DNA from: Pontibacter sp. SGAir0037
GTDB lineage: Bacteria > Bacteroidota > Bacteroidia > Cytophagales > Hymenobacteraceae
Direction of reading: 5' to 3'
Length of the DNA stretch: 64,000 nt
Assembly (NCBI RefSeq): GCF_005491705.1
Contig: NZ_CP028092.1
Span: forward strand, 1,674,001-1,738,000
Shown piece after piece: positions 1-64,000 of the stretch (position 1 is the stretch's first letter; each line of letters opens with the position of its first letter). The position numbers were made by a program, and so were the translations under genes. The notes beneath the pieces are model-generated. The model made no database searches, was not told where the DNA came from, and was given only the letters and a program-made list of their open reading frames with translations.

Positions 1-9
1 GTAGTGCCG

Positions 10-2158
10 ATTTCAATAGCACCTTAGAGGTATAGAAAGACCATAATCGTTTCGGTTAGGCTTTACAAAGCAGGGGATTTCAATAGCACCTTAGAGGTAT
101 AGAAAGGCTTTTAAAATTTATTTTTATGATTATTATTCGAAAATTTCAATAGCACCTTAGAGGTATAGAAAGTTCCTCAAAAGTCATGGTGCCGCCCCAG
201 TTTAAGTAGATTTCAATAGCACCTTAGAGGTATAGAAAGGTTTCTTAACCAGGCTATGCAGATAAGGATAAGCCAGCATTTCAATAGCACCTTAGAGGTA
301 TAGAAAGCTTCAGATTTAGCCAACAATGTACGCCTCCTGATCTATTTCAATAGCACCTTAGAGGTATAGAAAGCATCCTATAAATACAGCTGGAGGCATC
401 TTGAAAACGAATTTCAATAGCACCTTAGAGGTATAGAAAGATGGTGTAAGAGTGAAACTGGTGCTTAATGACTGGGATTTCAATAGCACCTTAGAGGTAT
501 AGAAAGATTAGCTGCTCTAAGTCGCGTAAAGCATAAAGCGTTGATTTCAATAGCACCTTAGAGGTATAGAAAGGTTGGTACCTATGCCGTTACGATTTCC
601 TCTATCGGTATTTCAATAGCACCTTAGAGGTATAGAAAGTTGGCAAACCTCAGATTCATTATCTGAAGGTGTGGCCATTTCAATAGCACCTTAGAGGTAT
701 AGAAAGCTTGTTTCCTGCAGTTCTGGCAAGAATTCTTCCAGCATTTCAATAGCACCTTAGAGGTATAGAAAGTCCTTAAAATTATACAGCTCGTTACCAG
801 TAGCGTTATTTCAATAGCACCTTAGAGGTATAGAAAGGCTGTACCAGGTAGCCTCGTAGTAGCTGCCTGAGCTTAATTTCAATAGCACCTTAGAGGTATA
901 GAAAGACCTAAAGAGCAGCACCCTGCTTAAAAAAGTAAACGCATTTCAATAGCACCTTAGAGGTATATAAAGGGCTTCCTCCACCAGACTGTTGAGTGCT
1001 CTGAGGCTGATTTCAATAGCACCTTAGAGGTATAGAAAGTCCACAAGCCCTGATTCGAAGATGCGGCTCAGTTTGTATTTCAATAGCACCTTAGAGGTAT
1101 AGAAAGTAATTCCTTACGCACAAAATGCGGACAAAATTTGAGTATTTCAATAGCACCTTAGAGGTATAGAAAGTGAACTTTCAGGACATCCCGGATCCGG
1201 ATGCGGTAGAATTTCAATAGCACCTTAGAGGTATAGAAAGGATGCGGTAGACTATTCCGATACAGTGTTGGTGCTGAATTTCAATAGCACCTTAGAGGTA
1301 TAGAAAGTGGAAGTAGTTGATAGAGAAATTACGCGTTGAAGCACATTTCAATAGCACCTTAGAGGTATAGAAAGGTGGCTCCTACAAGGTTTTTTGATTC
1401 CAGGGTAGATGATTTCAATAGCACCTTAGAGGTATAGAAAGGACGGAACACCCCTCAGCGACAGCCTGGTGAGCGCAAATTTCAATAGCACCTTAGAGGT
1501 ATAGAAAGCAGCTATAAACTATCATCGGGAGGCTGCTCTTAAATATTTCAATAGCACCTTAGAGGTATAGAAAGGCATTACCATAGCTCAGTGGGTGCGA
1601 GGAGCCATTGAATTTCAATAGCACCTTAGAGGTATAGAAAGGTTGATTTTGAGCCTTTCGATATAGGAGAGTGGCTTGATTTCAATAGCACCTTAGAGGT
1701 ATAGAAAGACGATCAACTCGACACCGCTTTTCGCAACATAGTTAATTTCAATAGCACCTTAGAGGTATAGAAAGCCTTATCCATACGCACCATACACCCG
1801 CATGAGCCAGATTTCAATAGCACCTTAGAGGTATAGAAAGGTCGATAAACTCTTCGAGGTCCTTCATGGCTGCGGCGATTTCAATAGCACCTTAGAGGTA
1901 TAGAAAGGAGTGCAGCTGCTAACCCAGTTTTTACTCATCCTGATTTCAATAGCACCTTAGAGGTATAGAAAGTAAACTGGCGCTTCGGCATGGTATAGTT
2001 CATCTTGCGAATTTCAATAGCACCTTAGAGGTATAGAAAGAGGGGTATCCGAAACGAAGAGGTGCGCCCGGACGTGATTTCAATAGCACCTTAGAGGTAT
2101 AGAAAACATAGTTCCATTATAACTACCGCCTCGACTGTAGTTATTTCAATCGCACCTA
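10..2158 (+). CRISPR. CRISPR array, 32 full repeats plus a decayed terminal repeat
   Basis: The repeat is 30 nt, begins ATTTCAATAGCACC and ends GGTATAGAAAG. Full copies start at 10, 77, 143, 210, 278, 344, 411 and so on to 2077, about every 67 nt, with 35-38 nt spacers. Inside the repeat ACCT-TAG-AGGT can form a short stem. All copies look identical except the one at 943-972 (GTATATAAAG, one base change) and the last full copy at 2077-2106 (final G to A). A further fragment at 2143-2158 keeps only the first half. Decay on the right implies that the leader is on the left, outside the window, and that transcription runs left to right with a GAAAG-ending 5' handle. Length and ends resemble type I-B or type III repeats, but no cas gene is visible, so the type is open. 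Spacers at 1174-1210 and 1241-1277 overlap in sequence. Confidence 0.99.
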
Positions 2159-2178
2159 AACTTAACAAACTCCACCAC

Positions 2179-2210
2179 AAAAAAAGCCGCCCTGCGAAAC
2201 ACAGGGCAGC
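2179..2210 (-). terminator. Rho-independent terminator of the ThuA/sugar dehydrogenase gene
   Basis: Read on the minus strand, GCTGCCCTG pairs with CAGGGCGGC (one G-U pair) around a 7-nt loop, followed by seven T residues. It lies 22 nt past the stop of the minus-strand gene and between that gene and the CRISPR array, so it also separates the two transcripts. Confidence 0.85.
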
Positions 2211-2231
2211 TTTCTTTGCTGGAGCGGGAGC

Positions 2232-5200
2232 TTACTTTCTGGCAGCTACCAGTTTACCATCTCCACTCTTGCTACTTTCAAATAAGATATGGGTCATAAT
2301 CATCAGGTTTTGACCTGCAGCCGCTTTTTCGTTTTTAAAGACAAAATAGAGGTCGTGCATTCCTTCCGTTGGCTGCAACGCAATGCGGGCTTGTTGTGGA
2401 GGCGTCGACTGGGCAGGCGTTGTGGTTTGCCTGATCATCTCCGACTGGCCTATCACTTTTCCGTCAGGCGCTCCAAGACGTACCTCTATAGTACCACCTG
2501 CTGCATTCAGGAATTCCTGAGGTGCCATCACGGTGCAGGTAAGCTGGCTGATATGGGTCAGGTCGATCTGCCTGAAACCAAAATGCGATCCGGTTCCCGA
2601 CACAATCATCATTTCAGGACCACCCGGGATCTTGAATTTCTGAATGGCCTGTGTTATTTCTGCAGAACTGGCCGCTACTCCCGGGTTGCGCATCACATAG
2701 GTTTGCTCAGAAGGCAAGCCAGGTATTCCGTTGGCTCCTTTGTCGCGGTAAGCCGCCCGTAGCACATACACCCCCACTCCCTTATCGCCTTTTGGAAGAG
2801 CTGTGGTATAAGTCCCTTTCACGGGTAACGACGGAGCAGCCGTCTTTTCTTCTGAAAGACTCAGGATATACGCCACCATTTCCCTGGCATCAGGAGCAGG
2901 CAATTTCGGGTGAGCACTCATGGCCACTTCGCCCCACACGCCTTTGCCCCCGCTTATTACTTTCTTAGCCAGTCGCTCGGCGGCACCGGCATCGTTCTTA
3001 TACTTTTGGGCTACCTGCTTATAGGTGGGTCCAATCGATTTCTTGTCGATGCTATGGCACGATTTGCAGTCGCTGGCCTCCACCAACTTTTGCCCTTTTA
3101 CATAGGCCGCAGAAGCGTCGGCACTCCGGTGCCCCAGGGCAATATCTACCTGGTCGAATCCTTCCGGCAGGTAATCAATGGTTACTGCTACCTGTTCGGG
3201 CTGTATACCGCCACTCGCTAAGCTTCCATCTTCCTTGTCTTCTACTTTCACTTCGTATTGAAAAGCTTTGCCCGGCAGAAAGAACGTTTTATTACCTCCC
3301 AGGATGTCGAACGTCAGCACGGGCGGTTCGTTTCCAGCCTGTACTTCCAGTGTTTGGCTGCTGGCTGCCCCTTTGGCGTCTGTCACGGTAAGTGTGGCTT
3401 TGTAAACGCCCGCTTTATCGAAGGTGAAGGAAGGATTGGCTTCCTTCAGGGTTTTGGTACCTGTTGCGGCAGAAGAAATCGTCCATTTATAGTCCAGCGC
3501 ATCATGGTCGAAATCTTGTGTGCCTTCCGAGGTAAACTGTACTGCCAGCGGTAAAGCGCCAGCCGGTTTATCTACTGCCACCTGCACCACTGGTTTACGG
3601 TTGCCGCCGTTGTACTCAATTTTTACCAGGCGGGCATTATCATTTGCCTGAAACCAGCCTGTGCCGTATTCCAGCACATACAGATCCCCTTCCGGACCAA
3701 ATTCCATGTCCATGGGGTTAGAGAATTTATGGTTTGGCATAAACGGCTCCATAGATACATAGTTGCCTTCTTTATCCATGGTCACAGCCATGATCCAGCC
3801 GCGCATCCACTCATAGATAAACAGTTTGCCGTCGTAATAAGCCGGGAAAGCACGCTTGGCATTCTTAAACTGATCCTGGTAATATACCTGCCCGGCCATA
3901 GCGGTGCGGGCACCGGAACCTACCAGTGGAAACTCAGCTGATTCGCCGTACGGATACCAGATAAAGGCTTTCTGCGCCGGAGGGAGCTGGTTTAAGCCAG
4001 TGTTGTTGGGGGAATTGTTAACCGGTCTGGCTGGGTCGAAAGCTGCGCCGCTTCTGTTGCCGGCAAAGTCGAAGTGATTGTACGGCTTGTTGTCCCCGAT
4101 AAAGTGCGGCCAGCCATAGTTACCCGCTTTCCGGGCTTGTCCTACCTCATCGTAACCTGCCGGGCCTTTTCCATCTTCCGGATCGTTGGCATCCGGGCCA
4201 ACCTCGCCCCAGTAAACAAAGCCTGTTTTCTTGTCAACCGAAATCCGGAACGGGTTGCGGTGCCCCATGGTATAGATTTCAGGTCTTGTTTTAGCAGTTC
4301 CTTTCGGAAAAAGATTGCCTTCCGGTATGGTATAAGTACCGTTTGCTTCGGGGTGGATCCGCAGGATTTTGCCGCGCAGGTCGTTGGTGTTGGCCGAGGA
4401 TTTCTGAGCATCCCAGGGGTTTCGTCCGGCTCTTTCATCAACGGGAGCATAGGCTGTGGCACGGGGGCTGGTATTGTCGCCGGTCGAAAGGTATAAGTTT
4501 CCGTTGGCATCAAAATCAATGGACCCGCCGGTATGGCAGCACTGCTCCCGCTGCACCGGCACCTCCAGCAGTACTTTTTTGCTGTCGAGCACCAGCTCAT
4601 CACCCCGCATTTCATACCTGGTCAGGATGTTGCGGGCAACATCGCCTGCTTCTGAATAGTAGAGGTATATCCAGTGGTTTTCTTCGAATTTCGGGTCCTG
4701 CGCCAGGCCCAGCAGTCCGTCTTCACCCTCTGTTACTTTACCCTCTTTATCGGTATACTTCGTGCTGACAGGTATGGTGGCTATTACGGATATTTTGCCG
4801 GTTGCAGGACTGTATAGCTTTACATTACCGCGTCGCTCGATAAACAGGACCCTTCCGTCGCGGAATACCGTCAGCTCCATCGGCTCTTCGAGTTTTTCAT
4901 CGAGTACTACTTTAGAAAAACGGTTCTCTTCGGGCATTCGTGGCGTGCGCACCTTATCGTAGTCAAGCTTAGCGGGCTTATCGCCTCCTGTTACATATCT
5001 CAGACCTTCAGCCAGGTGCTGTAACACAAGGGGTTCTGTAAAGGTAGCGTCGGTATGCCCTACGCTGGTATAAAAAGAGCGGCCGCCGTCAAATTCCTGG
5101 TACCAGCTCATCGGGTGGTTTTCGCCGTTGGTGCCGCCTTCGTAGGTTTTTTCATCTATAGCCACTAGCACATTAATATTCGGGCTGATCTGCTTAAAGC

Positions 5201-5735
5201 TGTAAAACTCATCTTCACGCTCCCACTTCTCCGGCAGAAACTTAGTGGCATCGTTATCTTTGTTCACCACCAGAAAAGTACCTTTCTGCACATTGTTCGG
5301 CATCGGGTGATTATCGAAATAGGCACCTACCAACTGCCCGTACCAGGGCCAGGTATATTCCGTATCCGAAGCAGCGTGAATACCCAGATAGCCGCCACCG
5401 GCCTGAATATAGCGCTCAAAGTTATTCTGCTGCTCTGCGTTCAGCACATCGCCTGTCGTATTCAGGAAAACAACAGCTTTGTAGCGTTTCAGGTTTTCTT
5501 CATTAAACATGCCGGCATCTTCGGTCATGTCCACCAGCATCCCCTGCTCCTGCCCTATCTTCAGCAAAGCAGCTTGTCCGGCAGGTATAGAGGCATGGCG
5601 AAAAGCAGCAGTTTTGCTGAACACCAGCATCCGCTTCGGTTCGGTATCGCCTGTACAGGACCAGAATCCTGGCAGGCACAGGAGCAAGAGCAAGCAGAGG
5701 CTGTGCATCCGTTTAAAGGTGTAGTTTTTTAACAT
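2232..5735 (-). CDS. ThuA / PQQ-type sugar dehydrogenase / PKD / cytochrome c fusion lipoprotein
   Basis: 1167 aa from the ATG at 5735; the reading frame extends to a GTG at 5768, but the ATG gives a better export signal. A lipoprotein signal ends in FWSC (Cys27). Domains in order: ThuA-like (about 35-247, ending in a GHTDATF segment), glucose/sorbosone dehydrogenase beta-propeller (about 272-708, with GHRNPFR and GWPH), PKD (about 714-797), cytochrome c (about 877-961; haem motif CKSCH at 890-894, candidate axial Met in VAMSAH near 939), and a C-terminal beta domain resembling a CBM6-type sugar-binding module. Inferred role: periplasmic or surface oxidation of a sugar or polyol with electrons passed to the tethered haem. 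ThuA relatives act on disaccharides, but the substrate cannot be read here. It is a single gene with its own terminator. The 147-nt gap to the next, divergent gene (5736-5882) should hold both promoters. Confidence 0.9.
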   Translation of the reverse strand: MLKNYTFKRMHSLCLLLLLCLPGFWSCTGDTEPKRMLVFSKTAAFRHASIPAGQAALLKIGQEQGMLVDMTEDAGMFNEENLKRYKAVVFLNTTGDVLNAEQQNNFERYIQAGGGYLGIHAASDTEYTWPWYGQLVGAYFDNHPMPNNVQKGTFLVVNKDNDATKFLPEKWEREDEFYSFKQISPNINVLVAIDEKTYEGGTNGENHPMSWYQEFDGGRSFYTSVGHTDATFTEPLVLQHLAEGLRYVTGGDKPAKLDYDKVRTPRMPEENRFSKVVLDEKLEEPMELTVFRDGRVLFIERRGNVKLYSPATGKISVIATIPVSTKYTDKEGKVTEGEDGLLGLAQDPKFEENHWIYLYYSEAGDVARNILTRYEMRGDELVLDSKKVLLEVPVQREQCCHTGGSIDFDANGNLYLSTGDNTSPRATAYAPVDERAGRNPWDAQKSSANTNDLRGKILRIHPEANGTYTIPEGNLFPKGTAKTRPEIYTMGHRNPFRISVDKKTGFVYWGEVGPDANDPEDGKGPAGYDEVGQARKAGNYGWPHFIGDNKPYNHFDFAGNRSGAAFDPARPVNNSPNNTGLNQLPPAQKAFIWYPYGESAEFPLVGSGARTAMAGQVYYQDQFKNAKRAFPAYYDGKLFIYEWMRGWIMAVTMDKEGNYVSMEPFMPNHKFSNPMDMEFGPEGDLYVLEYGTGWFQANDNARLVKIEYNGGNRKPVVQVAVDKPAGALPLAVQFTSEGTQDFDHDALDYKWTISSAATGTKTLKEANPSFTFDKAGVYKATLTVTDAKGAASSQTLEVQAGNEPPVLTFDILGGNKTFFLPGKAFQYEVKVEDKEDGSLASGGIQPEQVAVTIDYLPEGFDQVDIALGHRSADASAAYVKGQKLVEASDCKSCHSIDKKSIGPTYKQVAQKYKNDAGAAERLAKKVISGGKGVWGEVAMSAHPKLPAPDAREMVAYILSLSEEKTAAPSLPVKGTYTTALPKGDKGVGVYVLRAAYRDKGANGIPGLPSEQTYVMRNPGVAASSAEITQAIQKFKIPGGPEMMIVSGTGSHFGFRQIDLTHISQLTCTVMAPQEFLNAAGGTIEVRLGAPDGKVIGQSEMIRQTTTPAQSTPPQQARIALQPTEGMHDLYFVFKNEKAAAGQNLMIMTHILFESSKSGDGKLVAARK

Positions 5736-5882
5736 AAGGTGAAGGTTTTTTTTAAAGCGATTAATCACATATTTAAAACAAGCAAAATATGCAGAATTTA
5801 TTCATTGTGTTACTTTGACATAATGTTAGTTTATTTCTAAATTAAAAAAAACAAAAACCATAAATTATTTATATTGCCTGGC

Positions 5883-6659
5883 ATGAATGGGCAGGATAAA
5901 GACAAGCGCGACCAAAAAATGGTAAACAAAGAAAACTACCTGGCACACATCTCCTTGGATTGTGTTTTGTTCGGGTTTCATGAAAACCAGCTGAAGGTAT
6001 TGCTGCTGAAGATGAAACACAACCAGCAATGGGCTCTGGCAGGAGGTTTTGTGAAACAGCAGGAGCCTATAGAAGAGGCCGCCAGCCGTATACTGAAAGA
6101 GCGCACCGGCATCAACAACATCTTTTTGCAGCAGTTCTACGTGTTCAGCAATCCCGATAGGTCTGAGCTTCATCTGAACACCGATCAGCTTACGTCCATC
6201 TCCGACAGTAACTTTGCTGAAGACTGGTTTAGACAACGCTTTATTTCCATTGGATTTTATGCCCTGGTAGAATTTTCGCAGGTAACGCCCACACCCGATC
6301 CATTGTCGGAGGCCTGTACCTGGTGGGACCTGGAAGAGATTGGTTCTCTGATGATGGACCATAACCAGATCTTGCTGAAGGCACTTGAAACGCTAAGGAT
6401 GCAGTTAAACCACCAGCCCATCGGGTATAACCTGCTACCGGATAAGTTTACCATTCCGGAGCTTCAGCGGCTCTACGAAGCAATTCTGGGTAAGAAGCTG
6501 GACCGTCGCAACTTTCAGCGCAAGATCATGGCCTATAACATCCTCCGGAAGTTGGATGAACGCCGCAGTGGTGTGGCCCACAAAGCCCCGGACCTGTATA
6601 GCTTCGATCTGGAGAAATACCACCAGGCACTGCAGGACGGCTTGCGGGGAGGCTGGTAA
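5883..6659 (+). CDS. Nudix-domain transcriptional regulator (NrtR/AraR-like), sugar metabolism
   Basis: 258 aa from ATG 5883 (the frame runs back to a TTG at 5874; another ATG lies at 5919). The N-terminal half is a Nudix fold with box GGFVKQQEPIEEAA-SRILKERTGI at about 54-77. The catalytic core REUxEE is replaced by RILKER, so two of the usual metal-binding glutamates are missing, which points to a ligand-sensing role rather than hydrolysis. The C-terminal half (about 150-258) contains a winged-helix segment (LPDKFTIPELQRLYEAILG, then LDRRNFQRKI) typical of Nudix-related regulators such as NrtR and Bacteroides AraR, the arabinose regulator. It sits 42 nt upstream of the pullulanase gene on the same strand, suggesting it controls glucan or other sugar use. 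The effector is unknown. Confidence 0.85.
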   Translation: MNGQDKDKRDQKMVNKENYLAHISLDCVLFGFHENQLKVLLLKMKHNQQWALAGGFVKQQEPIEEAASRILKERTGINNIFLQQFYVFSNPDRSELHLNTDQLTSISDSNFAEDWFRQRFISIGFYALVEFSQVTPTPDPLSEACTWWDLEEIGSLMMDHNQILLKALETLRMQLNHQPIGYNLLPDKFTIPELQRLYEAILGKKLDRRNFQRKIMAYNILRKLDERRSGVAHKAPDLYSFDLEKYHQALQDGLRGGW

Positions 6660-6701
6660 AATGCGAACATATACCATTTAATCTCTGTTTTCCCTATCCT
6701 C

Positions 6702-8684
6702 ATGCTTTCAGCCAAACAAAAATATCTTCTACTCATAAGCTTCTTCACGACCTTGACCCACTTTCACTATAGCGCCTTTGCGCAGGAACACCCTGCATTT
6801 GCCGAAACAGACCTCTGGACAAGCTATACGCCCCAGAAGACTACTTTTAAAATCTGGTCGCCTGCTGCGCAGCAAGTAGAGCTGAAACTATACCGGAAGG
6901 GTGATGGCGGAGAGGCCTATCAGAAAGCCATTATGAAGCAGCAGGCAAATGGCCTCTGGCAGATTACAGTAGATCAGAACCTGGCAGGCGTATACTATAC
7001 CTACCAGGTGAAAACCAAAGAGCAATGGCTTGATGAAACACCGGGTATCTATGCCCAGGCCGTTGGTGTAAACGGCAAGCGTGCCATGGTAACAGACCTG
7101 GCTACCACCAATCCGGCCGGGTGGGAATACGATAAGGGGCCGGCTGTTGCATCACCGAACGCCATCGTGCTGTACGAGGCCCATGTGCGTGACCTGACCA
7201 TCAGCCCAAGTGCCGGCAGCTCTGCCCCGGGCAAGTTTCTGGGTCTTGCAGCACAGGGAACAAAAAATCCCGGTGGGCTGGCAACGGGCCTGGACCACAT
7301 CAAGGAACTCGGCATTACGCACATCCACCTGCTCCCCTCCTTCGACTATAAATCCGTAGATGAAACAGCCACTGTGCCGCAGTACAACTGGGGCTACGAT
7401 CCTCAGAATTATAATGTACCGGAAGGCTCTTATGCAACAGATCCTTATCAGGCGGAGGTGCGCATCCGGGAATTCAAGCAGATGGTGAAGGCCCTGCACG
7501 ACAATGGGCTGGGCGTAGTGATGGATGTAGTTTACAACCATACCGGGGAGACAGAGAAATCAAACTTTAACCTGGAGGTACCCGGCTACTATTACAGGCA
7601 AACACCGGAAGGCGACTGGTCGGATGCTTCGGCCTGCGGCAACGAAACCGCCAGCGAACGCCCCATAATGCGCCACTATATCATTGAGTCGTGCAAGTAC
7701 TGGGCTAAAGAGTATCACATAGACGGCTTTCGCTTCGACCTGATGGCTATCCATGATATAGAAACCATGAACCAGCTTACAGCAGAACTGAAAAAAATTA
7801 ACCCGAACATTGTAGTGTACGGAGAAGGCTGGACGGCAGGCAAAAGTCCTTTGCCCGACAACCGGAAAGCATTAAAAGCCAATACCTACCAGATGCACCA
7901 GGTGGCTGCCTTCAGCGACGATTTGCGTGATGGCTTAAAAGGCTCTGTTTTCGAAGATACCTCCAAAGGTTTTGTTAGCGGCGCCTCCCACACAGAAGAA
8001 TCAGTTAAGTTCGGAATAGTTGGCAGCACCAGACACCCGCAGGTAAACCCACAGCTGGTAAACTATTCTAAAGAGTTCTGGGCCAGCCAGCCCTGGCAGG
8101 CGGTTTCCTATGTTTCCTGCCACGACAACCATACCCTCTACGACAAGCTGAAAATCTCCTGCCCCGAGGCAACAGCGGAAGAACTAAAGCAGATGAATTT
8201 ATTGGCCGATGCTGTCGTACTAACGTCGCAGGGCATTCCTTTTATACATGCAGGTGCCGAAATGCTGCGCACGAAAAAAGGGGAGCACAACAGCTATAAT
8301 CTCCCCGACAGCATCAACCAGATCGACTGGAACTGGAAAACGGATCACCAGGATGTGTTCTATTATTACAAAAACCTGATAGCGCTGCGCAAAGCGCATC
8401 CGGCCTTCCGGATGCCTGCTGCTACTATGCTGCAACAACATTTGGCCTTTGTCGCCACCGAACCCGGCCTGATCGGCTATCAGCTGAAAGACCATGCCCA
8501 CGGCGATACCTGGAGCACTATCATGGTGTATTACAATGCCAGAAAAGAAGCTGTTCATGTTCCTTTACAGGGTGAATGGCGCATTGCGGCCCAGGGCAAA
8601 GAAATTGATTTGGCGGGTGGTAAACAGGTAAAAGGGGAAGTCCGGATTCCGGCCATTTCCACGCTGATCCTGTTCCAGGAGTAG
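6702..8684 (+). CDS. pulA: Type I pullulanase (GH13), secreted
   Basis: 660 aa with a signal peptide ending near AFAQ (residue 28). It hydrolyses alpha-1,6 branches of pullulan, glycogen or starch. An N-terminal CBM48-like beta domain spans about 35-135. The catalytic TIM barrel shows the type I pullulanase signature YNWGYDP (228-234), conserved region DVVYNH (275-280), nucleophile Asp346 in GFRFDL, acid/base Glu375 in VVYGEGW, and Asp475 in CHDNH. A C-terminal beta domain ends the protein. Length fits short Bacteroidetes pullulanases. It follows the Nudix regulator by 42 nt and is probably co-transcribed with it. No SusCD, alpha-amylase or maltose gene lies beside it in this window. Confidence 0.95.
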   Translation: MLSAKQKYLLLISFFTTLTHFHYSAFAQEHPAFAETDLWTSYTPQKTTFKIWSPAAQQVELKLYRKGDGGEAYQKAIMKQQANGLWQITVDQNLAGVYYTYQVKTKEQWLDETPGIYAQAVGVNGKRAMVTDLATTNPAGWEYDKGPAVASPNAIVLYEAHVRDLTISPSAGSSAPGKFLGLAAQGTKNPGGLATGLDHIKELGITHIHLLPSFDYKSVDETATVPQYNWGYDPQNYNVPEGSYATDPYQAEVRIREFKQMVKALHDNGLGVVMDVVYNHTGETEKSNFNLEVPGYYYRQTPEGDWSDASACGNETASERPIMRHYIIESCKYWAKEYHIDGFRFDLMAIHDIETMNQLTAELKKINPNIVVYGEGWTAGKSPLPDNRKALKANTYQMHQVAAFSDDLRDGLKGSVFEDTSKGFVSGASHTEESVKFGIVGSTRHPQVNPQLVNYSKEFWASQPWQAVSYVSCHDNHTLYDKLKISCPEATAEELKQMNLLADAVVLTSQGIPFIHAGAEMLRTKKGEHNSYNLPDSINQIDWNWKTDHQDVFYYYKNLIALRKAHPAFRMPAATMLQQHLAFVATEPGLIGYQLKDHAHGDTWSTIMVYYNARKEAVHVPLQGEWRIAAQGKEIDLAGGKQVKGEVRIPAISTLILFQE

Positions 8685-8694
8685 CAGCCCTGCA

Positions 8695-8727
8695 GGTTCC
8701 GGAGCATATAGCGTTATCGCCGGAACC
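8695..8727. terminator. Possible stem-loop between convergent pulA and glxA-like genes
   Basis: GGTTCCGG (8695-8702) is complementary to CCGGAACC (8720-8727) around a 17-nt loop, in the 59-nt gap between two converging genes. There is no good T-run on either side, so terminator function is only suggested. Confidence 0.4.
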
Positions 8728-8743
8728 AAAACCTGTAAAGCCT

Positions 8744-9730
8744 TTAATGCATTACCACTGCTGCCTCTTTGTTATACTTGTTGCGGTAAGCTGCCGGTGA
8801 AATGCCGGTTATCTTTTTGAAAGTCGTTCTAAAAGCTTTGGTATCGGTATAACCAACGGAGTACATTACTTCATTTACGTTTTCCTGCGTAGACTCCAGG
8901 GTTGATTTAGCAGCTTCTATCTTTACCCGCTGGATGTATTCCATTACTGTATTGGAAGTTGCCTTTTTAAACCGGCGCTCAAAATTTCTCCGGCTCAGAA
9001 AAGACATGGCAGCCAGTTCCTCCACCGTCATCTTTTCCTGGAAATTAGCCTCTATATACTCCTGTACCTTCCGGATCTGCTCTTCTCCGTGTTCTTTCTG
9101 TCCCTGGAAAATAACAAACTGCGTCTGGCTGACGCGATCGATTTCGATAGCAAAAATTTTGGCAGAAAGGATGGCGAGTTCTTTGCCTGCGTATTTCTCG
9201 ATCAGGTACAGGATCAGGTTTAGGTAAGAGAAGGCACCACCGCTGGAGTAAATTCCCTGCTCATCGGTAATGATCTTTTCGGTTACCAGGTTTACATCCG
9301 GAAACATTGCCCGAAAAGCATTGGAAGCCATCCAGTGGGTGGCACATTTACGGCCTTTTAATAATCCCGTTGAAGCCAGTATAAAAGCACCCAGGCACAA
9401 GCTGGCTACCTCGGCCCCCTGGTTGTACTGCCTGGTAATCCAGGGGAAAAAAGCTTTGTTGTTCTCCAGTGCCACCTGCAGGTCTCCATCAACGGCGGGA
9501 ATAATAATGAGATCAGTTTTGTCTACATCCTCCAGCACCTTATCGGTGTTCACCGTAAACAGGCCGCCACTCAAAGGCGTTTCCCTGGAAAGGCCAACCA
9601 GTTGCACGTTAAACAAAGGCGCTTCTCCCCTTGCCTGCACGAAGGTGTTAACCTGTGAAAATAATTGGCGGGAACCTTCCAGGCTGCCTAAGATCGCTCC
9701 CTTTGGTACCAGAATAGATATGTGCTTCAT
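8744..9730 (-). CDS. GlxA-family transcriptional regulator (DJ-1/PfpI domain plus AraC HTH)
   Basis: 328 aa, starting at ATG 9730 (MKHISILVPKG); the longer frame upstream lacks family resemblance. Residues about 1-190 form a DJ-1/PfpI class I amidotransferase-like fold with the elbow ASLCLGAFILA, so the nucleophile-position Cys is present. Residues about 220-320 carry two AraC-type helix-turn-helix units (MTVEELAAMSFLSRRNFERRFKKA and VNEVMYSVGYTDTKAFRTTFKK, here each seen as part of the longer run) ending in the usual GISPAAYR. Members of the family are DNA-binding regulators and the DJ-1 domain usually acts as a sensor. It diverges from the small protein gene at 9934 across about 200 nt. Its target is unknown; the neighbouring small gene or the fucosidase are natural candidates. 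Confidence 0.88.
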   Translation of the reverse strand: MKHISILVPKGAILGSLEGSRQLFSQVNTFVQARGEAPLFNVQLVGLSRETPLSGGLFTVNTDKVLEDVDKTDLIIIPAVDGDLQVALENNKAFFPWITRQYNQGAEVASLCLGAFILASTGLLKGRKCATHWMASNAFRAMFPDVNLVTEKIITDEQGIYSSGGAFSYLNLILYLIEKYAGKELAILSAKIFAIEIDRVSQTQFVIFQGQKEHGEEQIRKVQEYIEANFQEKMTVEELAAMSFLSRRNFERRFKKATSNTVMEYIQRVKIEAAKSTLESTQENVNEVMYSVGYTDTKAFRTTFKKITGISPAAYRNKYNKEAAVVMH

Positions 9731-9933
9731 ACAGGTGAAAATAAAGTATAGCAATGTCGCAATCAACCCCCTTTTTGTCGTAAGGGCACCGTCTTTGCTT
9801 GCTTTCAAAAAGCTAAGTTTGTATCGTAAGCCACTCGGGATCAAGAGCTAAATTTAAGAAGCTCCCGGGAATTTCAGAAGCATTTAGCACAAAATTACAT
9901 TGCCAGCATATGAGACAATTTTGCAACACAGCT

Positions 9934-10143
9934 ATGGTTGAAGTCTTCAAAACCAATGTCAGGAACAGAGGGCAATCCCGTAAACTTGTTGCTCTGCTCT
10001 TAACGCACTTCCCGGCCAGCCGCATAAACTTTGACCTGCAGGATTGTGACAAGATTTTAAGAATAGAGGGAGTAGATTTTGACGCTGAAAAAGTTATTGT
10101 CCTGCTACAGGAAGCCGGTTATAGCTGCACCATTTTAGATTAA
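9934..10143 (+). CDS. Small conserved protein, HMA/ferredoxin-like fold without the CxxC motif
   Basis: 69 aa from ATG 9934 (MVEVFKTNV); an in-frame ATG at 9910 would add eight residues. The predicted order is strand-helix-strand-strand-helix-strand, as in heavy-metal-associated domains, but the metal-binding CxxC between strand 1 and helix 1 is absent: the segment reads TNVRNRGQSRKLVALL. Two Cys remain, in LQDCDK and GYSC. I recognise the type as a short Bacteroidetes hypothetical but know no function. It diverges from the GlxA-like regulator. Downstream, 10144-10386 has no gene; it contains the direct repeat TAAATCG spaced 12 nt apart shortly before the fucosidase start. Confidence 0.7.
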   Translation: MVEVFKTNVRNRGQSRKLVALLLTHFPASRINFDLQDCDKILRIEGVDFDAEKVIVLLQEAGYSCTILD

Positions 10144-10386
10144 AGCTCTCAGCCCAAAGCGGACGCATGCAGCAATTCAGGTTATAAAGGCACCGGAAGA
10201 TCTCTTAACCTCCTGTAGTGAGAAGAGGGCATTTTACCTGCCTTAGCAGCTTCTTTGCCTAGATAATTTGTGCGATCTTATACCTTAAAACAAGCGTTTC
10301 CGGTGAAATCACCATTTAAGTAGTGTAAAAATAACGATATTTAAATCGAGATATAAATCGTATCTGTTTACACCTCATCACACTGC

Positions 10387-12720
10387 ATGAAATTGAAAGC
10401 TTCCATCCCGGCTACCATACTTACTTTCGGTCTTGCTTTATGCTTCGCCAGTATTTTTCCAGCTTTTTCGCGGGCACAAAGCACCGATGAATGCAAGCTT
10501 TGGTTCAGCCACCCCGCCACTAACTGGAACGAAGCACTGCCCGTAGGAAACGGTCGGTTGGGAGCTATGGTATTTGGCGGCATCACCGAAGAAAGAATTC
10601 AGCTTAACGAAGAATCTGTCTGGACCGGAAAGCCAGCCGATTTTGTAAACCCCGAAGCCCGTGCCGCCCTGCCAGAGCTAAGAAAACTGCTTTTTGCCGG
10701 TAAATACGACGACGCCCAGCAGTTTGCCCGGGAGAAGATGATGGGTGACAAAAAAGTGAACAGTTCCTACCAGACACTGGGCGACCTGAGGCTACGCTTT
10801 GAAGGCGATGCCGGAGCGGCATCCGGCTATAGCAGAGAACTGGACTTAAACAATGCCATAGCACGTGTCGCCTATCAGGCCAACCAGGTAAACTTCCGCA
10901 GAGAAATTTTCTCCAGTGCTCCGGCACAGGCACTGGTCGTAAGGTTAACAGCCGATAAAACAGCCTCTCTCTCTTTTTCGGTGCAGCTGAGCAGGCCGGG
11001 CAGCAAAGCAGCCATACAGGTAACCGGAGATGAAATAACCATGACTGAGCATGTGGGTGATGGCACTGGTGTAAGAATGGTGGCTAAAATGAAGCTCCTG
11101 CACAAAGGTGGCACCGTACAGGTGCAGGGAAATAGCATCCGCCTGCAAAATGCTGATGAAGCCACTATACTGCTTACTGCCGCTACAGACTACGCGGGGC
11201 TGGAGCCTGCCGCGCTTGCTGCCTCACAGCTCGCCAGGGCGGCAGCCAAGCCTTATGCCGCACTACAGCAGGAGCACATTGCCGACTACCAGCAGTACTT
11301 CCACCGGGTTCGCCTGGATCTCGGAAAAACCAATGCCTCCCTCTTCCCGACCGACGCCCGGCTGCTGGCTGTACAGAAGGGAAACCCAGACCCGGAACTG
11401 CTGCAGTTATACTATCAGTTCGGAAGGTACCTGCTCATCAGTAGCTCACGCCCTGGCAGTTTACCCGCCAACCTGCAAGGCATTTGGGCCGATGGACTTA
11501 CCCCGCCCTGGAGTGCCGACTATCACATCAACATCAACATTCAGATGAATTACTGGCCCGCCGAAGTAACCAATTTGTCGGAAATGCACCTGCCTTTCCT
11601 TCGTTTTCTGTATAACATGCGGTCGGATGCCCGAAAAACAGCCCTGGAAATGTATGGTATCAAAGGAACTGTGGCACATTTTACGACGGACCCCTGGTTC
11701 TTTACGGAGCCATACGGAGAGCCCCAGTGGGCCATGTGGCCGATGGGCCTTGCCTGGAGTGCCCAGCACCTGTGGGAGCACTACCTGTTTACTGAAGATA
11801 AAAAATACCTGGCGGAACTGGCTTACCCGGTTTTAAAAGAGACGGCGGAGTTCTGCATAAACTGGCTGGTAAGAAATCCTGCCACAGGTCATTTGGTGTC
11901 CGGTCCTTCTATCTCCCCTGAAAACACGTTTAAAACTGCCGAAGGCAAAATAGCTACGATGGTGATGGGGCCAACCATGGACCACATGATTATACGGGAC
12001 CTGCTGGGCAATACCATCGAAGCCAGTAAAGTGCTGAAAAAGGATGCGGCTTTCAGAAAGCAGATGGAGAAAGCGCTGGCACAGCTGGCACCAACTAAAA
12101 TTGGAAGTGATGGCCGGATAATGGAGTGGACGGAAGAGTTTGAAGAAGCTGAGCCCGGGCACCGCCATATATCTCACCTCTACGGCCTGCACCCCGGCCG
12201 ACAGATAACCAAGCAGAAAAGCCCGGAATTACTAGAAGCTGCCCGTAAAACTATTGAGCACCGTCTGTCGCATGGCGGAGGGCACACAGGCTGGAGCCGC
12301 GCCTGGATTGTAAATTTCTTTGCCCGCTTACAGGATGGAGAAGCTGCTTACAGCAATTTACAGGCGCTGCTGCAGAAGTCTACCCTGCCAAACCTGTTCG
12401 ACAACCATCCGCCTTTCCAGATTGACGGAAACTTTGGGGCAACCGCCGGAATTACCGAGATGCTGATGCAAAGCCATGCCGGAGAAATACAGCTTTTACC
12501 TGCCCTGCCTGCCGCCTGGACGCAGGGTTATATTTACGGCATTTGTGCCCGCGGCGGCTTCGAAGCCGATCTGGATTGGGAAAACGGACAGCTGAAACAG
12601 GTAAAGGTCCTTTCCAGACTCGGCAATGCCTGCCAGCTTCGGTACGGTGATAAAGTGATATCTTTTAAAACGCAGAAAGGCAAAACCTATACTTTTAACG
12701 GAGAACTAAAGCAGCTATAA
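10387..12720 (+). CDS. Alpha-L-fucosidase, glycoside hydrolase family 95
   Basis: 777 aa, signal peptide about 1-30 (ending FSRAQ). GH95 enzymes remove alpha-1,2-linked L-fucose, or in some members L-galactose, with inversion. The family opening is present (LWFSHPATNWNEALPVGNGRLGAMV split over 38-62). Catalytic positions by family knowledge: the Asn pair in HININIQMNYW (380-390), the general acid Glu in EWTEEFEE (580-587) and Asp680 in QIDGNFGA. The fold is an N-terminal beta-sandwich followed by an (alpha/alpha)6 barrel, and the length is as expected. Secretion suggests periplasmic or surface use on plant xyloglucan, algal or host glycans. It stands alone on its strand and shares a strong hairpin with the convergent NIPSNAP gene. 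No fucose catabolic gene is in the window. Confidence 0.95.
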   Translation: MKLKASIPATILTFGLALCFASIFPAFSRAQSTDECKLWFSHPATNWNEALPVGNGRLGAMVFGGITEERIQLNEESVWTGKPADFVNPEARAALPELRKLLFAGKYDDAQQFAREKMMGDKKVNSSYQTLGDLRLRFEGDAGAASGYSRELDLNNAIARVAYQANQVNFRREIFSSAPAQALVVRLTADKTASLSFSVQLSRPGSKAAIQVTGDEITMTEHVGDGTGVRMVAKMKLLHKGGTVQVQGNSIRLQNADEATILLTAATDYAGLEPAALAASQLARAAAKPYAALQQEHIADYQQYFHRVRLDLGKTNASLFPTDARLLAVQKGNPDPELLQLYYQFGRYLLISSSRPGSLPANLQGIWADGLTPPWSADYHININIQMNYWPAEVTNLSEMHLPFLRFLYNMRSDARKTALEMYGIKGTVAHFTTDPWFFTEPYGEPQWAMWPMGLAWSAQHLWEHYLFTEDKKYLAELAYPVLKETAEFCINWLVRNPATGHLVSGPSISPENTFKTAEGKIATMVMGPTMDHMIIRDLLGNTIEASKVLKKDAAFRKQMEKALAQLAPTKIGSDGRIMEWTEEFEEAEPGHRHISHLYGLHPGRQITKQKSPELLEAARKTIEHRLSHGGGHTGWSRAWIVNFFARLQDGEAAYSNLQALLQKSTLPNLFDNHPPFQIDGNFGATAGITEMLMQSHAGEIQLLPALPAAWTQGYIYGICARGGFEADLDWENGQLKQVKVLSRLGNACQLRYGDKVISFKTQKGKTYTFNGELKQL

Positions 12721-12746
12721 GCCTATGCAGTATCGCTTACCCACTT

Positions 12747-12795
12747 TTACACGAAGAAGCCAGGCACTGCAGCAGTGCCTGGCTTCTTCGTGTAA
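12747..12795. terminator. Long perfect hairpin between convergent genes
   Basis: A 22-bp perfect stem (left arm begins TTACACGAAGAAGCC, right arm ends GGCTTCTTCGTGTAA) with a 5-nt loop GCAGC fills the gap between the fucosidase and the NIPSNAP gene. Its position and symmetry suggest a bidirectional terminator, although T-runs are short. Confidence 0.8.
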
Positions 12796-12816
12796 GTAAC
12801 AATTGTCCTTCCTGGG

Positions 12817-13623
12817 TTATATTTCAGAATAAGGAGCCGGGTGTAACAGGTAAATGTCGGCACGTAAAAAATTATTGGCATACTCCGACATGCCCGATAA
12901 TTTCTTCCAGTCCGGATCGTCTCCGAAAGCCTTCCATTTGGCATCGCGTTCGGCTTTGTTTTCGAAGCTGGTCATGTACATCAGGTTTGGCTGCTTACCG
13001 CCTGCCAGCACTTTTGCATAGAAAACAGCGTTAAAGCCAAGTTTGTCAAATATCTTGATTTCACCGTTGTTAAACATATCCACCTTGTTCTGATGCAGTT
13101 TTTCGGTAGCAGCTTCGTAGCTGCGCAGCTCATATACCCTTTCAGCAGGTGATGACTTTAAGCCCGGAGCCTTGTAAGAAGGCATTCCTGTAAAAGCCTG
13201 CATCAGAATAGACTCGATGCGCGCATAAGGCGCGGTGGCTGGAGTTGCATTAATGTAGTCCTGGCCGGCAGCAGCATACTGCTTGTCCTTTTCCAGCTTC
13301 TGATCTAATCCAAAGAACTGATCTGCTGACGTAAAAGGAATAAACACATACACCAGCTGTTCATCTGTCGGATTAGAGCCCTCACCGGGAATAGGTTTGT
13401 ATACGCCCACTTTACTGATACCTGCCCGATGCAAGGCAGGCATATAGGCCTGCTGTATATACTGGTCGAGCCTTGCCTCCTGCTCCTTATCTTTCAGGTG
13501 ATACACCTTCAGCTGGTAAAAATTCTGTTTCTGTGCAAGTGCGGCAAGCGGCATAGCTGCCAGTAGACTAAAAAACAGCGCCGCAAAGGCTACTATACTA
13601 AATTGTCTGTTAAGTTTCTTCAT
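12817..13623 (-). CDS. NIPSNAP-family secreted protein
   Basis: 268 aa, starting at ATG 13623 (MKKLNRQFS), signal peptide about 1-30 ending ALAQ. Two NIPSNAP-type ferredoxin-like halves are visible: FYQLKVYHLKDKEQEARLD near residue 35 and VYELRSYEAATEKLHQNKV near residue 160, the second followed by MYMTSFENKAERDAKWKAF. The family forms dimeric alpha/beta barrels. In Bacteroidetes, secreted members sit near sugar and aromatic degradation genes but their biochemical role is unknown. It lies 46 nt downstream of the Dabb gene on the same strand, so the two are probably co-transcribed, and both belong to the same alpha/beta-barrel superfamily. Confidence 0.88.
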   Translation of the reverse strand: MKKLNRQFSIVAFAALFFSLLAAMPLAALAQKQNFYQLKVYHLKDKEQEARLDQYIQQAYMPALHRAGISKVGVYKPIPGEGSNPTDEQLVYVFIPFTSADQFFGLDQKLEKDKQYAAAGQDYINATPATAPYARIESILMQAFTGMPSYKAPGLKSSPAERVYELRSYEAATEKLHQNKVDMFNNGEIKIFDKLGFNAVFYAKVLAGGKQPNLMYMTSFENKAERDAKWKAFGDDPDWKKLSGMSEYANNFLRADIYLLHPAPYSEI

Positions 13624-13669
13624 GATTATATTTAATTGGAACAATAGTTACAGGAAAAATAGAAGCTTA

Positions 13670-13972
13670 TTAAGCCTCCACCGCATCATAAATCACAACT
13701 TTGCTCCAGAGCGAGGAGCACTTCTGTACAAATTCCTGGTGCACCGGGTGAACCTGGTAAGCATCGTGCGCTTCTTTACTTTCGAAGAGCATCAGCAGTG
13801 AAAATTCGTAGCTGCTATCTATTACAGGTCTGTTAGTATCGGCAGGAACGCCAATATGCAGCTGCCGTATCTCTTCGATCTCTTTCAAAGAATTCAAGCC
13901 TTCAAGTAGCTGCGCTCTATCTTCGGCTGACCCGGCATTGCTGAGCCAGAAAAACACATGGTGTACAAACAT
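13670..13972 (-). CDS. Dabb-family (stress-responsive alpha/beta-barrel) protein
   Basis: 100 aa from ATG 13972 (MFVHHVFFWL); the frame is open further upstream but without similarity. The opening VHHVFFWL, the LxxLxxIxxI helix and the tail YQVHPVHQEFVQKCSSLWSK are typical of Dabb domains, which form dimeric ferredoxin-like barrels. No signal peptide, so cytoplasmic. Family members include small isomerase-like and polyketide-cyclase-like enzymes, but most bacterial ones are uncharacterised. It is followed by the NIPSNAP gene after 46 nt and preceded by the AraC gene after 105 nt, all on the minus strand. Confidence 0.85.
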   Translation of the reverse strand: MFVHHVFFWLSNAGSAEDRAQLLEGLNSLKEIEEIRQLHIGVPADTNRPVIDSSYEFSLLMLFESKEAHDAYQVHPVHQEFVQKCSSLWSKVVIYDAVEA

Positions 13973-14077
13973 ATAGTTAAAATTAAGTTTGCTGAAAATA
14001 AAGCATAACAAGAGGCATTAACAAATTAAAATATAAAAATTTAGCTGCTCCTTGCCTTCTGAAACAAAATAGAGGCA

Positions 14078-14950
14078 TTAAATAAAAACACGTGAACCCG
14101 AATAGTTCTGGCGGAACTCCTTTGGAGTACAGCCGTTCTTGCGCCTGAAGATCCGGTTGAAATAGGAAAGATTGTTAAAGCCGCATTTGTACGAGATTTC
14201 CGATATGGTTTCGGTTGTATCGATGAGCATGCGGGAAGCGTGCCCTAACCTGATCTCGTTCAGGCTTTCGATAAAGGTTTTGCCTGTCCGCTTTTTAATG
14301 AAGCGGCTAAAGGAAACTTCGGGCATGCTCACAACTTTGGCCACATCGGCGAGAGAGATTTCTTTATCGTAGTTATTTTGCATGAACTCAAACACTTTTT
14401 CAATGCGCCGGCTGTAGTAGGTAAACTGCTCAGACGTAAAAGAACTGTTTGATAAAGTACGCATTTGCCGAGAAGTAGCCAGGCCCTGCAAAATAGATAT
14501 AAGTTCTACAACCGAGTCGAACCCACTCATTTTTGCCAGTTTCTCCAGCCTCGGCTTCAACTCCAAAGCGGTCTCCCTTGAAAAAGCAATGCCCTTGCTG
14601 GATCGCTCCAGAAGCGTTTTAATAAAGCTCAGCTGGTTTCGGCTCAGAAACTTCTCATCGAACAGGTCGGAATGAAACTGCAGCGTTATTTCATAGATAT
14701 CGTTGCTCCTGCACTGGTGGTTGAACCACCCGTGCGGCAGATTACTGCCAACCAGAACCAGGTCAACATCGCCGATAACCTCTGTATGATCGCCTACGAT
14801 ACGTTTGGCATCTGCCGCATTACATACAAAATTCAGTTCAAATTCATCGTGGTAGTGCAACGGAAATGTAAACTCCTGCTTCTGTCTCGAAAAAATGGTA
14901 AAGCAGTCATTCTCTGTTAAAGGAGTAATCTCACGGTAGATAGCACTCAT
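14078..14950 (-). CDS. AraC-family regulator with N-terminal cupin, likely mannan operon regulator
   Basis: 290 aa. The N-terminal half is a cupin-like sensor (FPLHYHDEFELNFV near residue 30, and VLVGSNLPHGWF near 65). The C-terminal about 100 aa hold two helix-turn-helix motifs (ISLADVAKVVSMPEVSFSRF and ISEISYKCGFNNLSYFNRIF) and the family ending KNGCTPKEFRQNY. It is transcribed away from the beta-mannan operon across a 536-nt AT-rich region, so it is the natural candidate to control that operon, probably as an activator responding to a mannose-containing oligosaccharide. This is inferred from position only. Its own downstream neighbours are Dabb and NIPSNAP. Confidence 0.9.
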   Translation of the reverse strand: MSAIYREITPLTENDCFTIFSRQKQEFTFPLHYHDEFELNFVCNAADAKRIVGDHTEVIGDVDLVLVGSNLPHGWFNHQCRSNDIYEITLQFHSDLFDEKFLSRNQLSFIKTLLERSSKGIAFSRETALELKPRLEKLAKMSGFDSVVELISILQGLATSRQMRTLSNSSFTSEQFTYYSRRIEKVFEFMQNNYDKEISLADVAKVVSMPEVSFSRFIKKRTGKTFIESLNEIRLGHASRMLIDTTETISEISYKCGFNNLSYFNRIFRRKNGCTPKEFRQNYSGSRVFI

Positions 14951-15180
14951 GCTCGGGTGATTTTTGTTAGAACATTTACCGGAAGCAGCCCGATAATGTT
15001 AAAATAAGAGCAACGATAAAACGTAGCAGCCTGTTATGAAACAATTTTAACCTATACGTGCCAGGATAACAAGTTAATTTAGCAAAATATTTGACAGCAA
15101 AAGAGCAATATCAGCGATAAGGCTAAATAAATAGTGATTTAAAGCAGCTTGATAGTTAAAGCAAAGTAATACTATATGCA

Positions 15181-15200
15181 CTGTTAACAGCTGTTAAAAG
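15181..15200. promoter_or_regulatory. Candidate regulator site: palindrome plus direct repeat
   Basis: CTGTTAACAG is a perfect 10-bp palindrome and its first seven bases repeat at 15191, exactly one helical turn away. Direct repeats at helical spacing are common for AraC-type operators. The site lies about 90 nt before the -7-like box of the mannan operon. Binding is inferred. Confidence 0.4.
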
Positions 15201-15288
15201 AATTGCTTTGGTTAATAAATAGCAAATAGATAAGATATCAGAGCAAATAATTGATAAAAAAGTATTATTCCAGTGGCTGAATTACCTC

Positions 15289-15296
15289 TATTTTTG
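15289..15296 (+). promoter_or_regulatory. Possible -7 box of the mannan operon promoter
   Basis: TATTTTTG fits the Bacteroidetes -7 consensus TAnnTTTG. No TTG is found 17-23 nt upstream, which would suit an activator-dependent promoter or a chance match. Confidence 0.35.
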
Positions 15297-15486
15297 TAAC
15301 AGAAAGAGCAGCCTTAGCAAGGTGCGTATTATTGATTGCTCACTTACAAATGCTTCGTTGCCAGCAGGTGTGTACAGGTAAGCCGGGAGCTATACGAATG
15401 TTACGGCTTAGGCTAAAGAAGCATTCGAAAGGTGAACAGGAGCAGACTCTTTACGATCAGATAACTAACTCTATACTATTCTCTCT

Positions 15487-16650
15487 ATGCCAAGAATTAT
15501 AGTAAGCCTATTTGCTTTGTTGCTGTTTCAGGTCAGTTGTATACCTTTAGTGGCGCAGCAGAAGCCTGTTAACCCGAAGGCTACTTCTGAAACAAAGCAC
15601 CTGTACAAAAACCTGCAAAGCCTGTCACAAAAAGGGATTATGTTCGGCCACCAGGATGCACTGGCTTATGGCATGGGATGGGCTTACCAGGAAAACCGCT
15701 CTGATGTAAAAGAGGTAGCCGGTGAATTTCCGGCCGTAGTTGGCTGGGACCTGGGGTACCTGGAACTGGGCAGTCCTGTAAACCTGGATAGCGTGCCCTT
15801 CGATAAAATGAGAACCTATGTGCAGCAGGTATACGCAATGGGTGGACTCAATACCTTTAGCTGGCACCTGAACAACCCTCTGGACCCGACTAAAACCAGC
15901 TGGGACAAAATGGATGCTACAATACAGCACCTCTTCCGTAATCCTGAGGCAATGCAACGCTATGAGGGCTGGCTCGATAAGCTGGCCACCTTCCTGCTCA
16001 GCCTGAAAGGTCCGAAAGGCGAATTGATTCCGGTGGTTTTCCGCCCGCTGCACGAGCACACCGGCAGCTGGTTCTGGTGGGGCCGCGAACACTGTTCTCC
16101 TGAAGAATACAAGCAGTTCTGGCAGCACACAGTTCATTACCTGCGCAAAAAGAAAGTAAACAACGTGCTTTACGCCTACTCTACCGACAGATTTACCTCC
16201 AGAGAAGATTACCTGGAGCGTTACCCAGGAGATAATTATGTAGACATAGTTGGATTTGATATCTACCACCGCCTGCCTGAAGACACCACTCAATATGCGG
16301 AAATCAACCAAGCCTTTGTGGCGGACGCGCGCTGCATGGTAGAAACCTTAAGAGCCATCGGGCAGGAAAAAAAGAAAGTATGGGTTCTGTCCGAAACAGG
16401 CCTGGAAACCTTACCTGTAGCAGACTGGTGGACAAACATCCTCTACCCTGTTGTAAAAGAGGCAGGACTGGCCTATGTACTTGTATGGCGTAACGGCCGC
16501 CCAGACCACTATTATGCCCCTTATCCCGGTCAGAAGAGTGCTGAAGATTTCAAGAAGTTTGCCAGCAAGCCCGATGTGTGGCTGATGAAAAGTGCGGCAC
16601 GGGAAAACATATACAGTCCAATCCCTAAAAGCAGAAAAAATAAGCGCTAA
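15487..16650 (+). CDS. manA: Beta-mannanase, glycoside hydrolase family 26
   Basis: 387 aa with a signal peptide (about 1-24, ending LVAQ; a Cys at 18 could make it a lipoprotein). It cleaves beta-1,4-mannan. The GH26 catalytic acid is Glu190 in RPLHEHTGSWFWWG and the nucleophile Glu303 in VLSETG; GHQDALAYG near residue 54 is another family hallmark. The relative in B. fragilis releases mannobiose in an exo-like manner, and the genes that follow (symporter, GH130, epimerase) suggest the same here. First gene of a five-gene operon; the symporter starts 36 nt after its stop. The divergent AraC gene is the probable regulator. Confidence 0.95.
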   Translation: MPRIIVSLFALLLFQVSCIPLVAQQKPVNPKATSETKHLYKNLQSLSQKGIMFGHQDALAYGMGWAYQENRSDVKEVAGEFPAVVGWDLGYLELGSPVNLDSVPFDKMRTYVQQVYAMGGLNTFSWHLNNPLDPTKTSWDKMDATIQHLFRNPEAMQRYEGWLDKLATFLLSLKGPKGELIPVVFRPLHEHTGSWFWWGREHCSPEEYKQFWQHTVHYLRKKKVNNVLYAYSTDRFTSREDYLERYPGDNYVDIVGFDIYHRLPEDTTQYAEINQAFVADARCMVETLRAIGQEKKKVWVLSETGLETLPVADWWTNILYPVVKEAGLAYVLVWRNGRPDHYYAPYPGQKSAEDFKKFASKPDVWLMKSAARENIYSPIPKSRKNKR

Positions 16651-16686
16651 CAAAATTAACAAGCACCCACCATTAATCAATTTTAC

Positions 16687-18564
16687 ATGAGATTATCTCT
16701 TATAGATATAGGCATCATTGTGCTGTACCTGGTGGCTGTGGCAGCTATCGGCCTGATCATGAAAAACAGGGCAAAGGCCAATAAAGAAGCATACCTGCTC
16801 GGTGGCAATACCCTTCCCTGGTATGCCCTTGGCTTATCGAATGCTTCGGGTATGTTCGATATTTCCGGCACGATGTGGATGGTGATGCTGGCTTTCGTGT
16901 ATGGCTTGAAAAGCATCTGGATTCCCTGGCTCTGGCCTTCCTTTAACCAGGTTTTCCTGATGATGTTCCTGGCAGCCTGGCTACGACGATCTAACGTTAC
17001 CACGGGTGCCGAGTGGATGCTTACCCGCTTTGGCACAGGCAAAGGCTCCAACAAAGCCCATAGTATCGTAGTCATTTTTGCTCTTTTAAGCTGCCTTGGC
17101 TTTCTGGCATATGGCTTTATCGGCCTCGGTAAATTTGTAGAGATTTTTGTGCCCTGGTCTTTTGTGCAGCCATATATGCCATTCGATATTCCCGCTGAGT
17201 TTGTACCGCATTTCTACGGCCTTATCCTTACCTCTTTTGCTGTATTTTACTCTATTATGGGTGGTATGGCCAGTATTGTTTGGGCAGATGTGCTGCAGTA
17301 TATTATCATGACGCTAGCAGCTGTCATCATTGGTGTGTTAGCTGTCAATAACCTGCAAGTAGCCCAGTTAAATGTGCCGGAAGAATGGAAAACACCTTTC
17401 TTCGGCGCCACCCTGAACATGGACTGGACCGGTATCATTGATGAAGTGAATGACAAAATAGACCAGGATGGCTATTCTCTTTTTGGAATCTTCTTCTCTA
17501 TGATGCTCTTCAAAGGCATCCTGGCCAGCCTGGCTGGTCCGGCTCCGAACTATGACATGCAGAAGATCCTCTCATCCCGCTCCCCGAAAGATGCAGCTAA
17601 AATGAGTGGCTTTGTGTCGCTGGTGCTTATCCCGACACGTTATTTAATGATCATTGGTTTTGCCGTACTGGCCCTGCTGAACTATAACCAACTGAACCTG
17701 GAGTCGGCTTCCGGCATCGACTTCGAAAGGATTTTACCGGCTGCCATACAGAACTTTGCTCCAACCGGAGTTATGGGGCTGTTGCTGGCTGGCTTGTTCG
17801 CAGCTTTTATTGGCACCTTTGCAGGTACTTTAAATGCAGCGCAGGCTTACTTAGTAAACGACATCTACCTGAAGTATGTCAACCCGAAAGCTTCTAACCA
17901 GACTGTTTCCCGCATGAATTACATAACAGGTATAGTGGTGGTAGCCCTGAGCGTAGTACTTGGATTCTTTGCAAAAGACGTTAACACCTTGCTTAACTGG
18001 ATTGTTGCAGGCTTGTACGGAGGCTATATCTCGGCGAATATGCTGAAGTGGTACTGGTGGCGCTTTAACAGCAGCGGCTTCTTCTGGGGAATGCTGGCAG
18101 GTATTGTTTCCGCGCTCACCTTCCCGTATGTTTTTGCCGGAACGTTAGACCTGTATTATTTCCCGCTCCTGTTCCTCATTTCGCTGGCTGGCAGCATAAT
18201 CGGAACCTATGCAGCGCCTGCAACAGATATGGAAACCCTGAAAGACTTTTACATGAATGTGCGTCCGTGGGGATTCTGGAAACCGATTGCAGCACAGGTT
18301 CAAGCCGACTACCCTGCCATAAAGGAAAACAAAAACTTTTGGCTGGATATGTTTAATGTAGTTATAGGTGTCGCGGGCCAGATGTGCCTGACGGTGATGC
18401 CTATTTACCTGGTGCTGGGCATGTATACTGAGTTGATGTTTTCGGGCGCATTGCTGCTGGTTTGCGGCATTATCCTGAAGAAAACCTGGTGGGACCGGTT
18501 GCCCAACGACAAGCCGGGTTTTGCCACGACTTTAAAAAAGACTTTAGTAAGCACACATAGCTAA
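16687..18564 (+). CDS. Sodium:solute symporter, probable mannobiose transporter
   Basis: 625 aa, polytopic inner-membrane protein of the SSS family, with about 13-15 hydrophobic segments beginning LSLIDIGIIVLYLVAVAAIG and family features such as YLLGGNTLPWYALGLSNASG near residue 36 and the segment GTFAGTLNAAQAYLVNDIY near 380. It would import a sugar with Na+. The product of the secreted mannanase, beta-1,4-mannobiose, is the expected substrate because the next two genes encode the cytoplasmic enzymes that process it, as in the B. fragilis manA cluster. Specificity is inferred from context. Confidence 0.9.
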   Translation: MRLSLIDIGIIVLYLVAVAAIGLIMKNRAKANKEAYLLGGNTLPWYALGLSNASGMFDISGTMWMVMLAFVYGLKSIWIPWLWPSFNQVFLMMFLAAWLRRSNVTTGAEWMLTRFGTGKGSNKAHSIVVIFALLSCLGFLAYGFIGLGKFVEIFVPWSFVQPYMPFDIPAEFVPHFYGLILTSFAVFYSIMGGMASIVWADVLQYIIMTLAAVIIGVLAVNNLQVAQLNVPEEWKTPFFGATLNMDWTGIIDEVNDKIDQDGYSLFGIFFSMMLFKGILASLAGPAPNYDMQKILSSRSPKDAAKMSGFVSLVLIPTRYLMIIGFAVLALLNYNQLNLESASGIDFERILPAAIQNFAPTGVMGLLLAGLFAAFIGTFAGTLNAAQAYLVNDIYLKYVNPKASNQTVSRMNYITGIVVVALSVVLGFFAKDVNTLLNWIVAGLYGGYISANMLKWYWWRFNSSGFFWGMLAGIVSALTFPYVFAGTLDLYYFPLLFLISLAGSIIGTYAAPATDMETLKDFYMNVRPWGFWKPIAAQVQADYPAIKENKNFWLDMFNVVIGVAGQMCLTVMPIYLVLGMYTELMFSGALLLVCGIILKKTWWDRLPNDKPGFATTLKKTLVSTHS

Positions 18565-18615
18565 AACAGCTGCTTTACAGGCAGCCACAATAATCATATT
18601 CTAAATTTACTGCTG

Positions 18616-19833
18616 ATGAATACTACATTTCAAACCAGGCTTGAAGCGTTGCAGACAGCTCACCAGGAACTGGTTACACGCCCGAACGAGAAATTAGCGC
18701 TGGGAAATGGTGTGATAGACCGTTACAAGTATCCTGCCCTGACAGCGCAGCATGCTCCTCTTTTCTGGCGTTATGACCTTAATCCAGAAACGAACCCGTT
18801 CCTGATGGAGCGCTTTGGCATTAATGCTGCCTTTAACGCCGGTGCCATTAAATTAAACGGGAAATACCTGATGGTAGTGCGTGTGGAAGGAAGCGACCGA
18901 AAATCCTTTTTTGCGGTAGCCGAAAGCGACAACGGCATTGACAACTTCAGGTTCTGGGACCGCCCGATCACTATGCCTGAAACTGAAAACCCAGACGTTA
19001 ACGTGTATGATATGCGCGTAACGCAGCACGAGGATGGCTGGATTTACGGTGTTTTCTGCACAGAACGCAAAGATCCGGACGCAAAACCAGGAGACGAGTC
19101 TTCGGCAGTAGCTCAGGCAGGTATTGCTCGTACCCGTGACCTGGTAAACTGGGAACGCCTGCCGGATCTAAAGACACCTTCTCCGCAACAACGCAATGTG
19201 GTATTGCACCCAGAATTTGTGAACGGCAGATACGCCTTTTATACACGCCCGCAGGACGGCTTTATTGAAGCGGGCACTGGCGGTGGTATTGGTTTTGGAC
19301 TGGCAGACACTATAGAAAACGCTGTGGTGGAAAAAGAGCTGATCGTGGATCAGAAACAATACCACACAGTATACGAGGTTAAAAACGGTCAGGGACCCGC
19401 TCCTATTAAAACAGAAAAAGGCTGGCTGCACATGGCGCACGGGGTGCGCAATACCGCTGCCGGTCTGCGCTACGTGCTGTATATGTTCATGACGGACCTG
19501 GAAGACCTGACAAAGGTTATCTACAAACCAGGTGGCTATTTTATAGCTCCGGAGGGTGAAGAGCGCATAGGCGATGTCTCTAACGTAACGTTCGCCAATG
19601 GCTGGATTCTGGATGATGACGGCACCGTCTTCATTTATTACGGCTCCTCGGATACCCGCATGCATGTGGCTACTTCTACAGTGGAACAGCTACTAGACTA
19701 TGTGGTGCATACACCGGAAGACAAGTTCCGCTCAGCAGCTTCTGTGCAGCAGATCAACCGGATCATCGATCATAACCTTGCATTTCTTGAAGCAAAAGGC
19801 AAATCATTGGCAACTCTCGAAAGCGCTTCATGA
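18616..19833 (+). CDS. 4-O-beta-D-mannosyl-D-glucose phosphorylase, GH130 subfamily 1
   Basis: 405 aa, cytoplasmic. It phosphorolyses mannosyl-beta-1,4-glucose to mannose 1-phosphate and glucose. The five-bladed beta-propeller family shows its catalytic Asp132 in NVYDMRV, with a strong overall match to the MGP group: [18 protein letters not shown] near residue 67, then [18 protein letters not shown], then [19 protein letters not shown] near 197. This subfamily differs from the mannobiose-specific GH130_2. It follows the symporter by 51 nt, and its stop codon overlaps the epimerase start (ATGA), indicating translational coupling: the epimerase makes its substrate. Confidence 0.95.
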
Positions 19834-21056
19834 GGATAGAGAAAGGGACAACTACAGGTGAAAGTCTGCAAACCTACCAGGCCGAGGTAACAGCTGAACT
19901 GGAACGTATTCTTGCTTTCTGGTTGGAGAACACACTAGATGAAGCGGGCGGTGGTTTTGTGGGACAGATCGATAGTGGCGGGCGGGTAAACCAGGTAGCT
20001 CCGAAAGGAGCTATTCTGAACGCCCGTATACTCTGGTCGTTCTCGGCTGCCTACCGCCATACCGGAAAAGCCGCATACGCTACCGCGGCAAAAAGAGCTT
20101 ATGATTACCTGGTTAACCACTTTTTTGATAAAACCCATGGTGGCATCTACTGGTCGGTAGACGCACAGGGAAACGCGCTTAGCACCCGCAAGCAGATCTA
20201 TGCACTGGCCTTCGCCCTGTACGGCCTCAGCGAGTATTATTCAGCTACACAGGATGCAGGGGCTCTGACACTGTGCCGGGAATTGTTTCAATGGATAGAG
20301 CAATACAGCTTCGATAAAGAACAGGGCGGCTACCTGGAGGCTTTCAGCCGGGAAGGTGAACTGCTGGAAGACCTGCGCCTGAGCGCGAAAGACCGGAACG
20401 ACCCGAAGACCATGAACACCCACCTCCATATACTGGAGGCTTATGCCAGCCTTTACCGGTCATGGCCTGATCAGCAGCTGGCGCTTCAGCTGGAAGGCTT
20501 GATAAGGTTGTTCCTGGATAACATAATAGACATGAATACCGGGCACATGATGCTGTTCTTTACCAGGGACTGGCAATCAACAGCCGATTTGGTTTCGTAT
20601 GGGCACGATATTGAAGCTTCGTGGCTGCTGCATGAAGCCGCAGAAGTACTTGGCAACCCGGAGCTGTTGCACCAGGTGGAATCTGTGGCAGCTGGCATGG
20701 CAGCAGCTACCCTAGAAGGTCTGCAGGCTGATGGCAGCCTGTATCATGAGCTTAAAAGAACGGAAAACCACTATGACACTCACCGGGAATGGTGGGTAAG
20801 TGCAGAGGCCATGGTAGGTTTCCTGAACGCTTTCCAGTTAACGAATGAAGCGCATTACCTGGCGCATTCCATTCAAGCCTGGGAGTTTGCCAAAAAATAT
20901 TTGCTGGACAAGGAACATGGAGAATGGTACTGGGGCGTTTACAACGACTATAGCTTAATGCGAACCGAAGATAAGGTAGGCTTCTGGAAATGTCCGTACC
21001 ACAACTCACGCGCCTGTTTGGAGGTAATGAGCCGCTGTGAAAATCTGCTGACTTAG
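19830..21056 (+). CDS. Mannobiose/cellobiose 2-epimerase (AGE superfamily)
   Basis: 408 aa, cytoplasmic (alpha/alpha)6 barrel. It converts beta-1,4-mannobiose to mannosyl-glucose by C2 epimerisation at the reducing end. The three catalytic-site histidines known from cellobiose 2-epimerases are visible at His200 ([10 protein letters not shown]), His259 ([11 protein letters not shown]) and His391 (KCPYHNSRA), along with [11 protein letters not shown] near residue 321. It begins in the ATGA overlap with the GH130 gene and its product feeds that enzyme. Length is normal. Operon partner of manA, the symporter and GH130; the esterase follows after 93 nt. Confidence 0.95.
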
Positions 21057-21149
21057 TACCAGGTATAGATACTATAAATCATAGATATTCCTTATACTAG
21101 TAACTTATTAGCGTTTAATAAACTGAAGCAATTCTGATCGGTAACAACT

Positions 21150-22562
21150 ATGAGCAGTAAACACTATACATCCTTTCTTTATGCCTTATGCTTTCTGTTG
21201 AGTATAAGCCAGGTAAAAGCAAATGTGACGCTTCCTGCTGTGTTCAGCAATCATATGGTGTTGCAGCAAAATGCCGAGGTTAAAATATGGGGTTGGGCTA
21301 AGTCGGGGGAAGAGGTAACTGTAACACCCAGTTGGAACCATAAACCTGTTAAAACCAAGGCAAGCAACCTGGCAGAATGGGAAGTGATACTTCAGACACC
21401 CGCTGCCGGAGGACCTTATACGGTAGAGATCAAAGGGTATAATACCATCAAGATAGAAGATGTGCTGCTCGGAGAAGTATGGCTTTGCGCTGGTCAGTCC
21501 AACATGGAATGGACTGCGAGAGCTGGTATAGAGCACGCAGAAAGAGAAGTGCCGCTGGCCAGCTATCCTTCTATCCGCTTCTTTAGTGTTTCTCACAGAA
21601 CTGCCGATACTCCTCAGCTGAGCCTGGATGGGCAATGGGTGGTTTGCACGCCGGAATCCATGATCGACTTTAGCGCCGTTGGCTATTTCTTCGGAAGAAA
21701 AGTGCACCAGACCCTGCAGGTGCCGGTTGGGCTGATAAACAGCAGTTGGGGAGGCACACCCGCCGAAGCATGGGTAAGCAAAGAAACAATTGAAGAAAAT
21801 AAAATACTGGCAGAAGATGCTGCTAACCTACAGGAAGTACCCTGGGGACCAGTAAAAACAGCCAAAATTTACAATGCCATGATTGCTCCATTAGTTCCTT
21901 ATCGTCTGGCAGGTGTGCTGTGGTACCAGGGAGAATCGAACACAGGAAGCCCTGCAAACTATGCCGAACTCTTACCTGCACTTATTCAGAACTGGCGCAC
22001 CCGGTGGAACCAGGCATTCCCTTTCTACTACGTGCAAATTGCCCCCTATCAATATGATGTGCCCCAGCAGGGGGTGCTGCTAAGAGATGCTCAGCGCAGG
22101 GTGCTGCAGAAAACAGAAAATACGGGTATGGTAGTCGTAAGCGATATCGGCAATAAAGACGATATACACCCTAGAAATAAAAGTGATGTAGGACAGCGAT
22201 TGGCTGATCTGGCCCTGCACAAAGCCTACGGCAAACAAGAGTTGCCTGCCTCCGGGCCTTTGTACCGTAGCATGAAAGTAGAAGGCAATAAGGTCAGGCT
22301 ATACTTTGATTATGCCGGAAAAGGCCTTGTAGCAAAAGGGAATGAGCTGACAAATTTCGAAATTGCCGGAGCCGATCAGCAATTTGTGAAAGCCAGTGCC
22401 AAGATACAAGGCAGTACTATTGTGGTGCAGGCAAAGCAGGTTAAAAAACCTGTGGCAGTACGGTTTGCCTGGAGCAACACAGCAGAGCCAAACCTTTTTA
22501 ATGCAGAAGGTTTACCTGCCTCGAGTTTCCGAACAGAAGCAGAACCTGTGTCCTTGAAGTAA
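21150..22562 (+). CDS. Secreted SGNH-type acetylesterase (sialate O-acetylesterase-like)
   Basis: 470 aa, signal peptide about 1-24 (ending VKA). Opening VTLPAVFSNHMVLQQNAEVKIWGWA is split across 26-50 and belongs to the sialate O-acetylesterase-like family. The nucleophile is Ser117 in CAGQSNMEW, the second block is WYQGESNTGSP, and the catalytic Asp/His block reads DDIHPRNKSDVG about 340 residues in. Its place as last gene of the mannan operon suggests it removes acetyl groups from acetylated gluco- or galactomannan rather than from sialic acid; this is inference. No sialic acid genes are in the window. A strong hairpin follows the stop. Confidence 0.88.
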   Translation: MSSKHYTSFLYALCFLLSISQVKANVTLPAVFSNHMVLQQNAEVKIWGWAKSGEEVTVTPSWNHKPVKTKASNLAEWEVILQTPAAGGPYTVEIKGYNTIKIEDVLLGEVWLCAGQSNMEWTARAGIEHAEREVPLASYPSIRFFSVSHRTADTPQLSLDGQWVVCTPESMIDFSAVGYFFGRKVHQTLQVPVGLINSSWGGTPAEAWVSKETIEENKILAEDAANLQEVPWGPVKTAKIYNAMIAPLVPYRLAGVLWYQGESNTGSPANYAELLPALIQNWRTRWNQAFPFYYVQIAPYQYDVPQQGVLLRDAQRRVLQKTENTGMVVVSDIGNKDDIHPRNKSDVGQRLADLALHKAYGKQELPASGPLYRSMKVEGNKVRLYFDYAGKGLVAKGNELTNFEIAGADQQFVKASAKIQGSTIVVQAKQVKKPVAVRFAWSNTAEPNLFNAEGLPASSFRTEAEPVSLK

Positions 22563-22579
22563 CACCGCTACTCCTTTTA

Positions 22580-22620
22580 AACAAAAAGCGCTTGTTCCGG
22601 GTGAACAAGCGCTTTTTGTT
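22580..22620. terminator. Bidirectional terminator between mannan operon and ispG
   Basis: An 18-bp perfect stem (arms AACAAAAAGCGCTTGTTC and its complement) with loop CGGGT has A-rich and T-rich ends on both sides, so it can act for the plus-strand esterase and the minus-strand ispG, which converge here. Confidence 0.9.
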
Positions 22621-22629
22621 TTATCTCTC

Positions 22630-24603
22630 CTACTCTACCAGTTTCAGAGGTTCGATCCATTTTTCATCTTCCCGGATCAGTTCAATCAGTTCATCAACCG
22701 CCCGATCGGCAGGTACAGATTTTTTTACAACTGTCTGGCCACGGTAAAGCGCAATCTTGTCTTTCCCGACACCAACATAGCCGTAATCGGCATCCGCCAT
22801 TTCACCAGGACCGTTTACAATACACCCCATGATCCCGATTTTCACACCTTTCAGATGATCGGTGCGTTTGCGTATCATGGCAGTAGTTTCCTGCAGATCG
22901 AACAATGTGCGCCCACAGCTCGGGCAACTGATATACTCTGTTTTGCTCATGCGCGTGCGGGCGGCCTGCAGTATACCGAAGCCCAGGTTGTTGAGCGTTT
23001 CTACGGTTGCCAGCAACGCTGTTTTTTCCATAGCAGGCAGCAGCTCTGTTCCCAGCATCACGCCATCGCCCAAGCCGTCAATCAACAAGCCACCGATATC
23101 CGTAGCAGCATACAGTTGTACCTGATCTTGGGTCATTTCACCATAAGCTCTTTTAATGATGCACGGGTTCTGTACTCCCTGGTTCATCAAACGGAAGAAA
23201 CACTTCCGCAGCTCCGCCATGGCATGTTCATTTGTTGTCTGCAGCATCAGCACAGCAGTATGGTCCTGCTTTAGTTTTTCTATCAGCTCAGGAGTTAAAT
23301 CATCCAGCGATAGAAGCACAAAGTTTAAGGCTGCATGTCGTTCGATGCCGCTCCTGTATTGAGCAGCACTGAAAAGCGGGTGACGTTCTTCCCGTTGCTC
23401 AGCCAGCAGCCAGGCATCATAATCCACAATCTCTTTCAAGCCGTTTGGCAGCATAAAGCGAATGGGTTCGTTGCCGGTATAGATATAATCTGCCCCGAGA
23501 TCATTCATATTGAACTTATCGAGCAGCATAGAGTACAAGTGCCCTACACATTTCAGGTCGGCATACTGGATATTTGCCAGGCGGCTGAGGTCGGCCACCA
23601 CGCGCGGCACGTTTAACGCTCCTATATTCCCGACTTCTAGTGTCTCTCGACGGTGATACTGAAACGGATCGATGGGAACCTGACAGATCGGCTTCAGGAG
23701 AGTAGCTTTTTCAGCCCGGTGTGTATAGCGGTCGATCAGGGCCTTAGCCACTGGTGCTTCCGCTTCCGGAGCCTCTGTTAACGATACACGCACGGTATCG
23801 CCCAGGCCATCTTCCAGTAATGTTCCAATGCCTACAGCAGATTTAATACGACCGTCTTCAGCTTCACCGGCTTCTGTTACGCCCAGGTGTAAAGGGTAAG
23901 GCTGCATTCCCTCCTCTTCCAGCTTCTGCACCAGCAAGCGGTAAGCCTGTACCATTACCTGCGTGTTGGAGGCCTTCATGGAAATAACAATGTTGTGGTA
24001 ATTTTCTGCTTCACAGATCCGCAGAAACTCCAAAGCACTTTCCACCATACCAAGCGGCGTGTCACCGTACCTGCTCAGAATCCGATCGGACAAAGATCCG
24101 TGGTTGGTACCGATACGCATGGCAGTACCGTACTCCTTGCAAATGCGCACCAGTGGCAGAAACCGCTCTCTTATTCTGTCGAGCTCTGCCTGATAAGACG
24201 CATCGTCGTATTCTATAACCTCAAATTTTTTCTTGTCGGCATAGTTGCCCGGATTCACCCGTACTTTTTCAACTATACGGGCGGCAACCTCTGCCGCATT
24301 GGGCGTAAAGTGTATGTCGGCAATAAGCGGCACATCATACCCTCTGCTGCGCAATTCCTCTTTGATATGCTTCAGGTTTTCAGCCTCTTTTATACTTGGT
24401 GCCGTAATACGGATGTATTCGCAGCCAGCCTCGATCATACGAATGCATTGTTCTACAGAGCCAATGGTATCCATGGTATCTACTGTAGTCATGGATTGCA
24501 CCCGAATAGGATAATCACCTCCCATGGGCACTCCGCCAATGTTTACCACTATGGATTTTCGGCGTTTGTATTCGGTCAGGCTAGGACAGTAGTTCTTATT
24601 CAT
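22630..24603 (-). CDS. ispG: 4-hydroxy-3-methylbut-2-enyl diphosphate synthase, long (inserted) form
   Basis: 657 aa. It converts MEcPP to HMBPP in the MEP isoprenoid pathway using a [4Fe-4S] cluster. The N-terminal TIM barrel (about 1-270; KRRKSIVVNIGGVPMGGDYP near the start) and the C-terminal cluster domain are both present. The cluster ligands are Cys560 and Cys563 (CPSCGRTLF) and Cys594 plus Glu601 (GIMGCIVNGPGEM). Between them lies an insert of about 250 residues (about 280-530) absent from the E. coli enzyme but usual in Bacteroidetes, Chlamydiae and plants. It is a single gene with its own hairpin and an ATG start. Confidence 0.97.
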   Translation of the reverse strand: MNKNYCPSLTEYKRRKSIVVNIGGVPMGGDYPIRVQSMTTVDTMDTIGSVEQCIRMIEAGCEYIRITAPSIKEAENLKHIKEELRSRGYDVPLIADIHFTPNAAEVAARIVEKVRVNPGNYADKKKFEVIEYDDASYQAELDRIRERFLPLVRICKEYGTAMRIGTNHGSLSDRILSRYGDTPLGMVESALEFLRICEAENYHNIVISMKASNTQVMVQAYRLLVQKLEEEGMQPYPLHLGVTEAGEAEDGRIKSAVGIGTLLEDGLGDTVRVSLTEAPEAEAPVAKALIDRYTHRAEKATLLKPICQVPIDPFQYHRRETLEVGNIGALNVPRVVADLSRLANIQYADLKCVGHLYSMLLDKFNMNDLGADYIYTGNEPIRFMLPNGLKEIVDYDAWLLAEQREERHPLFSAAQYRSGIERHAALNFVLLSLDDLTPELIEKLKQDHTAVLMLQTTNEHAMAELRKCFFRLMNQGVQNPCIIKRAYGEMTQDQVQLYAATDIGGLLIDGLGDGVMLGTELLPAMEKTALLATVETLNNLGFGILQAARTRMSKTEYISCPSCGRTLFDLQETTAMIRKRTDHLKGVKIGIMGCIVNGPGEMADADYGYVGVGKDKIALYRGQTVVKKSVPADRAVDELIELIREDEKWIEPLKLVE

Positions 24604-24775
24604 AAAGCGTAAACTTATAGCACGGGCATTGGCTCCGTACTCTTAACTAAAGTTGGGCTTGCTTTGTTCAACTGATAATGATCACAAATTTAAGGTTTAT
24701 TCTTTACTTCCTTTTGTTAATTTACCATTAAACCATCCTCGAGATTACCGGAACGGAAAACCCAGCTACCTAAAA

Positions 24776-24807
24776 TAGAAAAGGCAGCCTTTGGGCTGCC
24801 TTTTCTA
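24776..24807 (-). terminator. Terminator downstream of glnN
   Basis: A 14-bp perfect stem (arms TAGAAAAGGCAGCC and its complement) with a 4-nt loop lies 16 nt past the glnN stop; the stem base is T-rich in the direction of glnN transcription. Confidence 0.85.
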
Positions 24808-24822
24808 TATAATTCTAAGGTA

Positions 24823-27015
24823 TTATCGGTTGAACATCAGTTCACGATATTTTACTAAAGGCCAGTCTTCGTCGTCTACCATCAGTTCCAGCTTATCTAC
24901 GCTGTAACGAATGGTATCGAAATAGCTGAATACTTTCTCCTGGTACATGATGGCACGCTCACGCGCATCTTCGATCTTGTTAGCTACTTTACGAGCCTCA
25001 ATCATTTCATCTACATTCTTCTGAATGGTTGTGATATGGCGCGACATCTTTTTGATAGCTTCTAATGTTGCTTCGGTATACTCTGCCTCCAGGCCCAGCT
25101 CTTTTAAGCCACGGTAGTTGTTAATCAGTTTGTTCTGATAAGCAACGGCAGTCGGAATAACGTGGTTAACAGCTAAATCGCCCAGCACACGTGCCTCAAT
25201 CTGGATCTTCTTGATGTACTCCTCCAGTAAGATTTCATGACGGGCATGTAATTCAACTTCCGTTAAAATACCAAACTTCGTGAACAGCTCCACCACGTCC
25301 TCACGCTTGAGAACATCCAGTGCCGTTGGCGTAGATTTAACGTTCGACAGGCCGCGTGCCTCAGCTTCCTGTGCCCACTCTTCTGAATAACCGTTTCCTT
25401 CGAAACGAACCGCTTTAGACTCTACAACATACTCACGAAGTATTTGTATAATCGCCAGTTCTTTCTTCATGCCCTGGTTATCGATCAGATCGTCAACTGA
25501 CTTCCTGAACTCTACCAGTTGCTCTGCCACCATGGTGTTCAGGGCAGTCATTGGATTAGATACGTTTGCAGAAGAACCTACAGCGCGTAACTCGAATTTA
25601 TTACCTGTAAAGGCAAAAGGAGAAGTACGGTTACGATCGGTATTATCCAGTAAAATTTCAGGAATTTTATCGATACCAAGTTTCATGTACATGTTATCGC
25701 CTTTCTCCATCGGTACTTTGGCAGTACGCTCTAATTCATCCAGAACAGCTGTTAACTGCTGGCCAACGAAAACGGACATAATGGCCGGAGGCGCTTCGTT
25801 AGCACCTAAACGGTGGTCGTTGCTGGCTGAAGCAATACTGGCACGTAAAAGGTCAGCGTGCTTATAAACCGCTTTTATAGTGTTGATGAAGAACGTGAGG
25901 AACTGCAGGTTTTCTTTCGGCTTTCTGCCAGGTGCTAATAGGTTTACACCCGTGTTAGTGCTCATCGCCCAGTTGTTGTGCTTACCGCTACCGTTTACAC
26001 CTTTGAAAGGCTTTTCGTGAAGCAGCACTTTAAAACCGTGTCTTTCAGCCACACGATCCATGATGTCCATTAACAGCTGGTTGTGGTCAGCAGCCAAGCT
26101 CGCATCTTCGAAGGTAGGCGCACATTCGAACTGGCTTGGTGCCACTTCATTATGGCGTGTGCGAAGCGGAATACCTAATCTGTGTGCCGTCTTTTCAAAA
26201 TCAACCATGTAAGCATGTACACGGCTTGGGATAGAACCAAAGTAATGGTCTTCTAACTGCTGGCCTTTAGCAGGAGCATGACCAAACAAGGTACGGCCAG
26301 TCATAACCAGGTCAGGACGTGCAGCATACAGCGCTTTGTCAACCAGGAAGTACTCCTGCTCAATACCTAATGTTGTATTTACTCTTGTTACGTCTTTATC
26401 GAAGTACTGGCAAACAGGCACAGCAGCATCGTTTAATAATTTCAAAGACTTTAACAGAGGTGTTTTATAATCGAGCGCTTCGCCAGTGTATGAAACGAAG
26501 ATAGTAGGAATGCAAAGTGTTTTTGAATTGGTACCCTCAATAATGAATGCCGGAGAAGAAGGATCCCAGGCAGTATAACCGCGGGCCTCAAATGTATTAC
26601 GGATACCACCGTTCGGGAAAGAAGAGGCATCCGGCTCCTGCTGTGCAAGCGCACTTCCTTTGAAACTCTCAATGGCAGTTCCTTCAGAAGTAAGATCAAA
26701 GAAGGAGTCGTGTTTCTCGGCGGTAGCTCCGGTTAATGGCTGGAACCAGTGTGTGTAGTGGGTTGCACCTTTGCTGATGGCCCAGGATTTCATGGCAGCT
26801 GCCACAGCATCTGCCAGGTTACGGTCTACTTTTTCGCCCGCTTCAATGGTACGACGCAGACGCTTAAAGTAATCAGAGGACATATTAGCACGCATTGCCT
26901 CCAGGCCAAATACGTTCTCCCCATAGTAGTCAGAAATTTTTTGGGAGGGTGAGGTAATTTCTCCCGTTTTACGCTGGCTTACGAGCTCTAGCGCCTTAAA
27001 TCGTAGTGTTGCCAT
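24823..27015 (-). CDS. glnN: Glutamine synthetase type III
   Basis: 730 aa. It makes glutamine from glutamate, ammonia and ATP. Length and sequence fit the large GSIII family, not GSI: opening MATLRFKALELVSQ, the ammonia and metal region GIEQEYFLVD near residue 218, RTRHNEVAPSQFECAP near 286, the NNWAMSTNTGVNLL segment near 345, and the GSIII-specific C-terminal helical extension beyond about 560. The start is supported by a good promoter whose -7 box lies 32 nt upstream. Monocistronic, between its promoter and terminator. No amtB, glnB or glutamate synthase is nearby. Confidence 0.97.
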   Translation of the reverse strand: MATLRFKALELVSQRKTGEITSPSQKISDYYGENVFGLEAMRANMSSDYFKRLRRTIEAGEKVDRNLADAVAAAMKSWAISKGATHYTHWFQPLTGATAEKHDSFFDLTSEGTAIESFKGSALAQQEPDASSFPNGGIRNTFEARGYTAWDPSSPAFIIEGTNSKTLCIPTIFVSYTGEALDYKTPLLKSLKLLNDAAVPVCQYFDKDVTRVNTTLGIEQEYFLVDKALYAARPDLVMTGRTLFGHAPAKGQQLEDHYFGSIPSRVHAYMVDFEKTAHRLGIPLRTRHNEVAPSQFECAPTFEDASLAADHNQLLMDIMDRVAERHGFKVLLHEKPFKGVNGSGKHNNWAMSTNTGVNLLAPGRKPKENLQFLTFFINTIKAVYKHADLLRASIASASNDHRLGANEAPPAIMSVFVGQQLTAVLDELERTAKVPMEKGDNMYMKLGIDKIPEILLDNTDRNRTSPFAFTGNKFELRAVGSSANVSNPMTALNTMVAEQLVEFRKSVDDLIDNQGMKKELAIIQILREYVVESKAVRFEGNGYSEEWAQEAEARGLSNVKSTPTALDVLKREDVVELFTKFGILTEVELHARHEILLEEYIKKIQIEARVLGDLAVNHVIPTAVAYQNKLINNYRGLKELGLEAEYTEATLEAIKKMSRHITTIQKNVDEMIEARKVANKIEDARERAIMYQEKVFSYFDTIRYSVDKLELMVDDEDWPLVKYRELMFNR

Positions 27016-27418
27016 GAATCAAATTAGTTGGGTGTTCTAAGGTGTAGCAAATATAGAGATAAAAATAAGTTTGCAAGAACTCATACATTATTTTTTATAG
27101 GGTATTCTTAAAAAACACATCTGTTTTTTAGAAACTACCTCCTAAAAACAAAGGCAACACTTAAATTTTAACATAATTTAAGCTATTTGTTCAAGCTGCT
27201 GCCACAGCCGCGCAGTATAAGCAGCTTAAACGGCTAAAGAAGCAGATCCGGCAGAGCCATCCGCTTCTGTTTTGTCAGGAAGACGTGTGTAAGCCTAAAG
27301 GTGCGTAAATGTGCGTACATCATCATTCTCCAGCCATTATTTAAACAGCTTGTAATTAACAGCTTAGAAAAGGCTGTTTTTCTTCTTCGCTATATTTTTT
27401 GTAAATTGCGGCCTGATT
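27016..27418. other. Divergent intergenic region glnN / mtaB
   Basis: 403 nt without a gene. It holds the glnN promoter (minus strand, 27048-27076) and, before mtaB, an A/T-rich stretch with TATATTTTTTG that is one base off the -7 consensus. GTGCGTAAATGTGCGTA (27301-27317) is a short direct repeat of unknown meaning. Confidence 0.6.
27048..27076 (-). promoter_or_regulatory. glnN promoter, TTG-N18-TATATTTG
   Basis: On the minus strand TTG (27076-27074) is followed after 18 nt by TATATTTG (27055-27048), an exact match to the Bacteroidetes TTG / TAnnTTTG arrangement, 32 nt before the glnN ATG. Confidence 0.75.
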
Positions 27419-28738
27419 ATGAAAAAAGTAGCTTTTTATACGTTAGGTTGTAAGCTTAACTACTCCGAAACCAGCACGATCGGGAGGATATTTCAGGAAC
27501 GTGGCTTCGAAAAGGTAGAGTTTACTGATACACCTGATATATACGTTATCAATACATGCTCTGTAACGGATAACGCAGATAAGAAATGTCGTAAAATTGT
27601 GAAGGAGGCTCTTAAGCATTCTCCTGATGCCTTTATTACGATTGTAGGTTGCTATGCACAGTTAAAGCCTAAAGAAATAAGTGAAATACCGGGTGTGGAT
27701 GCTGTATTAGGTGCCGCAGAGAAATTTCAGCTGGTTGATATACTGGAGGGCTTCGAGAAAAAGGAAAAACCACAGGTGTTTGCCAGTGAAATAAGTGAGG
27801 CCAATACATTCCATAACTCCTACTCGTTCGGCGACAGAACCCGCACCTTTTTAAAGGTACAGGATGGCTGTGACTACTCCTGCTCGTTCTGCACCATACC
27901 ACTGGCCAGGGGCAACAGCCGGTCAGACAGTATAGAGCATGTGGTGCAATCGGCGCGTGAAATCGCTAAGTCCGGGGTAAAAGAAATTGTGTTGACAGGC
28001 GTGAATACCGGTGACTTCGGACTGCAGAACGGCAAACGGGTAGAAACATTTTACCAGCTGGTACAGGCCCTGGACCAGGTTGAGTCGATTGAACGCTTCC
28101 GTATCTCCTCTATCGAGCCGAATTTGCTCAGCAACGACATTATTGAATTTGTAGCGCAGAGCAACCGCTTCATGCCCCACTTTCATGTGCCCTTGCAGTC
28201 CGGCTCCAACAAAATACTGCGCCTGATGCGCCGCCGTTACCAGCGTGAGTTGTATGCTGACAGGGTGGCAAAAATAAAAGCGTTAATGCCGCATTGCTGT
28301 ATCGGGGTTGATGTAATTGTAGGTTTTCCGGGAGAAACGGAAGAAGACTTCCTGGATACTTATAATTTTATAAATGACCTGGATGTAAGTTACCTGCACG
28401 TTTTCCCTTACTCTGAGCGCGAAAATACGCTGGCTCCTGGTATGGAAGGAAAAGTGAGCATAAAGGAGCGCAACCGCAGAGCAGATATGCTTCGCATCCT
28501 GTCTGAGAAAAAGAAGCGCTACTTCTACGAACAGAACATCGGGCGAGAATTTAATGTGCTGTTTGAGGAAGATGTAAAAGATGGTGTGATGGAGGGATTT
28601 ACAGAGAACTATGTTCGTGTGGCTGCCAAATACGACCCTGTTCTGATCAACGAAACCAAGCATGTGCGTCTGACAGGTATCAACCCGGGCAACTTAATGG
28701 AGGCAGAAGAAACTTACCGGGAGATTCTTCACCATTAA
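27419..28738 (+). CDS. mtaB: tRNA t6A37 methylthiotransferase MtaB
   Basis: 439 aa radical-SAM enzyme that adds a methylthio group to t6A at tRNA position 37. The N-terminal UPF0004 domain carries the auxiliary cluster ligands Cys11 (TLGCKLN), Cys47 (INTCSVT) and Cys78 (VGCYA). The radical SAM motif is Cys151-Cys155-Cys158 (GCDYSCSFC). A TRAM-like C-terminus follows. The TLGCKLNYSE start is typical of MtaB, whereas MiaB has the ESYGCAMN form, and a separate MiaB is encoded at 41359. ATG start; a lipoprotein gene follows after 91 nt. Confidence 0.95.
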   Translation: MKKVAFYTLGCKLNYSETSTIGRIFQERGFEKVEFTDTPDIYVINTCSVTDNADKKCRKIVKEALKHSPDAFITIVGCYAQLKPKEISEIPGVDAVLGAAEKFQLVDILEGFEKKEKPQVFASEISEANTFHNSYSFGDRTRTFLKVQDGCDYSCSFCTIPLARGNSRSDSIEHVVQSAREIAKSGVKEIVLTGVNTGDFGLQNGKRVETFYQLVQALDQVESIERFRISSIEPNLLSNDIIEFVAQSNRFMPHFHVPLQSGSNKILRLMRRRYQRELYADRVAKIKALMPHCCIGVDVIVGFPGETEEDFLDTYNFINDLDVSYLHVFPYSERENTLAPGMEGKVSIKERNRRADMLRILSEKKKRYFYEQNIGREFNVLFEEDVKDGVMEGFTENYVRVAAKYDPVLINETKHVRLTGINPGNLMEAEETYREILHH

Positions 28739-28829
28739 ATAGTATAGTTAATCAGAAAAGCTATATATTTAAGTTTTAATTGTTCTCTGGTCTTAAGAAA
28801 ATCAACAACTAGTATAATTTATCTAAATC

Positions 28830-29450
28830 GTGAAAGTAACAAAATTTGTTTTGGGAGCATCACTGGTAGCTTTACTGGCTGCATGCAACAACCAATCTAA
28901 GCAAGCTGACCCGCAGGCTGCTACTACTACTTCTACCGAAGCAGAAACACCCGCAACTCCTGCTACTGTGTATGTAAACTCCGACTCTCTTTTAACTAAT
29001 TACGAGTACTTTAAAGAGATACGTACCCGCCTGCAGACAAAATCTCAGGATGCGGAGAAAGATCTGCGCAGAAGAGCTGATGCTTTCCAGAAAGATGTTG
29101 CCAACTATGAGCAGACTGCCCAGGGTATGACCATGCAGCAGCGTAGCACTACAGAGCAACGCCTGGCACAGAGACAACAGCAGTTGCAGGCGCTAAGCCA
29201 GCAAACAGGCAACGAGCTGGCGATGGAAGAGTCAGAGGAAATGAAAAAGATTTATGATAAAGTAGAAGCTTATCTGCAAAATCTGAGCAAAGAAAGAGGA
29301 TATAAAATGGTGCTTACCTACCAGAGAGGCAACAGCGCTATTTTGTATGGCGATTCTACTTTAGATATCACCACAGACGTAGTGAAAGGTCTGAACGAGC
29401 AGTATGCGTCTGAAAAGGCATCTGCTAAAAAAGAAACTCCAAAAAAATAA
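28830..29450 (+). CDS. OmpH/Skp-like periplasmic lipoprotein
   Basis: 206 aa, starting at GTG 28830. Lipoprotein signal with lipobox LLAAC (Cys19). After a Thr/Ala-rich linker the region from about 47 (VYVNSDSLLTNYEYFKEI) to 185 matches the OmpH/Skp chaperone pattern: a small beta core with a long Gln-rich coiled coil (about 65-150) and a C-terminal DITTDVVKGLN segment. Skp-like proteins hold unfolded outer-membrane proteins in the periplasm; lipid anchoring is a variation. The tail is Lys-rich. It shares a strong hairpin with the convergent ABC permease gene. Confidence 0.88.
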   Translation: MKVTKFVLGASLVALLAACNNQSKQADPQAATTTSTEAETPATPATVYVNSDSLLTNYEYFKEIRTRLQTKSQDAEKDLRRRADAFQKDVANYEQTAQGMTMQQRSTTEQRLAQRQQQLQALSQQTGNELAMEESEEMKKIYDKVEAYLQNLSKERGYKMVLTYQRGNSAILYGDSTLDITTDVVKGLNEQYASEKASAKKETPKK

Positions 29451-29497
29451 TTTCCAGGCAATGGTTTAAAAGCTGTTTTAAGCCAAGAACCTCATCA

Positions 29498-29540
29498 AAC
29501 AGAAAAGGCCTCTTCTCAAGTAGAAGAGGCCTTTTCTGTT
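29498..29540. terminator. Bidirectional terminator
   Basis: A 19-bp perfect stem (left arm AACAGAAAAGGCCTCTTCT) with loop CAAGT lies between the convergent OmpH-like gene and ABC permease gene; A/T-rich ends serve both directions. Confidence 0.9.
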
Positions 29541-29567
29541 TAAGCAGCTATGCGTCAGCCTGAGTTC

Positions 29568-30809
29568 TTATTCGTATCGCAGCGACTCAATCGGGTCTAG
29601 TTTCGAGGCACGTGAGGCAGGGTAATACCCCGAAGCTACCCCGACAAACACGCAGATGGATAAGCCAACAAATACCCATATCCACGGCACAATAAAACCA
29701 CCCTCTCCTATCAGCGACGCAATGCCATTCCCCATCAGGATACCCAGCACAATGCCAACGATACCGCCTAGAATACAGATAACAATGGCTTCGATCAGGA
29801 ACTGCTGCCTGATCTGTTTCGCAGTTGCCCCTAAAGCTTTCCTTACTCCTATCTCCTGAGTTCTTTCATTAACTGAAACCATCATGATATTCATCAAACC
29901 TACAGAGGCACCCAGCAGGGTGATGAAACCAATAATAAAGCCACCCATTTTCAGAAACCCGGAGATCTCGTTCAGGCTCTGCATCAGCGAATCACTTCTT
30001 CTGATTTCGAAAGAGTTCTCCTGCCCGAGCGCATCCTGCCGGATGTTACGCATGATCCCTGTTGCCTCCCCCATCACATAATTCAGTTCGTTAGGTTTGG
30101 CAATGGCTGTTTTAATGTTATAATTTAGCTGCGTGTTCTCAGCCCTCGGTATCTGGCGCCCGGTTTCCAAGGGTATAATAATGGTTCTGTCTGTGCCGCC
30201 GCCGCCCATGCTGCCGCCTTTCTTTTCCAGTTCACCTATTACTTTAAAGCGTCTGCCCAAAAACGTAATAAACTTACCGTTGGCATCCGTCTTCGGGAAT
30301 AATTTATCTTTGATCTCGCTTCCTATAATGGCCACATTGGTGCCGTATTCTAGCTCAAAACTGGAGAAACCTCGCCCCCTTCCCAGAATCAGGTTCTGAG
30401 TTTGCAGGTAATTTTCATCACCACCAACAATATTGATGTTCGGGTTTGTTTTGTCAATCTCATTTTTTACAACAGTAGCCCCGGAAATATGCGCCGATAG
30501 ACTGACAACCGCATTGTCTTCCATCAGCTGCTTGTACCTGCGGGCGTTATCGTAGGAGATGATCGGGTAAACCTTATTGGCCCGCCCATCGCGGCTGCCT
30601 CCAAAATTGTTATAACGGCGAATATCAAACGAATTAGCGCCCAGGCTCGAAAAAGTTTGCTCAAGCGAATACTTCATACTATCCACCGCCGTCAGGATGC
30701 CAACCAGCGACATAATACCGATCGCAATGATGAGGCCTGTCAGGATTGTGCGCAACAAATTGCTTTGTATGGCACGAAGTCCTTCTAAAATGTTTTCGAG
30801 TACGTTCAT
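29568..30809 (-). CDS. MacB/FtsX-type ABC transporter permease
   Basis: 413 aa with the topology of MacB-like permeases: one N-terminal TM helix (about 20-42), a large periplasmic MacB core domain (about 43-285) and three C-terminal TM helices (about 290-405) ending DPIESLRYE. NERTQEIGVRKALGA near residue 315 is the FtsX-family coupling motif. Such permeases work with a cytoplasmic ATPase to drive mechanical export or release of lipoproteins, drugs or peptides without carrying the substrate through the membrane. No ATPase gene is next to it, so the partner must be encoded elsewhere. Confidence 0.92.
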   Translation of the reverse strand: MNVLENILEGLRAIQSNLLRTILTGLIIAIGIMSLVGILTAVDSMKYSLEQTFSSLGANSFDIRRYNNFGGSRDGRANKVYPIISYDNARRYKQLMEDNAVVSLSAHISGATVVKNEIDKTNPNINIVGGDENYLQTQNLILGRGRGFSSFELEYGTNVAIIGSEIKDKLFPKTDANGKFITFLGRRFKVIGELEKKGGSMGGGGTDRTIIIPLETGRQIPRAENTQLNYNIKTAIAKPNELNYVMGEATGIMRNIRQDALGQENSFEIRRSDSLMQSLNEISGFLKMGGFIIGFITLLGASVGLMNIMMVSVNERTQEIGVRKALGATAKQIRQQFLIEAIVICILGGIVGIVLGILMGNGIASLIGEGGFIVPWIWVFVGLSICVFVGVASGYYPASRASKLDPIESLRYE

Positions 30810-30916
30810 TCCTTATAAAAATATTTTGTGCACTTTAACGCTTATTTTCGTTAACAATAAAAAGTTATTGCGCAGCATCCGTGGCAGATAGATGCAGCAA
30901 TATTCAACTGAAAGTA

Positions 30917-30924
30917 TATATTTG
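30917..30924 (+). promoter_or_regulatory. Possible -7 box
   Basis: TATATTTG matches TAnnTTTG and lies 20 nt before the ATG at 30945; no TTG at the expected distance upstream. Confidence 0.4.
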
Positions 30925-30944
30925 TTAAAGATAATAAAAGTATA

Positions 30945-32210
30945 ATGCTTCTTAAATCCATCCCTCTTTTTATTTGCACATTTTTGCTGGCTTTTACTGG
31001 TTGGGCTTCCACCATACTTGTTCCCATGGATGAATCTCAGAAAGACCACCTGAAGTCGTATGGAGTAGCTTATTGGGTACTGTCAAGAGAGCTGCCTGTT
31101 GACTGGCTGCTGAACTACCGGGGTGGTGCATTTGCATTCCAGCATGTGCCCCAGGTAGAAAATGAGTTGATTGTGCGTGGCGTGAGCTACCAGGTTATTT
31201 CGGATGCCCAATATAATACCATCTTAAACCAGATCAGCGATCCGGAAGCGAACATGGACATTATGAAACTGGAGAAACTCCCGAAGGTGGCTGTCTACTC
31301 TCCTAAGTCAAAAATGCCCTGGGATGATGCCGTAACGCTGGTACTGACTTATGCCGAAATTCCGTACGACATTATTTATGATGATGAAATAATGGCCGGA
31401 GATCTGCCAAAGTACGACTGGCTTCACCTGCACCACGAAGACTTTACCGGCCAGTATGGAAAGTTCTACGCCAGCTACCGACATTATCCCTGGTACCAGG
31501 AGCAGCAGCGGGAAGCTGAAGCATCGGCCCAGAAGCACGGCTTCGCTAAAGTATCGCAACTGAAGCTAAGCGTTGTGAAGAAAATAAAAGATTTCTGTGC
31601 AGGAGGCGGCTTTTTATTTGCGATGTGTTCTGCTACTGATACGTACGATATAGCGCTGGCAGCAGATGGGGTAGATTTTATAGAAGCTATGTACGACGGC
31701 GACGGGGCCGATCCGAATGCGCAGGAAAAGTTCGATTATACTAAAACCTTTGCTTTCAAAGACTTCAGGATCGTAAGAAATCCACTGGAGTACGAATACT
31801 CTAACATTGATATGCAGCCTCAGGAGCGGAATGTTTCTGAAGCCAACGATTTCTTCCAGCTCTTTACTTTCTCGGCAAAATGGGACCCGCTGCCCACCAT
31901 GCTCACCCAGAACCACGCTAAAACCATAAAAGGATTTATGGGGCAAACAACCGCCTTCAGAAAAAGTACAGTAAAGCCGGATGTAACTGTTATGGGAGAG
32001 AACAAAGAGTTAGGTGAGATTCGGTACATGCATGGCACCTTTGCCCGCGGCACCTGGACGTTTTATGGCGGGCATGATCCGGAGGATTACCAGCATTTGG
32101 TAGGCGAAGATCCTACCGATCTTGCTCTGCACCCGAATTCCCCTGGTTACCGCCTTATCCTCAACAACATCCTGTTTCCGGCAGCTAAGAAAAAGAAACA
32201 GAAAACTTAA
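30945..32210 (+). CDS. Secreted protein of the group often labelled 'asparagine synthetase B', function unknown
   Basis: 421 aa, signal peptide about 1-22 (ending GWAS). Bacteroidetes proteins of this type carry the label asparagine synthetase B, but I see neither an N-terminal Cys nucleophile nor a synthetase ATP site, and the protein is exported, so the name is doubtful. Visible features are ILVPMDESQKDHLKSYGVAYWVL at the mature start, a Rossmann-like segment KVAVYSPKSKMPWDDAVTLVL near 105, and GGGFLFAMCSATDTYDIAL near 223, which recalls the elbow of class I amidotransferase/DJ-1-like folds, with Cys near 230. A basic tail KKKKQK ends the protein. Isolated gene; the role is unknown. I infer a periplasmic amidotransferase-like or sugar-binding fold. 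Confidence 0.75.
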   Translation: MLLKSIPLFICTFLLAFTGWASTILVPMDESQKDHLKSYGVAYWVLSRELPVDWLLNYRGGAFAFQHVPQVENELIVRGVSYQVISDAQYNTILNQISDPEANMDIMKLEKLPKVAVYSPKSKMPWDDAVTLVLTYAEIPYDIIYDDEIMAGDLPKYDWLHLHHEDFTGQYGKFYASYRHYPWYQEQQREAEASAQKHGFAKVSQLKLSVVKKIKDFCAGGGFLFAMCSATDTYDIALAADGVDFIEAMYDGDGADPNAQEKFDYTKTFAFKDFRIVRNPLEYEYSNIDMQPQERNVSEANDFFQLFTFSAKWDPLPTMLTQNHAKTIKGFMGQTTAFRKSTVKPDVTVMGENKELGEIRYMHGTFARGTWTFYGGHDPEDYQHLVGEDPTDLALHPNSPGYRLILNNILFPAAKKKKQKT

Positions 32211-32349
32211 TTTTAATAATTTGCTAATTATTAAATGTGCTGATGCGCTAATATTCGATATAAGATTATGGGCAGGTGTTATTATAGGTAATTAGGTTTA
32301 TCTTTTTAATATAAAGTACTAAGCTCAAAACTATGTAACATAATTTTAA

Positions 32350-32374
32350 GCACATTAAATAATTAGCACATTAA
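32350..32374. repeat. AT-rich intergenic repeat with AGCACATTAA units
   Basis: AGCACATTAA occurs at 32349 and, inside AATTAGCACATTAA, at 32361-32374, in the 167-nt gap between two converging genes. Related GCTAATTATTAAATGTGC lies at 32222. The same motif in inverse form (TTAATGTGCTAAT) fills the gap at 42789-42890, so this is a dispersed family rather than a local operator. Confidence 0.6.
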
Positions 32375-32377
32375 AGT

Positions 32378-32983
32378 TTAGTGCATTCTGTCAGCGCGTG
32401 GTTCCAGGTTGCGAATGATGTTGGCTTCAATTTCCAGGAGCTCCTTTAGCCGGGCGTCCACTACCTCAGCCGGCATATACTCTTTCGCAAGCTTCACAAA
32501 GCTTACATAATGTCCTGCTTCAGAAACCATTAACTCATAGTAAAACTTCTGCAGTCCTTCGTCTTTGATGTTTTTCCAGAGTAACTTGAAACGTTCACAG
32601 CTTCTGGCCTCAATCAGGGCATTTATCAGCAGATGATCCATTAACTGTCGCTCACGCTGCCCGCCTTTGCGTATATGCTTCGCCAACTCCACCACATATT
32701 CATCGGGGCGGTTGCGCCCCAGGCTATAGCCCCTCTTTTTTAGTTCAGCCAGCACACGTTCAAAATGACTCCACTCCTCTGCCACCAGGTCTGTCATCTC
32801 ATCAACCAGCTTTGTCTTATCCGGATACTTTACAATGAGTGAGATACCTGATGTAGCTGCTTTCTGCTCACAGTAGGCATGGTCTACCAGTATCTCTTCT
32901 ATATTCATCTCGGCAATATTAACCCAACGCGGATCGGTAGGCAACTGCAGGCGAAGTATCGTTTTGGTTGGTTGTGTTTCCAC
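32378..32983 (-). CDS. miaE: tRNA-(ms2io6A) hydroxylase MiaE-like
   Basis: 201 aa from GTG 32983. The frame is open to a TTG at 33034, but the first 17 residues have no family character, and the protein proper begins near LQLPTDPRWVNIAEMNIEE. MiaE is a diiron monooxygenase that hydroxylates the isopentenyl group of ms2i6A at tRNA position 37. The ferritin-like four-helix bundle shows the metal-ligand clusters EEILVDHAYCE, EEWSHFERV, EARSCERF and SEAGHYVSF. It acts after MiaB, also encoded in this window (41359). Alone on the minus strand, 83 nt before the porin gene. Confidence 0.9.
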   Translation of the reverse strand: METQPTKTILRLQLPTDPRWVNIAEMNIEEILVDHAYCEQKAATSGISLIVKYPDKTKLVDEMTDLVAEEWSHFERVLAELKKRGYSLGRNRPDEYVVELAKHIRKGGQRERQLMDHLLINALIEARSCERFKLLWKNIKDEGLQKFYYELMVSEAGHYVSFVKLAKEYMPAEVVDARLKELLEIEANIIRNLEPRADRMH

Positions 32984-33115
32984 TAGTACTTTGTCAACTT
33001 GAAAATTAGAATTACAACTAGAATATCCTGACAACTTGGTGCTCTGATTTTCTACTATTAATGGCTGCTTAGAGCTCTATAAAAAACTTTACAACCAGGC
33101 TTATTCAGCGAAAGA

Positions 33116-35086
33116 TTAGTCAAAGAACATCCACTTTAAACCGAATATAAAGCTGCGACGCATGCCCGGATAATAGGGTGTCGCAAAATAACCTGGTTGC
33201 GGCATCAGTCCCTGGTTCACGTGAGACATTTTCAGGAAGAAGTTCACGTTCTTTATATCCCCTGTAACAAAGACATCCAGTACAGGATACGTCTGAACCT
33301 GGAAAAAGTCCTGCGGGTAAAACTGCTGGATAACCGGATTATAGGCATCAGCATTATAGGCAGTAGGCATATGCATTTCAACCCCGAACTGGCCGAACAG
33401 GGCACTATTGAACAAGCCTCCCTGAAAATATAGTTTAGAATTAAACAACCACTCCGGTATACGAATAACCTCAGCCTCATCGGTATTGGTATAGGCAACA
33501 AAATTTTCGAAATGAATAGAGCCAAAGCGTATATGATGCTCCAGCCTTGCTCCGTAAAACGTCTGATTGCCATCATACTGTACTGGCTCCATTCTGGTAT
33601 CCAGCGGATTGTGCTGATCCACCTTATTGAAATAAATATACCGCAGGATGTTTGTAAAATGCGAGGAGAACCTGACAAACTGCCTCCTGCCAATCCTGCT
33701 GCCGTAGGCAAACATACTTTGGTCGTAGAGGACAGTGGTAAAATCCTTGTTCCATTCATAGTGGTTGCTCAACACTCTTTCTTCCGTAAGAGAAGCAGAC
33801 CGTAGAACCCGGTGATGGGACAGCTCCACGTTTGTAATTCGGGCCAATGCTTTCAAACGGTAGTCACGCACCAACTGCAGCTCCCCATCTACCATCAGAA
33901 CGGCTTTTTCTTTATAGTTGAGCCTGAACTGCCCACCTACAAAAAGCTGGTTAAAAGCTGTATTTTCCGTAACAAGGCTGGTATCTCCTACTGCTCTAGA
34001 AAACGTTTGAAGGGCTCTGTTTTCTATCGACGATCTTCTATGCTTTAAATAAGCTTTAAAAAAAGAAAATTTACTATTACCGGTAAAACCTAACTCGTTC
34101 TGTAGTTCCCGGTAATTGGTACGGTCGTCCGTTCTTACACCACTATATAGGGTATCAGGATAAAAATGCAGCGTACCATTCAGCAGTTCTTCACCAACCA
34201 GATTTAGATCGCGAAACGTATTCTGCTGTCTGCCCCAGTCAAGGCCATGGTAAGCTTTCAGATCTTCCCCTAAAATTTTATAGATGTGCAACAGGTGCAG
34301 GTTATTCCGCCTCTCCTGCGTTAAAGCATTATTAAGGTTAAGTATCTCTGTTTCGTACCCGAATAAACTATCAGCTACTTCATAAACCCCAGGTTCCAGC
34401 TCCTCGGGACGAACACCTCCTGTTTCAAGCTGGGAAACCTTTTGCAAGGTAAAGTTTGCAAAAAGGTCATACTTATCATTGGTGGAACGATAATGCGTGA
34501 AAAACTTAAATGCACTGCTGTTAGCGAAGTTGCCACCTCTAGTCCCTCTGTCGGGTGTACCAATCTGCCGCGAAGAAGAAATTATCTGGTAGGCAAGACC
34601 TGCATTCCAGCGTTCAGTGATATTACGGGCGTAGGTAGCTTCAAAGACCTGCTCTCCTCTTTGTCCCTGCACATAAAAAAGATGCGAGTACGGGGAACGG
34701 GTATCAAAATAATTAATATTCTGAGGATCGTAGGCATAGCGATCAAAAGCATTTCTACCTAAACGTACCCCTATTCTCTGGGGCATGCTGAAAAGAATGG
34801 GTTTTGAGGCTGTACCAATATTTCCCAGGTGCTGGTAAAAAGAAGTATCCTGGTACCAGAAGCGTTCGTTGTTCAGGTTTTGTATAGCGGTATCTATACG
34901 CTGCTCTATATAGCGACCCTGCAGCACATCCCGTTCAAATAGGTTTAAGGTTGTTCGCGGACCATAAATCTGGCGGGTGGAATCGTCTACTATCTGAGCA
35001 TAGGCAGCACTACCTGCCATATAACTAAATACAAAAATCAGTACTGCTATTAGCTTGCTTTTCTTCACGTCTGCAAAATTACGCAT
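33116..35086 (-). CDS. Putative outer-membrane porin (Bacteroidetes type)
   Basis: 656 aa from ATG 35086 (MRNFADVKKSK), with a signal peptide ending SAAYAQ near residue 31. The sequence alternates polar and hydrophobic or aromatic residues throughout and ends in FIFGLKWMFFD, a typical terminal beta strand with Phe that is recognised by the BAM machinery. The N-terminal part (YGPRTTLNLFERDVL, then SMPQRIGVRLGRNAFDRYAY) matches the Bacteroidetes 'putative porin' family. Substrate unknown. It is two nucleotides from the lpxK stop codon region (lpxK ends at 35125), so with lpxK it may form one unit on the minus strand. Confidence 0.85.
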   Translation of the reverse strand: MRNFADVKKSKLIAVLIFVFSYMAGSAAYAQIVDDSTRQIYGPRTTLNLFERDVLQGRYIEQRIDTAIQNLNNERFWYQDTSFYQHLGNIGTASKPILFSMPQRIGVRLGRNAFDRYAYDPQNINYFDTRSPYSHLFYVQGQRGEQVFEATYARNITERWNAGLAYQIISSSRQIGTPDRGTRGGNFANSSAFKFFTHYRSTNDKYDLFANFTLQKVSQLETGGVRPEELEPGVYEVADSLFGYETEILNLNNALTQERRNNLHLLHIYKILGEDLKAYHGLDWGRQQNTFRDLNLVGEELLNGTLHFYPDTLYSGVRTDDRTNYRELQNELGFTGNSKFSFFKAYLKHRRSSIENRALQTFSRAVGDTSLVTENTAFNQLFVGGQFRLNYKEKAVLMVDGELQLVRDYRLKALARITNVELSHHRVLRSASLTEERVLSNHYEWNKDFTTVLYDQSMFAYGSRIGRRQFVRFSSHFTNILRYIYFNKVDQHNPLDTRMEPVQYDGNQTFYGARLEHHIRFGSIHFENFVAYTNTDEAEVIRIPEWLFNSKLYFQGGLFNSALFGQFGVEMHMPTAYNADAYNPVIQQFYPQDFFQVQTYPVLDVFVTGDIKNVNFFLKMSHVNQGLMPQPGYFATPYYPGMRRSFIFGLKWMFFD

Positions 35087-35124
35087 TTTCGCGCAACAAG
35101 TAAGTTGCACGGGATACATCATAT

Positions 35125-36183
35125 TTATTTAATGGCTTGTTTACTGCTTATATGATCCAGTATCAACTGATCAAACACTGCTTTATCTTTAAGGAAGCTG
35201 ACCTCAATTGGAATATAAAACAAAGGGAGCTGACTGGTAATACCAATCAATTCTTCAGATAAAAGCTTAACGGCATCTTTACGGGTAGTTAATATAACAG
35301 CCCCCGTTTTTTTATTTGAAGCAATAGCCTGCTGCAGTGTACTCAGATCGCTTTTGCTGTACTGATGATGATCAGGATAAGCAAAATGATGCAGCACTGT
35401 ATAATCCTCTTGCAGCAAATAGTCTTTTAGAGGTGCTGCATTCGCTATACCTGTTAGGAGAAACACATGCTTTTGCAGCGCCTTTGTACTGCCAATCGCT
35501 ACCGGATTCGCATAAACATAAGAGGTGAAAAACACAGGCACCGCCGACCTTGCAAATTTCCTGACCTGGCTTTTTATTTGTTCAACCTCATTCGAAATGA
35601 GATCATTAGGACACTTACTTACAAGTACTACATCAGCACGTTTCGCCCCTCCTCTAAACTCCCGGAGCAAACCGGCAGGCAAGACAAAGTCTTTGTAAAA
35701 CGGGCGGTTGTAGTCAGTAATCAGTAAATTCAAAGAGGGCTTAATGGAGCGGTGCTGCATGGCATCATCTAGTAGTATTGCGTCCAGGCTCGGAGTATGC
35801 TCCAGCAGGAGCTCCACCCCTTTTACCCTATCCTCGCACACTGCTACCTGCACCTGGCTGAAATCCCGGAAGTACTGATAGGGTTCATCGCCGATAGAAG
35901 CCGCTGTAGCCTTTTTATCGGCCAGCACAAAGCCCCTGGTCCTGCGCTTATAGCCTCTGCTCAGGGTGGCAATACGATATTTCTCCTGCAGCAAACGAAG
36001 CAGATACTCCACATGGGGTGTTTTACCTGTTCCTCCGACTGTTAAATTTCCTACAGCCAATACCGGCAATCCAAACTCCTTAGAAGCAAGCCATTTCTTA
36101 TCGTACAAAGTATTTCGTACAGCCATAACAGCTCCATACAAGAGCGAAAATGGCCATAGCATTAGTTTAAGATATTTCACCAT
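35125..36183 (-). CDS. lpxK: Tetraacyldisaccharide 4'-kinase
   Basis: 352 aa. It phosphorylates the 4' position of the lipid A precursor at the inner membrane. An N-terminal hydrophobic helix (about 5-22) is followed by the P-loop VGGTGKTPH (49-57), LSRGYKRRTRGF near 79, GDEPYQYF near 98, and the DDAMQHR block near 139, all LpxK hallmarks. Its presence indicates a lipid A-containing outer membrane. ATG start at 36183. Its stop is followed within about 40 nt by the porin start, on the same strand. Confidence 0.95.
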   Translation of the reverse strand: MVKYLKLMLWPFSLLYGAVMAVRNTLYDKKWLASKEFGLPVLAVGNLTVGGTGKTPHVEYLLRLLQEKYRIATLSRGYKRRTRGFVLADKKATAASIGDEPYQYFRDFSQVQVAVCEDRVKGVELLLEHTPSLDAILLDDAMQHRSIKPSLNLLITDYNRPFYKDFVLPAGLLREFRGGAKRADVVLVSKCPNDLISNEVEQIKSQVRKFARSAVPVFFTSYVYANPVAIGSTKALQKHVFLLTGIANAAPLKDYLLQEDYTVLHHFAYPDHHQYSKSDLSTLQQAIASNKKTGAVILTTRKDAVKLLSEELIGITSQLPLFYIPIEVSFLKDKAVFDQLILDHISSKQAIK

Positions 36184-36407
36184 GTTGTTGTTGCAGTAGC
36201 AAAATTACAATAATTTTAACCGCAAACGCATCTTAGCGCGAAAAGTGATGCCTGCCACACGCTGCCATCGCTTTATGTAAGTATTGACCGGCACTGCTAG
36301 TTATAACTGATTATCTAAGTTTTATAGCTTGGAACCTTTGGAGATGCCTACGGTGCAGCACAGTATATAATATAAAATCAAAATTAGAAGTTACTCCTAT
36401 AACTGGT

Positions 36408-37508
36408 ATGACTAAAATACAAGACGTGATTAAAGTGCTGGAGCAACTGGCTCCTGTCCCCTACCAGGAAAGTTATGATAACGCAGGTTTACAAACCGGT
36501 AACCCGGGCGATGAGGTAAAGGGCGTGCTGGTAACCCTGGATTGTACTGAAAAAGTAGTGGAGGAAGCTATCGCTAAAGGCTGCAATCTTATTGTAGCAC
36601 ATCATCCGGTTATTTTTAAAGGCTTAAAACAGCTGACGGGACGAAGTTATGTGGAACGCACTATCATTAAAGCCATTCAACATCATGTTGCTATCTACGC
36701 CTGCCACACAAACCTGGACAATGTGCACAACGGCGTTAACGCCAAGGTTGCAGAAAAACTGGAGCTACATCAGCCTAAGATACTGGCAAGCAAATCTCAA
36801 ACGCTCTTACAACTGGTCACATTTGTTCCGGTAGCAGATACAGACCATGTACTGCAGGCACTTCATAAAGCAGGCGCAGGTCAGATTGGTAACTACCATA
36901 ATTGCAGCTTCCGGGTGCAGGGAACGGGACAGTTTTTACCATCCGACAAAGCAGATCCCGCCATAGGGCAAGCTGGAAAGCCGGAGCAGGTGCAGGAAAA
37001 CCGACTAGAGCTTATATTCCCGGCTTATTTACAGCATAACATCATGAAGGCCCTGGTGGAGGCACATCCGTATGAAGAGGTGGCGCATTATATTACCGCT
37101 TTGGAAAACCGGAACCAGGAAGTAGGCATTGGTATGATCGGCGAACTTAAAGAAGCTCTTTCCGAAGAAGAGTTCCTGCAGTACCTGAAACAGAAAATGA
37201 AACTACAGGGGCTTCGATATACTTCTGTAGGTGCAAAAAAAATTAAAAAAGTGGCAGTTTGCGGCGGTGCAGGCAGCTTCCTGATCAAAGACAGTATCCG
37301 CCATGGTGCTGATGCACTGGTTACTGCCGACCTGAAATACCATGAGTTTTTCGATGCCGAAGACAAGCTGATGATTGCCGACATCGGTCACTACGAAAGT
37401 GAGGTATTTACAAAGGAGATTTTTTATGACGTAATTTCAAAAAATTTCCTTAATTTTGCAGTCGATTTATCAGAAACTAACACGAACCCTGTCAGATACA
37501 CTTTTTAA
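36408..37508 (+). CDS. Nif3-like dinuclear metal-centre protein
   Basis: 366 aa with the Nif3/YqfO architecture: two Nif3 halves separated by an inserted PII-like domain (about 125-240, near TLLQLVTFVPVADTDHVLQAL). Metal ligands are visible in IVAHHPVIFKG (near 64) and CHTNLDNVHNG (near 105), and near the C-terminus in DLKYHEFF and DIGHYESE. The family forms hexameric toroids. It is often annotated as GTP cyclohydrolase 1 type 2, but the activity is not settled. The zinc-ribbon gene starts 3 nt after its stop, a pairing common in bacteria. Confidence 0.93.
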   Translation: MTKIQDVIKVLEQLAPVPYQESYDNAGLQTGNPGDEVKGVLVTLDCTEKVVEEAIAKGCNLIVAHHPVIFKGLKQLTGRSYVERTIIKAIQHHVAIYACHTNLDNVHNGVNAKVAEKLELHQPKILASKSQTLLQLVTFVPVADTDHVLQALHKAGAGQIGNYHNCSFRVQGTGQFLPSDKADPAIGQAGKPEQVQENRLELIFPAYLQHNIMKALVEAHPYEEVAHYITALENRNQEVGIGMIGELKEALSEEEFLQYLKQKMKLQGLRYTSVGAKKIKKVAVCGGAGSFLIKDSIRHGADALVTADLKYHEFFDAEDKLMIADIGHYESEVFTKEIFYDVISKNFLNFAVDLSETNTNPVRYTF

Positions 37509-37511
37509 TTC

Positions 37512-38243
37512 ATGGAAAGTACGGTAGCCAGTAAATTAGATGCATTATTACATCTCCAGAGCATCGATTCTCAACTAGACGAAATTAGACGCGTAAGAGG
37601 CGATTTGCCTGAAGAAGTTCGTGATCTTGAAGATGAGATAGAAGGTTATGAGGTGCGGGTTAGTAAGTTCGACGATGAGGTTGCCGCCTTGAACGATGCC
37701 ATCGCTCAGCGCAGACAGTCTATAAAAGATGCTGAAAGCCTGATTCGCAAGTACGAGGACCAGCAGGTGAATGTACGCAACAACCGCGAATACGATGCCA
37801 TCACAAAAGAAATCGAATTGCAGAAACTTGAGATTCAGGTAGCAGAGAAAAAAATTAAAGAAGCTTACTACCAGATCGATCAGAAGAACAACGAGATTGA
37901 AGGTACCAAGCACCGTTTAGAAGAACGCAAAAAAGATTTAGATAACAAGAAAAACGAGCTGGAGCAGATCGTTTCTGAAAGCGAAGACGAAGAAAAGAAA
38001 CTGGAGCAGGACAGAGAAACCGCTGCAGCAAAGATCGAAGATCGTCTTTTAAGCGCCTATACCCGTATCCGCAAAAACGTACGTAACGGCCTTGCTGTTG
38101 TTCCTGTTAAACGCGATGCCTGTGGCGGTTGCTTCAACACCGTGCCTCCTCAGCGCCAGGCAGATATTGCTGCACAGAAAAAAGTTATTGTGTGCGAGCA
38201 CTGCGGCAGAATATTAGCAGGCGTAGAGCACCGCATTTATTAA
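37512..38243 (+). CDS. Coiled-coil protein with C4-type zinc ribbon (DUF164/CdsZ family)
   Basis: 243 aa. Residues about 15-190 are a nearly continuous charged coiled coil. The C-terminus is a four-cysteine zinc ribbon: Cys204 and Cys207 (ACGGC), Cys228 and Cys231 (CEHC). The family is widespread, often follows nif3, and is thought to bind nucleic acid or assist secretion in some bacteria, but no activity is established. The VPPQRQADI segment between the Cys pairs is typical. Cytoplasmic. It sits 3 nt after nif3 and 10 nt before the TPR gene, so these are co-transcribed. Confidence 0.92.
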   Translation: MESTVASKLDALLHLQSIDSQLDEIRRVRGDLPEEVRDLEDEIEGYEVRVSKFDDEVAALNDAIAQRRQSIKDAESLIRKYEDQQVNVRNNREYDAITKEIELQKLEIQVAEKKIKEAYYQIDQKNNEIEGTKHRLEERKKDLDNKKNELEQIVSESEDEEKKLEQDRETAAAKIEDRLLSAYTRIRKNVRNGLAVVPVKRDACGGCFNTVPPQRQADIAAQKKVIVCEHCGRILAGVEHRIY

Positions 38244-38253
38244 TTGAATTCTT

Positions 38254-39768
38254 ATGCTAAGCGGTAATCGCTTGAAACAATATCTTAAAAGGATGGCTAA
38301 TCACCATCCTTTTTTTTTAATAATCTTCCTTACGCTTCTTCCGCTGCAAAGCGCATTGGCAGCCTCTGCCTTTAATTGGCGGGTGGCCAATGCCTACCAA
38401 GAAACAATTAAACTAAAAATTGACAAAGGAAGAGGTCTGATAGCGGCAGAACTACAGGACAGCCCTGCTAATGCCACCGCTATACTTATTGCGAACTACC
38501 AGGATTTTCTGATCTTGATGGTACAGCAACATCCTGGCAGCTTTAAAAAGCTGATTAACGCCCAGGAAAAAAGGCTGGCGCAATTGAGTAGTTTAAAAGA
38601 GAAGTCTCCCTGGGTGGGGTTCAGTGTGGCAGAAATCAGGCTACAGCTGGCAATCAGCTACCTGCTGGCTGATAGTAAACTGGCGGCTGCCTGGGAGTTT
38701 CGTAAAGCTTTCCTGCAATACCAGGCTAATGCTAAAAGCTATCCTTCTTTTATTCCAAACAAAAAATCCTATGGTGTATTGCTGGCACTGGTAGGCTCCG
38801 TACCGGATAACTACAAGTGGTTACTAAACATTATAGGCATGAAAGGGAGTGTAAAAGCCGGCATGCAGCATTTACAGGCAGCAGCTTCGCAGGAGAATCC
38901 CTTTCAGGAAGAGGCTGTATTACTTAAACTTGTACTGGAACAACTAATCGATCAGCAACAGGAGCAGCATGTTATGTCCACAATAAACACGCTGCTGAAA
39001 CAGAACCCGGATAACCTGCTTTATACTTTCACGGCCATTCATATGCTTAAGAAAATAAAGAAAAGCGATGCGGCCTTGCAGTACTATTTAAAACGACCAG
39101 GCGGAAAAGATTACCTTTCTTTCCCTTACCTGCACTACATGGCTGCCGATGTGTACCTGGCGAAAGGGCAGTTTGAACGTTCCATCCAGGAAAACCAATA
39201 TTTTCTGACTAATCATGAAGGTACGAATCATTTAAAGGCAGCTAACTTCAAGCTTTTTCAGGCATACTGGCTTAGCAACAACCAGCAGATGGCCGGCCGT
39301 TACTACAGCAGAATAAGCGAAGTGGGCAAAACCCTGGTAGATGAAGACATTTATGCAGCACGCTTTGTGCAGGAAGAGACACAACTTCAAAGAGAACTGC
39401 TTTTGGCCCGCCTGCGCTCTGACGGAGGCTATTACCGTGAGGCCCTGGCAGACCTTAATGATTTTAGCTTAACCAAAGATACCCCGCATCCGGTTAAGCT
39501 GGAATACCTGTACCGCAAGGCACGTATATATCATGGACTGGAAGATATGGCACAGGCGAAAAAATTTTATGAGTTTACAATTAATGCTTCAGGTACATCT
39601 ACTTTATATTTTGCACCCAATGCAGCATTGCAGCTTGGCTACATCTACCTCGAAGAAAACAATAAAGCAAAGGCAAAAAGCTGCTTTCAGGCGGCCATAA
39701 ACTATAAGGACCATGCCTATAAGAATAGCATAGACTCTAAAGCCAAGCTTGCACTTTCTTCGCTATAG
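38254..39768 (+). CDS. Secreted TPR-like protein, function unknown
   Basis: 504 aa; a second ATG at 38293 (MANHHPFFL) would give a shorter and equally good signal peptide ending ALAAS. The mature part is almost wholly helical, with tetratricopeptide-like pairs, for example LHYMAADVYLAKGQFERSIQENQYFL near 290, LEYLYRKARIYHGLEDMAQAKKFYEFT near 410, and AALQLGYIYLEENNKAKAKSCFQAAI near 455. It is likely a periplasmic scaffold. It lies 10 nt after the zinc-ribbon gene and 11 nt before pabB, inside a four-gene run. No enzymatic motif is seen. Confidence 0.82.
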   Translation: MLSGNRLKQYLKRMANHHPFFLIIFLTLLPLQSALAASAFNWRVANAYQETIKLKIDKGRGLIAAELQDSPANATAILIANYQDFLILMVQQHPGSFKKLINAQEKRLAQLSSLKEKSPWVGFSVAEIRLQLAISYLLADSKLAAAWEFRKAFLQYQANAKSYPSFIPNKKSYGVLLALVGSVPDNYKWLLNIIGMKGSVKAGMQHLQAAASQENPFQEEAVLLKLVLEQLIDQQQEQHVMSTINTLLKQNPDNLLYTFTAIHMLKKIKKSDAALQYYLKRPGGKDYLSFPYLHYMAADVYLAKGQFERSIQENQYFLTNHEGTNHLKAANFKLFQAYWLSNNQQMAGRYYSRISEVGKTLVDEDIYAARFVQEETQLQRELLLARLRSDGGYYREALADLNDFSLTKDTPHPVKLEYLYRKARIYHGLEDMAQAKKFYEFTINASGTSTLYFAPNAALQLGYIYLEENNKAKAKSCFQAAINYKDHAYKNSIDSKAKLALSSL

Positions 39769-39779
39769 GAAATTGTTTT

Positions 39780-41078
39780 ATGATATTTAAATCAACGGTT
39801 TCTGTTTCTTCTTTACCAGTATCTCTTGAAGAATTCCGCTTAAGGGCACTGGCCTGGGCAAATCAGTTTTCTTTGGTAGCCTACTATACTTCAAACAATA
39901 TCCCATACCCTTACCAGGGCTTTAAACATATGCTGGCTGTTTCAGATGGCCCGGCTTTGCCTATAGATGAAACGTCTGCGCTTAGCAGCTTCAGAACAAT
40001 AATCCAGCGTACCCCGGACTATTACTGCGGCTTCTTTAACTATGACCTGAAGAATCAGATTGAAACCCTCAGCAGCAAGAACCACGATCATATAGGCTTT
40101 CCGCTGATCTTCTTCTTTCGGCCGGAGGTGACGATATTCTTTGACAGTGCAGAAAGTATAAGCATAGCAAGCAGCGTAGATTCCATTGCCGCTATTATAG
40201 ATGCCATTCTACTCACCCCTGCTCCTTTTGCAAAAGGGAACCAGTCAGTTCAAGTAAAACAACGGGTAAATCCGACCACTTACAAAGCAACTGTAGAGCG
40301 TATAAAAAATCACATACTGGAGGGCGATGTGTATGAACTAAACTATTGCATCGAATTTTACGCTGAACAGGCTGTCGTCACTCCGCTGGATCTGTTTCTG
40401 GCTTTAAATACAACATCACCCACTCCTTTTGCGGGCTACCTCAAAGCTGAAGATAAATATTTAGTCTGTGCTTCTCCTGAGCGCTTTCTTAAAAAGGAGG
40501 GCAGAAAACTTACCTCACAACCTATCAAAGGAACTATACGGCGCGGTGCAACACCAGAAGAAGATGTACTGCTGCAACAGCAGCTGCGGAACAGCGAAAA
40601 AGAACTGGCTGAAAACATGATGATTGTTGACCTGGTGCGCAACGATCTGAGAAAGTCCTGCTCTACAGGCACTGTTCGCGTAGAAGAGATGTTCGGTATT
40701 TACGGCTTCAAACAGGTCTCGCAAATGATATCGACTATCACTGGTGAGTTGCAGCCGGGAAAAGATCTGACAGATGCCCTGCGAGGTGCATTTCCAATGG
40801 GAAGCATGACAGGCGCACCTAAAATAAGGGCTATGGAGCTAATAGAAGAGATAGAGAATACAAAGCGTGGCTTATATGCTGGAGCCTATGGGTACCTTAC
40901 ACCAGAGCAGGATGCCGACTTTAATGTGGTTATTCGCAGCATCCAGTATAATGCCTCCACCCAATATCTCTCCTTTATGGTGGGCAGTGCTATCACATAC
41001 GATTCAGACCCGGAGCAAGAATACCAGGAATGCCTGCTGAAGGCGCAGGCTATTTTAAAAGTACTTGGCCAGGGCTGA
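39780..41078 (+). CDS. pabB: Aminodeoxychorismate synthase component I
   Basis: 432 aa chorismate-binding enzyme of folate synthesis. It adds ammonia to chorismate to form aminodeoxychorismate. The PIKGT motif (QPIKGTIRRG) holds the Lys that separates PabB from anthranilate synthase (PIAGT). Other family blocks are ELAENMMIVDLVRNDL, GSMTGAPKIRAMELI and GLYAGAYGYL. The N-terminal about 150 residues are the less conserved beta domain. pabA and pabC are not adjacent, so glutaminase and lyase must be encoded elsewhere. Last gene of the nif3-zinc ribbon-TPR-pabB run. The 280-nt gap that follows has no gene and contains AT-rich repeats. Confidence 0.92.
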   Translation: MIFKSTVSVSSLPVSLEEFRLRALAWANQFSLVAYYTSNNIPYPYQGFKHMLAVSDGPALPIDETSALSSFRTIIQRTPDYYCGFFNYDLKNQIETLSSKNHDHIGFPLIFFFRPEVTIFFDSAESISIASSVDSIAAIIDAILLTPAPFAKGNQSVQVKQRVNPTTYKATVERIKNHILEGDVYELNYCIEFYAEQAVVTPLDLFLALNTTSPTPFAGYLKAEDKYLVCASPERFLKKEGRKLTSQPIKGTIRRGATPEEDVLLQQQLRNSEKELAENMMIVDLVRNDLRKSCSTGTVRVEEMFGIYGFKQVSQMISTITGELQPGKDLTDALRGAFPMGSMTGAPKIRAMELIEEIENTKRGLYAGAYGYLTPEQDADFNVVIRSIQYNASTQYLSFMVGSAITYDSDPEQEYQECLLKAQAILKVLGQG

Positions 41079-41104
41079 TGGTTGCTCCTTCAGCAAATGT
41101 GAAT

Positions 41105-41295
41105 GACGAATTAGAAATTATGAATGGTAAGAAGTTTAAATTTTCTTAGTACCCTAAATGGTACTGTCTCGCATAAACCTCTAATTGTTCAACTTCGATA
41201 AAGAGTGTATTGTAAGGTCCGCTTAAAACTATACATACTTAATCTCAACCCCACATTCTTAATTCATAACTTTTAATTCATAATTCTTTTCACCG
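41105..41295. repeat. AT-rich inverted dispersed repeat (AATTCATAATT type)
   Basis: GAATTAGAAATTATGAAT (41108-41125) is mirrored by ATTCATAACTTTTAATTCATAATTC units near 41264-41287 (given here only as the repeated ATTCATAA core). The arms flank about 150 nt of non-coding DNA between pabB and miaB. This may be a decayed small repeat element; there is no transposase. Confidence 0.45.
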
Positions 41296-41331
41296 CCTGT
41301 CATTCTGTCACATCATTTGTAATCTTATTTG

Positions 41332-41339
41332 TATATTTG
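41332..41339 (+). promoter_or_regulatory. Possible -7 box of miaB
   Basis: TATATTTG fits TAnnTTTG and lies 19 nt before the miaB ATG; the upstream TTTG at 41316 is closer (12 nt) than the usual 17-23 nt. Confidence 0.4.
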
Positions 41340-41358
41340 CAGCTGAAAGAGTATCCCT

Positions 41359-42792
41359 ATGAATACGATAGTAGATTTAGATTTTATAGATAATCGCACA
41401 CCAGAGCAGGCAGCAGCCTCATGCGATACACATATTACAGTAGAAACCAATACAGGGAAGTCACGCAAGCTATACATAGAAAGCTATGGATGTGCAATGA
41501 ATTTCTCTGATAGCGAGATTGTTTCCTCTATCATGCATGAACAGGGTTTCGATACCACCTCCACCATAGAAAATGCGGATGTGGTTTTCCTGAACACCTG
41601 CTCCATCCGTGAAAAAGCAGAGCAAACTGTTCGCAACCGCTTAGGCCAGATCAATTACCACAAGCGCAAAAATCCGGGTATGGTAATCGGTGTGCTGGGC
41701 TGTATGGCCGAACGCCTGAAAAAATCTTTACTGGAGGAAGAGAAAATTGTTGACCTTGTGGTAGGTCCTGATGCCTATCGTGACCTGCCTAACCTGATCA
41801 ATGAAGTAGATGGCGGTCAGAAAGCAGTAAATGTGCTTCTTTCCCGTGAAGAAACATACGCTGACATTAACCCGATCAGGTTAAACAGCAACGGCGTGAG
41901 CGCCTTTATCTCGATTATGCGTGGCTGTGACAACATGTGCTCTTTCTGCGTGGTGCCCTTTACGCGTGGCCGTGAGCGTAGCCGCGACGCACATTCTATT
42001 GTGCGCGAAGCAGAAAGCCTGGTAGCACAAGGCTACAAGGAAGTAACGCTGCTGGGCCAGAACGTAGATTCCTATAAGTGGGCATCTGAAGGCGGAACGG
42101 AGTCAGTTAACTTTGCCCAACTGCTGGAGAAAGTGGCGCTTGTAAGTCCTGACCTGCGTGTTCGCTTCTCGACCTCACACCCAAAAGATATTACAGATGA
42201 GGTGCTGTATACGATGAAGAAGTATGACAACATCTGCAAATACATTCACCTTCCTGCGCAGAGTGGAAATTCCCGTGTACTGGAACTGATGAACCGCACC
42301 TACGACCGTGATTGGTACATCAACCGGGTTGACGCGATCAGAAATATACTGGGCGAAGAGTGTGGCATTTCTTCTGATATGATTACCGGATTCTGCACCG
42401 AAACGGAAGAAGAACACCAGGATACGCTTTCGCTTATGGAATATGTGCAGTACGATTACTCTTATATGTTCTTCTATTCGGAACGCCCGGGTACGCTGGC
42501 GGCCAGAAAACTGGAAGACGACATTCCGCTGGAGGTGAAGAAAAGAAGGCTCGATGAAATTATAAATAAACAGCGGGAAACTTCCCTGGCCCGCAACAAG
42601 CGTGACATCGGTAAAGTGCACCGAGTACTGGTAGAGAACTTTTCCAAAAAATCCCAAGATCAACTGAGTGGCCGAAACGACCAGAACAAAGTAGTGATCT
42701 TCGACAAGAAGCACTACCAAAAAGGCGATTATGTAAACGTGCTGGTACACGACTGCAGCGTTGGCACCCTGTTCGGTGAAGCGGTTGACTAA
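41359..42792 (+). CDS. miaB: tRNA-2-methylthio-N6-dimethylallyladenosine synthase
   Basis: 477 aa radical-SAM methylthiotransferase that turns i6A37 into ms2i6A37. UPF0004 ligands are Cys45 (ESYGCAMN), Cys81 (LNTCSIR) and Cys115 (LGCMAER). The radical SAM motif is Cys190-Cys194-Cys197 (GCDNMCSFC). The C-terminal TRAM domain spans about 405-475 ([18 protein letters not shown]). The N-terminal about 30 residues are an extension usual in Bacteroidetes. With MiaE (32378-32983) it provides two successive steps of ms2io6A formation; miaA is not in the window. The sigma-54 regulator follows after a repeat-filled 104-nt gap. Confidence 0.97.
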
Positions 42793-42890
42793 TGTGCTAA
42801 TTCATTAATTTGTTAATGTGCTAATATTTATTGTCTTATCATTAGCACTCATTCTATTAGCACCTTAGCACATTTTTTCATTAGCAAATT
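42789..42890. repeat. AT-rich dispersed repeat, TTAATGTGCTAAT family
   Basis: The gap after miaB carries four related units: CTAATGTGCTAATTC (42789), TTAATGTGCTAAT (42813), ATTAGCACTC (42841) and TTAGCACCTTAGCACATT (42857). The same core occurs in inverse form at 32349-32374. Units on both strands let the segment fold into alternative hairpins. Confidence 0.6.
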
Positions 42891-42896
42891 AAATTC

Positions 42897-44174
42897 ATGC
42901 GCAATATAGATATCCAGAGTACAAAACAACGTTTTGGTATTATCGGCAATTCTCCTTTGCTGAACTATGCAGTGCAGGTGGCGGTACAGGTAGCTCCAAC
43001 CGATATGACGGTGCTGATTACCGGGGAGAGTGGCAGTGGTAAAGAATCTTTCTCTAAGATCATTCATCAGCTGAGCCCCCGCAAACACGGGCAGTTTATC
43101 GCCATTAACTGCGGCGCCATACCAGAAGGCACCATAGATTCCGAATTGTTCGGGCATGAAAAAGGTTCTTTTACAGGAGCACAGGAAGCGCGTAAAGGAT
43201 ATTTTGAGGTAACTGACGGCGGCACTATTTTTCTGGATGAAATCGGGGAAATGCCTTTGGGGACACAGGCCCGCCTGCTACGTGTACTCGAAAACGGAGA
43301 GTTTATCAAAGTAGGTTCTTCAAAAGTTCAGAAGACAGATGTGCGCGTAGTTGCCGCTACCAACGTGAACCTGATGAGTGCCGTTGAAAAAGGCCAGTTC
43401 AGGGAAGACTTGTATTACCGCCTGAACACCGTGCCGATTACAGTACCTCCCCTTCGCGAGCGAGGCGACGATATTTACCTGCTATTCCGTAAATTTGCGA
43501 GTGATTTTGCTGAGAAATATAAAGTTAAACCGATTACCTTAACTCCAGATGCGGTAGAGGAACTCCTAAAGTTCAGATTCCCGGGCAATATTCGCCAGTT
43601 AAAAAATATTGTAGAACAGATTTCCGTTCTCGAATACGACAGAGAATTAAATGCCTCCCGCTTAGGCCAATATCTGCCACGGGAACAAAGCAGTAATTTT
43701 CCGGCCCTTGTAAACAGAGAAAATGTAGCCGAGCAGCCTTTTTCGGAACGCGATATCTTATATAAAGTGTTGTTCGACATGAGGCGTGACATGTCTGAAC
43801 TCAAAAAGCTGGTTTTTGAAATGATGACGCACCAGCCAAACGACGAAGACCTGCTAAAAGAGCACAGTCACCTGTTCGAGAATATGGATACCTCTGGCTA
43901 CAACGGGCGAAACTACCAGCAGGCAGAACCGAAAGAAGGATATTACCTCCCGATTAAGCACAACCAGGTACACGAGTACGAGGAGGAGCAGAAAGTAGAA
44001 GACATCCCTCACGAAACAGAAGAAGAAAGCCTGTCGCTGGAGGATAAAGAGAAAGAGCTCATTTTAAAGGCACTGAAAAAACACAACAACAAACGCAAGT
44101 ATGCGGCCCAGGATCTGGGTATTTCGGAGAGAACACTATATCGCAAGCTAAAGCAATATGATATTGAGAATTAA
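42897..44174 (+). CDS. Sigma-54-dependent activator (AAA+ and Fis HTH) without receiver domain
   Basis: 425 aa. The AAA+ domain starts almost at the N-terminus: Walker A GESGSGKE (43-50), the sigma-54 contact loop GSFTGA (90-95; the usual form is GAFTGA), Walker B TIFLDEIGEM (110-119), and the arginine-finger region REDLYYRLNTV near 169. There is no receiver, GAF or PAS domain. Residues about 265-380 form an acidic linker with a Met/Glu-rich helix, and the last about 45 residues are a Fis-type HTH (KKHNNKRKYAAQDLGISER). The protein should activate sigma-54 promoters, possibly controlled by a partner protein instead of a sensor domain. The end overlaps lptE by 17 nt, so the two are translationally linked. 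Confidence 0.92.
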   Translation: MRNIDIQSTKQRFGIIGNSPLLNYAVQVAVQVAPTDMTVLITGESGSGKESFSKIIHQLSPRKHGQFIAINCGAIPEGTIDSELFGHEKGSFTGAQEARKGYFEVTDGGTIFLDEIGEMPLGTQARLLRVLENGEFIKVGSSKVQKTDVRVVAATNVNLMSAVEKGQFREDLYYRLNTVPITVPPLRERGDDIYLLFRKFASDFAEKYKVKPITLTPDAVEELLKFRFPGNIRQLKNIVEQISVLEYDRELNASRLGQYLPREQSSNFPALVNRENVAEQPFSERDILYKVLFDMRRDMSELKKLVFEMMTHQPNDEDLLKEHSHLFENMDTSGYNGRNYQQAEPKEGYYLPIKHNQVHEYEEEQKVEDIPHETEEESLSLEDKEKELILKALKKHNNKRKYAAQDLGISERTLYRKLKQYDIEN

Positions 44175-44688
44175 AACAAAATGGGTAGTAAACTCCCTCC
44201 TGCTTCTTGTTATAGGAATATGCAACAGCTGTGGAGTCTATTCTTTTACAGGTACTAACATTGGCTCCGATATCAGAACCATCTCCATTCAGTCTTTTGA
44301 GAATGCTTCAGGGGAAGGGCCAGCCAACTTAACCCAGTTAATCACTAATAATTTTAAACAGTATTATAGCCGGAATACGAACCTGACGATTCTGCAGCGC
44401 GATGGCGATTTGCAATTGGAAGGGCAAATTGTTAGTTTTAGCGTAGCACCTGCCGCTATACAGCGGGAAGGAAACCAGGACCAGGCAAGTCTGAACCGTC
44501 TGACACTAGCTGTTCAGGTACGTTTTACCAACACAAAGGATCCTGAAGCTGATTTTGACCAGCAGTTTACGATTTCACAGGACTTTAGCCGTGAAATTGA
44601 TGTTACGCAAATATCAACAAACGACATTAACCAGCTTTCAGAGCGCCTGATTGCAGATGTTTTTACCAAATCAGTAGCTAACTGGTAG
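44158..44688 (+). CDS. lptE: LPS assembly lipoprotein LptE
   Basis: 176 aa. The lipoprotein signal ends at Cys25 (CNSC), followed by GVYSFTGTNIG, the standard opening of Bacteroidetes LptE. The central beta/alpha part contains ISIQSFENASGEGPANLTQLI and the C-terminal helix NQLSERLIADVFTKSVANW. LptE plugs the LptD barrel that inserts LPS into the outer membrane; lptD is not in the window. It overlaps the sigma-54 activator by 17 nt and precedes the acidic protein by 25 nt, and secG follows. With lpxK this fits an LPS-bearing envelope. Confidence 0.92.
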   Translation: MILRIKTKWVVNSLLLLVIGICNSCGVYSFTGTNIGSDIRTISIQSFENASGEGPANLTQLITNNFKQYYSRNTNLTILQRDGDLQLEGQIVSFSVAPAAIQREGNQDQASLNRLTLAVQVRFTNTKDPEADFDQQFTISQDFSREIDVTQISTNDINQLSERLIADVFTKSVANW

Positions 44689-44713
44689 TTTAGCTTAGGA
44701 ATAAAAGTACAGC

Positions 44714-46027
44714 ATGAACAAATCGGCATTTTTAGAATTAATAAAGAAAGCATCAAACATCACCGACCAGCAGACAGAAGAGCTGGAGAAGGTGGCTGCT
44801 GCCTTTCCTTATTGCCAGACTGCTCACCTGTTACTTGCCAAATCTGCTTTTGAACATGGCAGCATGCTTTCGGCACAGCGCCTGCGCAAAGCATCTTCTT
44901 ATGCTACCGACAGGCAGGTGCTGAAAAGAGTAATTCATGCTCAGCCAGTGCTTGAACCTGCTTTTGCAGATGACTTGCCAGAGCCTGAGGAAGACCAGGC
45001 AGCAGAAGCCATTGAAGTCCCCTTTGCAGAGGCAGAGGATACACCGCAAACAAGCATAGAAGCCGTTGTTGAAGTACCAGCGATAGAAGAAACGCCTGCT
45101 CCGGAAGAGGCAACAACTGAAATCGAATTACTTCCGGAAACAGATTCACCAGCAAGAACGGAATCACAGGAAGAGGAAGAGGAAGAGGAAGAGGAAGAGG
45201 AAGCAGTAGCATCAGAACAGCACGATTTTGATTCTGAACTGGCCATGTTGCTTACTCTGAATAGCTTAAGCTCATCATCCACTGACCTGCTAGAGCATAA
45301 AACGCCTCTCCTTTTACCAGCTTCACTTCCAGTCTCCCCCGCTGAAGATGGTTCCGTTTCGAAAGAAACGCCTGAAGCTTCCACGGCCGATGAGCCAATG
45401 GCAGCACCTGACACACTTGCTATAGATGTAGCCTTTGTGCCTGTAGCGGAAACCGAATATGCTGCAGAAAGCAGTTTATATGCAGAAGATGAGGAGGTAG
45501 CAGAGCAGGAAAATACTCCTTCAGAAGATTTTCAGGCCGACATAAGCTACTCTTCCAGCGAAATTGACAGGCTTTATTTAGAAGATGTACTTGGCTACGG
45601 GCTATCTTCCAGCAGAATGGGCGAAGTCTTACAGGTAAAGGATCAGGAGTTTACACGAGCTAAGCCAAGGGGTTTTCACCCGGAACTTATACTGGAGTAT
45701 AGCAAAACACATGAACTGGAGAAAACCGCGGAGCCAATAGCGCCTGTGCTGAACCAGGAGCTAGACATTATAGATCAGTTTTTAAAGCTGAACCCGAGGC
45801 TTAAAACCATGGCAAACTTTAAAGTGAAAGCCGAGCCTCAGGAAGATTTGTCGCTTAAAAGCACGAAGATAAAGAAAGGAATTGCCTCTGAAAGCCTGGC
45901 TTCTATATTCCTGAATCAGGGGAAAGTAAAGAAGGCTATTAAAATATATGAACAACTGATTTTGAAAAATCCGGAAAAAAAGGTTTACTTTGCCGAACAG
46001 ATAGAAAAATTACAAAACTTAACATAA
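44714..46027 (+). CDS. Acidic protein with disordered Glu-rich middle, function unknown
   Basis: 437 aa. The N-terminal about 75 residues are helical (KSAFLELIKKASNITDQQ, then PYCQTAHLLLAKSAFEHGS), resembling a TPR-like start found in this position in other Bacteroidetes. Residues about 80-280 are low-complexity, rich in Glu, Ala, Pro and Ser, and include a run of Glu encoded by a GGAAGA hexanucleotide repeat. The C-terminal part returns to helices ending with a TPR-like unit (QGKVKKAIKIYEQLILKNPEKK). No signal peptide. Adjacent to lptE (25 nt) and secG (1 nt), so co-transcribed with envelope genes. I do not know its role. Confidence 0.85.
   Translation: MNKSAFLELIKKASNITDQQTEELEKVAAAFPYCQTAHLLLAKSAFEHGSMLSAQRLRKASSYATDRQVLKRVIHAQPVLEPAFADDLPEPEEDQAAEAIEVPFAEAEDTPQTSIEAVVEVPAIEETPAPEEATTEIELLPETDSPARTESQEEEEEEEEEEEAVASEQHDFDSELAMLLTLNSLSSSSTDLLEHKTPLLLPASLPVSPAEDGSVSKETPEASTADEPMAAPDTLAIDVAFVPVAETEYAAESSLYAEDEEVAEQENTPSEDFQADISYSSSEIDRLYLEDVLGYGLSSSRMGEVLQVKDQEFTRAKPRGFHPELILEYSKTHELEKTAEPIAPVLNQELDIIDQFLKLNPRLKTMANFKVKAEPQEDLSLKSTKIKKGIASESLASIFLNQGKVKKAIKIYEQLILKNPEKKVYFAEQIEKLQNLT
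45169..45203 (+). repeat. In-frame GGAAGA hexanucleotide repeat
   Basis: Five full GGAAGA units plus GGAAG encode consecutive Glu residues in the acidic protein. Because the unit is six bases, gain or loss of units keeps the frame and would only change the length of the Glu tract. Confidence 0.9.
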
Positions 46028-46028
46028 T

Positions 46029-46415
46029 ATGTACATCGCCCTTATCAGCATCATTGTTTTTATTTGCGTACTTCTGATTTTAGTTGTACTAGCTCAAAAT
46101 CCTAAAGGCGGCGGTTTATCCAGCCAGTTTGGCGGAAGTACCAGCCAGTTAATGGGTGTAAAACGTACAGGCGACCTTCTAGAGAAATTAACCTGGGGTT
46201 TTGCAGTTGCCCTGGTTGTTTTAACATTAGGTACACACATGATGCTTGATTCTGCCGGCGACTCTGCTGTACAGCGAAGTGTAAACGAAGAGCGTGCGCG
46301 TCAGTCTAACCTGCCAACTGGTCCATTAGGTGCCCCGGCATCTGAAGACACGACAGCAGCTATTCCGGATGCGAACGAAATTCCAACTATGCTTGATACA
46401 GCTGCCAATAACTAA
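46029..46415 (+). CDS. secG: Preprotein translocase subunit SecG
   Basis: 128 aa. Two TM helices (about 2-23 and 54-72) flank the conserved cytoplasmic loop VVLAQNPKGGGLSSQFGGS, the SecG signature. The C-terminal tail is longer than in E. coli and is polar with TTAAIPDANEIP, as in related Bacteroidetes. It is part of the SecYEG inner-membrane channel. Its start follows the preceding stop by one nucleotide, and a terminator follows, so it ends the lptE-to-secG unit. Confidence 0.95.
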   Translation: MYIALISIIVFICVLLILVVLAQNPKGGGLSSQFGGSTSQLMGVKRTGDLLEKLTWGFAVALVVLTLGTHMMLDSAGDSAVQRSVNEERARQSNLPTGPLGAPASEDTTAAIPDANEIPTMLDTAANN

Positions 46416-46433
46416 GCTTCATCTATAGATATG

Positions 46434-46463
46434 AAAGCCGGCTCAAATGGGCCGGCTTTTTTA
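46434..46463 (+). terminator. Terminator after secG
   Basis: AAAGCCGGC pairs with GCCGGCTTT around an 8-nt loop and is followed by TTTTATTT, a classic plus-strand rho-independent terminator that separates secG from groES. Confidence 0.9.
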
Positions 46464-46517
46464 TTTATAACATCTGCCAACTCTGCTGCGCTCTTTGCCA
46501 AAAAAGTTCCTTTTGTA

Positions 46518-46541
46518 TGACAGAAAATGACAAAATTGTCA
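46518..46541. promoter_or_regulatory. Candidate groESL operator with TGACA/TGTCA repeats
   Basis: TGACA at 46518 is repeated ten bases later at 46528, where TGACAAAATTGTCA forms an inverted repeat (6-bp arms, 2-nt centre). It lies about 135 nt before groES. No CIRCE element is present, so this may be the site of heat-shock control, but that is inference. Confidence 0.45.
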
Positions 46542-46674
46542 GGTAAAACATGTCCGGAAACTGAAAAAATGGCTTAAACTGGCAGTCATAGCTGCTTGGC
46601 ACAAGAAATGATAGTAGAGAATTGGTTTCAACGTTAAATTATTAACCAATAAAACTAAATAACATAAACAAACT

Positions 46675-46965
46675 ATGTCAATCAGCATTAAACCATTAGC
46701 AGACAGAGTAATCGTAGCTCCTGCTGCAGCAGAAGAAAAAACCAAGTCTGGTATTATTATCCCTGACACTGCTAAAGAGAAACCGCAGCGCGGTGAGGTA
46801 GTAGCCGTTGGCGAAGGTAAAGTATCTGAGCAAGGTGCCACTTTAAAGCCACAGGTGCAGGTAGGTGACCAAGTGTTGTATGGCAAGTATGCAGGTACAG
46901 AAATCTCTGTAGACGGAAATGATTACCTGATTATGCGCGAGTCTGATATTCTGGCTATTCTTTAA
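46675..46965 (+). CDS. groES: Co-chaperonin GroES
   Basis: 96 aa, the normal length. It forms the heptameric lid of GroEL. The sequence shows [21 protein letters not shown] at the start with the mobile loop around [17 protein letters not shown], then [10 protein letters not shown] and the ending [12 protein letters not shown]. The preceding 259 nt contain the secG terminator, a TGACA-type inverted repeat and an A-rich leader (ATAAACAAACT) directly before the ATG, as is usual for strongly translated genes in this phylum. groEL follows after 39 nt. Confidence 0.98.
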
Positions 46966-46986
46966 TTCTATTCACTTCAAAACTAA

Positions 46987-48639
<1,653 letters not shown>

Positions 48640-48667
48640 TCTGATTCCCATAGTAAATGCTATAAAG

Positions 48668-48698
48668 AAAGCCCTGAACCTTATAGGTTCAGGGCTTT
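48668..48698. terminator. Terminator between convergent groEL and lipoprotein gene
   Basis: A 14-bp stem (left arm AAAGCCCTGAACCT) with a 3-nt loop is followed by TTGC on the plus strand and preceded by A-rich DNA, so it can serve groEL and the minus-strand gene ending at 48719. Confidence 0.88.
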
Positions 48699-48718
48699 TG
48701 CTTTAGCGGCTATACCGC

Positions 48719-49351
48719 TTATTTCAAATCTTTTATCTTGATCTGAATATCATGTGGCGCTACTTCATCCCCACCAAAATAAGGATACAACATGTAGCCC
48801 TCTCCTTTTCCGGTAAAAGCTCTCGGTAGTTCTACACGCTTGTCATTAAGAACAAATATGTACTTATTGTCCTCAAGCCTGATTTCATAGGTATACGGCT
48901 TATTCAGCTCTACTATATCCACCAGTTCCGACATCCGCGCCATGTTTCTATATGTATAGGCATGAATCTCAAGTCGGTTGTTAAACCATCTCCAGCCAAA
49001 ACGGGCACTGTTGGTATGATGATGTGTATTTCCGTCTGATAGCCCATATAGTTTATTAATGTCTGCCTGGTTGGAGGCTGCCGCCGTGGTATAAACAGCA
49101 GATTGATCGAAAGTAGCTTCGAAACGCATAGATGAGGCAGAAACGAACTTAATCGCATTGGTGGAATACTGCTCTCCTTTCTTTATCGTGTAAACAGCAG
49201 GAGCCAGTACTGGGCTTGTGGTTGAAGCAGGAATGTTTTTCTGACCCGGATCAGAAACTTCTTCAAGAGAGGGTACTACATTGCATGACGAGATGCATAG
49301 CATGGCCATTAACAGTATATTACTGTATAAGGCATGAACAGAAAGTTTCAT
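48719..49351 (-). CDS. Hypothetical lipoprotein
   Basis: 210 aa. The lipoprotein signal ends at Cys23 (ISSC). The mature protein begins with a Pro/Ser/Thr-rich linker and continues with beta-rich sequence (YTIKKGEQYSTNAIKFVS, then MRFEATFDQSAVYT, then NRLEIHAYTYRN, then YTYEIRLEDNKYIFVLNDKRVEL). The pattern suggests a jelly-roll domain resembling those that bind or cleave polysaccharide, but I do not recognise a family. It stands alone, converging with groEL. Confidence 0.78.
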   Translation of the reverse strand: MKLSVHALYSNILLMAMLCISSCNVVPSLEEVSDPGQKNIPASTTSPVLAPAVYTIKKGEQYSTNAIKFVSASSMRFEATFDQSAVYTTAAASNQADINKLYGLSDGNTHHHTNSARFGWRWFNNRLEIHAYTYRNMARMSELVDIVELNKPYTYEIRLEDNKYIFVLNDKRVELPRAFTGKGEGYMLYPYFGGDEVAPHDIQIKIKDLK

Positions 49352-49446
49352 TTTGGCTAAAAGTGAATCTTGAAAGTTTTAAATTAAGAACTCCTTTAAA
49401 GCCATCTAACAATTATATTTCCTGAAAAAGTTTAATTTTTGAAAAC

Positions 49447-49479
49447 AAAAAAAGCCTTTGCTGTTATAACAGCAAAGGC
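49447..49479 (-). terminator. Terminator of the peptide transporter gene
   Basis: On the minus strand GCCTTTGCTGTT pairs with AACAGCAAAGGC (2-nt loop) and is followed by seven T residues, 44 nt beyond the stop of the POT gene. Confidence 0.88.
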
Positions 49480-49522
49480 CACTATAGTTATATTATTAAT
49501 ACAGAAGGAGTTAAAGCAGAAA

Positions 49523-50956
49523 TTACAGCCCTGCTTCCAGCAACTGCCCTGTCTGTGCATCTACTTCTTTCTGCCTGTTATCCTCAGCTCCGTGCGTCAG
49601 GCGATTAATTCTTCTGGAAAGAATCATCAATAAGCCGCCAAGCACAATGGTTACAACAGCAATACCGGCAAATATTTGCAGCTCGCCCTGGCGCTGCGCC
49701 CAAATACCTATCAGACCTGCCAGGAAATTACCCATACCCGTTACGGCAAAATAGAGTCCCATCATAGAAGCTACGATTCGCTTCGGAGCAACTTTGGTGA
49801 TAAAGGAAAGCGAAACAGGAGAAAGGGCCAGTTCACCTAACGTCTGAAACAGGTAAGCCAGCACCAGCCATGAAAGAGCAGACTTTCCATCCACTGCATC
49901 TGTACGCTCTAAGGCAGCCGCTACCATGTATATAAATCCGATGCCCAGTACCGCTGTACCAAGTCCCATTTTAAAGATAGAAGACAGGTTGATGTTTCTT
50001 CTGCCCAAAGCAACCCAGAACCAGGCCACAAGCGGACCAGCAGTGATGATGAAGAAAGAGTTCAAGCCTTGCAACCAGGAAGCGGGAACTTCCCAGCCAA
50101 AAACAAACCGATCGGTATAGTCTTTGGCATAAAGATTCATAAGGCCACTAGCCTGCTCAAAAGAAGCAAAAAACACAAGCACAATTACGAAGGAAAGGAT
50201 AATGGCTAACACACGGTCTTTTTCGTTCTTGGTGAAGCTCTTTTTGGCAGGTGCTGAGAAATCATCTTCGTCTTTTGTAAAGATCTTATCTTCTGGCTTC
50301 ACGATGTCGGTAATATGCGCCAGATACTTGCGGCCTGTAATAAATACCAGCTGCCCCAGTAGCATACCAAAACCAGCCAAGGAGAAGCCATAGTGCCAGC
50401 CGATGCGCTCGCCTACATAGCCTACTATAATCGAAGCCAGAAGTGCCCCCACATTAATCCCCATATAGAAGATAGTAAATCCGGCATCTCGGCGGGGATC
50501 ACCCTGCTTGTACAGCTCCCCAACTAAAGTGGAAATATTGGGTTTAAGTAAACCCGTGCCAAAAACAATCAGAGCTAACGCAAAATAAAATGTGAACTGC
50601 AATGGAATAGCCATCAGAAAGTGGCCAGCTACCAGAATAAAGCCGCCATACATCACCGCCTTTCTCTGGCCAAATACCTTATCAGCCAGAATACCACCAG
50701 GTATAGCCATAATATAAACCATGGCTGTATAAATAGATAATAACAGGAGTGCGTTTTCTTTATCCCAACCGAAACCACCCATTGTGGTAGATGTTAAGAA
50801 AAGAACCAGAATACCTCTTAAACCATAGTAGCTAAAACGCTCCCACATTTCAGTGAAAAACAAAATCATCAGTCCTTTGGGATGCCCAAAGAGCGTACCG
50901 TGCGGCTCAATAAAACTTGGCGCCTTCCCTCCGGAGATATTTTGGGATGTTGACAT
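49523..50956 (-). CDS. POT/PTR2-family proton-coupled peptide transporter
   Basis: 477 aa major-facilitator protein with about 14 TM helices. The PTR2 signature FTIFYMGINVGALL is near residue 160, the MFS loop motif GGILADKVFGQRKAV near 80, and the ExxERFxYYG motif appears as EMWERFSYYGLRG near 35. It should import di- and tripeptides with protons. The C-terminal half contains PVSLSFITKVAPKRIVASMMG, also typical. Single gene with its own terminator; it diverges from rsmE across 680 nt of non-coding DNA. Confidence 0.93.
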   Translation of the reverse strand: MSTSQNISGGKAPSFIEPHGTLFGHPKGLMILFFTEMWERFSYYGLRGILVLFLTSTTMGGFGWDKENALLLLSIYTAMVYIMAIPGGILADKVFGQRKAVMYGGFILVAGHFLMAIPLQFTFYFALALIVFGTGLLKPNISTLVGELYKQGDPRRDAGFTIFYMGINVGALLASIIVGYVGERIGWHYGFSLAGFGMLLGQLVFITGRKYLAHITDIVKPEDKIFTKDEDDFSAPAKKSFTKNEKDRVLAIILSFVIVLVFFASFEQASGLMNLYAKDYTDRFVFGWEVPASWLQGLNSFFIITAGPLVAWFWVALGRRNINLSSIFKMGLGTAVLGIGFIYMVAAALERTDAVDGKSALSWLVLAYLFQTLGELALSPVSLSFITKVAPKRIVASMMGLYFAVTGMGNFLAGLIGIWAQRQGELQIFAGIAVVTIVLGGLLMILSRRINRLTHGAEDNRQKEVDAQTGQLLEAGL

Positions 50957-51636
50957 AAAATCTAGTATATATTTAAATTAAAAGTTCTAAAACCTGTTCA
51001 GCAAGATCAGCAAAAAATCTACTTAAAATATAGTTATAGAGCATTAGAAGGTGTGGCCTGCTGTAACTGCTCCGTATCCAATGCCCCATGCTTCACTTAT
51101 ACCTGTATCAGAATAGCAGGAAACGTAAAGGTGAAAACTGATAGAGTTAACCATTGAATGATTACATTTGCTATAGTTTCTTCTATGCTATTACAACCTT
51201 AAGTAGTAAATATATCAGTTTCGGCACATAACAACAAATTTAGACCTGACATTAAGCTAATCAGTAATATGCAACTCCTGTCAAAACAACGGCCATACCC
51301 AAAGCAGCTTTACATAATACCCCGGAAGATATTGCCTATCAAACACATCCTGTGTTTGGGGCCGAAACATTAATTACTGAACCTCACTACAAAAGACATA
51401 GATTTTTTGATGCACTTTCAAATTCACCTTCAAATGAATACTTTCGTATAGCAAAAAAGGCATAAGACCTATTGCTGATGCTTCATCTAATAAAAAAGTG
51501 ATGTTTTAGAAAAGATGGCTTTATTGTTTCTTAGGCTTCTTCCCGTAAAGAGGCAATAGGAAAAAGATACAGGAAGAATACAGTTGCCTTTACAAGCAAA
51601 CCTTTCGCGAAAGTTTTAAAATTATAAATTTAACCT
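50957..51636. other. 680-nt intergenic region, POT transporter / rsmE
   Basis: Low-GC DNA with stops in all frames. I see no RNA gene, repeat or clear promoter motif. It must hold the start signals of the two divergent genes; the remainder may be decayed sequence. Confidence 0.5.
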
Positions 51637-52353
51637 GTGCACATTTTTTATACACCCGACATTAATTCAGATTTTTATAGTTTAAGCGAAGAAGAATCGA
51701 AGCACTGTACCCGTGTGCTGAGGCTACAGCAGGGAGATTCAGTAAACCTCATTGATGGTTGTGGTGGCCTGTACACAGCTATTATTCAGGATGCGCACCA
51801 GAAAAAGTGTCAGTTGCAGGTAATCGACAAGCAACTGGAATTTGGGAAGGTGCCTTATGTGGCACACATAGCGGTAGCTCCAACAAAAAACCTTGACCGG
51901 ATTGAATGGTTTGTAGAAAAAGCCGTAGAAGTAGGTGTAAGTGAAATATCATTCCTGAAGTGTGAACACTCTGAACGAAAGGATTTACGTCTTGATCGCT
52001 TGGAAAAAATAGCCATAAGTGCCATGAAGCAGTCTAAAAAAGGATACCTGCCGTTGCTGCATGACATGGTGCCCTATCAGAAATTTTTACAAACCTGTGT
52101 ACCCGAAGATACCTTTATTGCACACTTGGAAGATGATGCAACCAAAGGACTGAAAGATTATTACAGACACAACAGGGCGCATTGCATTCTGATTGGGCCA
52201 GAAGGAGACTTTTCCCGTTCTGAGATTGAGGCAGCTTACGAAAGAGGAATTCGCCCAGTTACGTTAGGCACAAGCAGGTTAAGAACAGAGACTGCCGGTT
52301 TAGTTGCCTGCCACACCTTGCAGGTGCTCCATGATATTCATGCACCCGCCTAA
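51637..52353 (+). CDS. rsmE: 16S rRNA (uracil1498-N3)-methyltransferase
   Basis: 238 aa from a GTG start (MHIFYTP with GTG read as Met). SPOUT-class methyltransferase that methylates U1498 of 16S rRNA. The N-terminal PUA-like part carries HCTRVLRLQQGDSVNLIDG near residue 25. The trefoil-knot SAM site is visible as IGPEGDFSRSEIE near 188 and LGTSRLRTETAGL near 218. Length is normal. The DUF4159 gene starts 13 nt after the stop. Confidence 0.95.
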   Translation: MHIFYTPDINSDFYSLSEEESKHCTRVLRLQQGDSVNLIDGCGGLYTAIIQDAHQKKCQLQVIDKQLEFGKVPYVAHIAVAPTKNLDRIEWFVEKAVEVGVSEISFLKCEHSERKDLRLDRLEKIAISAMKQSKKGYLPLLHDMVPYQKFLQTCVPEDTFIAHLEDDATKGLKDYYRHNRAHCILIGPEGDFSRSEIEAAYERGIRPVTLGTSRLRTETAGLVACHTLQVLHDIHAPA

Positions 52354-52366
52354 GCCATACAGATAT

Positions 52367-53059
52367 ATGAACCAGATCTTTATAATGAGATACTTAAAGT
52401 TTAGCATCCTGCTACTGGTGCTCCTTAATGGGCTTGCTTTTTCTGTGTCTGCACAGAAATATAGCTTCAAAATTGCAAAACTTAAGTATAATGGCGGCGG
52501 AGACTGGTATGCCAACAAAACTTCGCTGCCAAATCTCATCCGCTTCTGCAATCAGAACCTGAACATGAATATTGCTCCGGAAGAAGCTGTTGTAGAAGTT
52601 GGAAGCCCGGAACTGATGAGTTATCCTTTTGTGCACATGACAGGCCATGGCAATGTTGTGTTTTCGGATGCAGAGGCTGAAAACCTTCGGAATTACCTGA
52701 TAAGCGGCGGCTTTCTGCATGTAGATGATAACTATGGCCTGGACAAGTATATCAGGAAAGAAATGAAAAAGGTTTTTCCGGAGTATGAGTTTGTGGAAAT
52801 AGCTTTCGACCACCCTATTTACAGGCAAAAGTATACTTTCACGAATGGCTTACCCAAAATACACGAGCACGACAACAAGCCGCCACAGGGCTTTGGTATT
52901 ATTCATAAGGGTCGCCTGGTATGCTTCTACAGCTACGAAACCGATTTAGGCAATGGATGGGAAGACTCCGAAGTACACAACGATCCGGAAGAGAAACGGC
53001 AGCAGGCCCTCCGCATGGGCGCAAACATCCTATCCTATGCGCTGACACAGTATTTATAA
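52367..53059 (+). CDS. Secreted DUF4159 protein
   Basis: 230 aa from ATG 52367 (an ATG at 52385 gives MRYLKFSIL; the frame is open further into rsmE). The signal peptide ends VSAQK. DUF4159 shows YNGGGDWYANKTSLPNLIRF near the mature start, FVHMTGHGNVVFSDAEAENL with its TGHG motif, and GGFLHVDDNYGLDKYIRKEM, resembling a class I amidotransferase-like Rossmann core without a catalytic Cys. Many Bacteroidetes have it beside rsmE. Function unknown. 13 nt after rsmE, hence one operon. Confidence 0.88.
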   Translation: MNQIFIMRYLKFSILLLVLLNGLAFSVSAQKYSFKIAKLKYNGGGDWYANKTSLPNLIRFCNQNLNMNIAPEEAVVEVGSPELMSYPFVHMTGHGNVVFSDAEAENLRNYLISGGFLHVDDNYGLDKYIRKEMKKVFPEYEFVEIAFDHPIYRQKYTFTNGLPKIHEHDNKPPQGFGIIHKGRLVCFYSYETDLGNGWEDSEVHNDPEEKRQQALRMGANILSYALTQYL

Positions 53060-53251
53060 GCCGTTACACAGACGTGTTAATGTCCCCCTACGAAGCTATC
53101 TTATAGGGAAAATCTACCATAAGTGCGCAGGTGCGAGTTTCGAAAAGGAGTTTTTTTGTGCCACCTGTTTCCTGCTCGTTTTATCACCTAAGTGTAAGAG
53201 TGGTTAAAGAAAATTATGAATAGTCAGTTTGCCATTTTAGGTACAATCTCG

Positions 53252-53310
53252 TCCCCTTTTGAAGGGGGTAAGGGTCGTTTCATTCTAGCAAATTCTCCCC
53301 TTGAGGGGAG
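53252..53310. repeat. REP-like palindromes (CCCCTTxxAGGGG family)
   Basis: TCCCCTTTTGAAGGGGG at 53252 and the perfect palindrome CTCCCCTTGAGGGGAG at 53295-53310. Relatives lie at 53460-53481 and 61354-61375. Confidence 0.65.
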
Positions 53311-53459
53311 CCAGAGGAGTGTTTAAGGCTGCGATTAGTCCCAAAGAACTTTATTCAAACACCTTACCTCCTAAATTTACACCCCTATTTAGCTCCGCTA
53401 GCAACTCTAAAGCTCCCGCTTCAGATTGTCCTCAAGGGGATATTACCCGAGAATAAAAC

Positions 53460-53481
53460 GTCCCTCCTCTAAAGGGGGACA
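53460..53481. repeat. REP-like palindrome copy
   Basis: GTCCCTCCTCTAAAGGGGGA begins here; it shares the GTCC...CTTTx..AAGGGGGAC frame with the copy at 61354-61375. Confidence 0.55.
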
Positions 53482-53679
53482 TAGGTTTTTACCCGTTGCT
53501 CATAAACCTGAAATATACTTGAAGATCTATCTATTAGCGGTTTCAAAAAGTATCCCATTAAGATTAGCTTCAAAGGGCATTGGGGAATGAATACATCTGC
53601 GGACAATTGTGTAGTTACATATCCGTAAGAGGCAACTTAGCTATACACGAAAGTTGTTCCCCTATAACTTAAACTTTAT

Positions 53680-54207
53680 CTAAAACTTTCTTTTCAAGAT
53701 TTCTGATAATATAACAGCATCACGCATACCGTTCGGGCTTCGTAGCATTTTAGCGTATGAGGACTGGGGAGCTGCTTGTTTCGGAGAACCAGCATTACTC
53801 TTTCTATTCCTGATTTCCATCGAGCGCTTGGCGGCCTCTCTCGCTTCAGCAGGCTTCTCCCACGAGAGCACCCTGGGCTTTAACTTCTCCGTCGTAAACA
53901 CTTCTTCTGCAACTGGTTCTGGACGGGCTGCCGGTGCAGGAAAATTGTTCACCAGTTCCCGGCCATGCTCTTTCGCCCGTTCTGCTTTAGGTTTTAATTC
54001 TCTTAAAATATCTTCATAAGAAGTGCTGGGCTGGATTGGCTGCTGTGGCCTGGGCCTTGTTTCGGCAGCTGGCTCCTGGCGCCTTCGCTGCGGCACATTG
54101 TCAGGAGGGGTGTTTTCGTCAGCACTTTTAAATGCTTTGCGCCAGACCGTAAACAGAAAATACCCTACGGCAAGCAGTATATAGAAAATAACTTTAAAGT
54201 CTTCCAT
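53680..54207 (-). CDS. Hypothetical membrane-anchored protein
   Basis: 175 aa. One N-terminal TM helix (about 6-22, VIFYILLAVGYFLFTVW) is followed by a long basic, Pro/Arg/Gln-rich region without predicted fold (PQRRRQEPAAETRPRPQQP) and short helical segments (SYEDILRELKPKAERAKEHG; then SYAKMLRSPNGMRDAVILSE near the end). The C-terminal NGMRDAVILSEIL block is the best conserved-looking part. It diverges from smc. I know no function; it resembles small Bacteroidetes hypotheticals found at this position. Confidence 0.75.
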   Translation of the reverse strand: MEDFKVIFYILLAVGYFLFTVWRKAFKSADENTPPDNVPQRRRQEPAAETRPRPQQPIQPSTSYEDILRELKPKAERAKEHGRELVNNFPAPAARPEPVAEEVFTTEKLKPRVLSWEKPAEAREAAKRSMEIRNRKSNAGSPKQAAPQSSYAKMLRSPNGMRDAVILSEILKRKF

Positions 54208-54291
54208 ACAGGTTGTGTGTTAAATCAAATATAGCTAAAATAAACATGAGTACAATTTATAATTATAGAGAATAATAGCTCCCACACATGC

Positions 54292-54319
54292 TTTGTTAAC
54301 AGATTTAGTCTTATTTTTG
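54292..54319 (+). promoter_or_regulatory. Possible smc promoter
   Basis: TTTG at 54292-54295 and TATTTTTG at 54312-54319 fit the Bacteroidetes boxes with 16 nt between them, slightly short of the usual 17-23, and 31 nt before the smc ATG. Confidence 0.5.
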
Positions 54320-54350
54320 AGATTCAATCAGAGAGTTTCCGCTAACGCGA

Positions 54351-57300
54351 ATGCAAGTATCAAGATTAGAGATTAAAGGTTTTAAAAGTTTTGGCGACCG
54401 TGTTGTCATTAACTTTGACGAAGGAATTACAGGTATTGTTGGTCCGAATGGCTGTGGCAAGTCCAACATTGTAGATGCCATCCGTTGGGTATTGGGCGAG
54501 CAGAAAACACGTAATTTACGCTCCGATAAAATGGAGAACGTGATTTTTAACGGCTCCAAAACACGTAAACCTGTACAAATGGCCGAAGTGTCTATTACCT
54601 TCGACAACAACAAGGGGATTCTGCCTACGGAGTACTCGCAGGTGACGGTAACCCGGAAGTATTACCGCAACGGCGACAGCGAATACATGCTAAACAGCGT
54701 TCCCTGCCGCCTGAAAGACATCAACGAACTTTTTCTGGATACAGGTATCGGATCTGACAGCTATGCTATTATCGAGCTGAAAATGGTGGATGAGATTCTG
54801 AATGACAAAGAGAACTCACGCCGCCTTCTGTTTGAAGAAGCTGCCGGTATTTCAAAATTTAAAGTGCGTAAAAAACAGACACTTAAGAAGCTTGAGGAAA
54901 CCGATGCTGACCTGGAACGTGTGGAGGACGTGCTGTTTGAGATCGGCAAAAACATGAAAACCCTGGAACGGCAGGCAAAGCAGGCAATTAAATACTTCCA
55001 GTTAAAGGAAGACTATAAAAACCATAGCCTCGAATTTGCTCGTCGTAACATAGCACAATACCAGAATACGCTAAGCCGCCTGGAGCAGGATGTGCAGCAG
55101 GAAACATTATTGAAAGAAGGATATGTTGCTGCTGTAACAGAGGCCGAAGATGCCATTGTCGATCAGAAAGAAGAGTTGAACCGCACACAGGAAGCGCTGG
55201 CTGAAAGCCAGAAAACCATGCAGGTGCAAACGGCAAAGCTACGCCAGCTGGAAAACGATATAAAGCTGAAATCTGAAAGGAGTAATTTTCTGAAGGAACG
55301 CATGCAGCAATTGCGCCAGCAGATTAGCCAGGACACAGCCAACCTCGATCATACCAAAGAAAGCATTGTGGCTCTGAGGGAAGAACTGGAAACAGTACAG
55401 GACAACTTTGCAGCAGCCGAGGAGCAGGTGAGCGATCTGAAGGAGCAACTACAGGAGGCCAACGAACAAAAGCAATTCCTGCAAGAGGAACTACAGGACT
55501 TAACGCAGCAGCAGCGCAACAAACAGAACGCTGTTTTTCAATTGCATAAATCACTTGAAATAAACCAGGTGCAGATCCGGAACATTAACGATGAACTGGA
55601 AAAGATGCAGCAGCAGCAACTAAGTGCTGATGAAGATGCCCGCCTGCTAGTTGAGCAACTACAGGAAGCGCAGTTAAACCTGGAAGAAAAGACAAGCGAA
55701 CTGGTAAGGCTTCAGGCTAAAGAAGAAACTCTACTGCAGAACATTGAAAAGACAGAGGAAGGTATTGAGCAACTGAAAGAGCAACTGGTGGAGCTGAACC
55801 GTACCCGCGATGCAAAACAGAACCAGTATAACCTGACCAAGTCTTTGGTTGAAAATATGGAAGGCTTTCCGGAGGCCATTAAGTTTCTCTGCCAGTCAGA
55901 CAACTGGAACAAGCCTGCTCCTCTCCTATCAGATATACTGGTGTGCCAGCCTGCCTACAAGGGATTAATTGAAAGCTACCTGGAGCCCTACATGAACTTT
56001 TTTGTGGTGGAAACACTACAGGATGCCCTGGAAGCAACGGCTTTGTTAAAAAGAGAAAATAAAGGCCGGGCTAACTTTATTATTTTAGCAGAAATAGAGG
56101 AACTGGAGCCCACCGCCACATTTAGCGACGGTAAACTAACGGCTGCCTATGAGGTGGTTTCAGCTGAAAAGAAATACAGCAGTCTGCTGAAGTACATGCT
56201 CAACAATGTATATATCAGCGATGATACCGAAGACGATTTTTCTTCTGAAGACTACCGCACCTTTATCCTGAAAGACGGTTCAGCTATAAAGAAGCCGCTT
56301 AGTCTTTCCGGTGGATCGGTAGGTGTTTTTGACGGGAACAGGCTCGGCCGCAAGCAAAATCTGGAATCACTAGCCAAAGAGGTGGAAGAGCTTAGCAGCC
56401 AGGTGGATTTGTTGCAAAGCCGAATCAACACACAAAACCAGATTTTGCTGAACTATAAAGGTGAATCCGGGAAAGACAGCATCAAACTGTTAGAAAAAGA
56501 AGTTGCTAAATTGCAGCAGGACCTGCTTACGGTAAGAATCAAGCACGAGCAGCACCAGCAAAACCAACGCAATTTTGATCAGAAGCAGTTTGAACTGCAG
56601 CAGCGGCTCGAAGATTTGCAGGTTCAGAGCCAGGAGGTTAGTCCGCAGGCCGAGGAAGACCAGCAGGAACTGAAGTACCTGGAAGAGAAACTAGCCGCTC
56701 AGACATCGCTGGTAAACCAGCAGCAGGAGCAGATAGCGGTGATCTCAGGTATGTATAACCAGGAGAACATCCAGTATCACCAACTCAAGAACCGCTTTGC
56801 CAGCCTGCAGCAGGAAATCAGCTATAAGCAGAAATCTGTTGAAACGAACCAGGAGCGTATTGAAGGACTACGTCAGGAGCTGGCCAAATCAGAAGAAGAA
56901 ACAGTAGAGGCAACCGCTTTTATCGAAGAAAACGAGGCTATCGTACATACCATGACCGAAGCCCGCCGGGAGTTCGGCTATGAGCTGGAAGAGATCGAGA
57001 AAAAGTACTTCAGCTTACGTGGCGAACTCGATGAAAAGGAAAAAACCATTCGGGAGCTTCAACGGAAAAGCCAGAACTCTAACGAGCTACTGATGCGCAT
57101 GCAGCAGACGATCAGCGACACCAGAATTAAACTGGTATCGGTGCAGGAGCGCTTAGGGGCTGAATTTAATATTACGACCGAAGAACTGGAGCAGCCTATT
57201 CCGGAACAGGAAGGTTTATTGATTCCGCTCACAAACGATGAACTAAACAAACACATAGCTGAAGTTAAAACGGCTTTAGATAAAATGGGCCCTGTGAATG

Positions 57301-57890
57301 CAATGGCGGCAGAAGCTTATGCCGAAATTGAGGAGCGCAACAAATTCATTACAGAGCAGCGCAACGACCTGGTAAATGCGAAGAACATTCTCATCGATAC
57401 AATCAATGAAATTGATACTGTAGCCAAAGAGAAGTTTATGAATGCCTTTAACCAGATCAAGAGCAACTTTATAAAAGTATTCCGCAGCCTGTTTACAGAG
57501 GAAGATAATTGCGACCTGGTGCTTACCGACCCAAAGAACCCTTTAGAGTCCCGCATCGAAATTATGGCACAGCCAAAAGGCAAACGGCCATTAACAATTA
57601 ACCAGCTTTCGGGTGGAGAGAAAACCCTGACAGCCATATCGCTGCTGTTCTCGATTTACCTGCTTAAACCAGCTCCATTCTGTATATTCGATGAGGTAGA
57701 TGCGCCGCTGGATGATGCTAACATTGATAAGTTTAACAATATCATCCGCACGTTCTCTAACGACTCTCAGTTTATTGTGGTAACGCATAATAAACGTACC
57801 ATGGCCTCAACAGACGTAATGTATGGCATTACCATGATAGAGGCAGGCATTTCCCGGGTAATTCCGGTTGATTTAAGGCAAATCGCTTAG
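54351..57890 (+). CDS. smc: Chromosome segregation protein SMC
   Basis: 1179 aa, full length. This condensin ATPase folds back on itself with a hinge. Walker A is GPNGCGKSNIVD (31-42). Two coiled-coil arms (about 165-505 and 680-1020) flank the hinge (about 510-680, GFPEAIKFLCQ to LSGGSVGVFDG). The C-terminal head has the ABC signature LSGGEKTLTAISLLFSIY and Walker B FCIFDEVDAPLDDANI. scpA and scpB are not beside it. Monocistronic between a probable promoter and a strong terminator. Confidence 0.98.
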   Translation: MQVSRLEIKGFKSFGDRVVINFDEGITGIVGPNGCGKSNIVDAIRWVLGEQKTRNLRSDKMENVIFNGSKTRKPVQMAEVSITFDNNKGILPTEYSQVTVTRKYYRNGDSEYMLNSVPCRLKDINELFLDTGIGSDSYAIIELKMVDEILNDKENSRRLLFEEAAGISKFKVRKKQTLKKLEETDADLERVEDVLFEIGKNMKTLERQAKQAIKYFQLKEDYKNHSLEFARRNIAQYQNTLSRLEQDVQQETLLKEGYVAAVTEAEDAIVDQKEELNRTQEALAESQKTMQVQTAKLRQLENDIKLKSERSNFLKERMQQLRQQISQDTANLDHTKESIVALREELETVQDNFAAAEEQVSDLKEQLQEANEQKQFLQEELQDLTQQQRNKQNAVFQLHKSLEINQVQIRNINDELEKMQQQQLSADEDARLLVEQLQEAQLNLEEKTSELVRLQAKEETLLQNIEKTEEGIEQLKEQLVELNRTRDAKQNQYNLTKSLVENMEGFPEAIKFLCQSDNWNKPAPLLSDILVCQPAYKGLIESYLEPYMNFFVVETLQDALEATALLKRENKGRANFIILAEIEELEPTATFSDGKLTAAYEVVSAEKKYSSLLKYMLNNVYISDDTEDDFSSEDYRTFILKDGSAIKKPLSLSGGSVGVFDGNRLGRKQNLESLAKEVEELSSQVDLLQSRINTQNQILLNYKGESGKDSIKLLEKEVAKLQQDLLTVRIKHEQHQQNQRNFDQKQFELQQRLEDLQVQSQEVSPQAEEDQQELKYLEEKLAAQTSLVNQQQEQIAVISGMYNQENIQYHQLKNRFASLQQEISYKQKSVETNQERIEGLRQELAKSEEETVEATAFIEENEAIVHTMTEARREFGYELEEIEKKYFSLRGELDEKEKTIRELQRKSQNSNELLMRMQQTISDTRIKLVSVQERLGAEFNITTEELEQPIPEQEGLLIPLTNDELNKHIAEVKTALDKMGPVNAMAAEAYAEIEERNKFITEQRNDLVNAKNILIDTINEIDTVAKEKFMNAFNQIKSNFIKVFRSLFTEEDNCDLVLTDPKNPLESRIEIMAQPKGKRPLTINQLSGGEKTLTAISLLFSIYLLKPAPFCIFDEVDAPLDDANIDKFNNIIRTFSNDSQFIVVTHNKRTMASTDVMYGITMIEAGISRVIPVDLRQIA

Positions 57891-57912
57891 ATTTGCCTAT
57901 TTCCTCCCAAAG

Positions 57913-57954
57913 CAAGAGCCCCTGAATTTGATTAAATTCAGGGGCTCTTGTTTT
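57913..57954 (+). terminator. Terminator after smc
   Basis: A 17-bp perfect stem (left arm CAAGAGCCCCTGAATTT) with loop GATT is followed by TTTT, 22 nt past the smc stop. About 170 nt after it, to 58124, hold no gene. Confidence 0.9.
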
Positions 57955-58124
57955 AACCATAGCTACTCAAATAAATCTTTGGCACAAGACATACCTGCTG
58001 GCGGTTGAAGAGCTAAAAGCTGTTGCTGGCAAGCCACCAGTTCAGTAGTTCATATGACTGATGCATGCAGGCCTAATTCCGGCTTCTGCAATATAAATAT
58101 CCGTAAAGTGCGAATTATGCAATT

Positions 58125-58676
58125 TTACCTTACGCCATTTTTCGGGAATTTAGCGGTCTTGGTGCGGTAGAAATCTAAAATAAACTTCATATCGGTTTCA
58201 ATATCACCACTAGGATAAAACGTAGGGCCTATGCCTGCTTCTTTTTTAGCATAATCCAGGTAACCCAATACGATAGGAACTCCAGCACCCTCTGCCACAT
58301 AATAAAATCCCCTTCTCCAACGGGGCTGGTACTTACGTGTTCCTTCCGGTGTTACCATCACACACATATCTTCTTTGTTTTCCTGGAAGATCCGAATCAT
58401 GGCATCTACCATTTTAGTGTTTTTGGACCTATCTACCGGCAAGGCTCCCATAGCTTTTAGTAGGCCACCGAAGGGGAAACCCATAAACTCTTTTTTAATG
58501 GTGAAGCGTATGGGAGCATCCATGAGGTAAAAAGCCGCTCTGGCATATATAAAGTCCCAGTTACTGGTATGAGGTGCGGCAATCATAACACAACGGCGAT
58601 TTTCGGGTGTTAGATTCCCATTTAACTTCCAGCCACTTACCTTGAATATTGCTTTAGCTAATAATTTACCAAACAT
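58125..58676 (-). CDS. 1-acyl-glycerol-3-phosphate acyltransferase-like (PlsC family)
   Basis: 183 aa, shorter than typical PlsC. The catalytic HX4D is His36-Asp41 (HTSNWD), followed by FTIKKEFMGFPFGGLLKAMGALPVDR split over about 58-82, and the third block VTPEGTRKYQPRWRRGFYYVA near 108. These match a PlsC-like subgroup common in Bacteroidetes, whose acceptor lipid is not fixed. Likely peripheral inner-membrane enzyme of phospholipid or other lipid acylation. Isolated on the minus strand. Confidence 0.88.
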   Translation of the reverse strand: MFGKLLAKAIFKVSGWKLNGNLTPENRRCVMIAAPHTSNWDFIYARAAFYLMDAPIRFTIKKEFMGFPFGGLLKAMGALPVDRSKNTKMVDAMIRIFQENKEDMCVMVTPEGTRKYQPRWRRGFYYVAEGAGVPIVLGYLDYAKKEAGIGPTFYPSGDIETDMKFILDFYRTKTAKFPKNGVR

Positions 58677-58848
58677 GCTTCTTTCTTTCGATTTGTATAA
58701 CCTGTGCCTGTTAATTCGGACAAGAAACTATAAAGTTAAATGAAAAAGAATATTTACCCGTGACTATATCTGAAAATATTAGCCGTAACTGCTTTTTGAC
58801 CAGTGAAGTCATAAAACAATTACGGCTACTTGAAGAGGTAATAAAAGG

Positions 58849-59475
58849 TTATAAAGCTATTTTTATAACGTGTGCTTTTCGGCGAAGTATGTATGACTGA
58901 ACACCGAAGCCGAACATAGGGCCCATGGAAGTACGCGTTCCTCCATCGTAAGACTCGTTAAAATATCTGTAAGATATATATGGTTCTAAAGAGATTTTTT
59001 CATTTATAAAATGAGCATATCCTACTCCGAAAGACGTTTCCCAAACATTAAGCTTATTTTTTGTGTAGGTGTTGTCGAGACCGGCAGCAACTGTTAACTC
59101 TCCAAAAAAGCCATTATCCAAGTAGTACCGAACAAATGGACCTCCTAACAGATACGTTCTCCGAAAAGGCAGGCTCTCGGCATCTAGTTTATTTCTTCTG
59201 CTGTCATGGCTCAGGTTAACATCAAGCCCGGCCACAAAGTCATGCAGAATAAAGTATCCTACTTTAGAGTTAACTAAAAGATTGATCTCCTGCCTTTCAT
59301 CTTTCACCTGCGGGTTGGTAATCTGATCGGATACGCTTAACACAGAGCCCTGAATGTTACCTCCTAAAAGAATAGAACCAGCCTTTACTTTAGCTTTAAT
59401 CAAGTAGCTCTTGTTTTCTTGAGCGAAGCACAAATTGGATAATACCAATAAAAAAAAGAGTAAATATTGTTTCAT
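58849..59475 (-). CDS. Outer-membrane beta-barrel protein
   Basis: 208 aa from ATG 59475 (MKQYLLFFLL). The signal peptide ends LCFAQ. The mature chain has about eight amphipathic strands (for example LIKAKVKAGSILLGGNIQGS; GYFILHDFVAGLDVNLS; FFGELTVAAGLD; ISLEPYISYRYFNES; GPMFGFGVQSYI), the pattern of a small OmpW/OmpX-sized barrel. It ends HVIKIAL instead of Phe. Function unknown. Isolated gene. Confidence 0.82.
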   Translation of the reverse strand: MKQYLLFFLLVLSNLCFAQENKSYLIKAKVKAGSILLGGNIQGSVLSVSDQITNPQVKDERQEINLLVNSKVGYFILHDFVAGLDVNLSHDSRRNKLDAESLPFRRTYLLGGPFVRYYLDNGFFGELTVAAGLDNTYTKNKLNVWETSFGVGYAHFINEKISLEPYISYRYFNESYDGGTRTSMGPMFGFGVQSYILRRKAHVIKIAL

Positions 59476-59564
59476 AACCTGCACGAAGCATAAAAAATAA
59501 CTGCAGGTAAAATTAATATTTAAATTGACAATTTCTACACCGTATTATAAAAAAAATACAAATA

Positions 59565-60341
59565 TTATGTAAATTTAATATTATTAATTTTTACCTGGAT
59601 ATGTTCCGCCATCTGCATGGTATACAGATACCCTATGTCAAATAGCTGCTGTGCCTTATAAAAACTTGTTAACCTGTAATATTTCAACTCCTGCGGTTCC
59701 AGTAGCAGGTCGCACAAATGCATATTCGGCCTCACATTGTTGTTAATTGCCAGCTGAACCGTTCGTTCTGTTAAACTGCGCAGATTCGTAAGATTTGCCT
59801 GGTGGTTAATCGGATTAACATGTACTCCTATCTTTAGATCGCACTCCTGCTGAATGACATCGATGGGCAGGTTATTTAACAAACCTCCATCGTTTAACTT
59901 TTTACCTTCAAATTCAACGGGTTGGTAAAGCACAGGAACAGCTGTAGTGCCTAAAAGCGGCTTAATTAATTCGCCGCTCGAATAGTAAATATTAATACCC
60001 TGAGACATTTCAGTGGCACCAATAACTACGGGAATCTTTAGATGTTCAAATTTGATGTGCTCTCCTAAGTACTGATGATAGAGCTTTTCTACTTCGCTCA
60101 GGTTCATAAGCCCGGATCTTCTGAAGGTAGGACGGACTACTTTAATCACACTCAGCTCTTTAATGAGCTTCAGGATTTCAGAGGGTTTATAACCTGCAGC
60201 ATAGAACACACCGGCAATTGCCCCTGAGCTGACTCCTGAAATTACATTCACCCTGATTCCTAATTCATCAAACGCTTTTAGAACACCAAGGTGCGCTATG
60301 CCTCTTGCGCCTCCTCCTGAAAGTGCTAAGCCTATTTTCAT
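59565..60341 (-). CDS. Patatin-like phospholipase
   Basis: 258 aa. The oxyanion-hole motif is GGGARG (9-14), the nucleophile Ser38 lies in GVSSG (36-40), and the dyad Asp151 in NDGGLLNN. These are the three blocks of bacterial patatins such as RssA. No signal peptide, so cytoplasmic. It would act as a serine lipase or esterase on membrane lipids. Its start lies two nucleotides from the stop of the MBL hydrolase on the same strand, so the two are co-transcribed. Confidence 0.92.
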   Translation of the reverse strand: MKIGLALSGGGARGIAHLGVLKAFDELGIRVNVISGVSSGAIAGVFYAAGYKPSEILKLIKELSVIKVVRPTFRRSGLMNLSEVEKLYHQYLGEHIKFEHLKIPVVIGATEMSQGINIYYSSGELIKPLLGTTAVPVLYQPVEFEGKKLNDGGLLNNLPIDVIQQECDLKIGVHVNPINHQANLTNLRSLTERTVQLAINNNVRPNMHLCDLLLEPQELKYYRLTSFYKAQQLFDIGYLYTMQMAEHIQVKINNIKFT

Positions 60342-60342
60342 A

Positions 60343-61185
60343 TCAGGCTTCGCTCAAGGAGAAGGTGCTGTCGAGGCGAATCCCTTTTTCAGTTTCTGCA
60401 ACTGTACAGCACTCGTGCGCAGCATCATGCTCGAGGAACAGGATGAGTTTTTCCTGAGCTGCCCGCTTTAAAAAAAGCTCTTTCTCCTGCAATGTCAGTA
60501 AAGGCCTTGTATCGTAGCCCATAACGTACGGCAGTGGAATATGCCCCACAGAAGGCAGCAAATCGGCCATATAAGCTATCTTCTGCCCTTTGTAAGATAT
60601 GATGGGCACCATCATTTTGTCGGTATGCCCATCAGCATAAAATATATCGAACTGAGGAAAAGGAGATGGTGCCTGCTGATCAATAAACTGTAAGTGTCCG
60701 CTCTCCTGCATTGGCAGCAGGTTTTCTTTCAAGAAGGATGCCTTTTCACGCGCATTCGGCTCTGTTGCCCACTGCCAATGGTCTTTGTTAGTCCAGTAGG
60801 TTGCGTTGGGAAAAACAAGCTCTGGCTCCTGGCTGTTTGCTTTATACTTCACACCGCCTCCACAATGGTCGAAGTGCAGGTGCGTGAGAAACATATCCGT
60901 AACATCTTCGGGCGCAAAACCAGCTTTATGCAGCGATTTAAGGAGGTTGTCGTCGCCATGTAGGTAATAATGACTAAAGAACTTGGCGTCCTGCTTATCT
61001 CCTATGCCATTATCGATCAGGATTAACCGGTCGCCATCCTCAATCAGCAGGCAACGCATGGCCCAGGTGCACAGATTATTTTCATCGGCAGGATTTGTTC
61101 TTTGCCACAACGTTTTGGGCACCACCCCGAACATAGCACCACCATCCAGCTTAAAGAATCCTGTATCGATAACGTGTAGCTTCAC
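60343..61185 (-). CDS. MBL-fold metallo-hydrolase
   Basis: 280 aa. The metal motif THLHFDHCGG holds His102, His104, Asp106 and His107; further ligands are in YADGHTDKMMVP and LFLEHDAAHE. It is of the general lactonase-like group (RCLLIEDGDRLILIDNGIGDK), to which quorum-quenching lactonases also belong, but substrate cannot be read. ATG start at 61185. Precedes the patatin gene, which starts 1 nt after its stop. Confidence 0.9.
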   Translation of the reverse strand: MKLHVIDTGFFKLDGGAMFGVVPKTLWQRTNPADENNLCTWAMRCLLIEDGDRLILIDNGIGDKQDAKFFSHYYLHGDDNLLKSLHKAGFAPEDVTDMFLTHLHFDHCGGGVKYKANSQEPELVFPNATYWTNKDHWQWATEPNAREKASFLKENLLPMQESGHLQFIDQQAPSPFPQFDIFYADGHTDKMMVPIISYKGQKIAYMADLLPSVGHIPLPYVMGYDTRPLLTLQEKELFLKRAAQEKLILFLEHDAAHECCTVAETEKGIRLDSTFSLSEA

Positions 61186-61353
61186 CTGATTTAAATTTGA
61201 AATTAAAAAATAGAAATTATCCAGACTGGAAATTTTCGGAACTTTAGATTAAGTACGCTATATTAAAAAATCAGATTAAATAAATTGAAAGCACATGCTA
61301 TAGCACGTTATTTTCATGCTGGATGTTAGTCATTGAATTACAAAAACAGGAAT

Positions 61354-61375
61354 TGTCCTCCTTTGAAGGGGGACA
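61354..61375. repeat. REP-like palindrome after accA
   Basis: TGTCCTCCTTTGAAGGGGGA begins a nearly perfect inverted repeat of the family seen at 53252-53481, 20 nt beyond the accA stop. It may double as a terminator. Confidence 0.6.
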
Positions 61376-61394
61376 GGATTAAATATAAATAGTA

Positions 61395-62345
61395 TTAGTT
61401 CTCCTGCACAACGCCCATCGAACCGAATTTTTCTATTCGCTGCATGATGCGCTCTTCCGGATCAACGGCATCAAGTTCATCTAAAAGCTTAATAATTTGC
61501 TTTTTAAGCAGGCGCTTCATTTTGTCAGGTTCTGTATGTGCACCACCAAGCGGCTCTTTTATAATGCCATCAATCAATTTGTGCTGCAACATATCGGTAG
61601 CTGTAAGTTTCAACGCCTCAGCAGCCTGTTCTTTATAGTTCCAGCTACGCCATAAGATTGATGAGCACGACTCCGGTGAAATAACCGAATACCAAGTATT
61701 TTCCAACATCATTACCCTATCGCCAATCGCTATGCCCAATGCACCACCAGAAGCTCCTTCACCGATGATGATACAAATAACCGGCACCTTCAGCATAAAC
61801 ATCTCTTTCAGGTTTCGAGCAATGGCTTCGCCCTGTCCGCGTTCTTCTGCTTCCAGCCCTGGGAAGGCACCCGGTGTATCAATGAAAGTAACGATAGGTC
61901 TGTTAAACTTCTCCGCCATTTTCATCAGGCGTAATGCTTTTCTATAACCTTCAGGATTTGCCATGCCGAAATTACGCATCTGGCGTTGCTTTGTATTCCG
62001 GCCCTTCTGCTGCCCTATAAACATAACCGAACGCCCGTCAATCTCACCAAAACCGCCAACCATCGCTTTGTCATCGCCTACTGTACGATCGCCATGCAGT
62101 TCTACAAACTTATCCGTTATGCCCTCTACATAGTCCAAGGTATAAGGCCTGAGCGGGTGACGCGAAAGCTGGACACGCTGCCAACGGGTAAGGTTAGCAT
62201 AGGTCTCTTTTTTCAGAGTCTTGATTTTCTCTTCAAGTGCCTTTACTGCCTCTGAAACATCCACCTGGCTTTCACTGGCCAGTTTTTTCATCTCCTGTAA
62301 CTTGCCTTCTAAGGCGGCAATTGGCTGTTCGAAATCTAAAAGCAT
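61395..62345 (-). CDS. accA: Acetyl-CoA carboxylase carboxyltransferase subunit alpha
   Basis: 316 aa. It forms the alpha half of the carboxyltransferase that makes malonyl-CoA. Typical blocks are the N-terminal coiled segment ([18 protein letters not shown]), [22 protein letters not shown] split near residue 58, [11 protein letters not shown] near 113, [21 protein letters not shown] near 150, and the CoA-site [17 protein letters not shown] near 200. Length normal, ATG start. accD is not adjacent. The 219 nt upstream, to the tRNA genes, carry the tRNA promoter on the other strand. Confidence 0.97.
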
Positions 62346-62501
62346 AGTATCTGTCGCTATTTTGGATTACAAATTTAAGAGTTTATCGCGAAGCGCATCA
62401 AGTAGAAAAAAAATTTAGCTCGATATAAAAAATAATATAGTTGGTTCTGAATGCTTTATATTTTTTTTAAAATATTTATACCGCAAAATACTCGCCAGCT
62501 C

Positions 62502-62532
62502 TTGCACAATTAAAATTAACCCTATACCTTTG
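62502..62532 (+). promoter_or_regulatory. Promoter of the tRNA-Asp pair, TTG-N20-TACCTTTG
   Basis: TTG at 62502-62504 and TACCTTTG at 62525-62532 with 20 nt between them match the Bacteroidetes consensus; the -7 box ends 32 nt before the first tRNA. Confidence 0.75.
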
Positions 62533-62564
62533 CATCACTTTAACGGAAGAAGTTAAACGAAAAC

Positions 62565-62638
62565 GGTCTGGTAGTTCAGTTGGTTAGAATGCCGCCCTGT
62601 CACGGCGGAGGTCGCGGGTTCGAGTCCCGTCCAGACCG
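62565..62638 (+). tRNA. tRNA-Asp (GTC)
   Basis: 74 nt. Acceptor arm GGTCTGG pairs with CCAGACC, discriminator G. D arm GTTC...GAAT, anticodon stem CCGCC/GGCGG with loop CTGTCAC giving anticodon GTC, and T arm with GGTTCGAGTCC. CCA is not encoded (GCA follows). Confidence 0.98.
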
Positions 62639-62693
62639 CAGGTAAAACTGCGGTAACGTAGCAAGAGCAAAAGGCTCTATTTTTTAAAGTATT

Positions 62694-62767
62694 GGTCTGG
62701 TAGTTCAGTTGGTTAGAATGCCGCCCTGTCACGGCGGAGGTCGCGGGTTCGAGTCCCGTCCAGACCG
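62694..62767 (+). tRNA. tRNA-Asp (GTC), second identical copy
   Basis: Identical over all 74 nt to the copy at 62565-62638, with a 55-nt spacer, and followed directly by a terminator. The pair forms one transcription unit. CCA is not encoded. Confidence 0.98.
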
Positions 62768-62770
62768 CGA

Positions 62771-62800
62771 AAGCCTGAGATGAAAGTCTCAGGCTTTTTT
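62771..62800 (+). terminator. Terminator of the tRNA-Asp unit
   Basis: AAGCCTGAGA pairs with TCTCAGGCTT (6-nt loop), followed by further T residues, 4 nt past the second tRNA. Confidence 0.9.
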
Positions 62801-62972
62801 GTTTTAGAAGTTTTTACAAGATGGCCTGTTATTATTTTCCCCTGTCAAAGGAACATCATTAGCTCTTTCCTGCAAAAAGGCCGAGTTCAGAAAAGATCTA
62901 TAAAAAGATAGCGCGGGCGCTCGCACCAACAGAGACTTTTTTATTCGAGGTTAGTCTCTGTTTCTGATTAGA

Positions 62973-63722
62973 CTATCTTATAAACTGAAAAATTTTCCGC
63001 AAAGGCTTTAGGTAGCGCGTCAGGAAAAACGGTTTCAGATTATTTACCTGCCAGGCCAGGTAGTCTTCCTGATTGGCTTTGAGCCTGTTGCTTATAGAAG
63101 CATTACTCTTCCCCCCCACCCGCATCCGGACCAATGTTTCCGGAATGTATACTGTACTGACCTGGTACTTATACAGCAGGCGGAGCATCAGTTCATAGTC
63201 TGCCGCAGTCTTAAAATGAGTATTATAGAATCCGTATTTTTCCAGGCAGGTTTTTCGCACATAAAATGTAGGGTGCGGAGGCATCCAGCCATACAGGAAA
63301 CTCCTTTTTGTAAAGCTTCCTGCTTTCCAGTTTCTGAACACTTTGCTCGTGTTATCCTGCTTCACATAGAGAAGATCACCGTAAGCACTGTCTGCTCCAT
63401 ACTGATTTAGAGTCTCAACTATTAAACCGATAGTGCCAGGATTATCAAGAATATCATCCGCATGTAACAAGCCTATTACATCGCCGGTAGCCAATCCTAT
63501 ACCTTTGTTAATGGCATCGTATAAACCGTTGTCTTTTTCTGAAACGAAAACAGACACAGCATCACCAAAGCTTCTGACAACGTCTATGGTCCCATCCGTA
63601 GATAGTCCGTCTACCACAATATATTCTATATTGCAGTACGTCTGCTCCAGCACCGATTGTATAGTGTCAGCAATGGTCTTAGACGCGTTGAAAACAACCG
63701 TGATGATAGAAACCTTTACCAT
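62973..63722 (-). CDS. Family 2 glycosyltransferase
   Basis: 249 aa. The GT-A fold opens with VSIITVVFNASKTIADTI, has the nucleotide-binding VVDGLSTDGT (near 36-45), the DXD-like HADD (87-90), and WMPPHPTFYVRKTCLEKYG near 145, close to WcaE-type transferases of exopolysaccharide clusters. The C-terminal half carries ADYELMLRLL and a basic tail. It transfers a sugar from a nucleotide donor during surface polysaccharide synthesis; donor and acceptor cannot be read. It follows the acetyltransferase gene by 9 nt on the minus strand, and the cluster continues beyond the window. Confidence 0.92.
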   Translation of the reverse strand: MVKVSIITVVFNASKTIADTIQSVLEQTYCNIEYIVVDGLSTDGTIDVVRSFGDAVSVFVSEKDNGLYDAINKGIGLATGDVIGLLHADDILDNPGTIGLIVETLNQYGADSAYGDLLYVKQDNTSKVFRNWKAGSFTKRSFLYGWMPPHPTFYVRKTCLEKYGFYNTHFKTAADYELMLRLLYKYQVSTVYIPETLVRMRVGGKSNASISNRLKANQEDYLAWQVNNLKPFFLTRYLKPLRKIFQFIR

Positions 63723-63731
63723 TTCCAGAAG

Positions 63732-64000
63732 CTAAGCAAGTATTGTTCTGGTGCGCTTTGCAGTTGCAGGATTGCCTTGGTATACAGTATAAGGCTCCAT
63801 AGCAGTTGTAGCAACCGAACCAGCTGCTAAAACACTATGCGAACCACAGCTTACACCAGGACATACCAACGCTTTCGCTCCGATCCAGACGCCTTCCTGT
63901 ATGTCTATAGCACCCACCAGCAAATCAAACCCTTTTTTCTTGTAGTCATGACTTCCAGTAAGTAGCATTGCCCCCTGCGACAGCACCACATTATCAGCTA
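63732..64000 (-). CDS. Hexapeptide-repeat acetyltransferase (WcaF-like), 3' part only
   Basis: 89 codons visible, open to the window edge, so the start lies beyond 64000. The sequence DNVVLSQGAMLLTGSHDY, then GVWIGAKALVCPGVSCGSHSVLAAGSVA shows left-handed beta-helix hexad repeats, the catalytic His region GSHDY and the usual ending GNPA. It resembles WcaF-type O-acetyltransferases of colanic acid and other polysaccharides, in line with the glycosyltransferase that follows 9 nt after its stop. Confidence 0.88.
   Translation of the reverse strand, partial: ADNVVLSQGAMLLTGSHDYKKKGFDLLVGAIDIQEGVWIGAKALVCPGVSCGSHSVLAAGSVATTAMEPYTVYQGNPATAKRTRTILA

Follow-up and report, generated by a model that had tools for sequence, protein, structure and literature searches.

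Overlapping CRISPR spacers have served in Sulfolobus as a means of studying the sites at which captured DNA is cut, and they are described as rare in natural Sulfolobus loci, according to excerpts of Erdmann and Garrett 2012 (PMC3468723). For type I-B systems, the motif CCN is listed in several sources (the table of PMC8482600, excerpts of PMC8406132, and the table of PMC13199841). Excerpts of the last of these state that a pyrimidine at position −2 is recognized by all characterized Cas8b proteins, and its table gives Pyrococcus furiosus as a CCN system with a repeat ending in AAG. Reading a PAM usually requires the target of a spacer, whereas overlaps between spacers within an array reveal a few true flanking bases without a target. 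Among the titles and abstract beginnings covered by our literature search, none dealt with reading PAMs from overlaps within natural arrays, and the search returned no paper on Pontibacter CRISPR spacers. In the Pontibacter array described here, spacers 47 and 48 overlap by 11 nt and were, with little doubt, captured successively from the same 63-nt segment of one invader; both were probably cut right after a CCN motif, which is CCG for spacer 48.

The genome comprises 5.38 Mb in two contigs, and the window, the whole stretch of 64,000 nt that was analyzed (C1:1674001-1738000), starts within a CRISPR array located at C1:1672083-1676172 and consisting of 62 repeats and 61 spacers. Across the genome, 61 repeats with at most one change were found, plus a degenerate last repeat. 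The 30-nt repeat is ATTTCAATAGCACCTTAGAGGTATAGAAAG, which we take to resemble that of Thermotoga, and the spacers are 35 to 38 nt long. The first repeat of the array begins 1,918 bases ahead of the window, positions 1-9 of the window are the last 9 nt of spacer 29, and the portion of the array inside the window (10..2172, plus strand) holds spacers 30 to 61 of the 61. An internal repeat at 943-972 carries a single change, TATATAAAG in place of TATAGAAAG, and the degenerate last repeat (2143..2172, plus strand), in which 12 of 30 letters differ, is taken to mark the old end of the array. A single repeat separates the identical spacers 20 and 21 (L003 19372-19475), which are likely a unit duplication. 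On the minus strand, adjoining the array, window positions 2232-5768 encode a large protein with ThuA, glucose/sorbosone dehydrogenase, PKD, and cytochrome c domains, together with a CBM6 match below its cut-off, and a tandem pair of tRNA genes with equal scores is found at 62565-62767.

Upstream of the array, the genes cas6-cas5-cas3-cas8b-cas7-cas4-cas1-cas2 run in one direction, and 219 bp separate cas2 from the first repeat. All eight genes have open frames and were named by family searches, which place the system in type I-B. PADLOC identified Cas8b (E 1.3e-167), Cas7b (4.9e-168), Cas5b (7.8e-81), and Cas3b (E 0); the match to the NCBIfam I-B Cas7 model fell below its cut-off, and Pfam returned no Cas5, Cas7, or Cas8 among the cas proteins. 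In the adaptation module, Cas1 matched the Cas1b model TIGR03641 at 382 bits (cut-off 304), and Cas4 and Cas2 scored above their Pfam cut-offs. Judged from these sequence matches, the operon is a complete type I-B cas operon with a Cas4-Cas1-Cas2 adaptation module of the Cas1b kind. Because cas2 lies on one side of the array and the degenerate repeat on the other, the leader is taken to be at the cas2 side, at low coordinates, and the array would run from there toward higher coordinates. Two WYL-domain regulators, the first apparently truncated, are encoded upstream of cas6 (L003 7122-7772 and 8761-9681), and another genome of the genus, G001, likewise encodes one WYL-domain regulator at the corresponding place.

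Spacer 47 (1174..1210, plus strand, 37 nt) is the nearer of the pair to the leader and presumably the newer; spacer 48 (1241..1277, plus strand, 37 nt) is presumably the older. The first-pass annotation had pointed out that the end of the former is identical to the start of the latter over 11 nt, and both its coordinates and its letters were verified: the common sequence, GATGCGGTAGA, stands at 1200..1210 (plus strand) at the end of spacer 47 and again at 1241-1251, and the two copies are separated by a 30-nt repeat of consensus sequence (1211..1240, plus strand). When merged, the two spacers give 63 nt, for which several open frames had been proposed; four of the six frames are indeed open, among them NFQDIPDPDAVDYSDTVLVL. 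With the codon usage of the window as a yardstick, frame +3, that of NFQDIPDPDAVDYSDTVLVL, is the sole positive-scoring frame of the merged 63 nt, and it is also the best-scoring frame for each of the unshared halves, the first 26 nt of spacer 47 and the last 26 nt of spacer 48. The common frame of both halves lends modest support to continuity, given that one frame in six agrees by chance. Inside spacer 47, the letters CCG (1197..1199, plus strand) would be the 5′ flank of protospacer 48, at PAM positions −3 to −1. Because the repeat and the CCG flank both end in G, the overlap is also readable as 12 nt, which leaves a one-base uncertainty in the position of the spacer edge.

The pair was compared with spacers from arrays adjoining relatives of this Cas1, surveyed in two sets. 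For set 1, 90 stretches were entered and 78 gave arrays, this locus included, with 4626 spacers of 28-50 nt after 8 of 4634 spacers outside that range had been dropped. For set 2, for which the hypotheses were noted down ahead of fetching, 51 stretches were entered and 41 gave arrays, with 2343 spacers. Loci L090, L092, L093, L098, and L099 were omitted, as they repeat loci already present; counting L071 twice was rejected, as its overlaps 78/79 and 81/82 belong to a duplicated module; and the low-complexity overlap L104 125/215 was removed ahead of the mismatch-tolerant counts. Exact end overlaps of at least 11 nt within a locus numbered 20 in set 1 and seven in set 2, versus 0.42 and 0.33, respectively, expected from between-locus pairs, and 17 and seven remained without duplicated modules. 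Among neighboring spacers, set 1 contained three exact overlaps of at least 11 nt versus 0.0087 expected (4,536 neighbor pairs, 78 loci including this one), the three representing two distinct events, 47/48 and L071. Set 2 contained none among 2,295 neighbor pairs, with 0.0061 expected, and L122 93/94 is a further neighbor pair with one mismatch in 14 nt. Exact partial end overlaps that reach 11 nt were absent from three same-genus arrays with 167 further spacers. An overlap such as that of spacers 47 and 48 is infrequent but otherwise ordinary.

If spacers 47 and 48 came from unrelated targets, their 11 common letters would be an accident. Internal matches of 11-12 nt are expected in the array, spacers 6 and 32 having 12 nt in common on opposite strands, and the idea that any pair with 11 nt in common is meaningful was rejected. 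Setting aside 47/48 and the identical spacers 20 and 21, no two of the 61 spacers overlap at their ends by more than 5 nt. We simulated 3000 arrays with the dinucleotide statistics of the spacers themselves. In nine of the 3000 (a probability of about 0.003), some pair of spacers, regardless of strand, had an end overlap of 11 nt; in none did same-strand neighbors overlap by 11 nt. Accidental end overlaps do exist among real spacers, with 20 of at least 11 nt in 10,479,737 between-locus pairs, 19 of which have exactly 11 nt and are chance matches, and 11 nt is the shortest overlap class that we accept as real. The target searches described below likewise gave no target that would exclude accident. 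Against it, the CCG flank agrees with the motif of related exact overlaps, where CC is expected by chance at 0.058, and both halves of the merged stretch prefer one coding frame. The simulations and the excess of neighbor overlaps in set 1 bear out the view of the first-pass annotation that a chance match is very unlikely, and we put accident down as highly improbable. An array rearrangement or an assembly error, for example recombination between units, could also produce common letters, and units do become duplicated, as seen in the identical spacers 20 and 21 and in a duplicated block in G001. Rearrangement, however, copies whole units or joins at repeats, whereas in this pair the common letters are confined to the end of one spacer and the start of the next, and a perfect 30-nt repeat intervenes between them; such an origin is scarcely credible.

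Targets for the merged 63 nt were sought in several collections. In the own genome, the merged sequence matches the array only. Phages gave no convincing match (the best was 23 nt at 91%, E 6) and neither did plasmids (best E 1); 50 genomes of the genus (own included), 204 of the family, and 287 of the phylum provided no usable target. The 20-residue frame found nothing usable in phages and only the array in 390 genomes of the order, four translated frames of the merged stretch had no match in PHROGs, and six pattern scans of viral contigs all returned 0. Two weak matches in phylum genomes (query 16-43 at 90% and 8-40 at 82%) were dropped, the likeness ending at the match ends, and seven weak matches in the genus, inspected as loci, showed no repeat of this kind. 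The continuous match to the merged 63 nt that the first-pass annotation had set as its check was thus not obtained in phages, plasmids, viral contigs, or genus, family, and phylum genomes. Because no target was found, the continuity of the 63 nt in the invader is something that we infer.

The 5′ flank of spacer 48 exposed by the overlap is CCG, and it can be set beside the flanks exposed by other overlaps. In set 1, where the YCN pattern was first noticed, the 5′ flanks at exact overlaps, with duplicates removed, are YCN in 12 of 12 cases and in 11 of 11 without 47/48. They divide into six CCN and six TCN, and all of the TCN flanks come from L104 (G285:C63:31900-51800), a locus with 245 spacers whose exact overlaps of at least 11 nt, including two head-to-head pairs, give TCN in six of six; the other exact overlaps of set 1 outside L104 give CCN in five of five. 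Inexact overlaps of L104 also yield TAA and TTG, whereas the exact overlaps of the other set 1 loci yield CCN. When the pattern was then put to the test on set 2, three of only four readable flanks at exact overlaps were YCN (one CCN and two TCN, the remaining one being TAC). YCN flanks were found at 6 of 13 inexact overlaps (four of eight in set 1, two of five in set 2) and at 4 of 15 between-locus overlaps of exactly 11 nt, with a YCN background of about 0.11 (in set 1, 0.058 for CC and 0.055 for TC). The 3′ flanks are without such a pattern: 3 of 14 at overlaps of at least 12 nt and none of eight at 11 nt.

Near-identical spacers within the same locus bear on how the two ends of a spacer are set. 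Pairs with a common 5′ end and a differing 3′ end number 20 in set 1 and 12 in set 2, and the reverse, a common 3′ end with a differing 5′ end, was found in neither set (0 and 0). With 32 pairs of the first sort and none of the second, the motif likely sits 5′ of the protospacer and determines the 5′ end, a loose ruler determining the 3′ end. Fixing of the 5′ end is imperfect, since four near-identical pairs are shifted by one base (L075 34/94 in set 1; L145 36/38, L145 1/8, and L183 8/37 in set 2). As read from the sequences of the overlaps, the motif for this array is likely CCN; within the closest Cas1 group (about 92-93% identical) it comes from pair 47/48 alone, and the remaining CCN examples are from loci with Cas1 at 39-46% identity. 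The PAM candidate of the first-pass annotation, CCG or TCCG, holds insofar as a PAM-like CCG lies 5′ of spacer 48; the T of TCCG is unneeded, the related exact overlaps being YCN.

In the order of events that we propose, spacer 48, being farther from the leader, would have entered the array first, and Cas4-Cas1-Cas2 would then have taken a second fragment from the same strand, starting 26 nt upstream, the invader DNA presumably being continuous across the junction. Overlapping spacers tend to lie close together. Exact overlaps at most four array positions apart account for 6 of 17 in set 1 (1.27 expected, p 0.0004) and for three of seven in set 2 (0.55 expected, p 0.013), and when 47/48 is left out of both sets, 8 of 23 are within four positions (1.69 expected, reached in 0 of 20000 shuffles). 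Adjacency as such is not significant without 47/48 (1 of 23, p 0.35). Because overlapping spacers cluster in array order, their closeness fits bouts of uptake from one invader.

The first-pass annotation had suggested repeated uptake from one element, for example through primed adaptation; two captures from one stretch are retained here, and priming is not established by the weak excess of 17 in 24 overlaps. In primed adaptation, crRNA 48 would have bound the returning invader, Cas3 would have moved away on the PAM side, following the displaced strand, and spacer 47 would have been taken from just upstream on that strand by Cas4-Cas1-Cas2. The geometry of the pair fits, the newer spacer lying upstream on the same strand; cas3 is present; and overlaps cluster in array order. 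The priming pattern of Haloarcula hispanica predicts newer-upstream same-strand pairs or tail-to-tail pairs. Of the 24 exact overlaps of both sets, 17 have a predicted geometry (12 of 17 in set 1, five of seven in set 2; one-sided p 0.032), as do 16 of 23 without 47/48 (p 0.047) and 26 of 39 with mismatches allowed (p 0.027; 18 of 25 in set 1). Because the hypothesis originated from set 1, set 2 is the fair test, though too small to decide; by itself it gives five of seven exact overlaps (p 0.23) and, once mismatches are allowed, 8 of 14 (p 0.40). Furthermore, the excess among exact overlaps is mostly one of tail-to-tail over head-to-head pairs (11 versus 3) and less one of same-strand direction (6 versus 4), a second capture 26 nt away requires no priming, and L071 78/79, the other exact neighbor overlap, runs in the opposite direction. 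Priming of the second capture is possible but unproven, and on balance we doubt it. We lean instead toward independent, naive capture, either during a single infection or from an element that was met often; given a limited number of CCN sites, two fragments would then overlap by luck. Both strands and both directions are represented (10 same-strand, 11 tail-to-tail, and 3 head-to-head exact overlaps), and recapture of the same protospacer is common, as in the 32 pairs with a common 5′ end and a differing 3′ end. The weak priming-type geometry speaks against naive capture, which, unless joined to a bout of uptake, also leaves the clustering in array order unexplained.

Several related loci showed features of their own. 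In the same-genus genome G001 (L043 4917-13861), the 29-nt core of the repeat of our array recurs unchanged in 82 of 82 copies, and Cas1, Cas2, and Cas4 match those of this genome (L003 9911-17863) at 92, 86, and 80%, respectively. The effector genes of G001 are of the I-PGING kind (Csp1, Csp2, and Cas5p), and its locus gave no tblastn match at 1e-5 to cas5, cas7, or cas8b of this genome; behind one adaptation module, the effector has apparently been swapped. The array at L048 10750-13839 (G041:C9:42750-45839) has two repeat forms, the 20 leader-side repeats ending in GAAAC and the next 26 in GAAAG, as though the first repeat had mutated and every later copy had inherited the change. The leaders of seven related arrays have in common AGTCGTCRGCT and, further on, GACGC, and the leader of this genome (L003 17962-18004) contains the inverted pair CGTCAG/CTGACG, 28 bp apart. 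L046, L047, and L049 (G021, G006, and G047, respectively) each carry one or two repeats of this kind. By tblastn, the 12-20 kb surrounding these repeats gave no match to any of the eight cas proteins, and the repeats are possibly remnants of lost arrays.

What is new here is the member and its inferred motif only, CCN being already known for type I-B. The pair gives a testable motif, CCN, for the Pontibacter type I-B system, and overlaps of this sort give a way of asking, across large numbers of arrays, whether priming contributed to the growth of natural memory. Tentatively, long natural type I-B arrays of the Bacteroidota might keep a readable record of capture without a known invader, comprising the PAM, the anchoring of the 5′ end, a loose 3′ ruler, bouts of uptake, and faint traces of primed adaptation, a record of which 47/48 would be one clean frame. 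The surrounding survey is the part worth extending.

Among the systems described, Sulfolobus solfataricus has overlapping spacers from one element, with PAM-side, leader-proximal ends fixed after CCN and variable far ends; it is an archaeon, however, and its new spacers arose in infected cultures and were mapped to contigs of a co-infecting element (excerpts of Erdmann and Garrett 2012; PMC3468723), whereas ours is a natural array. The type I-B system of Clostridioides difficile captures DNA at CCN (as for 96% of the spacers derived from the plasmid used) and interferes at YCN, according to excerpts of PMC8406132, but its repeat ends in AAT rather than the AAG seen here, and its motif was measured while ours comes from overlaps. 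Thermotoga maritima, also type I-B, has a YYD motif, which excerpts of PMC13199841 describe as measured with purified parts and which is broader than CCN. In type I-B priming in Haloarcula hispanica, the second capture occurs upstream on the same strand, as in our pair: that strand held 50 of 58 upstream protospacers, and the opposite strand held 25 of 28 downstream ones; the motif there is TTC, and the requirement for a priming spacer was demonstrated (excerpts of PMC3936756). In Thermus, overlapping pairs are shared between sequenced genomes, some of them in systems of different types, unlike our pair within a single array; as in Pontibacter, the arrays are natural ones, and excerpts of PMC6452258 take their partly overlapping spacers as independent captures at one locus.
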